DNA of 64,000 nt from Puccinia triticina. Its lineage: Eukaryota > Basidiomycota > Pucciniomycetes > Pucciniales > Pucciniaceae. Numbering within the stretch: the stretch's first letter is position 1; every line of letters starts with the position of its first letter. Under the pieces are notes generated by a model. It saw only the letters and a list, made by a program, of their open reading frames with translations, was not told the origin of the DNA and made no database searches. Below, piece by piece: positions 1 to 64,000 of this stretch. The position numbers and the translations under genes are program-made. Where the stretch lies: contig NC_070565.1 in NCBI RefSeq assembly GCF_026914185.1, positions 7,421,536 to 7,485,535 of the forward strand, written 5' to 3'.

Positions 1-242
1 TTATAACAATAAATCAACCCTTATAACAACATTTCAACCCTTATAACAAAGTAATTGAAACACTTACACGTTGCCAGTCAAACAGATTTCATCTGGAACA
101 GACCAGACCTATCACTTAATAAAACTTGCCAAGCTGAGCTTGGTGGGTCTTGTTGACTGATAACAGAAGGGCAGAGCTTGCAACTCCATCATACCCTTCA
201 CCATTCAGCAAAAGGGTTTCATTACCACTTTTGAGTCTTACA
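1..242 (+). repeat. LTR 3' end fragment (cut by window edge)
   Basis: The stretch ends in a U5-like block (inverted GCCAAGCT...AGCTTGG motif, 'cattcagcaaaaggg', then 'gagtcttaca' at 233-242). The same block ends two other LTR-like stretches in the window, at 2285 and 50927. The terminal CA and the shared block support an LTR 3' end. Its 5' part lies outside the window. Confidence 0.6.
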
Positions 243-296
243 CCGGGAGGAGTACGGGGTCGAAGCGGGGTTGTTGGGAAATTAAACCCGGAAACC

Positions 297-1216
297 TCAG
301 ATGGGACGGCTGGCTAAGCATTCAGGATTGGGGTAAAGGAGCTCTCTCGAGAGGCTCCTCCATTCGGGCTGGTCGTCTAGAGAAGGAAAAAGAATAAGTA
401 TAGAATCTAAGTACATATATATATCATAACTAGGAAGGCGTACTAAAAACGGGGAAGCAACGTTGGAAGGGCGCGAACACAAAGCGTAGCGAACGGAGGG
501 ACGATTGTTTGGGCGATTTCGATGGGTACGACGGGTCATGATGAAGCTATGAGGAGGATAAAACTTGGGACTACAATGGATGGAGAGGAAACAGGCGGCG
601 ATTGGTCCACCTTTTAAAGTAAAGGAAGCAGCTACACGAGAATAACAAGGGCACGTAACTTCGGCACAAGAGTCAGGACGCGAATTCTCGAGGAAAAGAG
701 GTTGCGTCCGGTTCTGACCAACCAGACGACTTGACTCACCGATCTCCGGAACACCAAACAAGGCTAACTCATCAGCTCCAGGATCCTGACCAATGCGGTG
801 GCAGGATCCAGGTTTACATGCAAGTGCTGGACCACGGTGGCTCGAGAATTGTACGAGGAATGATCGTTGGCTCCCCATTTTTTCATCACACTAGAAAGAG
901 AAGAGAAATGGAGAGTCAGCTGTCAAACATAGAAAAGAAAAAGAAGAAAGAAGGAACTTACGTGCGATGGCGACCAATCTGCAAATCCGATCAAAGAACT
1001 CGGAAGACTGAGACCTAGGCGACGAAGAGAGATGTAGCGTTGCCGGGATATGTATATTGTAGGAGTGGGGCCGGTTGGGGAGGTAATCGAGTTGAGTTCG
1101 GTTCGGATCAGCGCGCGCGAATCGGAAGCAGAGAGCTGCGCAAATCGTAGCGCAGGACCCGCAGCGCTCACAGTTTTGGACCTCACACAACTTTTCAGAC
1201 ACGATCGAGTCCCCAA
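297..1216 (-). other. Possible 5' end of an unidentified spliced gene (weak)
   Basis: On the minus strand a good donor (GTAAGT, 961-956) and a pyrimidine-rich acceptor (CTTTCTAG ending at 891) frame a 71-bp putative intron. It is followed by ATGs at 886 and 878. The ATG at 878 opens a 193-codon frame to 297 with no motif I recognise; the ATG at 886 opens a short frame. Upstream (about 900-1260) is mixed-composition DNA that could be a 5' leader. The 3' side runs into the LTR fragment at 1-242. The splice signals are the only real evidence for a gene, and no function is assigned. Confidence 0.25.
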
Positions 1217-1699
1217 TCTCTACTCAACAATCGGAGCTTGCGGCACACTGCGCGCGCTCTAGAACACTAGCACAACCACTGCGGACGCTATGGACACACG
1301 ACGTTGACTGCTGCGCAACTGCGGACTGCGCGCAGCAATTCGACTCCCAGACATCAAAAAAAAATTAACCCCCCCAATAAAACCAAAAATAACAGAACCC
1401 ACTGTTTTGAGCTCAATTTACCCCTCACTCAGCCTCTCAGGATGCATGCCCAGACACTCATGGACAACTCTTCAAGTCTCAAACCTCTAAATCTGCAAGT
1501 TACCACACTTTTCACCGCAAAATTGTCTGGGGACAGACAATAAGTTGGGGGAGGTTGTGGTAGACGGAAAGGTTCCACTACATCGAAAATAAAAAAATTC
1601 TCTGTTTTCTTTTCTTTACATAACATTCATCAGAAATCACGGACTTTGGCGCAAGGACGGGACTCTACAGGACTAGAAGTTACATTCCAAGCTACATAT

Positions 1700-2163
1700 A
1701 CACCTCACCTCCTATTCCAAACTCACGTTTACATACACAACCCAGCTGCAGGACAGCTACACATATTCATTTACACTGCATAGTATGTACATACATTCTA
1801 AATTGGTGGATTTTCACAACTGACAGCTGCAGGTGACATCATAGTAGTACCACATTAAATCCCTCATGTTCTGACCAATCATAGTCACTCATTCAGTTTC
1901 CCTGCAGCTAAAATCCCTCATACAGGGCCTCCTTGTAGCTAAATTCCCTCACATTTGTCTATATAAGGAGCTCTCTCCCCCCCTTAGTTGTCTAGGGGGC
2001 AGTTCATTACTCACCAATCACAGTCACCCCAACATTTACATTTACAGTCTTACATATACTTAACAACCTACATACATAACAACCCTTACAATAACAATAT
2101 CAACAAATTATTCAGTTTCATCAACAAGCTCATCTGAACCAACCAATCCTATCACTTCATTAA

Positions 2164-2195
<32 letters not shown>

Positions 2196-2285
2196 ATCTG
2201 GTAGTATAGAAGGGCAGAGTTTGCACCTCCATCATCCCCTTCTCCATTCAGCAAAAGGTTCTCAGGAACACTTTTGAGTCTTACA
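1700..2285 (+). repeat. LTR-like sequence, left edge uncertain
   Basis: A TATA-like box (CTATATAAGG, 1959-1968) is followed by a transcript-leader-like stretch and the same terminal block as at 1-242 and 50.8-50.93 kb, ending 'gagtcttaca' at 2285. No coding remains of an element follow, so it is probably a solo LTR or the end of a degraded element. I could not find a matching left terminus or target duplication, so the start is approximate. Confidence 0.5.
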
Positions 2286-2459
2286 ACGTGTTACAGGGCG
2301 TTACCACCCATTACGCGCCGTTACCGCCCGACACGAGGTGTTTTGGTACTCAAATCTCCTCCCAAAAAAAACTTTCTCTTGCTACGGTACCCACTGGCCA
2401 CAGAAAAGGCCGTTACTGCTATCGGTAACGGCGTAGCTGGGTAAAGGGGATTGATTAAG

Positions 2460-2815
2460 CTTAACATATGTTTGAAAGATTGTATTCTTATAGCAGAAAA
2501 AATTTGGGGCCAGTTGGAGCACCGTAGATAAGGTTTCGGGGGTTTGCCTTAGTAGGAAATCTGCCAAATCCACCCCCCCGGCTACACAGGGTCTCCCTGA
2601 GGAGTGCTAGAGCCATGAAGCCTAAAATATATTCTAGAGAGTGTATTCATGTGGCAGGAAAAATCTGGGGGCATTTGGACCACCGTAGCTAAGGATTTGG
2701 CAGATTGCCTTAGTAGGAAATCCGCCAAATTAGCCCCCCGGCTACACAGGGTCTCCCTGAGGAGTACTAATGCTGTGAAGCTCACAATATTCTCTAAAGA
2801 GTGCATTTAGACTGC
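2460..2815. repeat. Tandem duplication, ~160-bp unit, about two copies
   Basis: Two diverged copies in direct orientation. The shared blocks 'tgccttagtaggaaat' (2545 and 2706) and 'ggctacacagggtctccctg' (2580 and 2740) are spaced 160-161 bp apart. Copies differ by several substitutions, so the duplication is not recent. Confidence 0.75.
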
Positions 2816-2899
2816 TGTCAAACTTTTAGGGTGTTTGGGTACAACAGTGACAAGATATAACTTTTTTTGTATATTCTGTCATTTTTTGTTAAATTAATG

Positions 2900-3075
2900 T
2901 ATTGACTCCCATTCTCAAGAGAGGAATTGATTAATCAACTCCCAAGCCCCCCCCAGGTCAAATCCAAGTCCTGAGGACCCAGGGGGGACGTCCCGAGACA
3001 GTCCGCACAACGTAAACAACTTTTGGGAGTCAATTTATTAATTCTTGGGAGTTGATTTTTCAACTCCCTAAAATA
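2900..3075. repeat. Small fold-back element
   Basis: The arms 'aatcaactcccaag' (about 2932-2945) and 'cttgggagttgattt' (about 3043-3057) are inverted copies. A second inverted pair ('gactccca...tgggagtc') lies around the same centre. The middle is GC-rich and non-coding. It is consistent with a short MITE or fold-back; no target duplication was identified. Confidence 0.5.
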
Positions 3076-3282
3076 ATAATGATGGAAAATCATAAAAAAG
3101 AGAAAACAGAAAAGGCAAGATAAAAAGTCTACAACAACTTGAGACAAGAGAAAAAAAAACTGATCAAGCAGTAGAGGAACGCTTGGAAAATGCAAAAACA
3201 GAACATGTGAGATCTTTCTCAAATACTGTCATGCGAGAAGGAAGGGGGAAGAAAGCATAAAAATGAGAATTCATGAAAGATG

Positions 3283-6200
3283 CTAGTTTAAAATCTCGTT
3301 GATGGGCTTTGCCGGTAGCCCCTGTTCGTCAGTTTCATTATGGTCGTCATCCTCATCATCCGATTCTGTTTGCTCCCGGGTCTCCTGGTCTTGTTCTCCC
3401 ACAAGCAGGGGCGTATCAGCTTGGTCCTCATGACTGAGACTATTCCTCCTGGTTCGTTCTACTTGCGCCACCAAGATCTATGAGAAAGACGGACCAAACA
3501 AAACATTCGATACATCTTAGAAGCCACTACTGAGACAAGAGATTAGGAAATGATGACAGTACCCACGCTTTCTTTTAAGACTTCTCCCGGAACCTCCTCA
3601 TCGTCATCTCGGGTCACCGTGCCCAAAACACTGCCCTTCCTAAAGACTTCTCCCTCCTCAATCGTCAGCGATCTGCTATGGCTCTCAACAGGCGATCGAG
3701 GGGGAACACTGGCTGAGGATGAAGGATCAAGTAGAAGACTATCATGACTCCTCTGGCCACTATCGATCGCCACTTCGGTTCGCTGTCGGGCTCCTTTCGT
3801 GCCGGTAGTTGGAGGTACGTGCGGCGGAGACGGCGATACCCCGAAGGGTTGGTTTGATACCACAGAATTAGGGCTTCGGAAGCTCTGGCTATCTGGTCGA
3901 GAGATAGATTGAGTCCCGGGGGGTTCGGATGAGATGCTTCCAGTCTTTGAAGTTGAACCTGACCGCTGAGTAGTCTCTTCTTCTTCCGAGTCTGGATCTT
4001 CTTTTTCAACACCGAACCCGGGACTTCGGGACTCGGAGCTTCTGGAAACGTTGGATGCCGGCGAGGGTACTTGAGAGTCGGAGGAGAGTGGAGTGGAGCT
4101 GAGGGAGCCGGTACTTATTGTATTTGGCTCTTTATGAACCGCCTCGGCATATTGACAAACATACACAGCTTGTGCGTGAACGGACTGGGCATGAGCTATG
4201 AAAGAAGGAATGATTGATTCCTTAGCTTCAAAACATTCAAGGGCCAAGGAGTATGCTTGTTTGTTTTTTCTTGACAACGAAGACTTACACTTCAACGCTT
4301 CATCCATCATGAGGCTCCCGAGGGCCTCCTTTATCTGGAACTGGCCAGCCTTGACTTGGTCTAGTAACTCTTTGACGAGCTCACTACATTCCACTATCAT
4401 CGGGATCTTCCGCTCTTCTTGGATCATCCTAAGCTTTCGTTGTTCGTCTTCGGAGATCAAGTCCCGTAGGACTTTGCAAGTTTCTTCTGTCGAGGCCAAA
4501 ATCTTCTTAACTGTCTCAGCACGACTGATGACGTTGGAATTCTTGGGCGTCCTGCCGGAAGCCAGATTAGTAGACTGTTGCTTGATCCCAACAGGCTTGA
4601 TAGGGTGTTGTTGTTGCTGTTGTTGTTGATTGGCGAGTGCTTTGACCACAGTGGACTTTAGCATCGGCTGTGCTATCGTGGTTTGAGTCCCGCGTTGGTA
4701 GGCCATTTCCTGGGCTAGCTCGGTATTGCGCACACAGGATTGCAATATTTCTTGAGAAAGATGCGCGAAATCAGGGTCGTTTGGCGGGATGTTAATGTCC
4801 AAGCACCTTATGCTGGTGTTCATCTTCGCGGAAACAGCTAGCGCCATCACGCCAGCTATGTCGATCTAAAAACAAAAAGAGGAGTGACGAAGGTCAACTA
4901 GTTAAGTCATTGAATCATATACCTGCGTAGAGTTATATCGGGTGTTTGGTTGTGGACTTGACTCAACTCCATGATTCTCGGTGAGATCGAGGTGGATAAG
5001 ATTCTTCATCTCGGGCAGAAATTCCGCGATTGCAATAGAGCCTTGGGAACTCAATTCGGTTTGCGACAGATATATCCGCTTTAAGGAGCTATTGATCGTG
5101 CAGGTCGTTCGCAGGGCTAGAATCTAATCAGCAGGTAGGAGAGCAAGCAAAAAGTTAAATGTTGCGCAATCGAAAAATTATACTGATGAAATCTTCAGGG
5201 CTTACTCACGCCTTCTAGGTTGGGACCACAACATGGATTGCGACTGAGATCAAGCGTCTCTAAACAAGTGTTATATCGCTGCTCGCACGATATCCGGAAA
5301 AAGAAGTAGAGGATATGGACATATTCCCGAAAAAAAGAAAGAAGAGGTCAAGAATAGGGGGACAATCGATGTAAGTTTGACGATTAGAAGTTCAAAAAGA
5401 TAAACCCCGGACACGTCATTTGAATTTTCTCGTAAAGAAAAAAAAGAGTAATGGACTCAACAAGTGCATCTGCCAAATGGACCAATCCGGTGGGGTCAAT
5501 GCGATTCTCTGCCAAGTTGAGTACTTTCAGAGTCCGATTTTTCTTAAGTACCTGAGCCAAATAGAAGACGTCTGCGCTTCTCAAGTCGTTAGATTTGACG
5601 TCTAAAGTCAATAATTGGCCGACCGTTGGGAGTTGATCGATCTTGGACTTGATCTTGAATCTTTGCTCATGCGCCTTCTTCATCTCGTCTTTTACCAATG
5701 CGGATAGATTTCTATTCGAATTTGTCTGAGCCAGCTCCGACTGACTCAGCTCTTCCGTTTGGTATGAGGACTGTTTATCTGAGGTCAGCTCATTTACCGG
5801 TGGCGAACGTGTTATTTGTCCTTGCGTCTGTCGCTGTGCCAGTAGATCACTTTGTCGAGCGGTAACTGAGTTTAAACTTACAAACGGTGCGGGAACTTGA
5901 GGGGAGGATAGGTCTGAGGATTCGTTGCCAGCATTCCCTGGCTGGTCTGAAGCATGGTCCGTGGTTGAATCTGCCTTGCCACCCATACCATCACTGAAGG
6001 TTGATTCAGTCTGAGTCGGCCAATCTTTGATCATCACCGCCAAAGATACTGCACCAAGATTGAAGATTCGGTTATTTCGGAACGAGACGTGCTTGAGCTT
6101 TGATAGACGAATGGCGTGTGCTAAATTGTCTAGCTGATTGTTTTTTAGGTTGCAGTGGTCTAGACGGAGAGAGACGAGGTTTGAGGAATCGGAAGATGAC

Positions 6201-8024
6201 CAATTTGAGATGGCAGAGAGGGCTTGCAGAGCCGGGGAATGGTCTTCTCGAAGGAGTGGTGCAGATGGAAATAATGAAGCCCATTCGTCTTCATCTTGGG
6301 TGGGAGGGATCGTAGACTCGGGTGGGTCGAAGGAGAGAGATGTAGGTGAAATGCTAGAGGCGCTCGTCAATCTGGAGATAGAATGTGACTTGAGGCTCGT
6401 CTGAGTAAGGAGGGGAGCGTTGGGATTCAAAGGCTTGAAGTTCGTCGAGTTTGGTGAAACGGTCGCATCCGAGTGATCCTTACGAACATTCCCAGCTAAA
6501 GCCTGTACGAGGTACTCTACCGATCGTCGGTCGAGCGAATTGCCAGATATGTCTATATTGCGTAGCGCCTTTGCCTAGGAATCAAATCAAATCTAGTTAT
6601 CCGATGCAAATGTCTACATAGGGAAATCATTGATGGAGACCAAGAAAGGAGCAGAACAGACGACTGACTTTTTTGATAAATACAGCGATCAATTTCCAGC
6701 CTTTAGCTCGAAGCTTAGGATTATGAGCAAAGCTGATCGAGGGTAGACTACCACTGACGAGTAAGCCATGTAAGATCGGCTTGAGACAATGGTCTTCGAG
6801 GCTGCAGTTGGAGAGGACGAGTGATTTCAATCCAAAGTCAACACTGAGTAGATCACCCAGAACTTCGGCCGCTCCGACTCGGTCCAGAGGGATCCCGGTT
6901 AGATCGAGCAACTTGGGTGGTAGGGGGGCTGCTTGTTTGATGATCTCTCGAACCTTCATTATTCCCCATCCTTCTTCTCGAGTTCGACAACATTCATCAT
7001 AAAACAGTTCTAAACTCCGCGCCGTCCAGCCGTTGACGGTAGGAGCTGGGCCGATGGGCTGATCGGTTTGATGGTTCGTAGGGGAGCTGGGGGGGTGATG
7101 GTGGGCCGAGGTGCGATTGGCCAGAAGCAGTTTACGGGCTTGATTGATCCTGAGTCTGTTGAGCTGATCGAAGGATGGGGGCTGAGTGTTACTGATCGGA
7201 TAGACAATTTTGAGATCGGACATGATGAAGTGCACTTTTTTGAGAGAGGAGACACTCAGTTGGAGGTTGGTTCCGGCTGGAAGAGGAGGGTGGAGAGGAG
7301 GGGCGAGGGCGTTGGTTTGATTGAGATTGTGGGACGGTTCGGTGCTTGACGAGATAGGTAGATGGTTAAATCTTGAGTTGGGGGATAGAGCTTGAGTTGA
7401 TGAGGGTGGTGAGCTGATAGTTTGCTGATCGGCCAGTAGGTCGGTTGTGGGATGGGTTGGATGATTTGGATTTGATTGAAGAGGCGCTGTTGTCTGGTGA
7501 AGCTGATTGTGGTCCTCTGCGGCGGACCTTGGTTTTTCGGCGGGAATGGAGGCAGCACTCGTGCTAGTCGGAGCAGCAGCAGCAGCACCCAGACGTTTCC
7601 AGGCGTTTCCGACCCAACCAGCAGCGGCTTGGACACCCTGACCGACACTGCTCCCGCCTGCGCCGACGACGGCGCCTAGTGGGCTTTCCTCGAGTGCCGC
7701 ATAGCCCAACTTGTTGCTGAACGGGCTGAGGATATCCCGCTTGAAGTTGAACTTGGGTTGCGGTTGGGGAGACGGTTTGAGGATCGATCTGAGGGGTTTC
7801 CGAGCGGGTAGTTTCCGGTGAGGGGGAGTATTCGGACGAGGCGTAGGGGGCTGGTCGGATGGTGTTGTTTCCGTTTCCGTTTCTGTTTCTGCTGTTGTTG
7901 CTGTTGCTGTTGTTGTTGGGGTGGTGTTTGGTTCGTTGGTCATGGTGTTGTGGTTCTGGGTCGGAGTGTATTGCTGCTGCTGCTGTTCGCTGGTGCTGGG
8001 CTGATCGCTCCCCTCTGACGTCAT
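3283..8024 (-). CDS. Leucine-rich-repeat (RNI-type) protein, PPP1R37-like
   Basis: Six exons join in frame: 8024-6669, 6574-5462, 5278-5210, 5123-4923, 4865-3567 and 3477-3283 (stop TAG). All introns are GT..AG and all exon lengths are multiples of three, giving about 1410 aa. The N-terminus is Gln/Thr/Pro-rich. Near residue 262 lies KKVHF, matching the RVxF docking motif for protein phosphatase 1. Then come ribonuclease-inhibitor-type LRRs (for example 'LVSLRLDHCNLKNNQL', 'LKVLNLAENRIDPTGL', 'CLETLDLSRNP'). The C-terminal third is Ser/Pro-rich with a polyQ tract and an acidic tail. RVxF followed by LRRs resembles PPP1R37/LRRC68 PP1 regulators, by family resemblance only. A host gene with no disabling lesion seen. 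The start is the first ATG of the open frame; an upstream exon cannot be excluded. Confidence 0.85.
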
Positions 8025-8187
8025 CCCGACCCAGCCTGGGCTTCAGCTTCATACTCCCCTTGAATCATACAAATCCGATGTCCCGTTGGACATGCTTTTT
8101 GCTGTCCCATTTTTTGACCAGACTACCCAGGTCCCCTTTTCGGGTTACGGCTTCTTTGGGAGGTGTCGGCCAAATTTGGCGGACATT

Positions 8188-8600
8188 GGAGGACTGGAGG
8201 ACTTCCCATCGGCATTTAGAGAGCTCTAAATGCCCCTCTAATTCCTAAATTAAGACACCCACCAAAACCACAAACAGCACACATGAGAGCAACAAACTAC
8301 AGGCTTAAGAAAACATTTTCCTTGATCCTGAAAATTAAGAGTTGGTCTGTGTAAATTGAGATCTGGGAGGCTCCCAGACTCGACGGGAAGTCCTCCACTT
8401 GCTGTTGAGTCTGGGAGCCTCCCAGATCTCAATTTACATACCCAAATTCTTAATTTTTGACAAAAAGGGAAATGTTTTCCTAACCCTACAGTTCATTGAA
8501 TGTGCACTGGTTGAGTTTTTGATAGGTGTCTTATTTTAGGATTTAGAGGGGCATCTAGAGCTCTCTAAATGACAACAGGAAGTCATCCGTTGGAGGACTT
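8188..8600. mobile_element. Palindromic fold-back (MITE-like) element
   Basis: Long inverted arms: the left arm holds 'ggaggac...ttagagagctctaaatgcccctc' near 8188-8243 and the right arm the reverse order near 8540-8598. An inner, near-perfect inverted repeat (8345-8385 against 8402-8445, 'tgagatctgggaggctcccagactc') lies at the centre. The centre also carries CGACGGGAAGTCCTCC, the terminal motif of the insertion at 59561-59731. There is no coding capacity. Confidence 0.7.
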
Positions 8601-8609
8601 GTGCAATCT

Positions 8610-9050
8610 GGGACCCAGCAGATGTCTGTTTAAACCTGGAAAGTCTAAATTTTGGGGCCGGCTTTTATCAAGCTTAACAAAGCCTCCCTGTGAGAGCCTT
8701 ATCTGGCCTGAGAGCCCCAGGAATATCAGCCTGTATCAGACTTTTTTAATCATAACATAAATTAAAGTCAAAACCTGAGAACTTGATAACATAACAATAT
8801 AACTTGAACATTTCAAAATCACTTACATCAAATTTATAACATCTCTCAACCCACTCACAGATACCTGGTTCTTAGGATCTGAAGTAGATATACTTAAGAA
8901 TAGTTCTTCTGATTTAGCCACACTAAATTCTTAGTGTAAATTTCTCCCAGAGCCTAATTAAGGAAGGCAGCCCTTCAAGCACCTTTTAGTTTATCTTACT
9001 TAGTTTTGCTATTCTTCCCTTCCAAGCTCAGATCACGTGTTGCGTAGAAG
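8610..9050. other. AT-rich spacer, no gene seen
   Basis: Reading both strands I see only short open stretches and AT-rich sequence between the fold-back element and the transposon relic. Nothing supportable. Confidence 0.5.
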
Positions 9051-9342
9051 TTCCACAATGGCCACCCCAAAAGTCAAAACCTCGCTTGCGACTGCCTTTG
9101 AGAGCTTGAATGCTGAAAAGTATGGCTACCTCAAGCAGCACATGACCTGGGAGAAAGAGAAGGAGCACAATTGACTCGAATGGGAGAAGGAGCACTACAG
9201 CAAAGAGCTGGAATATGTGAATAAAGGTGTCCAGCGACAGTTGCAACTGGCTGAGGCAAGAATGAAGGCCACACGCAAGTTGTTTGACCAAGGGAAAACC
9301 ACGGCCAAGGTCGAGGGCCTCTTAAAGGTCATTTTTGGGTGA
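9051..9342 (+). pseudogene. C-terminal relic of a PIF/Harbinger accessory (Myb-like) protein
   Basis: The + frame reads a charged coiled-coil tail with 'LNAEKYGYLKQHMTWEKEKEH', an in-frame TGA near 9169, then 'LEWEKEHYSKELEY', 'LQLAEARMKATRKLFDQGK' and a hydrophobic end 'LLKVIFG' before a stop. This style matches the C-terminal coiled coil of the second protein of PIF/Harbinger elements (compare 42240-42564 in this window, which has the same 'RFKRED...EREK' character). Only the tail remains, so it is a fragment. It could be the displaced end of the accessory gene at 24512-26599. Confidence 0.55.
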
Positions 9343-10628
9343 TACAGATGGTCTGTGGTTTTCTCTCTCATCTCTTCTCTTAAAAGGGTTGGATGGCTGA
9401 CGTCTTTCTTCATTGTGTTTGGTAGGAAGGACATTGCGGGGTCTGCAGACCAATGGCTGTCCCGCCCTCCCCCCCCCCCCCCCCCCCATGCCTCATGTTT
9501 TCAGCTCTTCCATGCACCCAAATCCTATGTTTCAACTTAGCTCTATATTCTGGACACACTTGGGGTAGTCCAATGGGTGCTCACTGTTTTTCACCACTTC
9601 CATCCTCACCAAGCCTAATATGCTATCCTCACCAAGCACTTTTTTCAATGCTCTCGGCCCAGTCAGAAGGGACCTTTATTATTAAGGCTGCGTTTTTTTT
9701 ATCATGATACCTCCCTGCGCCATGATCTTCTTTTCTTCAAATGTTTGTTAGCCAACCAAGTAGTTGTATAGCTGTTGAAGCTCAACCTAATCCCACGGCT
9801 TCATCAAGTGAACCATCACTGACATCTGAAACTGCGGCATGCGCGGCTCTCAAGTACCGCTCAGTCAAAGTCTGTCTGTCATCAACCATAACCCAATCCA
9901 ACTTGCTCAGTATCAACCGGTCTTTCCTCAACTCATTTGCTTGCTCTCTCCTCAGTTGTCATCCTCTCTTGCCGCCAAAAAACCTCATTCCCCTTTCCTT
10001 TTTCTTTTCTTATTCCCTCAAGCTCCAATCTCCAACCTCTTTCTCCACCCGGTCTCCAACTCAACCTCATCTGAAATCATCATCATCATTGCATCTTCAA
10101 TCAACTCATTGATCAGCTCAAGCTTCTTCTCTGTGGATTTCTTGTCCCTTTCTCAACTTGGTGAAAAGTGAACCAGCAACCCTCTTGGCTTTTACACTCT
10201 TCATTACTTTTCCTTTCTTTGCTAACTTCTGATTTCCATTCTCAGTCCTTGTCTCAGTCCTGTCCAACTTCTTCTTAGTCTAGTTTTCTGTACGCATTAC
10301 AAAGCATCTTCTTGGGTATGATCTCTCTGTCAACACTGTTGTTTTCCTTTTTCCCTTTCTGATCTCCTGTGTCTTGAGATCTGGTTTTGGTTTTCAATGC
10401 AATCAAATTTATAGGTCTTTTAATAGCTACCCACAAAGGAAAAATCTTCAATGAGTTGAACATTGACACCTGAGTTGCGTGAGGAAATCTCAGCCTTTGG
10501 AGGCCTGGGTAGCTCATTGACGGGCAAAAGTTTTGCCCCAACTTCAACATTTGCAATTGTATTGCAGGCACGTGGGTGCCCAAGCCTGTACAAGCAATAC
10601 AGCCTTCTGACTTTATCGATTTGCCCGT
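9343..10628. other. No recognisable gene; contains a ~20-bp poly-C run
   Basis: A homopolymer of C lies near 9468-9487. Pyrimidine-rich DNA gives low-complexity open frames (9741-10171) that look like composition artefacts. The minus strand at 10275-10650 has open frames without motifs. I recognise nothing. Confidence 0.5.
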
Positions 10629-12205
10629 TGTAGGGACTCTTGTGGGACACTTAAATGTTTATTTGGTGAAAATATCCTCTGAGGGGGAAATAAATTGCTA
10701 ATAGGTTGAAAGGCTATTACAACTTACGGGTGGTTTGAAAGACCTGCCCCTCTAATGGTACTATGCAAATAACTAAGAGTCTTGTAATCAATATTTATAA
10801 AGATGTGGCTGATTCCAAGATAGATCTTACTTTTGTATAGTAATCTCTATCAGACCTAGATTCCTCAAATCACTATTCTTGCAGATCTGTTACAACTTCT
10901 GATGCTAGAGGGATAATGTAATCCAGTGGGATCAATTATGTAAAATACAATTGTTGTTGATGTTGGGTTGTTGATGAGAAGGTTGGTAATGATCTCTTCC
11001 TTAAGCAATCTCTTGATAAGGCACTTTAATCAATACTAGAGCTCCTGGTTGCTACTACACTACTACTACTTGTTATAATTGTTGTTGATGAAGTTGGTAA
11101 TAATCTCTTCCTTAACAATCTCTTGATAAGGCACTTTAATTACTACTAGAGCTCCTGACTACTACTACTACTACTGACTCAAACTTAACACTACCACTAC
11201 CACTACCACTACCACTAAAATACCACTAAACTACCACTGTAACTAAACTAACCACTGTGACCAAACCTCTGTAGGCTGATGGGGAAAAGATCTGATGAGG
11301 GGGGGAAAGAGGCCTCCTTATATATTGAAGGGTAAGGGAATTTAGCTCCAGGGGAACTCCTTGTGAGGGCTATTTTCTGCAGGGGATATCAGTTGCACAG
11401 CAAGATATGCATGTGTTGCACTGCCTGCCAAACAATTAGGTAATGGATTCTGCAGGAGGGGATATCAGTTGCACAGCAATATATGCATGTGTTGCACTGC
11501 CTGCCAAAGAATGATGTAATTGATTCTGCAGGCAGGCTCCTTGAACACCTTATCTGCCTGCATATGCTGCACTGCATGATATCATGTGTTGCTAGGTGAC
11601 CCAAACAACCTTCCGTAACCTACCATATGCCTGCATGTCCAGCTGTTGCCTTCTTCCATCCAGAATATTGGGGGTCAAAGCCTCTCCTCCCACCTTGCTC
11701 CATCCTTCCTTCTTCCTCCTCCCTAATTAATACTTACATCCATATCCCATCATACTGAATCCTAGACCCTTATAAAGTAATATACCACCCTTATAAAGAT
11801 AACATACCCTTACACAAGTAATATACCCTTATAACACTGCCTTACTTGATACACCACACCATCCTCCCTTCCATTCCTGGTTGAGACATGTGCTTTCAAT
11901 ACCTTCCACCTCTTCTATTGATAACATCCTTCCACCTCCCTGCCATCCTACCTAGTCATGGTCCTCCATTCCATCCCTGATCACGCCGTCCATCCTACAT
12001 GATCCTAGTCTGCCGTTCCGTCCGTGCTAACACTATCCCTCATCCATCTGTCTGTATCTGTAATGAATCCATTCCTCCCATCAACACCTACACTGCTTGT
12101 ATTAAATATAACTTCCTCCTCTTATAATGAATGATAGATGTATCTATGCTGTCTCAATACCTCTGCAATGTGCTTTTGGCATTGTCACGCCAATGGAGCA
12201 CCACA
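10629..12205 (-). repeat. 3' LTR of the 13.8-kb element
   Basis: 1577 bp, nearly identical to 22871-24447. It contains (CCACTA)n and (CTACTA)n microsatellite-like stretches and an internal ~85-bp tandem duplication around 11390-11540 ('tcagttgcacagcaa.atatgcatgtgttgcactgcctgcc'). Terminal dinucleotides are TG..CA. Confidence 0.95.
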
Positions 12206-12217
12206 TCCCCCCCCAAC
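12206..12217 (-). promoter_or_regulatory. Polypurine tract (plus-strand primer)
   Basis: Reading the minus strand, AAGTTGGGGGGGGA directly abuts the 3' LTR. A G-rich purine run at this position is the expected priming site for second-strand synthesis. The same tract recurs next to the LTR at 61570. Confidence 0.85.
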
Positions 12218-13054
12218 TTAATGCTGTCCACAGCATTTGTGACAAATGCCAAAAGAACCATATTCAATTATTCACCAAAAGAATTGTCCAACAGTCGTGA
12301 TTTCCGTTCTTCCCAATCTAATATTTTGAGTCCTGTTTTTGCTGTGTCCAATAGTTATTTTCCTCCTATACCAAAGCGCCAGTCGAAATAAGGTCTTCTA
12401 AAATTACTGATTCATCCCCCCTCCCTACAACTAGTCCAATTCCAAGTCCCAAATGTCTAAATTCACCACTACATCTTAACTGTAATCCCTGTTGTTGTTC
12501 CGTGACATCCATCCATGATCCAGTATAAGCCAAAAAAAAATCCCAATCCTATCTTTCTTCCTCTCCACACCAATGACATTGTTCCAAGGAAAAAGCCAGT
12601 TTATTCCGCAAAAGGTTGTTGAAAAGCAGTATTTAATAAGATCCGGCCTATTTCATCCTTCCCTCCTCATACCTGCTCAATCTGATTCTACAAATTTTTC
12701 CAGTTCTGATGCCCGTAATCGATGAACCCCGCTAATCCAAAATACTCTTATTTTGCCCTGTTGTTTTGCTATAAAATTCCAAGTCCTATTCCACCCCATC
12801 CATTTCGCCCGCTAGTATCTTCCTGTTCCAAACGTCCGTCCGTCCATTTTCCTATCCTTTGAATATCCCAATGATTGTAACCTCTAATGACTGACTACTC
12901 TTCATACTAAAAAAAATGTAACTTGTTTTTAAATTGGCCCACCCTATTCCCTCAGCTAAACAAGGGAAAATGTTTGCCTACCAAATGCTTTCCAATATTC
13001 TGAGTAATCGTATAATTGTAACCAACTATATATATATATAACACGTTCCACCAA
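12218..13054 (-). other. 3' non-coding internal region of the element
   Basis: About 840 bp between the pol stop and the purine tract. No long frame is convincing. The stretch is nearly identical to 61582-62365, which marks the latter as a second copy of this family. Confidence 0.7.
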
Positions 13055-16000
13055 TCACTCCGTGCTACCCTCTTCCTCCTCCTCTTCCCCTTCCGTTCCT
13101 TCTTCCTGTAGTCCTTCGTACTCTTCCTCCTCCTCTTGTTCCTCTTGTGTTAATTCCTCCCCTTCCTCTGCTTGAGACTCTCCTCTAGGGTAGAATCTTT
13201 TGACGTGATTGGCTGCAAACATCCTTGTTAGGACAGTTCCATCTAACTCCGCCAATACATATGGTCCATTCTTCACCTGCTTAACTATCCTATACGGCCC
13301 ATTCCATTTATGCTTAAACAAATTTCCCCACTGAGTTTCTAGAGCTTTGTTGTATACAAGCACCAAGTCACCCGACTTAAGTGGCTTCCGTAAACGATGC
13401 GCTAGCCGCCTATCCCAATATCGAACCGACGTCTCCCGAGCTTTCTTCATCTTTTTACGAGCTTCCTCCATCATTTCCTCCTTGACCGCCAGTTGCTTCG
13501 CTCTTGCTTCCAATAATTCCGCTGTTGTTTGAATTTCCGCCCAGTTCACAGTAAGAAAACTTCCCAACTCCTGATCCACGGGTAAAATCGCTAGCTGTCC
13601 AAACTGCAACTCATATGGTGAATACCCTGTTGTTCGCTTTGTTGATATTCTGTCCGCAAATGTCACCAATGGTAAGTACTCTTTCCATTTCTTCCCGTCT
13701 TCTCCACACATCTTGGTCAAGGCATCCTTTATCTCTTTATGCCCTCTTTCCACCATTCCTTGTGCCTCTGGGTAGTAAGGTGTCACCATCCTTAAATTTG
13801 TTCCTACTCGCCGCATTGCTGTTTGGAGCTCTCTCTTAAATTCCGCTCCCCCATCTACTGTAACTTCTTTTGGTACGCCATACCGGTAGATCCATTCCGC
13901 AAGAAACCAATCCGCCACGTTCTTTGAGCTCAGCTTTACCAGTGCCACCGTCTCCGCCCATCCTGAAAAATCGTCCCTTGCCACCACCAAGTACTTCCAC
14001 TTACCCGCTTTGATATGGACTGCATCCATGCTGACCCGTTCAAATAGTGTGGTTTTGTATGTTGATTTCCCGTCCTCCTTCTGTAAAGTACGACTCCGCT
14101 TCTGACAATTTTTGCATGATTGAACCCAATTCCGGATGATTTTCTTCATTCCTTCCCACCAATATCGCAACTTTATCCTCCTATAGGTTTCTGTTGCCCC
14201 CCGATGGCCTAATTCCTCATGCATTGCTTTCATTATCTTCTCCTGTGTTGCTCTGACCGATACAATTACTTGACTATATGGTATACTTCTCTTCCTCAAC
14301 TGCCCATCCTGTACAAAGTAATTAGCCGACCTCCGTTTAATCTTCTGGAACTCTGCTTCTGAACAGTCTGTTGGCCGTACAAGTGTCTCCAGATAATTCT
14401 TCATTCGCTTCCAGAATCCAACCTGTTGTACCCCTGCTCCCATAACCTGAGTCTCTACGATCCCTATTGACTTTACTCCCATGCCGGGGTGTGGTTTCAC
14501 CCATCCATCCTCTTCGTCCGCATCTTGTGGCACATCGTCCTTATCCAAGGGTCTTCTTGATAATCCGTCTGGCATAGTGAAAGTCTTACCTGGCTTATGT
14601 ACCAAATCAAAAGAAAAAAGCTGAATAAACGCCACCCAACGTGTCATTGGTGCACTTGGTAAACTTGGGGTGTTAATCATCTGTATAAGAGCTTTTGCAT
14701 CTACCTGTAATTCAAAATGCTGTCCCCATAGTAATATCTGTAGCTTCTTCAAAATTTTCTTGACCCCCAGAAGCTCGAGCTTTGACTGTGCATATTCCGA
14801 TTCCTTGTCCGTAAAACTTACTGACTCGTACAAAACAGGCCTGTCTAAGGTGTCCTTGTCCTCCTGCATGAGCACCGCGCCTGCCGCCAAATAGCTGGAA
14901 TCTATTGCTAACTTGATTTTCCCGGCTTCCTTACTGTAATCTAGTCCCTTCAATACAATATCCTCCCCTACAATTTGCTTTAGTGATTGAAACGCGTCCT
15001 CGCACTCCTTTGTCCAAACGAATTCTGTATCTAACCTAGTCAAACGCCGTAATGGTGCCGCTACCTCTGAAAAACCCTTAATGAACATTCTAACGTATAC
15101 ACACAATCCCAAAAATTGCCTGACATCCTTCTTGGTTGTTAATGGAGGCCAAGTCTGAATTTTATTTTGTTTCTTCACCGATATAGTCCTTCCCTCCTGT
15201 GATACCACATGCCCTACAATATCCAAAGCTGGGACACAACATGCAAACTTTTCTCCTGAAATTGTGAGGCCTGCTTCTTCAATCCGAAATAAAATACGTT
15301 CCAAGGTAACTGCGTACTCCCAAATGAATCGGCGTATATTTGGATTTTCATCTAATGTAGCCCCCCCATAATCTGACTTAGGTCCCTTGATTCCGCCATC
15401 ATCAATAAATATCCCCACATTCTCCGGTAGCTCCTCCTGAAGTATCCATGTCATCTGAGCCTGATACACTGCCACTGAGTTCGTTGCGCCTTGAGGTAAT
15501 CTAGTGAGTTGTAGCCGTCCCAAAGGTGTTTCAAAGGTGGTGAGAGGTCTTGAAGCTGGATCCAATTCTCGTTCGTCATATCCTCCCATAATGTCTCCCA
15601 ATCCATAACAAGCTCTTCCCGCAAACAAGTCCACGAACTCCTCAATTTTTGGAGGCAACCCTGCATCTTTAATAGTGACTTTATTTAGTTGCTGCAGGTC
15701 ATGGACAATCCGCAACTTTCCATTTGACTTAGCCACACAAAAGACTGGGCTGGAATAACTAGATGTAGATTGCTCGTAGAGCCCAGTCTGAATCCTTTTT
15801 CTCACCAATTCAATAAAATCATTCCTGATTGCGTTTGGAATGGGAATTGGCCGTTGTTGCCATGGTTCATGATCAATCACTGGTATCTTATATGGTTGGC
15901 CATAATCGTGCTTAAGTATCCCTTGTTCCTCCTCCGTAAACGCGACTGCCTTCTCCCTAAGCACAATTACATGCTTCAACAACTTCAACTCCTCCTCTCT

Positions 16001-16225
16001 CAACCAATTGGGTGGTCCAAAGTTTACCGCTTCCAGCCGCTTCGCCGTAACTCGTTTTGTTTCCCTAAAGTCCGGTGGAAAGGGTGCGAGGGGTGTCTGA
16101 TAAGGGTCTCGAGATAATTTGGGTCTTTCCAATGGCGGGTTAAGTCCTTGAGGCATAGGTTGATTTACCGGTCGAATCTTCTTTGCCACCCCCTTGTATT
16201 TTGCCGCCCCTATTGTGTAGTCCAT
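13055..16225 (-). CDS. pol: Pol polyprotein: reverse transcriptase, RNase H, integrase
   Basis: 1056 aa from a genuine ATG (16225-16223). RT occupies about residues 110-330, with 'RIVHDLQQLNKVT', 'LPQGATNS' and a catalytic box reading FIDD where YxDD is usual. RNase H follows ('LAIDSSYLAAGAVLMQED', 'ELLGVKKIL'). Integrase has the HHCC finger ('EELGHRGATETYRR', 'CKNCQK') and a D,D,E core ('DAVHIKAGKWKYLVV', 'DGGAEFKREL', 'PEAQGMVERGHKEI'). The tail is a basic and then very acidic C-terminus. No protease is present; it lies 3.4 kb upstream with gag. Just upstream of the ATG is a strong splice acceptor (TTCTTTTTTAG ending near 16254), suggesting expression from a spliced RNA. Uninterrupted. Confidence 0.95.
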   Translation of the reverse strand: MDYTIGAAKYKGVAKKIRPVNQPMPQGLNPPLERPKLSRDPYQTPLAPFPPDFRETKRVTAKRLEAVNFGPPNWLREEELKLLKHVIVLREKAVAFTEEEQGILKHDYGQPYKIPVIDHEPWQQRPIPIPNAIRNDFIELVRKRIQTGLYEQSTSSYSSPVFCVAKSNGKLRIVHDLQQLNKVTIKDAGLPPKIEEFVDLFAGRACYGLGDIMGGYDERELDPASRPLTTFETPLGRLQLTRLPQGATNSVAVYQAQMTWILQEELPENVGIFIDDGGIKGPKSDYGGATLDENPNIRRFIWEYAVTLERILFRIEEAGLTISGEKFACCVPALDIVGHVVSQEGRTISVKKQNKIQTWPPLTTKKDVRQFLGLCVYVRMFIKGFSEVAAPLRRLTRLDTEFVWTKECEDAFQSLKQIVGEDIVLKGLDYSKEAGKIKLAIDSSYLAAGAVLMQEDKDTLDRPVLYESVSFTDKESEYAQSKLELLGVKKILKKLQILLWGQHFELQVDAKALIQMINTPSLPSAPMTRWVAFIQLFSFDLVHKPGKTFTMPDGLSRRPLDKDDVPQDADEEDGWVKPHPGMGVKSIGIVETQVMGAGVQQVGFWKRMKNYLETLVRPTDCSEAEFQKIKRRSANYFVQDGQLRKRSIPYSQVIVSVRATQEKIMKAMHEELGHRGATETYRRIKLRYWWEGMKKIIRNWVQSCKNCQKRSRTLQKEDGKSTYKTTLFERVSMDAVHIKAGKWKYLVVARDDFSGWAETVALVKLSSKNVADWFLAEWIYRYGVPKEVTVDGGAEFKRELQTAMRRVGTNLRMVTPYYPEAQGMVERGHKEIKDALTKMCGEDGKKWKEYLPLVTFADRISTKRTTGYSPYELQFGQLAILPVDQELGSFLTVNWAEIQTTAELLEARAKQLAVKEEMMEEARKKMKKARETSVRYWDRRLAHRLRKPLKSGDLVLVYNKALETQWGNLFKHKWNGPYRIVKQVKNGPYVLAELDGTVLTRMFAANHVKRFYPRGESQAEEGEELTQEEQEEEEEYEGLQEEGTEGEEEEEEGSTE

Positions 16226-16984
16226 ATTGTCTAAAAACTGTCCTCGAATCTAAAAAAGAAGCTAACTGATCAGTACCTACTGCTGCTTGCTGTAAAAAAA
16301 ATTAATTAGCTCTATGACTGCTTGAACTTGGTTAAGGTAAATTTTGTTCACTTGAGCGCATAGTCTTTTCCTCTGTTCCTCTGTACTTATTCATGAGTTA
16401 GTTTTGATTGAATTTGCCCACCCCTGCCCTCAGCTAACAAACTTAATTGCTGCCTACACACAAATTTAACTTATCAAATGTTTTATTTACTTTACCCTTT
16501 TTCTTTTTCCTGTTGTACAACATAGGCTTTCACATGCCCTTTCACCAATTTTAAGTAAACATGACTAAAAGGAAACCAAAGAAAAACCCGATACTATACC
16601 AAAAACACGCTCCCGAACTGTATTAACTCGAACCCGCGGTTGCCCCGCGTTCCTCCGTTCGGAGTTCTGCACTTTTATATCCATCAATACAGCATTCGAA
16701 GATACCCAACCCTTCCAATTCACTTCCTCAGCCCGGTCGCCACCATTGCTTTCGCCATTGTTCAATGAATCCATCCTTGAATACGCCTGCCGATCGGTCT
16801 CACGCAATGAATAGGCTGTCGACCTCGACCATCAGTGAGTCAGAATGAGATTAGGTACTTGTTCAGCTTCGCAGGCTTACCGAGAACCTGTTTGTTCTTG
16901 AGTGCCCAGAACCTTGCGGTCGACTCCCATGTATATGCTCTATGCCCCGTCTGAATGTGCTCAAAGCTCAATGTGCTGACTTGT

Positions 16985-17018
<34 letters not shown>

Positions 17019-17455
17019 GACTTCGTCTTCCAGCATTTTTCTCTGGCTTCCTCCTCAACACATCAATTGATTCGCGTCGTGATTGTTGCCAAGTGCCGAT
17101 GATCCCTCCTCATCCTACCCGAAATCCTGGGCGGTTGGAAGTGGCCTTTACTTGCCTTATGCTGACGCCGCTGTTGCTATCCTTACTGATCATGTCCTCC
17201 TCGCAATCGATCGGCCTACTCGAATCCTCCTTGTTGATAAAACCCAACCCCTCATCCTTTGCTCCATCGCCACTCATCAAGCACCGCCATCTCAACTTTT
17301 CCCATCTGCCTAGGTGCAACAATCCTAGTATAACTATTCTCCATCTTGTTCGTCGCTCCTTCCTAGAAGGAAACAAGAAGCTTGTACTTCATACCATTAA
17401 GATACTAATTTTTAATTGTACTACTCGCATCTTGCCCTTACTTTTATAGATTATA
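16226..17455. other. Internal spacer with poly-T run and possible pol splice acceptor
   Basis: Contains the minus-strand pyrimidine tract and acceptor just upstream of pol, an open minus frame at 16565-16807 with no recognised motif, and a ~29-bp T run (16989-17017). The part just left of 17456 is the likely leader of the antisense gene. Confidence 0.5.
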
Positions 17456-18366
17456 ATGGCTGTTCGATCCATCCTTCGATCTCGTCCTTACAGTGTCGTC
17501 GCAGGCCCGACCGCAGCTGCTCAACCTCAAACCACGGCCGACGAAGCTGAAGCCGCCCAGGCTCTCGCCCAAGTCGAAGCAGCTAGAGCTACTCCCGTTA
17601 TTACGTTTGCCCCGGTAAGTTTCTCTTAGCCTTTTTGCTTCCTCTCGTTTGAAACTAATGTAATCTTCTATATGGCTATGTAGTCACCCACCCGAGGCGA
17701 GCCTCCCTTCAACAAAGCTCCGCCACCTTATGAAGAGCGGCCTATGCAAGGGGCTGAGCTCCCTCCACATATGAGGCGCACCCCGCGTGCTGATCGCCGT
17801 CGTCGTTGGCCGACGCCAGACCGCGCTCCCAGACGACCTCGTCGTCCATCTCCCTATCATCGTTCCTCGCCTCCGTCCTCTCCGTTAGCCCATCACAGCT
17901 CGTCCCCTTCTGTCCAATCTTCTCCTCCATCTTCCCCTCCTAGCTTAGGTCCTGAAGGTCCTACCCCCAGCAATGAGCAGTACAGTGCTGCCTTCTTTGC
18001 CCACAGCTTTGTCAACTTCTTGCATGACCTTCGTACCATCTTAGACCGTCTTCCACCAAGCCACCCTGACGCCCAGGCCCACAACCTCATAAGGATGGAT
18101 GCCACCCTCCTGGAGCACTGGTACCGCCACCGCGCGGATCAATTGTACGTCCTATTTCCTCTACCTTTGTTTCTATCCTTATTGATCCTGGGCTTTCCAT
18201 CTCCAGCGACTCGATCTAACGCTTCCGGTCCTATTGTAGGGTCGAGATGTTTAGCAACCCCTATTCCAACGCCGGCCTTGTCTATCGCACCCTCGTATCC
18301 GCAATCCTCCGCCTTGGTGTGATTGACAGCCGACATGCCTATGATCCGTTCAACCCTGCGCTCTGA
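17456..18366 (+). CDS. Spliced antisense gene inside the retrotransposon, unknown protein
   Basis: Three exons on the strand opposite to gag/pol: 17456-17614, 17684-18144 and 18240-18366 (TGA). Introns are 69 bp (GTAAGT..TAG) and 95 bp (GTACGT..TAG). Exon lengths 159 + 461 + 127 give 249 codons in one frame (248 aa). Residues 1-53 are Ala-rich. The middle is Pro/Arg/Ser-rich ('PPPYEERP', 'RRTPRADRRRR'). The C-terminal ~90 residues look folded ('AAFFAHSFVNFLHDLRTILD', 'NAGLVYRTLVSAILRLGVID'). An AATAAATAATAATA stretch follows near 18444. I do not recognise the family. An antisense intron survives retrotransposition because the genomic RNA is the other strand. It could be a captured host gene or an element-specific protein. 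Confidence 0.7.
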
Positions 18367-18866
18367 TCCCCTGCTTGTTTTTCTCGTTCCTTTCCTTACT
18401 ATCCTGCCTTCTCTTTTACCAAATACATGTAACCTAGCCCCAAAAATAAATAATAATAAAAAAAGACCTCTAACTAATTTTTTTTTTTTTGGACTATATC
18501 AATATAACTAACCCTATCCCAACAACTGATGTTATATCCTGCACTTCCTACCCTGTATGTTGTACACTTTTTATTTTTAGTTTTGTTTTATCTTATTTTT
18601 ATATGTATTTGAAATACATTGGCTGTGCCTCAAAAACAACTCATGAACCAAGTGCCCACGCGAAAAACAACTACTCTGAAGGAAGCCAAAAATAACTAAC
18701 AAAACACATAAGATAAACACCACAAAAAAAAAAAAAATGAAACTAAAAAGCACAACCAACCTAAGGGTTCCTACTTATACATTTCTTCTATTCAAAAGCG
18801 GACCCATCAAAAATACATTGTCTTCCACCATCTCTTTGTACATTATTGCTATTCATGGAAAAGATC

Positions 18867-19595
18867 TCAACAGCTAAAAACTAAATCCTCCCATTCCTCC
18901 CAAAAGGTGGCATAAGCTTCTCCTAGCAGTTTTTGCTCCTCCCGTACGGCCCAACTAAATCCTTCCAAGCTAAATTTTCCGCAGGCACCAACCATCCTTG
19001 CTATTGCTCTGGCCAAGAATTCTTCCTCCTCTTTTTCTCTGTCTCTACATGAATCCCATAATCTTTGATTACTCAGATACTTGTAACCAATGTCACCCCC
19101 TGAATACAAATTTTTCCTGTCCTCTTCATGGATCCACCAATGGCCTGGCCAAATCAACTCGTTCTTCAGATACCCTTCCACCCCATCACCATTCAACAAC
19201 ATCATGAAACCAATTCGCCCGGCCGTATACCCTGGAAGCTCCGCCCAATACCCGTTTGCCATTGACGGAAGTGTTTCTGGGTATATTCGTAAAAAGTCTT
19301 GGGTGGGAAACCCTTGATCTATATAATCCAATCCTAATGCACTGTTCACCTTGTAGTTGCGTATTCGTCCTGATGAAGTATATGTGGGACAGTCTGTCCA
19401 ACTAGTATCCCAATTCAGTACTTGGTCCAAGTTTTCTGTTATCCATCCATCCTCAGGTTCCCCCTTAAGCTCGCCTGCTGGAGGTGCCGTAGTACTGCTA
19501 GGTTCAAGGTCCCAGGTATTTTTCAGCTCTACCATTTCCACCGGCGTACCAAAATAATATGAAATATCATCTGAAGGGGTGTTTGGAGGGCACAT
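18867..19595 (-). CDS. Unknown ORF downstream of protease, same frame (242 aa)
   Basis: The ATG at 19595 is 24 bp past the TAG that ends the protease frame (19622-19620) and in the same frame, so it could be made by readthrough or reinitiation. The protein is rich in Trp, Gly and acidic residues ('YWAELPGYTAGRIGFMMLL', 'ELIWPGHWWIHEEDRKN', 'ATFWEEWEDLVFSC'). I see no signal peptide or membrane span, so it does not look like an envelope protein. It lies between protease and the antisense gene, where pol normally sits. No family recognised. Confidence 0.65.
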   Translation of the reverse strand: MCPPNTPSDDISYYFGTPVEMVELKNTWDLEPSSTTAPPAGELKGEPEDGWITENLDQVLNWDTSWTDCPTYTSSGRIRNYKVNSALGLDYIDQGFPTQDFLRIYPETLPSMANGYWAELPGYTAGRIGFMMLLNGDGVEGYLKNELIWPGHWWIHEEDRKNLYSGGDIGYKYLSNQRLWDSCRDREKEEEEFLARAIARMVGACGKFSLEGFSWAVREEQKLLGEAYATFWEEWEDLVFSC

Positions 19596-19619
19596 TGTTT
19601 GTTGTAAATCCTCTTTTGG

Positions 19620-20261
19620 CTATTTTCTAATAGACCAGGTGGTACACAATTGATTATTCTCTCCACCATTTATCCCCTGATCCGCTCCATTATAGGTTAC
19701 GCTATCCGCTCCGTTGTTGGTTATGCCCTCTTCTCCGTTGCCTGTCCCGCTCGCCAGTCCACCATTGATTAAACTATCCGTTCCTCTGTCTGTTACGCTA
19801 CCCGCTTGTCCGTCCGTTCCGCTATCCGCTCGTCTGTCCGTTCCTGAAGTCTGATACCGGCCCACTTGAATACTATGAGAACATTTATCAGCAATCCTTC
19901 TAGGCGGTCCCATCTCCCATCCTGGAACTTCTGGAGCACAGATGGGTATACACAACCTCTCTCCATCCCACAACTCATAACTCAAGATTTCTCCTTGTGA
20001 CTTGGACAACTCCAGACGTACTTTGTGATCCGCCAAAAATGGTCTTCCCAACACTGTATACACTTTGCCTCGAACAATGAAGAAATTAGCCGCCTTGTTG
20101 TCCTCCAGGTCTATATGAAATGGAATAGATTCTGCTAAGCCAACAATGGGTGAAGAATGACCACCAATACCCGTAATATTCATACTGATTTCCCTGGTGG
20201 GCAGTTGTAACTGCAGCGCAACCGTTTCCGGCATAATATTCAGTTCAGCTCCACTATCCAC
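19620..20261 (-). CDS. Retropepsin-type aspartic protease domain
   Basis: Begins immediately after an in-frame TGA (20264-20262) that ends the gag frame. The catalytic motif VDSGAELNIM starts in the very next codons, so the ORF is the continuation of gag and has no ATG of its own. A downstream 'GRPFLADHKVRL' block matches the fold's second half. The C-terminus is a run of short repeats based on 'DSGTDGQAGS/DRGTDS'. It is probably made as a gag-protease fusion by readthrough, or the TGA is a point mutation. It ends at TAG 19622-19620. Confidence 0.8.
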   Translation of the reverse strand: MDSGAELNIMPETVALQLQLPTREISMNITGIGGHSSPIVGLAESIPFHIDLEDNKAANFFIVRGKVYTVLGRPFLADHKVRLELSKSQGEILSYELWDGERLCIPICAPEVPGWEMGPPRRIADKCSHSIQVGRYQTSGTDRRADSGTDGQAGSVTDRGTDSLINGGLASGTGNGEEGITNNGADSVTYNGADQGINGGENNQLCTTWSIRK

Positions 20262-22763
20262 TCATGCCTTAATTTTTCGTCCTTGAATAGTTATGTTCAC
20301 AAATCCCAACGGGCATGCGTAAGTCAAAGGTGCTGTTGGGTGAATTGGACGTCCTCTACAGTCAAATTCTTCCTCAAAGTCATTCCGGTTGCATCTTCCT
20401 GAATTCTGTTGTCGATTTGCCATCTTGACCTCTCCTGCCGGCAGATTATTCAAGTCTTGGAGAAACTTTGGTGCAATTAGCAAGAGTTCCTCCAAGGTGA
20501 GTGTGAAACTTTGCTTCAGTATTTTCTTCCTTAATCCCCCCCCAACTTTGACTCTATCCACATTCTTCTCCGTTGATTCTTTTGCTGATTCCTCCTCTTT
20601 GCTTTCCGCTTCTTTCTCCGGTAGCCGCTCCTGTTCCTGGTTCTCCTCGCCTTCGCTGCTTCCGTCCTCCGATGTTCCTTCCACCCATGCTCCTGGATAA
20701 CTTGACCTCCTCTTACGTCCTGCTACTGGCTTTTTGTTGGCTTCTTGATTTGGCGCTGAGGGCTTAGGTATAGCTTCTTTGGGTTTTTCCACTTTCTCCG
20801 GTTTGGATTGAGTTGGCTGACTTTCTGTTTCTTTCTCCTTTTCTGCATTTCTAGGTGATCTTCTCAAGCCAAACCCAATCTGAATTTCCTCATCCTCCTC
20901 GCCGTAATGCATCTCTGGTGGACTCCACATCTCCCATCGGTTAGTCGAAATCATGGTTGCTGTTGGCTCATGCGATTTCTCCAATCCCGTGTTTCCTGCC
21001 GCCATATTAGCTCGTATTTCTGCTCCTTCCCTGCTTAACTCAACCCGCTCCGCGTATCGCCGTACCAGTTCCCGAATAGAATCCCCTGTGTCCGATGGAA
21101 TTGGTTCCTTGTTGGGATAGTAATAGTTTGGACCTGACTTGAATACTGCCCGCTTGGTTATGTCTTCACTCAGATGTGAGCAAAACATGACTGTATGGTC
21201 CATCTCCTTACAATAAAAACACTGAATTGGTGGCCGTGAGAACAGTGGTCCTCCTGGTCCTGCCGGTCTAAATCCTGGTGCTGACTGTCTTGGTGCTGCT
21301 AAATGAGGTGGGAAAGGTCTAGAATTTGGGTTAGTATTCAAGTTAGTATTCAAATCCGTACGTAATTTCTTAATTTCCTCCTCCAATGCCTTTACCTTAT
21401 CATTCCCCGCCTCTGGCTGGGGTTTTGCTTGACCTTCCTTGTTGTTTTCTGGATCCTTGCTGACATTCTTACCTTTTGTAGTACCCACATCCATATCCAA
21501 TACCGCCAATGATGCCTCCACGTACTCCTTCAACTGTTCCAGCTTAGGTACCAGTGCCTTTCCGTCCTTGGTCTTGCGTAATTTCTTATTATGCGCCATA
21601 TCACGTGCCACGTCTCGCCGTATCTCCGTTGAAATTGCCTTCCAAAGTGGTTCCCCACTCTCCGTGTTAACGTCCTCGTATCCCATCTTCTTCAAGTATG
21701 CCAGTATTTCCTCAAGATCACCTATAAACGACCGGTACTCCTCCTTTGTTTGGATGCCACCCTTGTCTGCATACTTTTCAACCAAGGTGCCTATTGAGCC
21801 CTCATTGAATCGCCTTTTTGGTGTTGCCCTTCCCCATTTTCGAATGAGTTCCCTCTTCAGCAACTCCCAATCCCGGTTCTCATGGCCCTCCATGTTCTCA
21901 ATACATTCACTAATCTTCCGGTCTTTCACCAAGAATGGCAATTGTAAAGCCACATCTTGTCCACCAGCTTTTTGCATTGAAGCTATCTTTTCCACACGCT
22001 GAATGAACAACTCCACTTCAGTCCCATCAAAATGTAAGTTCATCTTCTTAGTATCTAGTAAAACACCCTTTTCCTCGTCCACTAACTTGATCTCAGCTCG
22101 TGATTTGAACTGACTAGAGTTTGGTGTTGATCCAGGTGTTTCCCCCACGCTATCTGTAATTCCTTGAATGGTGGTGTCCAAACCCACTGCCCCTGGTGTA
22201 AATGGAGTTGACGTTGTAAATCGAAGTGATGGTCCTTGTTGAACTGGAGTTTCAGGTATTGGTACATTTTGTGTTGAAGTTGTAAATCGAAGTGATGCTC
22301 CTTGTTGAACTGGAGTTTCAGGTATTGGTACATTTTGTGGTGCCTTCTTCTCTGCTAGCCATGCTGCCATCATTTCCTTTAGCCCCTTCACTTCTTCAGT
22401 CAACCCAGTAATCCTTACTTGCTGTTCCTGAATGATTTCTGACTGATCTTGCCCTGGTGGATCCATGATGAGTAATCGCTGATATCCAATCAGTTGCTCT
22501 TCCAAATCTTCTGACTTCTTCCTGGTGACTTGATCACAATATTCACTAAGAAATTCTCTCTCTTGCTCCGTCAAATCCCCGTATTCCCACTCCCTGGTGT
22601 TGTAATCCAGACTTAAATCCAAACCCCACCACGTACGCCAAATCCTATCCCGTCTTTCACTTGCTGATGATATCCTATCCTCGTCCTGATCCTCGCCGTC
22701 CACTCCTGAGATCCTGTTCTTGCCGTTATCTGTTCCTGAAATCCTGTCCTCGCCGCCGTCCAC
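20262..22763 (-). CDS. gag: Gag polyprotein with CCHC zinc knuckle
   Basis: An open frame of 833 codons. The capsid-like region reads 'MNLHFDGTEVELFIQRVEKI' and 'WELLKRELIRKWGR'. A zinc knuckle CFYCKEMDHTVMFC fits C-x2-C-x4-H-x4-C. A 22-residue unit starting 'QNVPIPETPVQQG' is tandemly duplicated (about 22200-22335). The frame is open from a TAA upstream without an ATG; the codon at 22763 is GTG and the first in-frame ATG is at 22466 ('MDPPGQDQSE'), so the true start is uncertain. The C-terminus ('NITIQGRKIKA') leads straight into the TGA and the protease. Confidence 0.9.
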   Translation of the reverse strand: MDGGEDRISGTDNGKNRISGVDGEDQDEDRISSASERRDRIWRTWWGLDLSLDYNTREWEYGDLTEQEREFLSEYCDQVTRKKSEDLEEQLIGYQRLLIMDPPGQDQSEIIQEQQVRITGLTEEVKGLKEMMAAWLAEKKAPQNVPIPETPVQQGASLRFTTSTQNVPIPETPVQQGPSLRFTTSTPFTPGAVGLDTTIQGITDSVGETPGSTPNSSQFKSRAEIKLVDEEKGVLLDTKKMNLHFDGTEVELFIQRVEKIASMQKAGGQDVALQLPFLVKDRKISECIENMEGHENRDWELLKRELIRKWGRATPKRRFNEGSIGTLVEKYADKGGIQTKEEYRSFIGDLEEILAYLKKMGYEDVNTESGEPLWKAISTEIRRDVARDMAHNKKLRKTKDGKALVPKLEQLKEYVEASLAVLDMDVGTTKGKNVSKDPENNKEGQAKPQPEAGNDKVKALEEEIKKLRTDLNTNLNTNPNSRPFPPHLAAPRQSAPGFRPAGPGGPLFSRPPIQCFYCKEMDHTVMFCSHLSEDITKRAVFKSGPNYYYPNKEPIPSDTGDSIRELVRRYAERVELSREGAEIRANMAAGNTGLEKSHEPTATMISTNRWEMWSPPEMHYGEEDEEIQIGFGLRRSPRNAEKEKETESQPTQSKPEKVEKPKEAIPKPSAPNQEANKKPVAGRKRRSSYPGAWVEGTSEDGSSEGEENQEQERLPEKEAESKEEESAKESTEKNVDRVKVGGGLRKKILKQSFTLTLEELLLIAPKFLQDLNNLPAGEVKMANRQQNSGRCNRNDFEEEFDCRGRPIHPTAPLTYACPLGFVNITIQGRKIKA

Positions 22764-22851
22764 TTGACTATCTTGATCCTCCGTTAGTTGAAGTTACTGA
22801 TGATCTTCTTAAATTGTTTGATGACTTGATGATCTTTCCAAAGGTAATCGG

Positions 22852-22868
22852 CCACTGTTGGGACACCA
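22852..22868 (-). promoter_or_regulatory. Primer binding site
   Basis: On the minus strand TGGTGTCCCAACAGTGG begins two bases inside the 5' LTR. TGG complements a tRNA 3' CCA and the following bases would pair with an acceptor/T-arm. The exact tRNA was not identified. Confidence 0.75.
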
Positions 22869-22870
22869 GA

Positions 22871-24447
22871 TGTAGGGACTCTTGTGGGACACTTAAATGT
22901 TTATTTGGTGAAAATATCCTCTGAGGGGGAAATAAATTGCTAATAGGTTGAAAGGCTATTACAACTTACGGGTGGTTTGAAAGACCTGCCCCTCTAATGG
23001 TACTATGCAAATAACTAAGAGTCTTGTAATCAATATTTATAAGGATGTGGCTGATTCCAAGATAGATCTTACTTTTGTATAGTAATCTCTATCAGACCTA
23101 GATTCCTCAAATCACTATTCTTGCAGATCTGTTACAACTTCTGATGCTAGAGGGATAATGTAATCCAGTGGGATCAATTATGTAAAATACAATTGTTGTT
23201 GATGTTGGGTTGTTGATGAGAAGGTTGGTAATGATCTCTTCCTTAAGCAATCTCTTGATAAGGCACTTTAATCAATACTAGAGCTCCTGGTTGCTACTAC
23301 ACTACTACTACTTGTTATAATTGTTGTTGATGAAGTTGGTAATAATCTCTTCCTTAACAATCTCTTGATAAGGCACTTTAATTACTACTAGAGCTCCTGA
23401 CTACTACTACTACTACTGACTCAAACTTAACACTACCACTACCACTACCACTACCACTAAAATACCACTAAACTACCACTGTAACTAAACTAACCACTGT
23501 GACCAAACCTCTGTAGGCTGATGGGGAAAAGATCTGATGAGGGGGGGAAAGAGGCCTCCTTATATATTGAAGGGTAAGGGAATTTAGCTCCAGGGGAACT
23601 CCTTGTGAGGGCTATTTTCTGCAGGGGATATCAGTTGCACAGCAAGATATGCATGTGTTGCACTGCCTGCCAAACAATTAGGTAATGGATTCTGCAGGAG
23701 GGGATATCAGTTGCACAGCAATATATGCATGTGTTGCACTGCCTGCCAAAGAATGATGTAATTGATTCTGCAGGCAGGCTCCTTGAACACCTTATCTGCC
23801 TGCATATGCTGCACTGCATGATATCATGTGTTGCTAGGTGACCCAAACAACCTTCCGTAACCTACCATATGCCTGCATGTCCAGCTGTTGCCTTCTTCCA
23901 TCCAGAATATTGGGGGTCAAAGCCTCTCCTCCCACCTTGCTCCATCCTTCCTTCTTCCTCCTCCCTAATTAATACTTACATCCATATCCCATCATACTGA
24001 ATCCTAGACCCTTATAAAGTAATATACCACCCTTATAAAGATAACATACCCTTACACAAGTAATATACCCTTATAACACTGCCTTACTTGATACACCACA
24101 CCATCCTCCCTTCCATTCCTGGTTGAGACATGTGCTTTCAATACCTTCCACCTCTTCTATTGATAAAATCCTTCCACCTCCCTGCCATCCTACCTAGTCA
24201 TGGTCCTCCATTCCATCCCTGATCACGCCGTCCATCCTACATGATCCTAGTCTGCCGTTCCGTCCGTGCTAACACTATCCCTCATCCATCTGTCTGTATC
24301 TGTAATGAATCCATTCCTCCCATCAACACCTACACTGCTTGTATTAAATATAACTTCCTCCTCTTATAATGAATGATAGATGTATCTATGCTGTCTCAAT
24401 ACCTCTGCAATGTGCTTTTGGCATTGTCACGCCAATGGAGCACCACA
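22871..24447 (-). repeat. 5' LTR of the 13.8-kb element
   Basis: 1577 bp, the partner of 10629-12205, with the same ends and duplications. Adjacent on the right is the CCGT target duplication (24448-24451). Confidence 0.95.
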
Positions 24448-24607
24448 CCGTTGGGGCTATGGAACTGGTTAGAGGCCGGAAAAGTCCTCTCCATCCACTT
24501 AGTCCCCCAACCATGGCGTCTACTCAACCTACTATCACCCAACCAAATAACCCAAGGGAGCCAAGGAAGGTCCAACGTTGGACTGACAATGGCGTCAAGC
24601 CCATTGA

Positions 24608-25116
24608 CAACGCCGCAACCGCTGCGCTTTGCTGATAAAAGCGCCAAAATAGAGAAGCGCAGCAGCCATCCGCTTTTCCTGGCGCCAAAAAGCAAAAGTG
24701 TCAGCGGGTAGATGCTGTTTTCAGCGTCAGCGAAGCAAAAATACCACTGCACAGATCTTCACTGTTAAATAGCGCAGTGATTTTTTTCCGCTTCCCCTGC
24801 AAAATAGCGCAGCAAAAGCGGCACAGCGGCTGGGAGCGCTTTTCTTCGCTTTTAGAAGATTTTTGCTGCAGAAAGCGGTTCTAGCACAGAGCACTGCGGT
24901 GCTTTTGCCCGCTGCGCCGCTTTTTGCTGCAAATAGCGGTGAGAGCGGAGAAAAAAGATGCACAAAAACAAACCTTACCTGGTTTTTGGGCAGGATTATC
25001 AGAATTTCAGGTAAATTCACCGCTTTTCAGCGCATAGCGCAGCAATTTTGCGCTTTTTCAGCGGTTAGCGCAGCGGAAGACCTGCTGCGCGCCGCTGAAA
25101 AACCGCGCTGAAATCT

Positions 25117-25149
<33 letters not shown>

Positions 25150-25275
25150 CCTCCTGTATCAATTAGCAAAAAGCGCAGCAGTTCACTCGCTGCCAAAAGC
25201 TTTAGCGAAGCGGGTCCAAAACCGCTGCGCTTTTGCTAGACTTCCCGCTGTGGCAGTGTAGCGGCTGCGGTGTTG
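24608..25275. mobile_element. hAT-like non-autonomous element, AGCGC-rich
   Basis: Ends CAACGCCGCAACCGCTGCG and, inverted, CAACACCGCAGCCGCTACA. Flanked by CCATTGA on both sides (24601-24607 and 25276-25282). The ~668-bp body is dense in AGCGCAGC/CGCTGCGC words and holds a ~31-bp poly-T (about 25119-25149). There is no coding capacity. The 5'-CA terminus and 7-8-bp duplication fit hAT. Confidence 0.75.
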
Positions 25276-25629
25276 CCATTGAGCATGACCATCCTCCTGC
25301 GCTGGCTTGAGGTCCCAGGCAACTACATGCAATTGAGGTTTGCATCCCCAATTGGCGGCACCTGGCTGTCCCAAGATGACATATGCCAGGAGATAGTTGC
25401 AATTTTAGAAGATAATCACCTGCATCACCAACACAACTGGAGACGTAGGTTGCCTTGAGTGATCCTGTGGCTTTGGCGTGTGACAGATTGACTGACTGCT
25501 GGTCATGTTCTGGGATTTGGTCACAGGGGTAGGCCATCACATATTAGACCTCAAATGGTCTTACCTCTCTGCTGCCAATTTCATGGAACACATCAGAGGA
25601 TGAGGTCATGATAGACTCAGTGGTGTGAC

Positions 25630-26275
25630 CAGCGGTGGGCAGATACGTTCTCCAAATGGATAACTCTGCCGGTAACGTGACCTTTACAGTTACGTTATCT
25701 GCTAGTTACAGATATCCAATTTGGAGTTACGATATCTCCTGCAGAAAATGGCCTCCAATTTATCTAGTTACGTTCCCTGGTTATTTTAAACAAAACCAGT
25801 TACGTTACATTTTTTCCCAGATTTGGGTAACTTTGGTGTAACTTTCTGGTAAAGGCCCTGATTTGTGGTTGTTTTTATCAATATGAGCGAGATGTTTGCT
25901 CAAGTTGACACTAAACAACCACATAAACTCAGTATGCTGCCAGGAAGCCACATTAAAAGTTGTTCAGAGTGAGGGTTGAACCCACACCTTCAAACGTCAC
26001 TAACCTGAGAGAGGCAAGCCTTAACCAATAAGCTAAAGACATGATACCAACTTGCAATTTTTTCATAAATCTCAACCCCCTTTACAAAAAGCTCTATATC
26101 AAAAAAGTTACGTTACCAAAAACATAAAAAATCAGGTTGAAAAAAAAGTTACTTTACTATACTTTACTGCAAGAATTTTGTACGTTACCAAAATGGCCAA
26201 TTTGGATAACTAAAAAGATGTTACGTTATCCAATTTCACTGCTGTAACGTAAAGTAACGTATCTGCCCACCGCTG
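25630..26275. mobile_element. hAT-like MITE rich in ACGTTAC motifs
   Basis: The left end CAGCGGTGGGCAGATACGTT is matched by its inverse AACGTATCTGCCCACCGCTG at the right end. GGTGTGAC flanks both sides (25622-25629 and 26275-26282, sharing one base with the terminus). Length is about 645 bp. A further internal inverted relation of 'gttacgtt' blocks runs inward from both ends. Non-coding apart from a tRNA-like segment. Confidence 0.85.
25966..26042 (-). repeat. tRNA-like segment with A-box and B-box
   Basis: On the minus strand TAGCTTATTGG (26035-26025) fits the A-box consensus TRGYNNARNNGG in spirit, and GGGTTCAACCC (25983-25973) resembles the B-box, at tRNA-like spacing. The anticodon stem does not pair well, so this is a tRNA-derived or degenerate copy rather than a working gene. 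It sits inside the hAT-like MITE. Confidence 0.4.
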
Positions 26276-27604
26276 GTGTGACGGATCAGATTGTCTTAGG
26301 TCAGTTTTCTCCAGTACTCCAGTACTGGGGCAAGCTGTGGCCGCTAATACTCATGCATGATTGCTGCCCCAGATTATATTTGGAGGCTATGTAAATATTG
26401 GGATGTCCTGCATCCTATCATGCGCTCTGGAGGTCTTCACAAGGGAACAACGACAAATGGGGCCCGCCTGCGGGAACAAGACATAGGAGAGCTGATTGGA
26501 ATCACACAGAGGCGCAAGGCCTTCAACCAGGCCAACAGAGAGGCCATCACCAAAGGAGCTGAGGATGGCTCCAACAGCGAAGCCACCAACAGCAACTGAT
26601 TCAACTGGGTTTTCATTTCTGATTGAGACACATAGATAGAAGAAAGTTTTTTCTGTTATCATGTTTGTTTTGTGATCACCCTTCACAAGCCTAAGAGATA
26701 TGAGATGAGATAACATGAGATACCCAGGAGAAAAGGAATGAGCAGGAACGAAGTGAGACACTTGAGATATCTATTCCTAGGGGCAAGACTGCAAGTGAGT
26801 AATTCACCTCAAGGCACTTAGCCTGTACACAGTCCCAATGAGCCCAAGCATTATAAGATTTGGTTGTATCCGGCAAAGGAGCCTCTTCAGCCGAAGTCTT
26901 GAAGTTGTCCCATGCATCCCCAAATTGGGCAAGCATATTGTGCAATGTCAGAAGTTGATCCATTGAATTATCTCATTTATGTCTGAGGGCTTCTGGATGG
27001 CCAGGTGCAAGTGTTGAAGCACGGCCCATTGTCCCTCGAGAATCCCAATTGTATGCTCATTCCGAACTTGCAACCGTGCAAGGCAGTAATTGAACTCCAT
27101 GTTTTACTTGATGTAGGCAGCAGGGGCCTTGTAAGCTGGGATGCACTGCGGACTCAATTTGTACGACTGCGGACTCAATTTGTACGCTGAGTCCACAATG
27201 AGATACTGGCCTGTGGATTAGGAGATTGTTAGTACACCACGGGGCGCCTTTTTGGAAAAGGCTGACATCCCGCAGATGATTTGGGCTGAAAAGTGTCCGC
27301 ATGATGTCCAGGGAGCATCCAGCAGATGCCAGGTGCACTGAGCATCACTTGGACGCTTTTGGATGCATCCAAGTGATGTTCAGCCCTCAAAGACATCTTT
27401 TTTTTTTTTTTAAAGTGCAGATTCGATTTGACATTGCGCACTATTGTGTATACCCTCCGTTTGTAAGTAAAAAAGCATCTACAGGCTAAAAAAAAACAAA
27501 TCTAAGTATTGGGAGAGTGCCCGCATCACTTATAGCTTGAGGTTAAACTAGCTTAGATTAAGGAATCAAAGGAGGAAGAAAAGTGGGAAAGAAGTGTGCT
27601 ATCA

Positions 27605-29885
27605 TGTGTTCCATTGACGTCTCTTGCGGATTTGGAGATCATGCGCCATTGTTGGGCAATTCTTAGACCACGGCGAATGAGCAAACTTTTCATCTAGTCG
27701 GTTAACTGTCTTGTTGGAGGTGATCTGTTCTTGCGAAATACAAACGCAGCAAGTTTGTGCAGTTGGAGCAGAAGATTTACACTTGGTCAAGTCGTGGTTT
27801 CCATGGCATTTGCTGCATTGTGGGTTGTTTTTGCATCACTTTGCTGTGTGGCCGATCCGCCAGCAGCGGAAACATTGTGGTATTGATCGTGTGTAATGAG
27901 CTCCTTGATACATTTCATTTTGGAGGAAGAGGCCAGTTTGTTCTATCTTGAGTGCAATGTCTTTATCAAGGAGTTGTAGTACTATTGATCTGTTCTTTTT
28001 TTCTTTGTCCGCTGGATTGCTTAACCAGCGCGCCAATTGAATTAAGCTTGGATCAATTCAATTTTGTGTGCCTAGGGCCTCTAAATGGCTTCGGTTGGTA
28101 GGTTCAAAAATGGTGGTGTAAAGCTCAAAAGCGTTCCTGAGAACCTTTTGCTGAGTGCGGAAAGGGATGAATGAGGTTACCTCTGCCTTTCCTGGGTCAC
28201 TAGACACTAAAACAAGCCCCCCAATCTACGATTGGAAGGTTTATGTAGTGATAGTGGAGGTGTATCAAAAGATAGCCTACTTTGAGCAGGTGGCTTAAGG
28301 GTTATGGTAATGTAGCTGATGTGTAAGTGTTGTAATGAGGTTGTAATTTGTATGTAAGGGTGTAAAACCACAATATAGAGTGGGGCTAATACTGTAGAGT
28401 GAGCAAGTATTGTACTGTTATGGGGTAAGCTGAGTGCAAGTAGTTTGCTGAGAGAAATTACAACTGGGGGGAGCAGAGCCTCCTTAAATAGAAAAGAGTG
28501 AGACATTTTAGCTCCAGGGGAACAAGAGAATGAGGGGTTTTAGCTGCCTTGAAGATTACAATGAGGTATTTTGGCTGGTGGTTGACAGGTCACATGAGGT
28601 CATGATGTCATATGAGGGAATTCAGCTAGTAAGAAATAGGAGGTGAGATATTTTAGCTGGCCTGGCCTGTCAACTGATGTCATCTGCAAGCTGCATGAGG
28701 GGTTTTTGCTATCTTGACACCTGCATGATGTCATCTGTCAACTGTCAGACTGCATAAGCCTGCATCAAGTGTGCACAACACTGCATGACACTGCATGACA
28801 TGTGCATAACACAATGAAATGAGTGCAGCTGATGAGCTAAAGTATATGTAAAGGTTTAGACAAGCTGTCAGGGTGGTCCATGTAACGGATTACATGTCCT
28901 GGGTAAGTGTGGTTCATGTAACAGATTACATGACCTGAGTATGGTGTTTTGTGTGTATGTAACTGAATGATGGTGTCTTGAAGGGGTTGTATCTTCTGAT
29001 CCAGAGGGGTGTAAGGTGTGTTGTCCATGGTGTCCTGTGTAGTATTGGCCGGAGAATCCCGTGGTGTCGCCGTATTGGTTGATTTGAGAGTGTACATATG
29101 AGAAAAAAAGGATATTTTGAAATGGGCTAGATGGGTAACCATAAAGCATACCACAGCGGGTATACTGTGTAGCAGCACCGGGTATCAATTTGGAAAATTT
29201 ATGAGGCTGGGGCAGAAAAGCTTGGTCCCCTTGTGTTTGTTTTCAAGCATCCATCGAGCTTTGGGTCGAGACGGAGTGTAGATTTTCAGGTCTTTCAAAG
29301 GCAGGACCGCAATCCCTGCCACTTCAGCTGGCGCGGAGTCGGTGGAGGTGTCGATCGAGGCCAAAGCCTTGTTGATATTAGTTGTGATTTCAGTAGCTGA
29401 CAACAAGTCAAGTTCGGCGAATCCGGGGGGAGTGCGGATTACTAGGCTAGCTGTCTTGAATTTGTTTATTACTTTGTTTGTCGGAGCTTTAAACTTGGGA
29501 TCCTTCGGCTGAGTCCCCTTTTTTTTGGGTCACTTTGTTGGTTTGCGGCAACCGAAGCCCAAGTCGAGTGCGGGGGGATAGTGGTTGGGATTGGTCGTTG
29601 TTCTATGCAGTCCAATCGTTCAAGTATCTTTTCAAGAGTCTGATTTTCCGGTTTGTTGTTTGTGCTGGGTTTGATATTCTCTAAGGCTCTCTGTATCGCA
29701 AGAGTGCTTCGTAGTGCATGGACAATTTGATCGAGATTGAGTACCTGAGTCGGGTTTTTGCTTGAGGCTGCATCATTGAGGAATTGGATAAGAGTTCCAG
29801 TTATCTGGATAGCCGTCTGAATAGGTGTCTCCTGGAGGGATACGGCGGGTGGGGGTGGTGGATCTGGGGCAGGTGATGGAGACAT
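27605..29885 (-). pseudogene. LINE ORF1 (gag-like, zinc knuckles), interrupted
   Basis: Starts 'MSPSPAPDPPPPPAVSLQET' at 29885. A frame shift lies in the A-run near 29519-29527, after which the frame continues ('LLSATEITTNINKALASID', 'PSRPKARWMLENKHKG') to about 29180. After the insertion it resumes at about 28216 with 'SSDPGKAEVTSF', 'LARWLSNPADKEKKNRSIV' and 'LQNEMYQGAHYTRSIPQCFR'. CCHC-type knuckles follow ('CFRCWRIGHTAKWC', 'CTKC'-like). The order (helical gag-like part, RRM-like middle, CCHC) fits Tad1/I-clade ORF1, by recall of the family. ORF2 is absent. Confidence 0.65.
28217..29180 (-). mobile_element. LTR-like insertion within LINE ORF1
   Basis: Interrupts ORF1 coding sequence. In minus orientation it has a promoter-like CTATTTAAGGAGGCTC (about 28494-28479), a downstream leader rich in 'ttacaac', and the word 'ggatcagaagatac', which is also in the LTR-like stretch at 50180. 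It has no coding capacity and is therefore probably a solo LTR. Exact ends and target duplication were not resolved. Confidence 0.5.
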
Positions 29886-31093
29886 TTTTGGCTAAAAAGT
29901 GAGATTGTGGTTTGTGGCAGCCTTTTGAGCCAGGCTCCCTCAAAGACATCATCTGGACATCCTGAGGGTCAACATCCATCGGACACTCTGGCTGGAGTGT
30001 CCGCTGGACATCCTGAGAGTCAACATCCATTGGACACTCTGGCTGGAGTGTCCAATGGATGTCAACCCAGTGTGCACTTGATATGAACTGTGTGTGCTCC
30101 TGTCAAGCACACATGCCCCCTGCAGTAGTGGGGAAGGGCTGCCTTCACCAAGACCTCTGATGCTGCAGGTTGGGTGTTTAACACCCAGTGTCGTCGACTG
30201 CTGCGGCACCCGGGCCCAATCACCCCTGGCACCCAATTGCACTGCCCATGCCTCCCTGCTTCTTAGTGCACACGCCGTGGGGCCTGGTGGTTGCTGCAGG
30301 AGTGCGCTGGCCAGCGCACCTGGACAAATATTTTTCCCATCTGAGGATGGTTTGTGATATCCAGCAAATGATTGGGTTACATCCAGCAGATGCTCCAAGA
30401 CCATCCGGTGGATACTCAGCTGGGATACATCTGTATCTGTCATGAAGAGTAGCATCCTGCGGATGTTTCCTGCCCTGCAAGAGCCAGATGTCCAGGGACA
30501 TCTCCAAAAGGGTGTCCCATGGACATCGTCATCTGGCACGACCCGTGGTGTAGGCATACACAGAGCAGGCAATAACTGAAAAAAGTGACCTCCCATTTTC
30601 TTGAAAACTAGACTCTTGCCACACGATACGGGCCAACCAGTCATGTAAGCTGTGAGAAACCAATCACAGTCACATATTACCTGACAGTTGATCAAGTATT
30701 GCTTCTTGCAATCAAAAAAACCCTCACCATCTATTGTGGGATGCTGGTGCAGTGGGATAGTGGTGCCATTGACAAATCCAACACACCCTTTGAACCCTTC
30801 CGCCTTCATCACGTCAGATATCTTCTTTTGCCTAGTTGCGTTGGGCCATACTAGGTATAATCCGGACAAATCATTGATAGCTCGGACCACTTGACGACTG
30901 ACTTTGACAATTACAGTACCGCGGCCCACAGAGAAGTTTCTTGAGAATTGGCCAACCAAGGCCCTGTTGCCATTTGATGCAAGCCTTTCAAGGGTGAGGA
31001 CCAACTGATGCGGTACTGGTAGTTGTTGGCCAGGGCTCTTGCTGTAGAATATGGGGTTCAGATAGACCTGCTCCATGATAAGCAAGACAGGAC

Positions 31094-31282
31094 TGAGGAC
31101 AGCAGGCACAATGTGGGGCGGTGTTTGAGGATCGTGGAAGGATGCATTACATGTCAGACTGGAAAAAAAAGAGAAAAGAAAAGAGAGGAAGGACAAAAGA
31201 GAAGAAGATAAGAAAAGGAAAAACCTACCTGAGGACAGCAGGCACAATGTGGGGCGGTGTTCAAGGATCGTGGAAGGATGAG
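31094..31282 (-). repeat. Duplicated ~50-bp exon-like block around a putative intron
   Basis: 'ctgaggacagcaggcacaat' and the following ~30 bp occur at 31094 and again at 31230. On the minus strand the copy at 31230 ends at a donor (CAG|GTAGGT) and a pyrimidine-rich acceptor (TTTTTTTTCCAG) precedes the other copy, so ~70 bp between them could be spliced out. It may reflect a local tandem duplication in the transposase relic. Confidence 0.5.
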
Positions 31283-31843
31283 AGAGGAGTCCTTCCACAC
31301 CTGCTGCCTCAGATAGCCTACATACAACATGCAACATGATGGTGAAATGTGATAGAAGGGAGTGACATATGAGGAGCAAAAAGAAGAAAACAAAACCTGA
31401 GTATAATACTCAACACTCCAGAAGCCACACAAAACCAGGCTTTGTTTTGTGGACCGTGTTGAGATGGTGTAGCCCGGTAGTTGTTGTATGCTTGTACATA
31501 GATATGCTTCTACCAAGCAGCCCATTACTATAGTCTACCGGCTCCCACTATCTGGCCCTTTTCCTTACTGAATCTAACATATATATCTTCACTGTAAAGC
31601 TCCCGTCCGTGAGCACCGGTAGCCCTTCAGTTTCAGTCCCTGGTGTCCCTCAACAGACCGCTTGCTTGAAGTCCTCCTCCCACATGTCAAACAACAGTGC
31701 CAGGTTATATTCATCATGAGTCTTTCCTGGGGATCATGTATGCAAGTATCAATTGCTGAGCACTACACCAAGAAGATCTGAAATCATCAATTTGTCCTCA
31801 AACAGGAGGTCAACAACAATTGTTTGCCCGGGATCATCAGGAG

Positions 31844-32260
31844 CAACGGTGAAACAGATGCAATACGATGCGATATTGCACATTTATCGGTATCACATTG
31901 TTGGGGCAATGCACCATGTTGCTAATCTGCTGTATTGCATTGCAAAACCAATGCATCACTTGATCGATACAGCGCGTGAGAAAACCTTGCATTGTATTGT
32001 AGAGACGATGCAATGCGATGCGGGCAATATATGCGGAGATATACCAATAAATATTGGTATTGCATCTATTGGCATCGCATCAGTTAAACCGATGCACATC
32101 CAACAAAAAGCCTGTATTGCAACGCTCAAGCGATGCGCTTTGAACAATGCATATCACATCGGCCTTCCAAGACAATGCGATTCAATGCACAGTATCGGGC
32201 GGTATTGTTGATGCAATATGGCCCGATATCAATGCGCGCATTGTATCTGTTTCACCGTTG
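31844..32260. mobile_element. hAT-like MITE rich in ATGCGATGC words
   Basis: Perfect-looking termini CAACGGTGAAACAGATGCAA and, inverted, CAACGGTGAAACAGATACAA; flanks TCAGGAG on both sides (31837-31843 and 32261-32267). 417 bp, non-coding. Inserted in the N-terminal part of the Harbinger transposase relic. Confidence 0.9.
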
Positions 32261-32409
32261 TCAGGAGCCACTATTGTGCCAAGGGAAGGGACTCTTGGAA
32301 TTCCCAATATCAAGTCAAGGAGGTCATTGGTCTCCTGATGGTGGAGGAATACCAAAATCATGAACAGATCACGAATGATCTGTTGGCGCTCACTGTATCT
32401 GTGCATTGA

Positions 32410-33411
32410 GCAGGTGATGGCTTTGCGGGATGTGACAAGAGGGTTAGCAGGGGAGGCCAATACAACGGACGGCAAGGCAAGAGCGTCAGGAGGAGATAGT
32501 GGTACGTATGGGGCTGCTGGTTGTTGAGGGCTTGTACTCCGGCCGCCAATCACCAATGGATGGAGTGAGGTGAAGTGAAGGCTGGAAGGGTTACGGCAAG
32601 GCAATGGGGGTTGATGAGGGCTGTTGCTTGGGCTGCCAAGTCAGAATTGGTATGGGTGTGAGGGTGAGGGGGGTTGTTGAGGCCGCCAATGGTATGAGCA
32701 CCAGTACGTTTCCGTTGCTCAGCCAGCATAAAACCTTGCTGGCAGGGTTTTGCTGGTGAGCTAAAATGAAGCTAAAATTTTAATTGCACAGCATGCGCAT
32801 CTCTACTGATGAGGTGATAAAACATTGCTGGTGAAATTCAATCGTGAACCCCCTATTGTGTTTTCATTTTTTTGATATATATTTATTCTCATTATCCTAT
32901 CATTATCTTATCATCATGATCATTCTATTATCATAGTATATACTTTATTAGTATTAGCATCGTGTCTGGTAGCCTCGCTCAACAGACATACAATTAGCAA
33001 TTCACTACCTAGTTTATCGCATAACTCTAACAGAAAAATCTGGATGTTATGGTTGTTTTGAATGTCTTGAAAGTTTTCTATTACCGTGGAACAATGTGGA
33101 TTGGAGGATATAAAGGTTAGCTTATATTAATAAGAACGGTGTGAATATGAATTATTACTAGAACAACGACGATAGAAAGAGCCAGAGTAAAAAGACCAAA
33201 ACAGAGAAAAATGCAATTTACCATTTATTTTAGGTAGCAGAGTAGTAACTAGCAATATATCCAAGAGGAAGAAAAAAAAAGAGAGAAAGCAAGTGACAGC
33301 TATTATCATATGTAGGCGGTGATCGTCAAGAAGTCTCTCTTATGTGTTCCACCGAGCAAATCGATCAAAAAAAGTAAATAAAAAATTGTTACGAATTGGG
33401 TCAACAACTTT
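32410..33411. other. Harbinger right flank and AT-rich intergenic DNA
   Basis: From 32410 to about 32860 is the 5' leader and a possible degenerate right end of the Harbinger relic ('cgtgaacccccta', compare 'cgtgaaccgggcta' at 46081). It includes nested palindromes of GCTCAGCCAGCA/TGCTGGTGAGC near 32717-32761. The remainder is AT-rich and probably the 3' flank of the SWT1-like gene. No gene seen. Confidence 0.5.
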
Positions 33412-36400
33412 CTAATTGAGAACAACAATGTCAGATGAGTGATCACTACTTTCACTGCCAAGGGATGAGATCGACAATTCATTGATATCATTAGAAATCT
33501 TCGTGACTGGGGAGCTCGAGCCTGAATCTGTCACTAAATCAGTACACTTTTTCCAATTGTTCTTGCAGTCGTCTCCCTGAATTTTGACTACATCTGTGTA
33601 CTTACTTTTACTGTGGCCTGGTCCTTTGATTGTGGAGCGACTCCCATTCGTGCTGTGCGCCTTCTTCGCGGCCTTGATTCCCGATTTTGACCGTGTGTTC
33701 CTGTCTTCACTTTCCTCCAGGCAATCGACTGGATCCCTTACTTTTCCATTCGATGCTACGCCGTTGGACGATTTTCTGACATTCCGATCCACCCCGTTAG
33801 CTCTGGGACGACCGTTGCTTTCTTGTTGTTTGCTAGCATACTTTTCTTTTCGTTGAGAAACCTCTCTTGTTTGACCGGCAGAAGGACTGTTGTTTGAGTC
33901 TGTATCCAACGTCTGGATTCTGAGCTGAGATTCGTAAACGACTTGTAGGTCCAGCAATGCGCTGGTCATGCAGACTAATTTGCTTGAGAGCGGTACTGTG
34001 ACTTGGATATCTCCCGGCAACGTGACCGAGTGACCCGATTGTTGTGTTTCCATCTCGATAGCTAATCGGAATAGTTGCTCTAGCACATAGCAGAGCGGTA
34101 CGCATACTGCGTTATCTAGCAGTTGCCGAATCGTGGCCGAAGTCGATGGGGGTCGATTGTGAAGAATCTCTTCGACATCAGCCATCAAACCGGGGAACGA
34201 TTGTTGTAGCTTTTCAACTTTCACACCAGTTGAATTGGGTCGATTGTCTTTTTCGGAGACTTTCTGCCATATGATCTTGTGCTGGCGGTGATCTAAAGGA
34301 GGAATAACGGCGGTATTTGATTTGAGAAATTCCGAGTTAAGAATCTCCCACGGTCTAGTTAGCCTTTCTAGAATTCCTTGAACCAACTTGATGGCACTCA
34401 GAAATAGCTCCGATCGAAAGTGCCAACTCAATAAGGGAGAACAAAGAAAGGTCTGACTGAGAACATCGATTAATGTTGAGCTGATAAGTATAGACCGAAG
34501 AAATCCCAACCGTTCGTCATCGTCTCCGCTCGCGATCAACAATGAATATGCGGCGCTCAGGAACTGGATCAAAGCTTCGTCGCCATACGAGTGGGTTATC
34601 TTGGGTCCGTGTTTGAATGAGATTTTGTACTGATTCATCAGGAAGCAAGAATCAAGTTGTCCTAACAGCTATTAATGAAAGAAAGTAATTCACGATTTGG
34701 ACGATCAACAAGAGCAAGCTCCATTAGGTCAACGAGGCAAAAAGGTAGTCTACCTCAATCCAGATGAATGCTCGACCGGTGGCGCAACATTTCATCGTCT
34801 GACAATCATTTCCATGAAACGGCCCCGAACATTCCCAGTCGCATCCAGTGACGTTCATGCATCCCTGGCAAATTACTTCACAGCACATCGGACAGTAATG
34901 ATGAATCTGATCTGAGGAGACCTTGAGACCCGTTGAATTAGGACGGTCAGTGTTATGTGTGTAGGGGAAAGTCAGTGGAACGACATACATGAGGAACAGA
35001 TGCAACGATAGACTTGCAGCTCCTGCACGGACGAGCCTTCAGAATTTGAGATTTGAGTCGATCTACCTCTTGATCAGGCCCGACGAGTGGTGGCGGTGGC
35101 AAGGTGAAGATGAACTGTCGATCTGAGTCAGGGGGAACGATGGGTGGGTTGCTTTGATTTGCCGAACCGGAGGGCTGGCTAGTACTTGGTAAAGGCAAGG
35201 TAAAGGTGAACTGGCCATTTTCCGATGAGGGCAGGCCTAAGTTCAAAGTAGGTTGGTTAGAATTAGGTTCTGGAGGGCGTGCCTCGCGTGGATGAGGATG
35301 ATTAATCAGCGAAGGGTTGAGGGGAGCTGGGATGGCTGGATTCTGACGATGATGCTGAGTTTGCCGAATGTAGCTAATTATTCGACGAGGGCTGTGGCAA
35401 AAGTCTGACATGGCCACAGTGCAGATGTCTTCGTTTTGGGCTCGCAGACGTAAAACGTTATCGTTGGATAACAAAGCTATAACTGTGCCCGGATAATGAG
35501 ACTTGGCTTGGAGATGAAGCTTCTGGGCATACAAAAGTATTCTGGTATCCGCATCATTGTTCTTCATCAAAATCAGAGATAAAACATTCCGTCAGCAGGG
35601 TTCATCAAGCAGCTTTTGAGGGCTGACGTAACTTACTCTCTTCACTTCCGCTGTCTCTTCATCAAGTTTTTGGAGCATTACGCTAGGTGAGTCATTCTTA
35701 ACGAGAGCGAGCAACCAATTCGTTGCTTGCCTGGCCAACCAGCTCATCGGTTGTTGTCTACAGCATCTCCCAGCCTCAAATACCTCGACCAGATGTTGGC
35801 GAGTCTTTTGACCATCCAGCTCGCTAATGACAGCCGCCGGAACTAAGAGTCGACAGTTGGGCACGAGAAGAGGAATTAAAGCTCGCAAAAAATGTTGGTA
35901 CGCCAGTAAGATGTTGGTGTCTACTACTATGTCAATCTAGCCAAGCAGATGGGATTCAATTTTTACCAATGATGCCTGAGTACAGATGCAGAAAAGGCGG
36001 CGATTACCTGACGACCATCGTCATCGATTGTTACCGAGTGGTTCTGTCCTGTTTTGCGATTTTAGTTAGTCGGTTGTAGTACTTGAGGGATCAAGTATGA
36101 GAGTTGGCAAATATTGAAATTACTTTTCAATGTTGTTTGGTTAGGTGGTAATTGAGCCATCTTGGCGCTCGATTTGCGCGGTACCCCACGTTTCCCTGAG
36201 GGACCTCGATCGATCGGAGGAGATTCCAAGACGGCAAAACGATTAGCAGACAACAGCGATGCACGTTGGGGTAGAATTGTGGTAGATCTGGAAGAATGTG
36301 GAGTGAAAGGTTGTGAGATCCCAGAGGTTGGTGGTTGGGTACTATTCCATGGATTCCGCCTAAAGGTTGTCTGATGGTTGTTTCCACTACGGTGGATCCC

Positions 36401-37285
36401 ACGCTTCTATGCAAATGCAAGTTGTTGTATCGAAAGATGATAGTTTGGTCAGGAAGTTGGCAGAAGATTGTTATTGGAGCGGAAAAGGAATTCTCGAGAT
36501 GACAAGAAAAGGGGCGGGGGGAGGCGAATTAAGAGCTTGCTAGGACTCCATACCGTCACTTCAGTCCAGCCGTGATGGAATTGGTAAGACTTTCCAGGGA
36601 AGGCTTGTTGATTTCGGTTGAAAGCAAGTCCCTCTGGGTGGGTTTTGATAGGCCTTTCCCAATGAGATGATGTGGAGTGTTGATGGGTGTCTTGGAATGG
36701 CTGGTTTGGGGGTTTGTCCCTGGAGGTATCAGATCGTCGGGGTCTAGAGTTATCAACGGCTGGTAGTTTTTCTTGTGGTCCAGATGGGGTTCGATCTGCG
36801 CGTTCAGGATTTTCCGAACAATAGCTGTCCCATCGTGAAGGAGGATATGAGTGACTGGGGATGAGGATTAGAGAGGGCAGTTTTTTTGAAGACTGACTGT
36901 CGATTTGGTGGTTTCATTTTTTTTTTTTGAAGATCCCGTGAGCCGACGGTGTTGGTAGCAGAAAAGGAGGAGATGAGGATGGGTGTTTGAGATGGACGGG
37001 AGTAATTGAGGGAGTAGAGTAAGCTCTGGGATGAATTGTGATGGGGGTCTATGGATGCGTACTCTTGAGGGGAGGAAAGTGTTGGTGGGAGAGGGAAAGA
37101 CGCTCGAAATCGCGCGCGCAAGCAACAGGATCGGCTGGAGGCTGGCGGGGGTGGTGCTGGTCAAGCTGTTGGGGATGTTTTGGTTGGGGTTGATAGCGGT
37201 CAGAATGGGCCCGGTTGCGTTTGTTTGCCGGTCTTTGATTCCAACGATCGGCGAGATGATGGCTATATTTACGTTTCTGGGTCAT
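33412..37285 (-). CDS. SWT1-like PIN-domain endoribonuclease with cysteine-rich module
   Basis: In-frame exons on the minus strand: 36406-36124, 36048-36008, 35936-35637, 35561-34989, 34921-34754 and 34668-33412 (stop). A further open exon lies at about 36890-36560 and a likely ATG at 37285 ('MTQKRKYSHHLADRW'); the N-terminal splicing is not settled. PIN domain: 'IDIVVDTNILLAYQ', 'VPAAVISELDGQK', 'NNDADTRILLYAQKL' and 'VIALLSNDNVLRLRA' supply the conserved D, E, D, D. Swt1 proteins of this type are nuclear-pore-linked endoribonucleases in mRNP quality control (family knowledge). After a Pro-rich linker comes a Cys cluster ('CRSC', 'YCPMCCEVICQGC', 'CDWEC', 'MKCC') likely to bind zinc, then a helical region and a Ser-rich tail. 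Host gene, no lesions seen. A separate gene for the Cys-rich half is possible, but the exon phases join cleanly. Confidence 0.75.
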
Positions 37286-37504
37286 GACCTGGGAGACGAA
37301 GTTGAACGAAAGATCAGTTATATGGAGTGACTCGAGCGATGGCCGGAATATTTTGGCGAAGAGAAGCTGATCGCGGCCAGCCCCGTCATGAGCATATCGC
37401 CGCCTTGATGTAATCTCACAGAAGTCCTCCTTGATTAAAATGGCGTTGTCGGTTTCAGTACGAACAGCGTTGACTTTGCATCGAAGCGCGCGACCGGGTT
37501 GTAA

Positions 37505-37600
37505 CTAGCCTAACACAATCCCCTCGTTCCAGGGGCCGGGGGACCGGCGCGCCGGGGGCGCCTCGCGAAGCGAGCCTCTGGAAGAGGGGCTTGCAACTTA
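37505..37600 (+). repeat. Left terminal inverted repeat with hairpin
   Basis: After the terminal CTAGCCTAACACAA, the arms CCCCTCGTTCCAGGGG and CCTCTGGAAGAGGGG pair around a GC-rich loop that contains its own hairpin (GCCTCGCGAAGCGAGCC-like). Corresponds to 49735-49827 inverted. Confidence 0.85.
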
Positions 37601-38034
37601 AGTGCCCGTCCTGGGGTGAGAGATTTCCCATTTTCGCTGTATTTTGGGTAATATTCACTTCAACCGTGGATGGCGTCTTCATCTGAGCTCCCCCTCGGAT
37701 GAGATGCACATTTCCGAGCAGGCGGGCATCTTGCCTTCCTGCTGGTATTTTTTTTATTAAACATTCTTTAGAAAAATATCACTTTCCTGAGACTTGAAAG
37801 CTGGAGCTCAGCTCGGAGCAGGAAGGAATGGGAATCCACATGGAGCTGTACTCTAGAAGATACAGCCCATCAGTTTTTTTTTTCAGATCATTGACGGCCG
37901 CAATTCATTCCATAATATTTTGCTGTTACGTATAATTATCATCATGTTATATCGGATTGAGTACTTACTTGAGATTGCAGGACACTGCAAGTCCAGTGAG
38001 CTGCTCCCATTTCCTCAACTGACAAGATTGATCG

Positions 38035-40372
38035 ATGGCTACAATAATTCCACCGTCAGCAGTCCCAACCCCACAAAGGATCCTGTCACAAACAGGTGTC
38101 AACATCTACAAGAAGCTATTCAACAAGAGCAGTGAAAAACTCCGTGAACATGTTTCCAAAACTTTGATCGACTTTTACAGTCAGTTTGCAAAGCAGTTGC
38201 AAGTGGAAGCCGTGCTAAACTTGATAGAAGGCCGCAATACCTTTCTCCTGGCTGGAACCGGCTTTGGGAAGTCTCGAATCCCCAAACTTTACTACAAGAT
38301 GATACCCAGTACAACAAAAGCGGTCGTATTGGTTTTGAACTCATTGGATTCGCTAGGCAACAATCAGGTTCTTGAGAAGCAGCAAGCGGGCTTCTCGGCT
38401 ATCAATCTCACCAAGCTTACGTTCAACGCCAAGACTTCTGAGGAGATTCAGCAAGGGCTATATCAATTCGTTTACCTAAGCCCGGAGATCTTCCTCAATA
38501 ACAAGATGTTTGAAAAGTTATATTTCAGCTCGGAATTTCAGAACCGCCTAGCCTTGGTCGTGGTTGACGAGGCTCATATGATCTACATATGGGGCCTGGT
38601 TGAGAGCTCTACAGCTAAGCATATCACTTCAGCGCACTTTTGCCACGAGGACTCCGGCATATTCCGGCCATCATACGAAAAATTAGGCGCACAACTTCTC
38701 TTTTGCAACGACCAGCCAATATTGTTACTTTTGGCGACTTGCCGGCCTGTTGCGGTTGAGGCCATCAAGAAGAGCCTCAAGCTCACCAACAAAAATCTTA
38801 CTACCTTACATGGTGAATTGACTCGACCAGAGATCTGCATGATCCGAGTCCCAATGGAAAAGTCACTGGCTTCATCTCTAGATGTTATCAAATTGTTCCC
38901 GTCGCACAAGGACGTCACGAATGCCGATATGGTTCCAAGCTTGGTCTACAGTGGCTCCCGAAACAGAACTTTGTCCGTTTTGGAAGCCATTGACCGCGCC
39001 CGTGAGACTCCTGGTGGCGCGTTTATCCCAAACAGCCTTTGTGCTCGAAGATTCCACTCGTGTACTGGAGATGAGGATAAAGTCACAACTGTTGAAGACT
39101 TTTCAAAAGGATTCTATCCGGTCATATCTTGCACAATGGCCCTTGGCCTTGGACAAAATTGGAAACGAGTCCAAATGGTTGCTCACATGGGCCGTGGTGA
39201 TCCAGCCTCCATCTGCCAGATGATAGGCAGGTGCGGGAGGGATGGGAAATCTGGCTTGGCAGTCATGTTTGTGGAAAAAACACGGCGAGGTGGCAAAAAT
39301 CGACTTGATCAATTTGTACGAGATGCTCCTCAAAACGACTTGGATCGGATGGACGCAATGGCGATCACACCCCTCTGCCTCCGGGTAGCATACGCAATGG
39401 ATAACAAGTTAGTTACTGCTTTTGGTGTCCTAGTCTTACGCATACCTAACTGTCAGCTACACCTCCAGATATGGCTATGTTCCACTTTGGGCCGACAATC
39501 CAAATTATATCCAGGAAGTTCAACGTGAACACGTTGCTGGAATGTTAATTTGTCAATGTTCAAATTGTGCGCCTGCGGAGGCCATCCAACTCATGGAACA
39601 CCTCAATTTCGCCAGCCAATCAAACTTCAACAGCATTTTGGATGGAACTTTTACGTCAACTAAAGTCTACAATGTGAAGCACAAGTATCCTCAGAAATCT
39701 TCTTCAATAAAGAAGAGGAAATTCACCGAAGCCGATGAATTTGAAATCTCGCAATTCTCTTCTCGGCTAGTTGGCGAGTTGCATCAGCATTACAACACGG
39801 TGATCACATCAGGTGACAATGTGGATGGATCATACCTTTTTGATGAAGAGGAAAGTAAAGCAATACTTTCTTCCTTGGATTATATCAAATCTGCCAAGGA
39901 TCTCCGGCAAGTTATAGGTGGCAACTGCTTTTTGGGACAATGTGACTGGATCTTTGAGTGGATAACCCGATTCAAAGCTTCAGCACCGGCAGCTGGCGAA
40001 ACACTGTCAAAAATTGGGCCGGCTTCTGAGAAGCGTAGGACCGCTGGGATTACTCAAAAACCTAAAAGTATCAATTCTTATCAGGCCCTTGGCCTCGGAG
40101 CAGCGCCACGGCAACCTACCAAGAAGGCTTTGGCGGCAGAGCAAGCGCGGATACAATCACTTGCAAGAAAAGAGGCAAAGCACCAGATGGAAATTGCGGC
40201 CGAGAGAAGGAGAAATCAAGTGGCACAAATAATGATGGACGCAAAAAATGCACAAAGCGAGATGAATAGTAAGTTTGACTATTTACAACCTATATACAAG
40301 TGGAATTCTGCAAGGCTCATGAGCTTCTACATATTTTCTGAGCCAGATTCACCTGATTCTGAACTTTCTTGA
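38035..40372 (+). CDS. RecQ-like DEAH helicase
   Basis: Two exons, 38035-39407 and 39457-40372, separated by a 49-bp intron (GTTAGT..CAG with CTAAC branch); the join keeps the frame and gives 762 aa. Motif I is 'LLAGTGFGKSRIP', Ia 'VLVLNSLDSLGNNQV', II 'VVVDEAHMIYIWG', then 'FRPSYEKLG', III 'LLLLATCRP', V/VI 'ISCTMALGLGQNWKRVQ' and 'QMIGRCGRDGKSGLAVM'. This order is RecQ-type, but the zinc-binding, RQC and HRDC parts of cellular RecQ are not evident. Instead there is a Cys pair 'CQCSNC' and a Lys/Glu-rich coiled-coil tail. A GTAAGT at about 40269 could start another intron, so the extreme C-terminus is provisional. Convergent with the DUF6589-like gene, 3' ends touching. Expected to unwind or remodel element DNA during transposition (inference). 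Confidence 0.85.
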
Positions 40373-40898
40373 GTATCGCTGGGCCCCAATGCTGAAGATT
40401 TATGATGCTCAGAAAATATGTGCTTCTTGAACTTTTTCAGATCTCCATCATTAATAATTTGGGTTTTCAACTTCTTGATACCAAGTCGGTATACATTATC
40501 TACTATTTCTCCCGCGCTGTTTGGTGTTTATTGAGCCAGAAGGTCTAGGTTGTTCCCAAGAAGAGTGAACATCTCCAGGGATCGAGGAGGGAGATTGTTA
40601 TGGTGTGACTGGTGTATAATTTTGGCCCCGCAGTCATGTTTGAGGGATTGGAACATGCGCTGCAACTAAATAAATCAATGCCAATAGCCCGGTTCACGTT
40701 GGACCATTTTATGCTTGCGGCTAAATTCATGGTTGCTGAATGATAAAATTTTAGCATAAAATTGGATTGCTGAAAGATCAGATTTTAGCATAAAATTTTA
40801 AGGGTCTCTTGAACACACAAGTACAGCATCAACCTCAACTCGCGTACGCACAGAACATTGTCTTCAAAACCCCAACACCACCCACTCAACCTTTTGAC

Positions 40899-42564
40899 AT
40901 GGATGATTCAAGCTCTGTAAGTCTCTCTCTCTCTATCTATCTATGTCTGGTTTTTTCTCACAATCCTTTCTCAGACCCCTAATGGCCAGTCCCACCAATC
41001 ACCTCCTGCATCGGGTGTGGTTCAAAAACGAAAACAACGGACAAAGGTTCAGATGCAGGAATATCGTGCATCTCTCAAGAAGGAAAAACTTGAAAAGGAT
41101 CAACAACGCAAACTCTTAAAGCTGCAGAAGCAGCAAGAGAAAGAACAAGCCGAATTGAAAAGGAAACTTTCAGCTCCATCTCAATCTCAACGGTCTAAGC
41201 GTGCGACTCCGTCTCAATCACAATGGTCCTCTAAATCAGCCTCCCAATCACAGCCAGAAGAAGAAGACTGCGGCAAGTCATTTGTTAAGGAGGATTACGA
41301 GAATATCTGTACTTACCTCGAGATTCAAAAGAACTATGACGACCTCTACGGAAGTGGGCATCAGACCTCAGTTGGTACGCACAAGATGACAAAGTCTCAG
41401 GCATTCGAAGTCTTTGCAGTGTGGTTGAACAAACACAATGATCAGCTGCTTCTTAGTGGTCATTGACTCCAACAACGTATGACTTATTACTTCAAGAAGC
41501 AATACCAGCCCGCAAAAGACTTTGAATCTGGGACCGGTGCCGGTATTGAAGAAGAATATGGTCCTCAGACTCTTGCCAAGAAACTAGGACAGATGTGCCC
41601 CTGCTACTACCGACTCGACCAAATCCTAGGCAAAAAACCAAATGTAACTTCAATGCACGAGTACGACCACTCCCAATTAAAAAGCTCCTTACAACAACCC
41701 AATGAAGAAGATAGAAAAAGCGAAGCGGAATCGGAGGAGATAACTTACTCGGGATGGGAGGAATCTCTCCCATAATGCAATCCTCAATCCCAACATTTGG
41801 CAGGTCCTCAAGCTCTGTAACTGGCCGACTGTCAATCAATGGAGTTGGACAAGTCCTTGTCCCATGCTCAAACTGATATGTTGCTGGAGAATCCTGTTGG
41901 CCCTCAAAGTCGGCAACCGAATGACTCTCGTCTGATTGAAGAACTGCCGCCATTGCCCTCCTTGTTGACTAATCCGATTGGATCGGGAACGGTCCCTCCA
42001 AACAACCTGCCAATGGTCCCTCCAAACAACCCGGGATCATCTACATCTACACAGGCAAAAGCTCCAACACCAAACATCTCTTCTGGCCAGCATAGACGTG
42101 TGTCCCGGGGAGCTCTTTCAGACGCCAGTCCCGGTTCTACTCTTTGTCGCAGCCAGTCATCAAGTCCCCAACAATCATTGAAGGGGTCTGGGTCTCATTT
42201 AGCAAATGCCTTTAATGGCTCAACGGAAACTAGATTGCAGATGTTTGAGAAGCAAGTTGCGGCTGATGAAGAGCGCTTCAAGCGTGAAGATACGCGAGAG
42301 ACTGAACAAACCAACCTCGAGAGGGATCGTATCAAACGTGAAGACAAGCGGGAAAAATCACGAGACCGGAAGGACAACCAGCAACATGCCGATCGACTTA
42401 AATGGGAGCGCGAAAAATTTAACCGTGAGGAAAAGTTGGTCACAGATCGAGAGGCAAAAGCTGATAAACCGCGAGACGAAAAGAAGACAATGGTCATGGA
42501 GCTCCTTTGTGAGGGAAAGTCAACAGCAGAGGTTGAAAGTATCATCAATATGATATATGGGTAG
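40899..42564 (+). pseudogene. PIF/Harbinger accessory (DNA-binding) protein gene with stops
   Basis: Exon 1 (40899-40916, 'MDDSSS') and a 58-bp intron (GTAAGT..CAG) join exon 2 from 40975 ('TPNGQSHQSPPAS'). The frame then stays the same to 42564 apart from TGA at 41464, TAA at 41773 and TAA at 41818. Basic N-terminal coil ('MQEYRASLKKEKLEKDQQRK'), a central globular block ('DYENICTYLEIQKNYDDLYG', 'FEVFAVWLNKHNDQLL', 'KLGQMCPCYYRLDQILG') and a C-terminal Arg/Glu coiled coil. This is the layout of the second protein of PIF/Harbinger elements, which binds the termini and helps import the transposase. All three stops are one C-to-T step from a sense codon. Confidence 0.7.
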
Positions 42565-42963
42565 GATCAATCTTGGTCCATCGATATTGCTCCTCTTGGT
42601 CCTTTGATATTGGTACATGATTCAATCTCGCTACATCAATCCTTCTCTTGGTCCTTCAATCTTGTTCCATCACTCAATCTCGCTACAGTTAGATAACATA
42701 GAGAATATGAAATAAATACATAAGGAAAGCTGTCCTATCTTCATCTGATTGATTGATCGATCAAAATTATGTTTAGTTTCATCAGAGCTTTCTTCTTCAT
42801 CTGATTGATTGATTGTTCAGCATTTTGTTTAGTTAGACATCATAGAAAATATAAAATAAATACATGAGAGAAGTTGGCGATATGAATTGGAAGAACTATT
42901 GAGAATAGAAAACCCGAACAATATTGGTTTCATTATGAGAAAAAAAGAAACCACATATGATAG

Positions 42964-45814
42964 CTAAAGAGGCAAAATACCTCGTTCGTAGTTATAAGCT
43001 ACACAATCAGCAGTCAAACGGTCTTGCAAATCCTTTGCAGATGGGTTTGGTTCAGGTGCATCATCGTTGGCCTGGGAGACACCTTGGTCATCTGGGTCAA
43101 GCTCGATCCACTGGTCTCCGAGCTGAGCCAAGACATTGTGAAGTATAATGCAGGTGTACAGCCAAGCCGCAAATTGACGCATGTGGTTTTTAGTATATAG
43201 CTGCAATCGCATCTCGCGTAGTGAGCTCCATCGTGTCTTGAGGATTCCAATTGTGTGTTCGTTGCGCACGCGGGCCTTCGCCAAGCAATAGTTAAACTCT
43301 GTATTGATCTGTTTGTAGGCTTCTGGGGCCTTGTACGCCGGTCGTCAATTCATAAGCTGAATCGGCCAGGAGGTATTGTCCTGAATGTTTGGGAAAGCAG
43401 GAGGACAGCCGCATCGGGTTAGGAAATACATATTACCCCTGCAATCGGAAAAAAACTGTTACATACCTTCATCAAAGAAGTTTGATGGATCATTGTGCAG
43501 CTGCATTTGCTTGTAAACTCGGCTGTCCCCACAAGTACCCAGCCAACCAGTGATGAACGAAGTGATGTACTTGTTGCAGTCGCAGATGATCTGGGCGTTG
43601 ACTGAGTATTGTCGTTTTCGATCGTAGAATACTTTGCCGTGGTAACCTGGCCGCTGAAACAAGGGGATAGTTGTACCGTTGTGGTGCTCCATTTGCGTGA
43701 CAATGCCAAAAGCACATTTCAGATGTATTGGGACAGCATAGATACAGCTATAATTCATTATAAGAGGGGGAAGGTATGTATAATACAAGCAGTGTATGTG
43801 TAAATGGAAAAGATGGATTATTATAGATGGAATGGAGGACTAGGGTGGTTGAGGATAGGTGGTTTTATCACAGATGGAACAGCAGACCAGGATTACATAT
43901 GATGGATGATTTCACCAGGGATTGAACGGAGGAAATGACCAGGTAAGATGGCAGGGAGGTGAAATGATTTTATTAAAAGATTTATAGTAACTTGTTTCAA
44001 CAGGAAAGAAGAAAGGAAGGAACAGGAGGCAGAGGAGGAGAGCCCCAGACCCCCATAATTCTGGACAGGCAAGGGTACTTGCATTCTAGGCAGGTGTTTG
44101 GTCATGGAACCATCTATCAGGAGGCTGTGTTGTTTGGGAGGGGGAGTTAGAAGGTATCTAACACAGGCTGCACAGCATCTTTGGCTGGAGTCTTTGTATT
44201 TGTTTGTTCAGGGAAGATTCTATCAGGAGGCTGTGTTGTTTGGAGGTGGAGTTAGAAAGTATCTATCAGGAGGCTGTGTTGTTTGGAGGTGGAGTTAGAA
44301 GGTATCTATCAGGAGGCTGCTTTGTTTGGAGGTGGAGTTAGAAGGTATCTATCTGAAGGCTGTGTATTTGTTTGTTAGTTTGTATATCATAGATGTTTGG
44401 CTGTGGATTTAAAGTGTATCTAGCACAGCAAAGCTGTGTTGTTTGTATTTGTGGCTGTGTAGAAAGGCTGTGTAGGTGAGAACCTCTGCAGCAGAAATCC
44501 CTCACAAGGAGCTTCCTGCAGCAGAAATCCCTCATCCTCCAACATAAAAGGAGGGCCTCTCCCCACTATAATTTTCTTTTTTCCCCATCAGCCTACAAAG
44601 GTTTGGTCACAAGTGGTTAGTTAGTTTAGTTAGGATCAGCCTATAGAGGTTTGGTCACTGTGGTTAGTTTTAGTTTGTAGCAGCCTAGGAAGGTCTGTTT
44701 ATTGTGGTTATTAGTAGTGGATTAGTGTAGAGAACTGTAGTGTGTGTTAAGAACAGTAGTAGAACCAACAACCAAACAACCAACAACCAACATCCAACCC
44801 ATATATATATATTTACTTTGTAACAGATTATTATAACAACATAGTGTCAGCAATTCAACATCACAAAATTTTACAACATATATCAAACTTTATCGCACCC
44901 ACCACGTTAAACCAAGTTACAAAAGATTCACCAAAACTATTGATGCAAGTGATCTAGGTCAGATAGAGATTACTATACAAAAGTAAGAGCTATCTTTGGA
45001 ATCAGCCACACCATTTAAATATTGATTACAAGACTCTTGGTTATTTGCATAGTACCATCAGAGGGGCAGGTCTTTCAAACCACCCGTCAGTTATAATAGG
45101 CTTTCAACTTATTCACAACTTATCTCCCCCTCAACGGAACTTTCGATTACCACTCATCCATCCCTTTGGAGTCCCTACACCGTCCACAAATCCTTCTTTT
45201 CGCATCACATCCGAGATTTCTGCATGGCAATTGGCATCCGGCCACACAATATATTGGCGTCCAATTGTGATAATCGCCTTGATGACTCTGCGAGTGACTT
45301 TGATAACAGTTCCTCGCCCAACATTCAACGTTTGTGAGAATCGTCCAACAGAGGCTCCATTGCCATTCATGCCAAGTCTCTCCAGAGTAATGGCTAGTTG
45401 ATGGGCTATCGGAAGCTGTGGTCAAACCCCTCCGCAATGAAATACAGGATTTGCACAAATCAGGTCAAGTACATCAATGAATCCCGACTTCGATGTTCTC
45501 GCAGCTTGTCGGAAATCTTTGTTGGACATTGAAAAAAGCCTCTCTAGGTCAAACTCATCTCGAGTTTTGGGAGTTGGTTGCGGTTCGAGATATCGGCTTG
45601 ACAAAGTATACTGAAGGATGTCTTCAAACAAGGTCCGATCACTAAAGAGCAAGTCGTACGCTCGTTGTAAGGAGCTGTTCTGTGGAAACAATAGCTGGGC
45701 ATCAGAGGGGATAGGTTTCCTGTCCAAAAGAGCATCGAGGTCTTCAATATCCAGCCAAACAATTATTAAAAAAAGGTCACGGATGAGAGTTTGACGTTCC
45801 GAGTATCCCCGCAT
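42964..45814 (-). pseudogene. PIF/Harbinger transposase (DDE), split by solo LTR
   Basis: ATG at 45814 ('MRGYSERQTLIRDLFLIIV'), preceded by a putative 5'-leader intron. The frame has one in-frame TGA (45424-45422). Then 'ASVGRFSQTLNVGRGTVI' and 'MRKEGFVDGV' up to 45180, where a solo LTR (43680-45179) enters. It resumes at 43679 with 'TTIPLFQRPGYHGKVFYDRK' and 'DCNKYITSFITGWLG'. An 86-bp intron (43466-43381, GTATGT..CAG) separates 'SNFFDEG' from 'QYLLADSAYELT'. A small frame shift lies near 43340, then 'VRNEHTIGILKTRWSSL', 'LYTCIILHNVLAQLGD' and the stop at 42964. The catalytic set D (VDG), D (ADSAY), E (RNEHT) is retained in sequence, but the gene is disabled by LTR, TGA and shift. Confidence 0.8.
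43680..45179 (+). repeat. Solo LTR, 1500 bp
   Basis: Begins TGTGGTGC and ends CCCTACA, flanked by CCGT on both sides (43676-43679 and 45180-45183). The termini match the LTRs of the 10.6-24.4 kb element in opposite orientation, while the centre matches the LTR at 60161-61569. Inserted exactly in the codons of the transposase VDGTT motif. Contains three to four copies of a ~50-bp unit 'tatcaggaggctgtgttgttt' (44112-44345). Confidence 0.9.
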
Positions 45815-46315
45815 TCCTAAACAAAGAGGATTGGTTAGTGAGACAAGGAAGAAAAGAAGTGATGGGGATGAGTACCTACCAGGATGATGGTGTGTTGATG
45901 TCTTGGAGAGGGTTATGTAGGTTTGGCGGTGGTGATGGCTTTGGCGGTGATGGCTTTCACTATCAGTTGCGTTTCCATCTGCTGATGGCACATGTGGTGA
46001 TAAAATTTTATGCATAAAATTTTATGCACGTTTTTTTTACACAGCTGGTTGTAACTAAAATTTTGCTGGTTGCGGCCCAACGTGAACCGGGCTAATGTGT
46101 GGCTGCCTTTGCAGAACCTATCAAGATGAACATACCAAGAATATATTAACTGAAAAGACATTGCGCAGGCGGTCAATCTGGGTGCCCATGCCGTTATTGT
46201 TATAAAAAAATTTGATCCAGTAATTCTGGATTTCAAGCCAAAAGTCCTTGGCCACAAAGTGATCTTCTTGGCCAGTTGGAGATATGAGTAGGCTGTGTTT
46301 CATATAGATCCTCAA

Positions 46316-46338
46316 GGGGGGGGGGGGGGGGGGGGGGG
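46316..46338. repeat. Poly-G run (G23)
   Basis: An uninterrupted run of 23 G within the DUF6589-like coding region; on the coding strand it would read as polyproline. Such runs are slippage-prone and coincide with a frame change in the gene. Confidence 0.9.
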
Positions 46339-47739
46339 CAGTATCACTGTGAGCATCAAAACCATCTGGGGGAGATAGGATGAGTAGTTTGTTATTCCCT
46401 TCAGCGCTTGGGCCATGATGGACCATTTCTTCCAAATCAACAGTAAGCAACCAATGTCTCCAGCTTTCATCAATTGCTTAGCTTCAACAACCGTAGAGAA
46501 ATCGTGCAGCAAAACTAAGGTATTGCTTAGCTTTGGGCTAGCCTTTGGGTGTGCCGCCACATTCCGAGCTCGAGTAGAAAAATAGTTTTCATAGCAGACC
46601 TCCACAATTTGGTTCCAACGCTCAGTGGGAATTTTTGTTTGGGTGTGATTGGTATCGTTGGTATTAGTTTTCATGATGACTCTTAATGAATAAAAAACAA
46701 GTGAGGTCAGTCATCCGCTGAACTAGATAGTCAGTCAGCAAAGGATCAACTTGCCTCAGACAATAATAAACCACAGCCTCAAAAACCGCTCCATCTGATT
46801 GATCATCAAACTGAAATCCTTCTTTTGTATAGCTTTCTCGGAGGGGAATCCCAGGGATTCCAAGTGCTGCCAGGCACCACAGTTATTCATGTCATTTGGG
46901 TTGCCAAAGTGATGACTGAAGATGTTGGAGGCAATGTTCCACAGGGTATGCGAAGCCCCAAGCTGGAAATGAACATTGTCCATTTGATTTTGAGGAACCG
47001 GACTTGGTAGTCGCTGGGATCGCAAGCAGTTGAAGTTTTGCACAGTCCCCAAATCTCCATCCATTGGTTGCAAGCGACCAAAGAAATCCTCTTTTGAGAG
47101 GCCTGTTTGGTTGATAATAGACTGGAAAACCTGGCCAATCCCTTCGGCGGAGTTGTCAGAAGCGTCCATTAGCTTCAACATCAGAAGATCCGGGCGCTTG
47201 GCGCTGATTGGCTCCAGCGGAGAAGGCCTGGTGGCGATTGCGGATTTTGGATCTTCAGGAATTGCTAGGTACTCGTAAAGAACCTTGGCAATCTGACTCT
47301 TATAAACAGATACCTTGTATCTTTGCTCTGATGCCGACGGAAGAAACATGTAAGGTTCTATTACCAAATCTTCAACAGACCGCATGGCCTCATGGAAAAA
47401 GCTTAATTCCATGTTGGGCAAATCCAACTTCGCCAGGAGTTCCTTGTTAGGCAGATGAACATAGCCCCAGGTACCGCACCAAGTGTGGGAGCGGTTGCCA
47501 ATAGACTGCTGATGGATTCGTTCCTATTCGTTCCTCCATATCTATGTTGTCTATGCAAATAGTTGGCGCCAGCGGTACACCTGGTACTGTTCGCATGGCT
47601 GACCTGATAGCCTTTTCGCCTTTGTTTGATAGGGTTTTTAAGGCCGACATGGCTGTGCTTCTTGATGACGCAAGTCCAAGGTAGTTTAAATATTTGTGCA
47701 CCCGTTCTGAAACTCCACAAGCAAAGTGTCAGAATAAGA

Positions 47740-47965
47740 GCCTGTCCGCTCACTGTCCTCTTCATGTCCTGTCTGGCCATGTGGCCTTTATCCTGTCCTG
47801 TCTGGCCATTTGGCCTCTATCCTGTCCTGTCTGGCCATGTGGCCTTTATTCCTGTCCTGTCCGACCATGTGGTCTTCCATCCCTCCTGTGCTTTCTGGCC
47901 ATGTGGCCTTTTTCCTGTTCCGTCTTACCAAGTGGTCCTCCTGTTCTGTCTTGTTGTCATGTCAT
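47740..47965. repeat. Tandem repeat, unit about 30-36 bp ('ctgtctggccatgtggcc')
   Basis: About six imperfect copies of 'cctgtcctgtctggccatgtggcctttat'. Lies inside the span of the DUF6589-like gene, between its N-terminal part (48.98-48.3 kb) and the 47.7-kb block, so it either replaced or expanded part of the gene. Confidence 0.8.
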
Positions 47966-48999
47966 TGTTTCTAGGCCCCCCTTTGGATCTTGCTGGGGGG
48001 CTCTCTAGTTGTGTGTTCTAAGTCCGCTCCTCGGACATGTAATCAAGTCATCGAGTCAGAGCAACAACAAACAAGACCCACAGTGCCCTAGTCCTCAGAC
48101 CCAGCTCCTCGTTCAACCCCTCCTCCTGGCCTCTCAATCTTTCCTTCATCAAGTTAAATCTTAACACAAAGAACCGGACTGAGTTATTGAGCTGAAGGGC
48201 GTTGTGAGGCCTGTTCCGGGTAAAAGCAAGCATTGCACAAATTTTAGTAGATACCTAACACCGTACAAAAGAGAAAATCAATCAGTCAGATGTACATGCA
48301 AACATGATTTCCCAAACCACCTACTCTATGCGCCCGCTGTTAAAAGCGATCCTGTGCATGGGCCACTTGGGTGTAAGAGATCCCGGATAGAACATCAGGG
48401 GAAGCAAGGTCATTGGTGATAACTTCAGCAGAAGCAGGTACACCACTCTCCTCCTGCTGATCAGCATTCTCGGGAGGTTGGGCATTCAGCATGCCCATCA
48501 TTAGATCAAACACAAAAGGCATGTCTAGCTCGGTGAGCACACCATCATGTATGGCCTGTGTTTCAGCGGTGAGGAAACCCTGCTTAACCGTTGTTGAACT
48601 GTGAAAACGACCAGCGGGGTAGTTCCCAGTAGGTGGGATCTGAGTGGCCGTGATGTTGATGGCCTGAGGAACAAGGACAGGAATCACTAAAAGGGACATA
48701 ATGGGAGCCCAACAGGAAATGAGTGTACCTCTTCCAGAATAAAATCATACCAAGCCTGCCGCCCTGAATCCGTCCTATTGATTTCATGGCGTAAAGATGC
48801 AATGAGACTCACAGTGGACTCTATTCCACTGGGAGCCGCCCTCGTCGACGCAAGTAGGCTATATCAGAGTTGCTACTTGTGAGGAAGCGTTGGATGAATT
48901 GCTTTGGAGTCAACACCGTAGGCGGAGCTCGCAATTCTTGGCAGATGTTGAGAACTTTCTGGTCAAAACTGATTTGCTCCATTTTAAATTTAGAGTGAT

Positions 49000-49730
49000 T
49001 ATTGAAGTTATTGGGAATTTATAAGCAAAATATTTATCTCAAAGTATTTCGGAACTAATGGACGGACTAATGGACGGAAGAGCCTGGGGAATTGCTGGAT
49101 TGAGCAAGAGACCCTTGCTTTATACTCATCAAATTGCCCAATCCGATCCCTTGGATTGGCTAAGCTCCATAGGCAGTGGCACCTAGAAGCGAGATGTCCC
49201 GGTATGTGCATAGACTGTTTTGGAGAGATGCACATGGATCCATCCTTTTCCAAAAGGTTCTGAAGGCCTTGAGACAGTGATTAAGCTGCTATCTAGTTCA
49301 AAGAGGACCCAATGACCTCCGGTGAATGTGATTTGGTTTGATAGGGCTATCTCGGATCCAGTTCCCAGAGGTCCCAATGCCTTTATGACTGTGATGAGGC
49401 CCAGAAAGGCCATGATATGGAAATAGGAGCCGTACAGGTAGTGTACAGCTATTTATGCAAGGATGGAATGCATCCGACTGGCGGGCTTCATACAGTGCAA
49501 GCCCTGAACAATCTGCCGGTCACTCGTCTCAAAAATGTAAAACTTCAAAGGGCCATGGCCACCAGATGGTTTGCTGAGTTTTATCCATGCTTGGGCATGG
49601 GAAGGGCCGGATGTAGGCCTTTCAATTGGTGTAACAGGCCTTGGGAAATTCCCTCTCCAAGATAGGGAACAAGTGGAGGCAAATTCCTCCCACCTAAATT
49701 CGAAATCCGCTCACGCCAAAAGTCAGGGAT
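49000..49730. other. Right subterminal non-coding region of the RecQ/DUF6589 element
   Basis: Presumed promoter side of the DUF6589-like gene. Both strands have short open frames without recognisable motifs. Nothing else supported. Confidence 0.5.
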
Positions 49731-49734
49731 ACCC

Positions 49735-49827
49735 CACAAGCCCCTCTTTCAGAGGCTCGCTCCGCGAGAGGCGCCCGGCGGTGTTTCACCCGCCTCCCTC
49801 TGAAACGAGGGGCTTGTGTTAAGCTAG
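49735..49827 (-). repeat. Right terminal inverted repeat with hairpin
   Basis: Inverted counterpart of 37505-37600. The arms CCCCTCTTTCAGAGG and CCTCTGAAACGAGGGG are separated by a GC-rich centre with its own GCTCGCTCCGCGAGAGGCGCC hairpin. Ends ...TTGTGTTAAGCTAG directly before the GGGTTGTAA duplication. Confidence 0.85.
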
Positions 49828-49957
49828 GGGTTGTAAAGAGCGCTAACTTAGTTCGGGGGATAGCCGCTTCCTTCCTTGTCTTGGCTGAATTCTTTCCACA
49901 GGCCATATCACCGGGGGCAAAATCGGGTCATGATGACATTACATGTTGCAATGTCCT

Positions 49958-50927
49958 GTGATACTACAGGCCGTGCATGCGCGCTGTGGTGAGATCAATC
50001 AACCAGCAAGAAAATACAAAAGACGTTGTAGTCGTTATTCCTGTGTTTGTAGGAGAAAAATTAAAACTTTTATTTGTACTCTCTAAACGCCTCAAGATAG
50101 CAACAAATGGACGGCAGAAATGGAATCTACGGTCAAAATAACCCCTAGTCACCAACTGGAACCACCTTCATATCTCTACTGGATCAGAAGATACACGGAT
50201 CACACCTTTCACATGCTAATCCGGGACAGTTCACAGAGTATTTCACATATGATTTCACACACAACTCAGCTCTAGGATACTTTGCATAGGATATTGAATT
50301 CCTTTGTTTCTTTCATTTCCTTCCTTTTATTCCACTCAACCACAAGTTGGCCACTGTTTTGATATTGCATACATATGAAACTCATGTGACCCCCTAGAAG
50401 TTAGACCCCTTCTCAGTTTACTATATAAGGAGGCCTCTGCCTGCCAGTTGTTTCCTCCCTCATGCCATCTGGCTCCCATCATCCATCTACTCACCTGTCA
50501 CAGTTATTTATTACACATACATATTACAGTTACTTGCAATTCACACTCATAGTTGATTTCACAAACCTTTCACAAGCCTCTCAAGGTACTGGGTTCCAAT
50601 CCTGGTGGAAGCTTAGCTTTCAAACCTTGACCTTCTCTTCTTCACTTTATATACCCCCTGCTCACGGACCTGGGTTCAAGCCCCATCCAAGTCATCAGTA
50701 TTTTCTGCCTATTTCAGACATCTCCTCTGTTTCTTAGACACTCAGAACTTTCCACCATACAATCCAACTATACTCTTCATATCTAAAAATATCCTTATCA
50801 CTGAATAAAACTGCCAAGCTTAGCTTGGTGGTCTTGCTTTCTGATATACAGAAAGGCAGAGCTTGCACCTCATCCATACCTTTCGCCATTCAGCAAAAGG
50901 GTCTCACAACACCTTTTGAGTCTTACA
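49958..50927 (+). repeat. 5' LTR of a truncated LTR retrotransposon (left edge approximate)
   Basis: A TATA-like CTATATAAGG (50421-50430), a leader, then the U5-type block ending 'gagtcttaca' at 50927, shared with 242 and 2285. Followed by a leader and gag on the + strand. The start at TGTGATACTACAGG is my best guess from a TG dinucleotide and overall length. No second LTR is present in the window. Confidence 0.6.
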
Positions 50928-51440
50928 AGGGAGTCCCCAACGTGATAGGGATTAGCGTATAATTGGATTTTGAACGTTTAGGAAAAAGTCAACCATCTAG
51001 TTGAATACTTGAATCGGAATAACAAAGAACAAATTTACCAACCTGTACTGTCAAAACAAGTGAAGAATAACCTCAGTTACCCTGAAGATCATCTAGTCTA
51101 CTGAAAAGGACTATCTAGCGACGTTAAAGACTACTTCTCTGAAGAATAAACATTTGTGACGAATTAGGACTGCGAAGTGAATTTTCGAAGAAATCAGACG
51201 ATTAGAAGCTCGGAAGAAGGGTTTATAGGACCTGAAGAAGCCGGACAGGGAAGATTGCCTCTGGATAATCGTATACTGTTAGAAGAAAACACCCAGTCAA
51301 TTTTGAATCAACCCCTCAACTTGCCCTGGTAGAGAACCAGAGACCAATTATTGAAATCAAGAAAATCAGAGACTAGTAGGATCATACTCAACAGATAGAA
51401 TCTATATTCGGAACAACCAGAATTATCAACAGCAGTCAAC

Positions 51441-54026
51441 ATGAGTTTACCATTTACGAATTTTTCAGAATTGGAAGACGGATTTGCTCCTCAACAAACC
51501 CCTTCAAGAAATCGATTATTTAACACTTCTACCTGGAACGAACAAAACAATGTACCGCCACCTCCACGAAAAGACAAAGGGAAGGCCCCAGAAGACCAGT
51601 ACAGAGAACAAGAAGGAGAAGATGGATCAGATACAGATACTCCACAGAATGAACCACTTCGGCCAAAAGCAAGAGGATATGGGATGCACAATGTTCGGCA
51701 ACCTGAGGAACCTATGCAACAAGATGAAGATGAAGACGGGCCGGTCAGACAAAGAGAGGCACCAAGAATTATCAAAGACCCGGGATTGTTCTACGATGGG
51801 AGTCATTTTATGAAGTTCTTAACTCGATACAAGCGGATTGCACAGACGTTTCAGGCGACGGATTACGATAAGGCGTTACAGATTGGACGATTTGTAAGGA
51901 CGGAACAGCTGAAGTGTGAACTTGAAGAGATGGACGGATACGAGCAATGCAATTGGAAGAAGTTGCGCAAGGAAATGGTTGAGTTGTGGGGAGAATTGGA
52001 CAAAACGGTTCTGTACACAACAGCAGATTTGATCAAAGTAGCAGAAGAATATACCGCAGACGGGCAATTAACCACTCATCGTCAATACAAAGCATATCTT
52101 GGAAAATTCACCACAATCCTCAAGTACCTTGTCAATAATGAACATATAGCAAAGAAACAGGACGCATCAATGTTGTTTTTAAGCGCCTTTTCAAGAGAAA
52201 GCCAGAAGAACATCAGACGATCATTAGTCAGCCAAGGAAGATTGCCCCGAGGGAAGGATGGGAGCAGTAAACCTCCACTTTGGAACCACCTTACCGAGGC
52301 AGCAGAGTTAGAAATTCATGCGGAAGAACATGGATACGTTGACGTCAAAAATTTTGCGGAGTCCAATCAAGTAATGCAAAGAAGCCTGGATGCGCAAAAA
52401 GGAGACAGTCGACGCCGGGAGAAGATGATTGCAGATGCGCCAACCCCACAAGCTGTGGAAAAGAAGTTTCAAGAGATGGCCCAAGAAATAACATTATTGC
52501 GACAGCAAGTACGAGGGTTGGGACCAGCTACATACAATCAGAACCAATCAGTGGATAGGCCTTCAGAACGATCCGAATTTTCTCGTGACAATGCTAGACC
52601 CTTGGCACCCCTTTACGAACACCAAATCTGTTATTATTGCCATTGAGAAGGCCATGCCACTTTGAGATGCACTGAGTTGGCAAAAGATGAATCGCAAGGC
52701 TTAGTAAAACGAAGCGCCAGTGGCAGAGAATGGTACTTACCAAATGGACAACATATACCATGGAATCCGACAAGACCAATTCGAACCGTAGTAGCCAGCG
52801 CCTCAGCTGATCCTAAAATGCAAGAAGCTGCAACAGAATCCAGGAGTGCCACAGGAAATCAGGTTCAACCAGTCGTGAAATCATCTGCGCAGACAATCAA
52901 ATGGCAAATGCCCGCTCTTGGTGCAGAAAGTTTTTTGAAGGCTCACCCAATGACTTGGTCGGAAGCACAGAAGGGAAGAAGGAGTGTGAGAATCCAGGAA
53001 CCGGATGGGAATGAACGAACGGGCGATGACGAGCAAATGGACGTGGACACGGAGGACGGAGTTGAGACGTCGGTACGCGGAACGGCACGGAAACCGGTCG
53101 AGAAGATTTGGAGCAAGGACAAAGGGGTGGTAGGAAAGGCAAAGGATGTAGGACCTGAAGAAACGCTCCTCCAAGAATTGGACAATGTCAAGATTCCAAC
53201 AACATTTGCTCAGCTCACGGCAATCTTATCCGCATACACTGCACAACTCATTGCCAAGTTACAAGGAAGGTTACCAGAGAAATCCAACACTACTTACATG
53301 GTACCAGAAGCAGCAAAGGTTGCAGCCATGGAACTTAACCCAGAAGAAGAAGAAAGAGATCCCTGTTATTACAGTTGCGCTCTAGGATATGTCTCAGCAG
53401 AAATCAACAGGTCAAAAATCTATTTAATGATAGATTCTGGCTCAATGGTAAATGTCATACCCACCTCAGTTGCACAGGCATTGGACCTCAAAGTTGTATC
53501 CGTGGACATCCCAATGAAAGGTGTTGGGGGAGCTAGATGTGACATCAAAGGAGTCGTAGAAAATTGTTTGGTGTCGATAGGGAGATTTTCCGGTCCGGCA
53601 AATTTATTCGTCTCACCAAAAGTGCAAGACTGCATTTTAGGGCCGCCTTTTCTCTTTGATTACGAATGCACCCTGGGATATCACGAAACTGGTGAAACAC
53701 TCACTTTCTCAGGAACAAAGGGAAGGAAGGTATCAGTACCACTTGCAAGAATCGGTCAAGGAAGGGGGTGGAATAACATGAAAGACCTGGGTACAAACAG
53801 CTTGAAGCCAGCAAAAACTCAGATTGTGGCAAAGCCTCTTATTCACATTCCTGACATTCAGTTAAAAAACAACTCACTTTCACTAGTCAAGCAAGGACAA
53901 ATTCAAAAACCTGGATTTCTGGGTTGGCTACGAGCAGTACTTAAAATTTTCAAAACTCTAGTACCAGCCTGCCATCCCTGGGTACCGCGGGCACCTTACC
54001 TCTTGCCTCATTTGGCTGGGAGGTAA
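51441..54026 (+). pseudogene. gag: Gag-protease ORF with in-frame TGA in the zinc knuckle
   Basis: One frame runs from ATG 51441 to a stop at 54026, broken only by TGA at 52644-52646. The capsid-like part has 'DGSHFMKFLTRYKRIAQTFQ', 'CNWKKLRKEMVELWG' and 'YLGKFTTILKYLV'. The TGA occupies the fifth position of a CCHC knuckle: CYYCH, stop, then EGHATLRC, with the C-x2-C-x4-H-x4-C spacing kept if the stop is one residue. The second half carries an aspartic protease ('KIYLMIDSGSMVNVIPTSVA', 'LGPPFLFDYECTLG'). No reverse transcriptase follows; sequence dissolves into minisatellite at about 54040. RIP-like or CpG decay of CGA to TGA is the simplest explanation, with readthrough the alternative. Confidence 0.85.
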
Positions 54027-54084
54027 CAAGGTGTAGTCCCAGGGTACCCCAGCCATAACATTAGGATATCCCAAACCAACTGAA

Positions 54085-54450
54085 AATCGACATTGCCTTA
54101 CCTCGAGGTAACCCAAAGTGTTACCCAGGTAACCAAAAGTGGTACCCAGGTAACCAAAAGTAGTACTCAGGTAAGCAAAAGTAGTACCCAGGTAAACCCA
54201 GGTAACCAAACTTTTCACCCAGGTAACTTAAGGTGTTACCCAGGTAACCAAAGGTGTTACCCTTCCAACCAAATTTGTTACCCAGGTGACCAAAGGTGTT
54301 ACCCAGGTAACCAAAGGTTTTACCTGGGTAACCAAAGGTTTTACCCAGGTAACCAAAGGTGTTACCCAGGTAAACACAGGTGTTACCCAGGTAAACACAG
54401 GTGTTACCCAGGTAACCAAAGGTGTTACACAGGTAATCAGAAGTGTGAAC
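54085..54450. repeat. 21-bp minisatellite (GTTACCCAGGTAACCAAAGGT)n, palindromic core
   Basis: About 17 copies of a 21-bp unit containing GTTACC..GGTAAC, so each unit is partly self-complementary. Some copies vary (tacctgggtaacc, taaacacag). It abuts the truncated gag-protease frame on the left and the 159-bp satellite on the right. Confidence 0.85.
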
Positions 54451-54456
54451 TGGGAT

Positions 54457-56786
54457 TCATATGATTGATCTTTTTGGTGGAGGAGTGAGAGGAGAGATTC
54501 TGCCAAAGTCCAGTCACGGAATTAGCAGATCCGCAACTGGATGCCTGGTTTTGCCGGACCGGGGTGTGGGTGGTTGATTGCATAAAAAAATAGGCATTTT
54601 TATGGAGCTAGACACATGATTTATGTTTTTGGCGGAGTAGTGATTCTGCCAAAGTCCAGTCGCGGAATAAGCAGAATCCGCGACTGGATGCCTGGTTTGG
54701 CCGGACCACATGCATGACCAGGGTGCGGGTGGTTGATTACATAAGAGAATGGGCATTTTTATGGATCCAGTGATATGATTTATGTTTTTGGCGGAGGAGT
54801 GATTCTGCCAAAGCCCAGTCGCGGAATTAGCAGAATCCGCAACTGGATGCCTGGTTTGGCCGGACCACCTGCTTGACCGGGGTGTGGGTGGTTGATTACA
54901 TAAAAAAATAGGCATTTTTATGGAGCTAGACACATGATTTATGTTTTTGGCGGAGTAGTGATTCTGCCAAAGTCCAGTCGCGGAATAAGCAGAATCTGCG
55001 ACTGGATACCTGGTTTGGCTGGACCACATGCATGACCGGGGTGTGGGTGGTTGATTATATAAAAAAATAGGCATTTTTATGGAGCTAGTCACATGATTTA
55101 TGTTTTTGCCGGGGTAGTGATTCTGCCAAAGTCCAGTCGCGGAATAAACAGATTCCGCGACTGGATGCCTGGTTTAGCCGGACCACATGCATGACCAGGG
55201 GGCGGGTGGTTGATTACATAAAAAAATAGGCATTTTTATGGATCCAGTGATATGATTTATGTTTTTGGCGGAGGAGTGATTCTGCCAAAGCCCAGTCGCG
55301 GAATTAGCAGAATCCGCAACTGGATGCCTGGTTTGGCCGGACCACCTGCTTGACCGGGGTGTGGGTGGTTGATTACATAAAAAAATAGACATTTTTATGG
55401 AGCTAGACACATGATTTATGTTTTTGGCGGAGTAGTGATTCTGCCAAAGTCCAGTCGCGGAATAAGCAGAATCCGCGACTGGATACCTGGTTTGGCTGGA
55501 CCACATGCATGACCGGGGTGTGGGTGGTTGATTATATAAAAAAATAGGCATTTTTATGGAGCTAGTCAAATTATTTATGTTTTTGCCGGGGTAGTGATTC
55601 TGCCAAAGTCCAGTCGCGGAATAAGCAGATTCCGCGACTGGATGCCTGGTTTAGCCGGACCACATGCATGACCAGGGTGCGGGTGGTTGATTACATAAAA
55701 AAATAGGCATTTTTATGGATCCAGTGATACGATTTATGTTTTTGGCGGAGAGTGATTCTGCCAAAGCCCAGTCGCGGATTAGCAGAATCCGCAACTGGAT
55801 GCCTGGTTTGGCCGGACCACCTGCTTGACCGGGGTGTGGGGGGTTGATTACATAAAAAAATAGGCATTTTTATGGAGCTAGACACATGATTTATGTTTTT
55901 GGCGGAGTAGTGATTCTGCCAAAGTCCAGTCGCGGAATAAGCAGAATCCGCGACTGGATACCTGGTTTGGCCGGACCACATGCATGACCGGGGTGTGGGT
56001 GGTTGATTATATAAAAAAATAGGCATTTTTATGGAGCTAGACACATGATTTATGTTTTTGGCGGAGTAGTGATTCTGCCAAAGTCCAGTCGCGGAATAAG
56101 CAGAATCCGCGACTGGATACCTGGTTTGGCTGGACCACATGCATGACCGGGGTGTGGGTGGTTGATTATATAAAAAAATAGGCATTTTTATGGAGCTAGT
56201 CACATGATTTATGTTTTTGCCGGGGTAGTGATTCTGCCAAAGTCCAGTTGCGGAATAAGCAGATTCCGCGACTGGATGCCTGGTTTGGCCGGACCACATG
56301 CATGACCAGGGTGTGGGTGGTTGATTACATAAAAAAATAGGCATTTTTATGGAGCTAGATACATGATTTATGTTTTTGGTGGAGTAGTGATTCTGCCAAA
56401 GTCCAGTTGCGGAATAAGCAGAATCCGCGACTGGATGCCTGGTTTGGCCGGACCACATGCATGACCGGGGTGCGGGGGGTTGATTAAATAAAAAAATAGG
56501 CGTTTTTATGGATCCAGTCATATGATTTATGTTTTTGGCGGAGGAGTGATTCTGCCAAAGCCCAGTCGCGGAATTAGCAGAATCCGCGACTGGATGCCTG
56601 GTTTGGCCGGACCACCTGCTTGACCGGGGTGTGGGTGGTTGATTACTTAAAAAAATAGGCATTTTTATGGAGCTAGACACATGATTTATGTTTTTGGCAG
56701 AGTAGTGATTCTGCCAAAGTCCAGTCGCGGAATAAGCAGAATCCGCGACTGGATGCCTGGTTTGGCCGGACCACATGCATGACCGG
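54457..56786. repeat. 159-bp satellite array, left block (~14.7 copies)
   Basis: 'gattctgcc' recurs at 54642, 54801, 54960, 55119 and 55278, a constant 159 bp. Each monomer carries CCAGTCGCGGA and its inverse TCCGCGACTGG about 10 bp apart, plus AT-rich 'ataaaaaaatagg'. Diagnostic variants (gagctagacacatg, gagctagtcacatg, gatccagtgatatg) recur every three monomers, giving a ~477-bp higher-order unit. As 159 is a multiple of three, long open frames arise automatically. Confidence 0.95.
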
Positions 56787-58237
56787 TGTAGGAACTCTTG
56801 TGGGACACTAAATGTTTATTGGGTGAAAATATCCTCTGAGGGGGAAATAAATTGCTAATAGGTTGAAAGGCTATTACAACTTACGGGTGGTTTGAAAGAC
56901 CTGCCCCTCTAATGGTACTATGCAAATAACTAAGAGTCTTGTAATCAATATTTATAAAGATGTGGCTGATTCCAAGATAGATCTTACTTTTGTATAGTAA
57001 TCTCTATCAGACCTAGATTCCTCAAATCACTATTCTTGCAGATCTGTTACAACTTCTGATGCTGGAGGGATAATGTAATCCAGTGGGATCAATTATGTAA
57101 AATACAATTGTTGTTGATGTTGGGTTGTTGATGAGAAGGTTGGTAATGATCTCTTCCTTAAGCAATCTCTTGATAAGGCACTTTAATCAATACTAGAGCT
57201 CCTGGTTGCTACTACACTACTACTACTTGTTATAATTGTTGTTGATGAAGTTGGTAATAATCTCTTCCTTAACAATCTCTTGATAAGGCACTTTAATTAC
57301 TACTAGAGCTCCTGACTACTACTACTACTACTGACTCAAACTTAACACTACCACTACCACTACCACTACCACTAAAATACCACTAAACTACCACTGTAAC
57401 TAAACTAACCACTGTGACCAAACCTCTGTAGGCTGATCGCAACACTAACTAACTACCGTAACTAACTAACCACTGTGACCAAACCTCTGTAGGCTGATGG
57501 GGAAAAGTCTGATGAGGGGAGAAAGGGCCTTCTTATATATTGAAGGGTGAGGGATTTTTGCTCCAGGGAAGCTCCCCATGAGGGATTATTGCTGCAGGGG
57601 ATCTCAACTACACAGCCTCTCATGCATTTACTGCGCTGCATGTACAAACAACAAGGGGTTTATGCTGCAGGAGACACTCAACTACACAGCATCTGCATGC
57701 GTGTGCTGCACTGCCTTACAAACAATGAGGGATTTATGCTGCAGGAGACGCCTCCTGTACATCTTATCTACCTGCATATGATGTGCTTCATGTACAAACA
57801 ATGAGAGATTTATGCTGCAGGAGACACTTCCTGTACAGCTTATCTGCCTGCATATGCTGTGCTACATGTACAAACAATGAGGGATTTATGCTGCGGGAGA
57901 CACTTCCTGTACAGCTTATCTACCTGCATATGCTGTACTATGCGTACAAACAATGAGGGATATATGCTGCATGAGGCGCTTGAGCTACACAGCACTTTCA
58001 TGCATGTACTGCGCTGCATGATGTCATGTGTTGCTATGCAACCAAGCCATCTTCCATCCTCTTCCACACACTCTGCATCCACTGTCTAACCTGTTCCATT
58101 CCCAATGTTGGGGGTCAAGGCCTCTCCTCCCATCTTGCTCCTTCTTCCCTTCTTCCCCCGCACTGTATTACACACTCCCTATACTATAATACTTCTGCAA
58201 TGTGCTTTTGGCATTGTCACGCATATGGAACACCACA
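56787..58237 (-). repeat. Solo LTR inside the satellite (1451 bp)
   Basis: Starts TGTAGGA and ends CCACA. Flanked by CCGG (56783-56786 and 58238-58241); deleting it restores a normal monomer junction. Nearly identical to the LTRs of the 13.8-kb element in the first ~650 bp, and diverged with repeated 'atgagggatttatgctgcaggagac' units after about 57540. Confidence 0.95.
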
Positions 58238-60160
58238 CCGGGGTGCGGGTGGTTGATTACTTAAAAAAATAGGCATTTTTATGGATCCAGTGATATGATT
58301 TATGTTTTTGGTGGAGTAGTGATTCTGCCAAAGTCAAGTCGCGGAATTAGCAGAATCCTCGACTGGATGCCTGGTTTGGCCGGACCACCTGCATGACCGG
58401 GGTAAGGGTAGTTGATTACATAAAAAAATAGAAATTTTTATGGATCCATTCATATGATTTATGTTTTTGGCAGAGTAGTGATTCTGCTACAGTCCAGTCG
58501 CGGAATTAGCAGAATCAGTGACTGGATGCCTGGTTTGGCCAGACCACCTGCATGACCGGGGTAAGGGTGGTTGATTACATAAAAGAATAGACATTTTTAT
58601 GGATCCAGTGATATGATTTATGTTTTTGGCGGAGTAGTGATTCTGCCAAAGTCCAGTCGCGGAATTAGCAGAATCCGCGACTGGATGCCTGGTTTGGCCG
58701 GACCACCTGGATGACCAGGGTGAGGGTGGTTGATGACATAAAAAGTAGAAATTTTTATGGATCCAGTCATATGATTTATGTTTTTGGCGGAGGAGAGATT
58801 CTGCCAAAGTCCAGTCGCGGAATTAGCAGATCCGCAACTGGATGCCTGGTTTGGCCGGACCACCTGCTTGACCGGGGTGTGGGTGGTTGATTACATAAAA
58901 AAAATAGGCATTTTTATGGAGCTAGACACATGATTTATGTTTTTGGCGGAGTAGTGATTCTGCCAAAGTCCAGTTGCGGAATTAGCAGAATCCGCGACTG
59001 GATGCCTGGTTTGGCCGGACCACCTGGATGACCAGGGTGAGGGTGGTTGATGACATAAAAAATAGGCATTTTTATGGATCCAGTCATATGATTTATGTTT
59101 TTGGCGGAGTAGTGATTCTGCCAAAGTCCAGTTGCGGAATTAGCAGAATCCGCAACTGGATGCCTGGTTTGGCCGGACCACATGCATGACCGGGGTGCGG
59201 GTGGTTGATTACATAAAAAAATAGACATTTTTATGGAGATAGACACATGATTTATGTTTTTGGAGGAGAAGTGATTCTGCCAAAGTCCAGTCGCGGAATT
59301 AGCAGAATCCGCGACTGGATGCCTGGTTTGGCCGGACCACATGCATGACCGGGGTGAGGGTGGTTGATTACATAAAAAAATAGGCATTTTGATGGATCCA
59401 GTGATATGATTTATGTTTTTGGCGGAGTAGTGATTCTGCCAAAGTCCAGTCGCGGAATTAGCAGAATCCGCAACTGGATGCCTGGTTTAGCCGGACCGCC
59501 TGCATGACCGGGGTAAGGGTGGTTGATTACATAAAAAAATAGACATTTTTATGGATCCCGTGGAGGACTTCCCGTCGATCTGGAAATCCAGATCTGAGCC
59601 GCCAGATTTCAGATTTCGCAGGGAAATCTTGGTCCCCAAAGCTCCCCGAAGGGATCCAGAGTTCCAGATTCCAGATTCCCCTGCAAAATCTGGAATTCCA
59701 GATTTATTCAAAGTTGACGGGAAGTCCTCCAGTGATATGATTTTTGATTTTGGCGGAGTAGTGATTCTGCCAAAGTCCAGTCACGGAATTAGCAGAATCC
59801 GCGACTGGATGCCTGGTTTGGCCAGACCACCTGCATGACCGGGGTGAGGGTAGTTGATTATATAAAAAAATAGACATTTTTATTCATCCAGTGATATGAT
59901 TTATGTTTTTGGTGGAGTAGTGATTCTGCCAAAGTCCAGTCGCGGAATTAGCAGAATCCTCGACTGGATGCCTGGTTTGGCCGGACCACCTGCATGACCG
60001 GGGTGAGGGTAACTGATTACATAAAAAAATACGCATTTTTATGGATCCGGTCATACGATTTTAGTTTCTGGCGGAGTAGTGATTCTGCCAAAGTCCAGTC
60101 GCGGAATTAGCAGAATCCGCGACTGGATGCCTGGTTTGGCCAGACCACCTGCATGACCGG
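58238..60160. repeat. 159-bp satellite array, right block (~11 copies)
   Basis: Continuation of the left block with the same monomer and inverted repeat. Higher-order order is less regular and gatcc-type monomers predominate. Contains a 171-bp insertion (59561-59731). Confidence 0.95.
59561..59731. mobile_element. Short fold-back insertion in satellite
   Basis: Terminal inverted repeats TGGAGGACTTCCCGTCGA and TTGACGGGAAGTCCTCCA interrupt a monomer between 'ggatcc' and 'gtgatatg'. The interior contains further inverted words (atctggaaatccagat). The terminal motif also occurs in the fold-back at 8188-8600, so the two are probably one family. Confidence 0.8.
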
Positions 60161-61569
60161 TGTAGGGACTCCAAAGGGATGGATGAGTGGTAATCAAAAT
60201 TCCGTTGAGGGGGAGATAAGTTGTGAATAGGTTGAAAACCTATTACAATTTACGGGTGGTTTGAAAGACCTGCCCCTCTGATGGTACTATGCAAATAACC
60301 AAGAGTCTTGTAATCAATATTTAAATGGTGTGGCTGATTCCAAAGATAGCTGTTACTTTTGTATAGTAATCTCTATCTGACCTAGATCACTTGCACCAAT
60401 AGTTGAGGTGAATCTTTTGTAACTTGGTTTAACGTGGTGGGTGCGATAAAGTTTGATATATGTTGTAAGAATTTGTGATGTTAAATTGCTGACACTATGT
60501 TGTTATAAATAATCTGTTACAAAGTAAATATATATATATATGGGTTGGATGTTGGTTGTTGGTTGGTTGGTTGTTGGTTCTACTACTGTTCTTAACACCC
60601 ACTACAGTTCTCTACACTAATCCACTACTAATAACCACAATAAAACAGACCTTCCTAGGCTGCTACAAACTAAAACTAACCACAGTGACCAAACCTTTAT
60701 AGGCTGATGGGGAAAAAGAAAATTATGGTGGGGAGAGGCCCTCCTTTTATGTTGGAGGATGACGGATTTCTGCTGCAGGAAGCTCCTTGTGAGGGATTTC
60801 TGCTGCAGAGGTTCTCACCTACACAGCCTTTCTACACAGCCACAAATACAAACAACACAGCTTTGCTGTGCTAGATACACTTTAAATCCACAGCCAAACA
60901 TCTATGATATACAAACTAACAAACAAATACACAGCCTTCAGATAGATACCTTCTAACTCCACCTCCAAACAACACAGCCTCCTGATAGATACCTTCTAAC
61001 TCCACCTCCAAACAACACAGCCTTCTGATAGAATCTTCCCTGAACAAACAAATACAAAGACTCCAGCCAAAGACGCTGTGCAGCCTGTGTTAGATACCTT
61101 CTATCTCCACCTCCCAAACAACACAGCCTCCTGAGAGATGGTTCCATGACCAAACCTTCCTAGAATGCAAGTACCCTTTCCTGTCCAGAATTATGGGGGT
61201 CTGGGGCTCTCCTCCTCTGCCTCCTGTTCCTTCCTTTCTTCCTTCCCTGTTGAGACATGTGCTCCCAATACCTTCCACCTCTTCTATTGATAACATCCTT
61301 CCACCTCCCTGCCATCTTACCTAGTCATGGTCCTCCATTCCATCCCTGATCACACCATCCATCCTACATAATCCTAGTCTGCCGTTCCATCCGTGATAAG
61401 GCTATCCATTATCCATCCGTCTGTAATGACTCCATCCCTCACATGTACACATACACTGCTTGTATTATATATAACTTCCTCCTCTTATAATGAATGATAG
61501 CTGTATCTATGCTGTCCCAATACCTCTGCAATGTGCTTTTTGGCATTGTCACGCCAATGGAGCACCACA
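60161..61569 (-). repeat. LTR, 1409 bp, chimeric type
   Basis: The ends and the last ~310 bp match the 10.6-kb element LTR, but the interior (about 60180-61240) is the inverse complement of the solo LTR at 43680-45179. This defines a second LTR variant sharing termini with the first. Confidence 0.9.
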
Positions 61570-62365
61570 TCCCCCCCCAACTTAATGCTGTCCACAGCAT
61601 TCGTGACAAATGCCAAAAGAACCATAGCCAATTATTCACCAAAAGAATTGTCCAACAGTTGTGATTTCCGTTCTTCCCAATCTAATATCTTGAGTCCCAT
61701 TTTTGCTGTGTCCAATAGTTATTTTCCTCCTATACCAAAGCGCCAGTTGAAATAAGGTATTCTAAAATTAGTGATTCATCTCCCCTTCCTACAACTAGTC
61801 CAATTCCAAGTTCCAAATGTCTAAATTCACCACTACATCTTAACTGTAATCCCTGTTGTTGTTCTGTGACATCCATCCATGATCCAGTATAAGACAAAAA
61901 AAAAAAAAATCCCAATCCTATCTTTCTTCCTCTCCACACCAATGACATTGTTCCAAGGAAAAAGCCAGTTTATTCCGCAAAAGGTTGTTGAAAAGCAGTA
62001 TTTAATAAGATCCGGCCTATTTCATCCTTCCCTCCTGATACCTGCTCAATCTGATTCTACAAATTTTTCCAGTCCTGATGCCCGCAATCGATGAACCCCG
62101 CTAATCCAAAATACTCTTGTTTTGCCCTGTTGTTTTGCTATAAAATTCCAAGTCCTATTCCACCCCATCCATTTTGCCCGCTAGTATCTTCCTGTTCCAA
62201 ACGTCCGTCCGTCCATTTTCCTATCCTTTGAATATCCCAATGATTGTAACCTCTAATGACTGACTACTCTTCATACTAGAAAAAGGTAACTTGTTTTCAA
62301 ATTGGCCCACCCTATTCCCTCAGCTAAACAAGGGAAACTGTTTGCCTACCAAATGCTTTCCAATA
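60161..62365 (-). mobile_element. Truncated LTR element: 3' LTR plus 3' internal end
   Basis: The LTR (60161-61569) starts TGTAGGG and ends CCACA. It is followed by the purine tract (C-run on +) and ~795 bp nearly identical to 12206-12998. Homology stops at 'gctttccaatat' near 62365, just short of where pol would end, and subtelomeric DNA follows. The left target flank is CCGG in the satellite, and the right flank is lost by truncation. Confidence 0.9.
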
Positions 62366-62540
62366 TATTCTATATACCAAGTCTTGAAATATAAAAAATG
62401 CTTGAATTTGTATGCCTAAAACTGTCCATGATATTCTGTGGTCCTCAAATTTTGATCTGTAATTCCATATTGCGCTTGTTGTTGAATTTCCCGTTCATAG
62501 CAGTTTGAATCTCATGCCAAGGAGCCAAATATATGTATAC
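62366..62540. other. Subtelomeric DNA, nothing recognised
   Basis: Unique-looking AT-rich sequence between the truncated LTR element and the 30-bp minisatellite. Confidence 0.4.
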
Positions 62541-62544
62541 ACAT

Positions 62545-62696
62545 AGCAATTTCATCTCTTGCTGAGGAGACATGAGCAGTTTTGTCTCTTGCTGAGGAGA
62601 AAGTAGGTAGTTTTACCTCTTACCAAGGAGGCCTAGGCAGTTTTACCTCTTGCCAAGGAGGCCTAGGCAGTTTTACCTCTTGCCAAGGAGGCCTAG
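62545..62696. repeat. 30-bp minisatellite ('cctcttgccaaggaggcctaggcagtttta')
   Basis: About five units. The copies at 62631 and 62661 are identical and spaced 30 bp; the left copies are more diverged. Each unit contains a CCTN.AGG-type inverted motif (gcctaggc). Confidence 0.85.
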
Positions 62697-63649
62697 ATAA
62701 ATGTTGAAATCCATGCTCCACTATTGCCTGTCCAAATTTGTGATGTCCTGATATCCTTGCGCGCCATCGCGCGTCGCTGTCTTGATTATGTAACAATATG
62801 AACTCGCCCCGTTGCGCCTGGTCCACTCCCCGAAGTTAAGTCCGATGGTACCAGACCGATATCCTGCGTGTCCGCCGCCTCCTCCGTCATCCGTTCCAAC
62901 AAGCTAACTCTTCCACCTTCATTCACCTGATGAAATACTAGTAAGTCCTTTGTCCTCTGTTTCGTTTTTCCTATTCCACTGATTGGTAGCTTAGCAGTAG
63001 CTGATCAATTTCCTCATTCTAACTATAGATGGCACCTGCGAATTGTTGCTCCTACCGCAGGTCCGCTCGGATTGCTTGTTATTAACATCTGCAGAGCTGG
63101 CGTGGTCTATTGATCGCTCCATACGACGTCTTGCGTTGACAGGTTGCTCATTACAAACAACATGACCACCATCCAATCTGCACCGAGGTGTTCTGTCGAC
63201 CTATTGAAACTACTATCCTATCATTGATTTGGCTAAGAGCGTTGTGTGCGTATCAGATCCTTTGATTCTCCTCCTACAGTCTTGCTGATCGTATGAAGAA
63301 GTAATTATTGTTCTCAGTCCTTGATCCCTGCGGCTTGCCTCCTTCAGTAATACTGCAGCTCCGATCCCCGGCGCCATCGCCACTACCATTACTATAAGCC
63401 ATTGCCACTACCATTACTAGTCATCGCCACTACCATTACTACCAAACCTCAATCCTACTCCTGCCATTAACCTGCTGATCGCTTTGTCTAGTCCCTCAGC
63501 AACTTTCCCCATTGTCTCAGGAATGCCGCCGTCTTTCTCGCCGCTTGCTCCTGGCCGTTCTACTCGCCAATCCTTGTTCAATTAATCCACCAAATCATAT
63601 TATCATATTGGTCTGATTGTCTACTATTCTTGCTAGCTGCGCTGATGAT
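62697..63649. other. Subtelomeric region with short (CCACTACCATTACTA) repeat
   Basis: No supportable gene. Three copies of a ~28-bp unit with 'gccactaccattacta' lie at about 63372-63441. Pyrimidine-rich splice-like signals occur but no frame is convincing. A 5S-rRNA-like word is discussed under the rejected items. Confidence 0.5.
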
Positions 63650-64000
63650 GGGTTAGGGTTAGGGTTAGGGTTAGGGTTAGGGTTAGGGTTAGGGTTAGGG
63701 TTAGGGTTAGGGTTAGGGTTAGGGTTAGGGTTAGGGTTAGGGTTAGGGTTAGGGTTAGGGTTAGGGTTAGGGTTAGGGTTAGGGTTAGGGTTAGGGTTAG
63801 GGTTAGGGTTAGGGTTAGGGTTAGGGTTAGGGTTAGGGTTAGGGTTAGGGTTAGGGTTAGGGTTAGGGTTAGGGTTAGGGTTAGGGTTAGGGTTAGGGTT
63901 AGGGTTAGGGTTAGGGTTAGGGTTAGGGTTAGGGTTAGGGTTAGGGTTAGGGTTAGGGTTAGGGTTAGGGTTAGGGTTAGGGTTAGGGTTAGGGTTAGGT
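63650..64000 (+). repeat. Telomere, (TTAGGG)n
   Basis: About 58 perfect TTAGGG units to the end of the window, with the G-rich strand running 5' to 3' towards the right end, as at a right-hand chromosome terminus. Confidence 0.99.

What the first reader, a model, noticed from the sequence alone, without database searches (positions are those of the whole stretch)
37505..49827. A 12.3-kb TIR transposon whose genes are a RecQ-like helicase and a DUF6589-like protein
Seen directly: matching inverted ends (CTAGCYTAACACAA[GT]CCCCTCG), a perfect 9-bp flanking repeat GGGTTGTAA, and exactly two native genes between them, convergent and touching at their 3' ends. Family knowledge: RecQ helicases and DUF6589 proteins are both found in many copies in rust genomes. 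Inference: the two are not separate host families but the cargo of one DNA transposon, with DUF6589 the candidate transposase or nuclease (acidic CIDNID and MDGDL motifs) and RecQ the replication or repair helper. This is my best candidate for an undescribed system.
Basis: partly seen in the sequence, partly recalled or inferred. Interest (0 to 1): 0.92.

Follow-up and report, generated by a model that had tools for sequence, protein, structure and literature searches.

The report
Helicase-carrying jumping gene of rusts
This stretch is a real jumping gene of a rust fungus that carries two genes, a DNA-unwinding enzyme and a previously unnamed protein that looks like the cutting-and-pasting enzyme, and it probably belongs to a known but little-studied class (AcademH) whose copies are easily mistaken for ordinary fungal genes.

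The parts
37496..37504 (.). left copy of the 9-bp target-site duplication GGGTTGTAA
   Evidence: single copy (one base different) at the related empty site C7:2614096-2614265
37505..37593 (+). left terminal inverted repeat, imperfect, about 89 bp, with an internal palindrome
38035..40372 (+). RecQ-type helicase gene: exon 1 38035-39407, intron 39408-39456, then open frame to 40372 (splice sites by eye); DEAH box and GRCGRDG motif
   Evidence: Pfam DEAD 1.5e-9 and Helicase_C 8.4e-8; NCBIfam recQ_fam 1.2e-28, below its cut-off; WRN chains best among solved structures, 8.4e-13
40327..48982 (-). DUF6589 gene, candidate DDE transposase, in exon pieces; limits approximate; interrupted by two later insertions and broken in this copy
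   Evidence: PF20231 at 46756-47427 (4.5e-26), 46312-46674 (6.2e-14), 46121-46450 (1.5e-13); acidic motifs CIDNID 47540-47557, MDGDL 47050-47064, WLE 46232-46240; limits read against L009
40686..46093 (.). later nested PIF/Harbinger-type insertion with 3-bp duplication, not part of the element
   Evidence: inverted ends, gap against L009 with 3-bp overlap, DDE_Tnp_4 in two pieces (the second just under its cut-off)
47727..48166 (.). later nested TG...CA insertion, probably a solo LTR, 5-bp duplication CAAAG, not part of the element
   Evidence: gap against L009 with 5-bp overlap
49737..49827 (-). right terminal inverted repeat
49828..49836 (.). right copy of the target-site duplication

Best explanation
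A copy of a terminal-inverted-repeat DNA transposon, most likely of the AcademH lineage, in a Puccinia genome (probably P. triticina). The element encodes a DUF6589 protein that is its DDE transposase (RNase H fold with a helical insertion, as in P element and Hermes) and a RecQ-type helicase. Proposed mechanism: the transposase binds the ~90-bp ends, cuts them and joins them to target DNA with a 9-bp stagger, and host repair fills the gaps to give the 9-bp duplication; the helicase helps expose or process the palindromic ends or the strand-transfer product. The same machinery moves deleted derivatives (785 bp and about 136-160 bp) in trans. Shown: insertion with 9-bp duplication, paralogous empty sites, gene pairing and co-divergence, near-identical non-autonomous derivatives, predicted transposase fold and conserved acids. 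Inferred: catalysis, cut-and-paste versus copying, mobilisation in trans by this family's proteins, and the helicase step. This window copy is decayed.
Confidence: 0.82

Rival explanations
1. A separate, undescribed superfamily: DUF6589 is a DDE transposase unrelated to the Academ transposase, and RecQ was acquired independently.
For: No paper in the held library mentions DUF6589; Academ identity could not be tested by sequence; the predicted fold is nearest to P element and Hermes, neither of which is Academ; AcademH is said to be low-copy in fungi, unlike here.
Against: Duplication length, helicase type and fungal host all coincide with what is said of AcademH / fungal Academ.
Confidence: 0.13
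2. KolobokH: a fungal Kolobok lineage with a RecQ helicase.
For: KolobokH encodes a RecQ helicase and is found only in fungi; one red-alga Kolobok has RecQ on the complementary strand, as here (PMC9587614).
Against: Kolobok duplicates TTAA (some KolobokP families 3-5 bp); here 29 of 29 exact duplications tabulated are different 9-bp sequences. KolobokH itself carries RecQ downstream of the transposase domain.
Confidence: 0.02
3. A MuDR/Mutator-like element (9-bp duplications) that captured a RecQ gene.
Against: No MULE or Mutator Pfam model matched; RecQ is paired and co-diverging at about a hundred loci, not one capture.
Confidence: 0.04
4. Host gene families (RecQ read as an effector or repair family, or telomere-linked helicases) that only happen to lie together.
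For: A rust paper treats RecQ helicases as an enriched effector class (PMC9370660); telomere-linked RecQ genes are known in fungi (PMC4522978); this copy is about 14 kb from a telomere array; loci near contig ends are somewhat more than expected, RecQ 5 against 2.0 and DUF6589 8 against 3.0.
Against: About 2 chance pairings expected within 10 kb against 80 of 92 seen, all convergent; 63 of 68 RecQ loci on contigs of known length lie more than 100 kb from an end; ends, duplications and empty sites show insertion.
Confidence: 0.01

Closest known systems
AcademH (Academ superfamily lineage; Kojima 2020, Mobile DNA 11:15, not held, known here only through passages of PMC10045372 and PMC10799480; fungal Academ through PMC6416283)
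   Same: Helicase beside a DDD/E-type transposase; 9-bp duplication (AcademH 9 or 10); fungal; helicase hits DEAD and recQ_fam; copies annotated as host genes.
   Different: Transposase kinship not compared; described as low-copy in fungi, here over a hundred loci; the DUF6589 link, the convergent gene layout and the end consensus were not in the passages I could read.
KolobokH
   Same: RecQ helicase plus DDE transposase in fungi.
   Different: Kolobok has TTAA duplications, and KolobokH has RecQ downstream of the transposase domain; here 9-bp duplications and a separate opposite-strand gene.
P element and hAT (Hermes) transposases
   Same: Predicted fold: RNase H core with a helical insertion and a late Glu.
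   Different: About 10% identity in the structural alignment, no Pfam transposase model matched, different duplication length (8 bp for both, recalled), no helicase (recalled).
Telomere-linked RecQ helicases / Y' elements
   Same: RecQ-type helicase in many copies.
   Different: Not confined to chromosome ends, and part of an inserted element with a transposase-like gene.

Membership tests
AcademH | target-site duplication of 9 or 10 bp | tested here: met
   20 of 22 exact 9-bp duplications in this family, 9 of 20 divergent pairs exact; definition from PMC10045372
AcademH | encodes a helicase rather than the nuclease of AcademX | tested here: met
   DEAD and Helicase_C above cut-off, recQ_fam best NCBIfam model; Pfam scans of the main ORFs showed no nuclease model apart from the nested DDE_Tnp_4
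AcademH | occurs in fungi, Basidiomycota included | tested here: met
   named DUF6589 relatives listed are Puccinia and Melampsora; distribution from PMC10799480
AcademH | Academ-type DDE transposase by sequence relationship | not testable with these tools
   no Academ reference sequence, and the 2020 paper is not held; only a DDE fold and acidic set could be shown
DUF6589 (PF20231) | match above the gathering score | tested here: met
   91.9 bits against a cut-off of 27
RecQ-family helicases | superfamily 2 helicase core (DEAD and Helicase_C above cut-off) | tested here: met
   38.3 against 26 bits and 32.9 against 23.5 bits
RecQ-family helicases | match to the RecQ subfamily model above its curated cut-off | tested here: inconclusive
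   recQ_fam is the best model but scores 100.2 against 219.8 bits; best solved relatives are WRN, RecQ and RECQ5; query was exon 1 only
DDE transposases | RNase H fold with conserved D, D, E | tested here: met
   first 16 VIA rows are DDE enzymes; in P0035, D301 conserved in 68 of 71 rows, D304 in 71 of 72, D465 in 67 of 70, E709 in 57 of 57; predicted structure only, catalysis untested
KolobokH | TTAA target duplication | tested here: not met
   29 different 9-bp duplications
MuDR/Mutator | match to a MULE or Mutator Pfam model | tested here: not met
   no such match for DUF6589 pieces or full-length relatives
Telomere-linked RecQ helicases | confinement to subtelomeres | tested here: not met
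   5 of 68 RecQ loci on the 15 contigs of known length lie within 100 kb of an end, 2.0 expected

The most novel reading that the evidence does not exclude
DUF6589 is not the Academ transposase but founds its own DDE transposase superfamily, nearest in fold to P element and hAT, which has carried an obligate, co-evolving RecQ helicase partner through all its divergence in rust fungi, so that the helicase is a required part of the transposition machinery.
Probability: 0.14. Interest if true: 0.75.

Novelty: new member of a known kind. Interest (0 to 1): 0.5.

Why it matters
It gives a likely function (DDE transposase) to a Pfam family of unknown function and shows that most of the RecQ 'gene family' found here in a rust genome is transposon content: 105 of 118 RecQ loci are linked to DUF6589. 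At least one comparative paper reads rust RecQ expansion as effectors or DNA-repair adaptation (PMC9370660, passages); that reading should be revisited. The tight coupling of a helicase with a DDE transposase over deep divergence makes the question of why such an element needs a helicase testable.

Tried and rejected
Telomere-linked RecQ: rejected, copies are spread along chromosomes, with only a slight excess near ends. KolobokH: rejected by duplication length. MULE: no profile match. A MITE unrelated to the genes: rejected, the MITEs read are deletion derivatives. Viral relatives of DUF6589: none in phage records; in viral contigs 41 pattern matches, none confirmed. Sequence search of DUF6589 against solved structures: one chance-level hit, E 1.7. 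Search for longer or fused DUF6589 proteins: one hit, no fusion domain. Search from a Melampsora member: 73 proteins, the named ones all from rusts, so non-rust relatives were not reached. First model by Foldseek: no hit at E below 0.001, Hermes best at 6e-3. In the pdb_via lists no Academ structure appears; an absence there excludes nothing. Literature: no paper with DUF6589 in the held library; the listings of searches showed no title or abstract describing this element in rusts. Of papers I saw passages only: PMC4522978, PMC12210899, PMC9370660, PMC10799480, PMC10045372, PMC8290104 (reference list only), PMC9587614 and PMC6416283; Kojima 2020 was not seen. Recalled, from no call: catalytic residue numbers of Hermes and P element, duplication lengths of hAT and P, the IS256 membership of ISCth4, and the Puccinia 18-chromosome karyotype.

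Full report
What is there. The window is the last 64 kb of a contig in an 18-contig, 122.8-Mb genome (C8 is 7,485,535 bases long) and ends in a TTAGGG array. A DUF6589 relative 96% identical over 65% of a query from this genome is Puccinia triticina PTTG_28874, so the host is probably P. triticina (inference). At 37505-49827 there is an element with inverted ends and the exact 9-bp duplication GGGTTGTAA.

Native content. Aligned with its nearest copy (L009, C1:8149741-8156193, 6,453 bp, duplication ACGAATCTG), the window copy is about 97-98% identical in three blocks, separated by two insertions: 40686-46093 with a 3-bp duplication, encoding DDE_Tnp_4 (PIF/Harbinger type), and 47727-48166 with a 5-bp duplication, TG...CA. 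What remains is two convergent genes with overlapping 3' ends: RecQ on + (38035-40372) and DUF6589 on -. The DUF6589 gene of this copy is broken; I describe it only.

It has moved. The end pattern has 66 exact matches in the genome and none for the reversed control. Of 22 insertions in the 21 loci read (20 fetched plus the window, all chosen for two exact ends), 20 have exact 9-bp duplications and 2 have one mismatch. Twelve copies of exactly 785 bp, 779-785 of 785 bases identical to one of them, consist of the element's left 414 and right 380 bp at about 97%; four shorter copies of 136-160 bp are further deletions. Joining the flanks of seven insertions (7 of 29 assembled, picked as looking repetitive) and searching the genome gave uninterrupted paralogous sites for four: the window element (C7:2614096-2614265, 92%, one place), the RecQ/DUF6589 elements L035 (2 places) and L042 (33 places spanning the junction), and the MITE L014 (4 places); L013, L016 and L031 gave none in the list, which scored 40 of 204 candidates (four examples aligned).

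It is one of many. A RecQ query found 92 merged loci and a DUF6589 query 128; 84 of 92 RecQ loci had a DUF6589 locus within 30 kb, all 84 convergent; within 10 kb it is 80, where about 2 are expected by chance. The first RecQ search scored only 92 of 347 candidates; a second RecQ query (122 of 210 scored) raised the count to 105 of 118 RecQ loci paired, all 105 convergent, and 107 of 128 DUF6589 loci paired, 105 of them convergent. Thirteen RecQ and 21 DUF6589 loci stay unpaired within 30 kb. In 20 divergent pairs read in full (20 of the 74 pairs within 4.5 kb, taken in contig-name order), every one shows at least one end related to CTAACTTAAC..AAGTCCCTC, 13 show candidate ends on both sides, 7 on one side only, and 9 have exact 9-bp duplications; reversed sequence gave 1 match against 57. 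The relaxed end pattern was drawn partly from these loci, so the duplications and empty sites are the independent evidence. Across 22 loci RecQ identity (46-96%) and DUF6589 identity (36-98%) correlate at 0.93, with 0 of 5000 permutations as high. The 29 exact duplications tabulated are all different; G is commoner at the first and C at the last position, otherwise no motif.

What RecQ is. recQ_fam is the best NCBIfam model (1.2e-28, but 100 bits against a cut-off of 220; exon 1 only) and WRN the best solved relative (8.4e-13). Motifs of a helicase are visible (DEAH, GRCGRDG).

How it probably works. The transposase pairs and cuts the ends and joins them with a 9-bp stagger; the helicase acts on the palindromic ends or on the joint product. 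The first half is supported by anatomy and predicted fold, the helicase step is inference; co-divergence argues that it is needed. Cut-and-paste versus copying was not resolved.

Against what is known. A 2019 survey says that most fungal Academ copies carry recognisable domains such as DEAD/DEAH and recQ_fam and are frequently annotated as host genes (PMC6416283, passages). AcademH makes 9 or 10-bp duplications (PMC10045372, passages) and occurs, as low-copy elements, in Basidiomycota, Ascomycota and Mucoromycota (PMC10799480, passages). The original AcademH paper is not held. Three features I could define match; the fourth, kinship of the transposase, could not be tested; the high copy number here differs. 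I therefore file this as most likely AcademH, not proven. The rust transposon survey (PMC12210899, passages) mentions Academ, in what I saw, only as a recently identified type; its supplements were not open to me. A rust comparative paper calls RecQ an enriched effector class (PMC9370660, passages); these data say that most RecQ loci found in this genome are transposon genes.

Verdict.

Noticed in passing
window 40686-46093: PIF/Harbinger-type element (ends AGCCCGGTTCACGTTGG, 3-bp duplication) nested in the DUF6589 gene, itself apparently carrying a further insertion with 43-bp direct repeats around 44219-44365.
   Followed up: partly
window 47727-48166: 440-bp TG...CA insertion with duplication CAAAG, probably a solo LTR.
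   Followed up: partly
L047:805-7900 and L039:1522-8489: RecQ/DUF6589 elements, and in L047 a 753-bp derivative, inserted within or next to end sequences of other members, hinting at preference for their own ends.
   Followed up: partly
L015:300-1377: A 154-bp and an 862-bp derivative about 60 bp apart, the latter containing an extra end sequence.
   Followed up: no
window 46316-46338: A run of 23 G in the DUF6589 gene; the second copy has a run of about 10 at the same place.
   Followed up: no
window 63650-64000: Contig ends in a TTAGGG telomere array, so the element lies about 14 kb from a chromosome end.
   Followed up: yes
785-bp derivatives, e.g. L011:300-1084: The left and right parts overlap by 9 bp at the deletion joint, suggesting that a microhomology event made the founder.
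   Followed up: no
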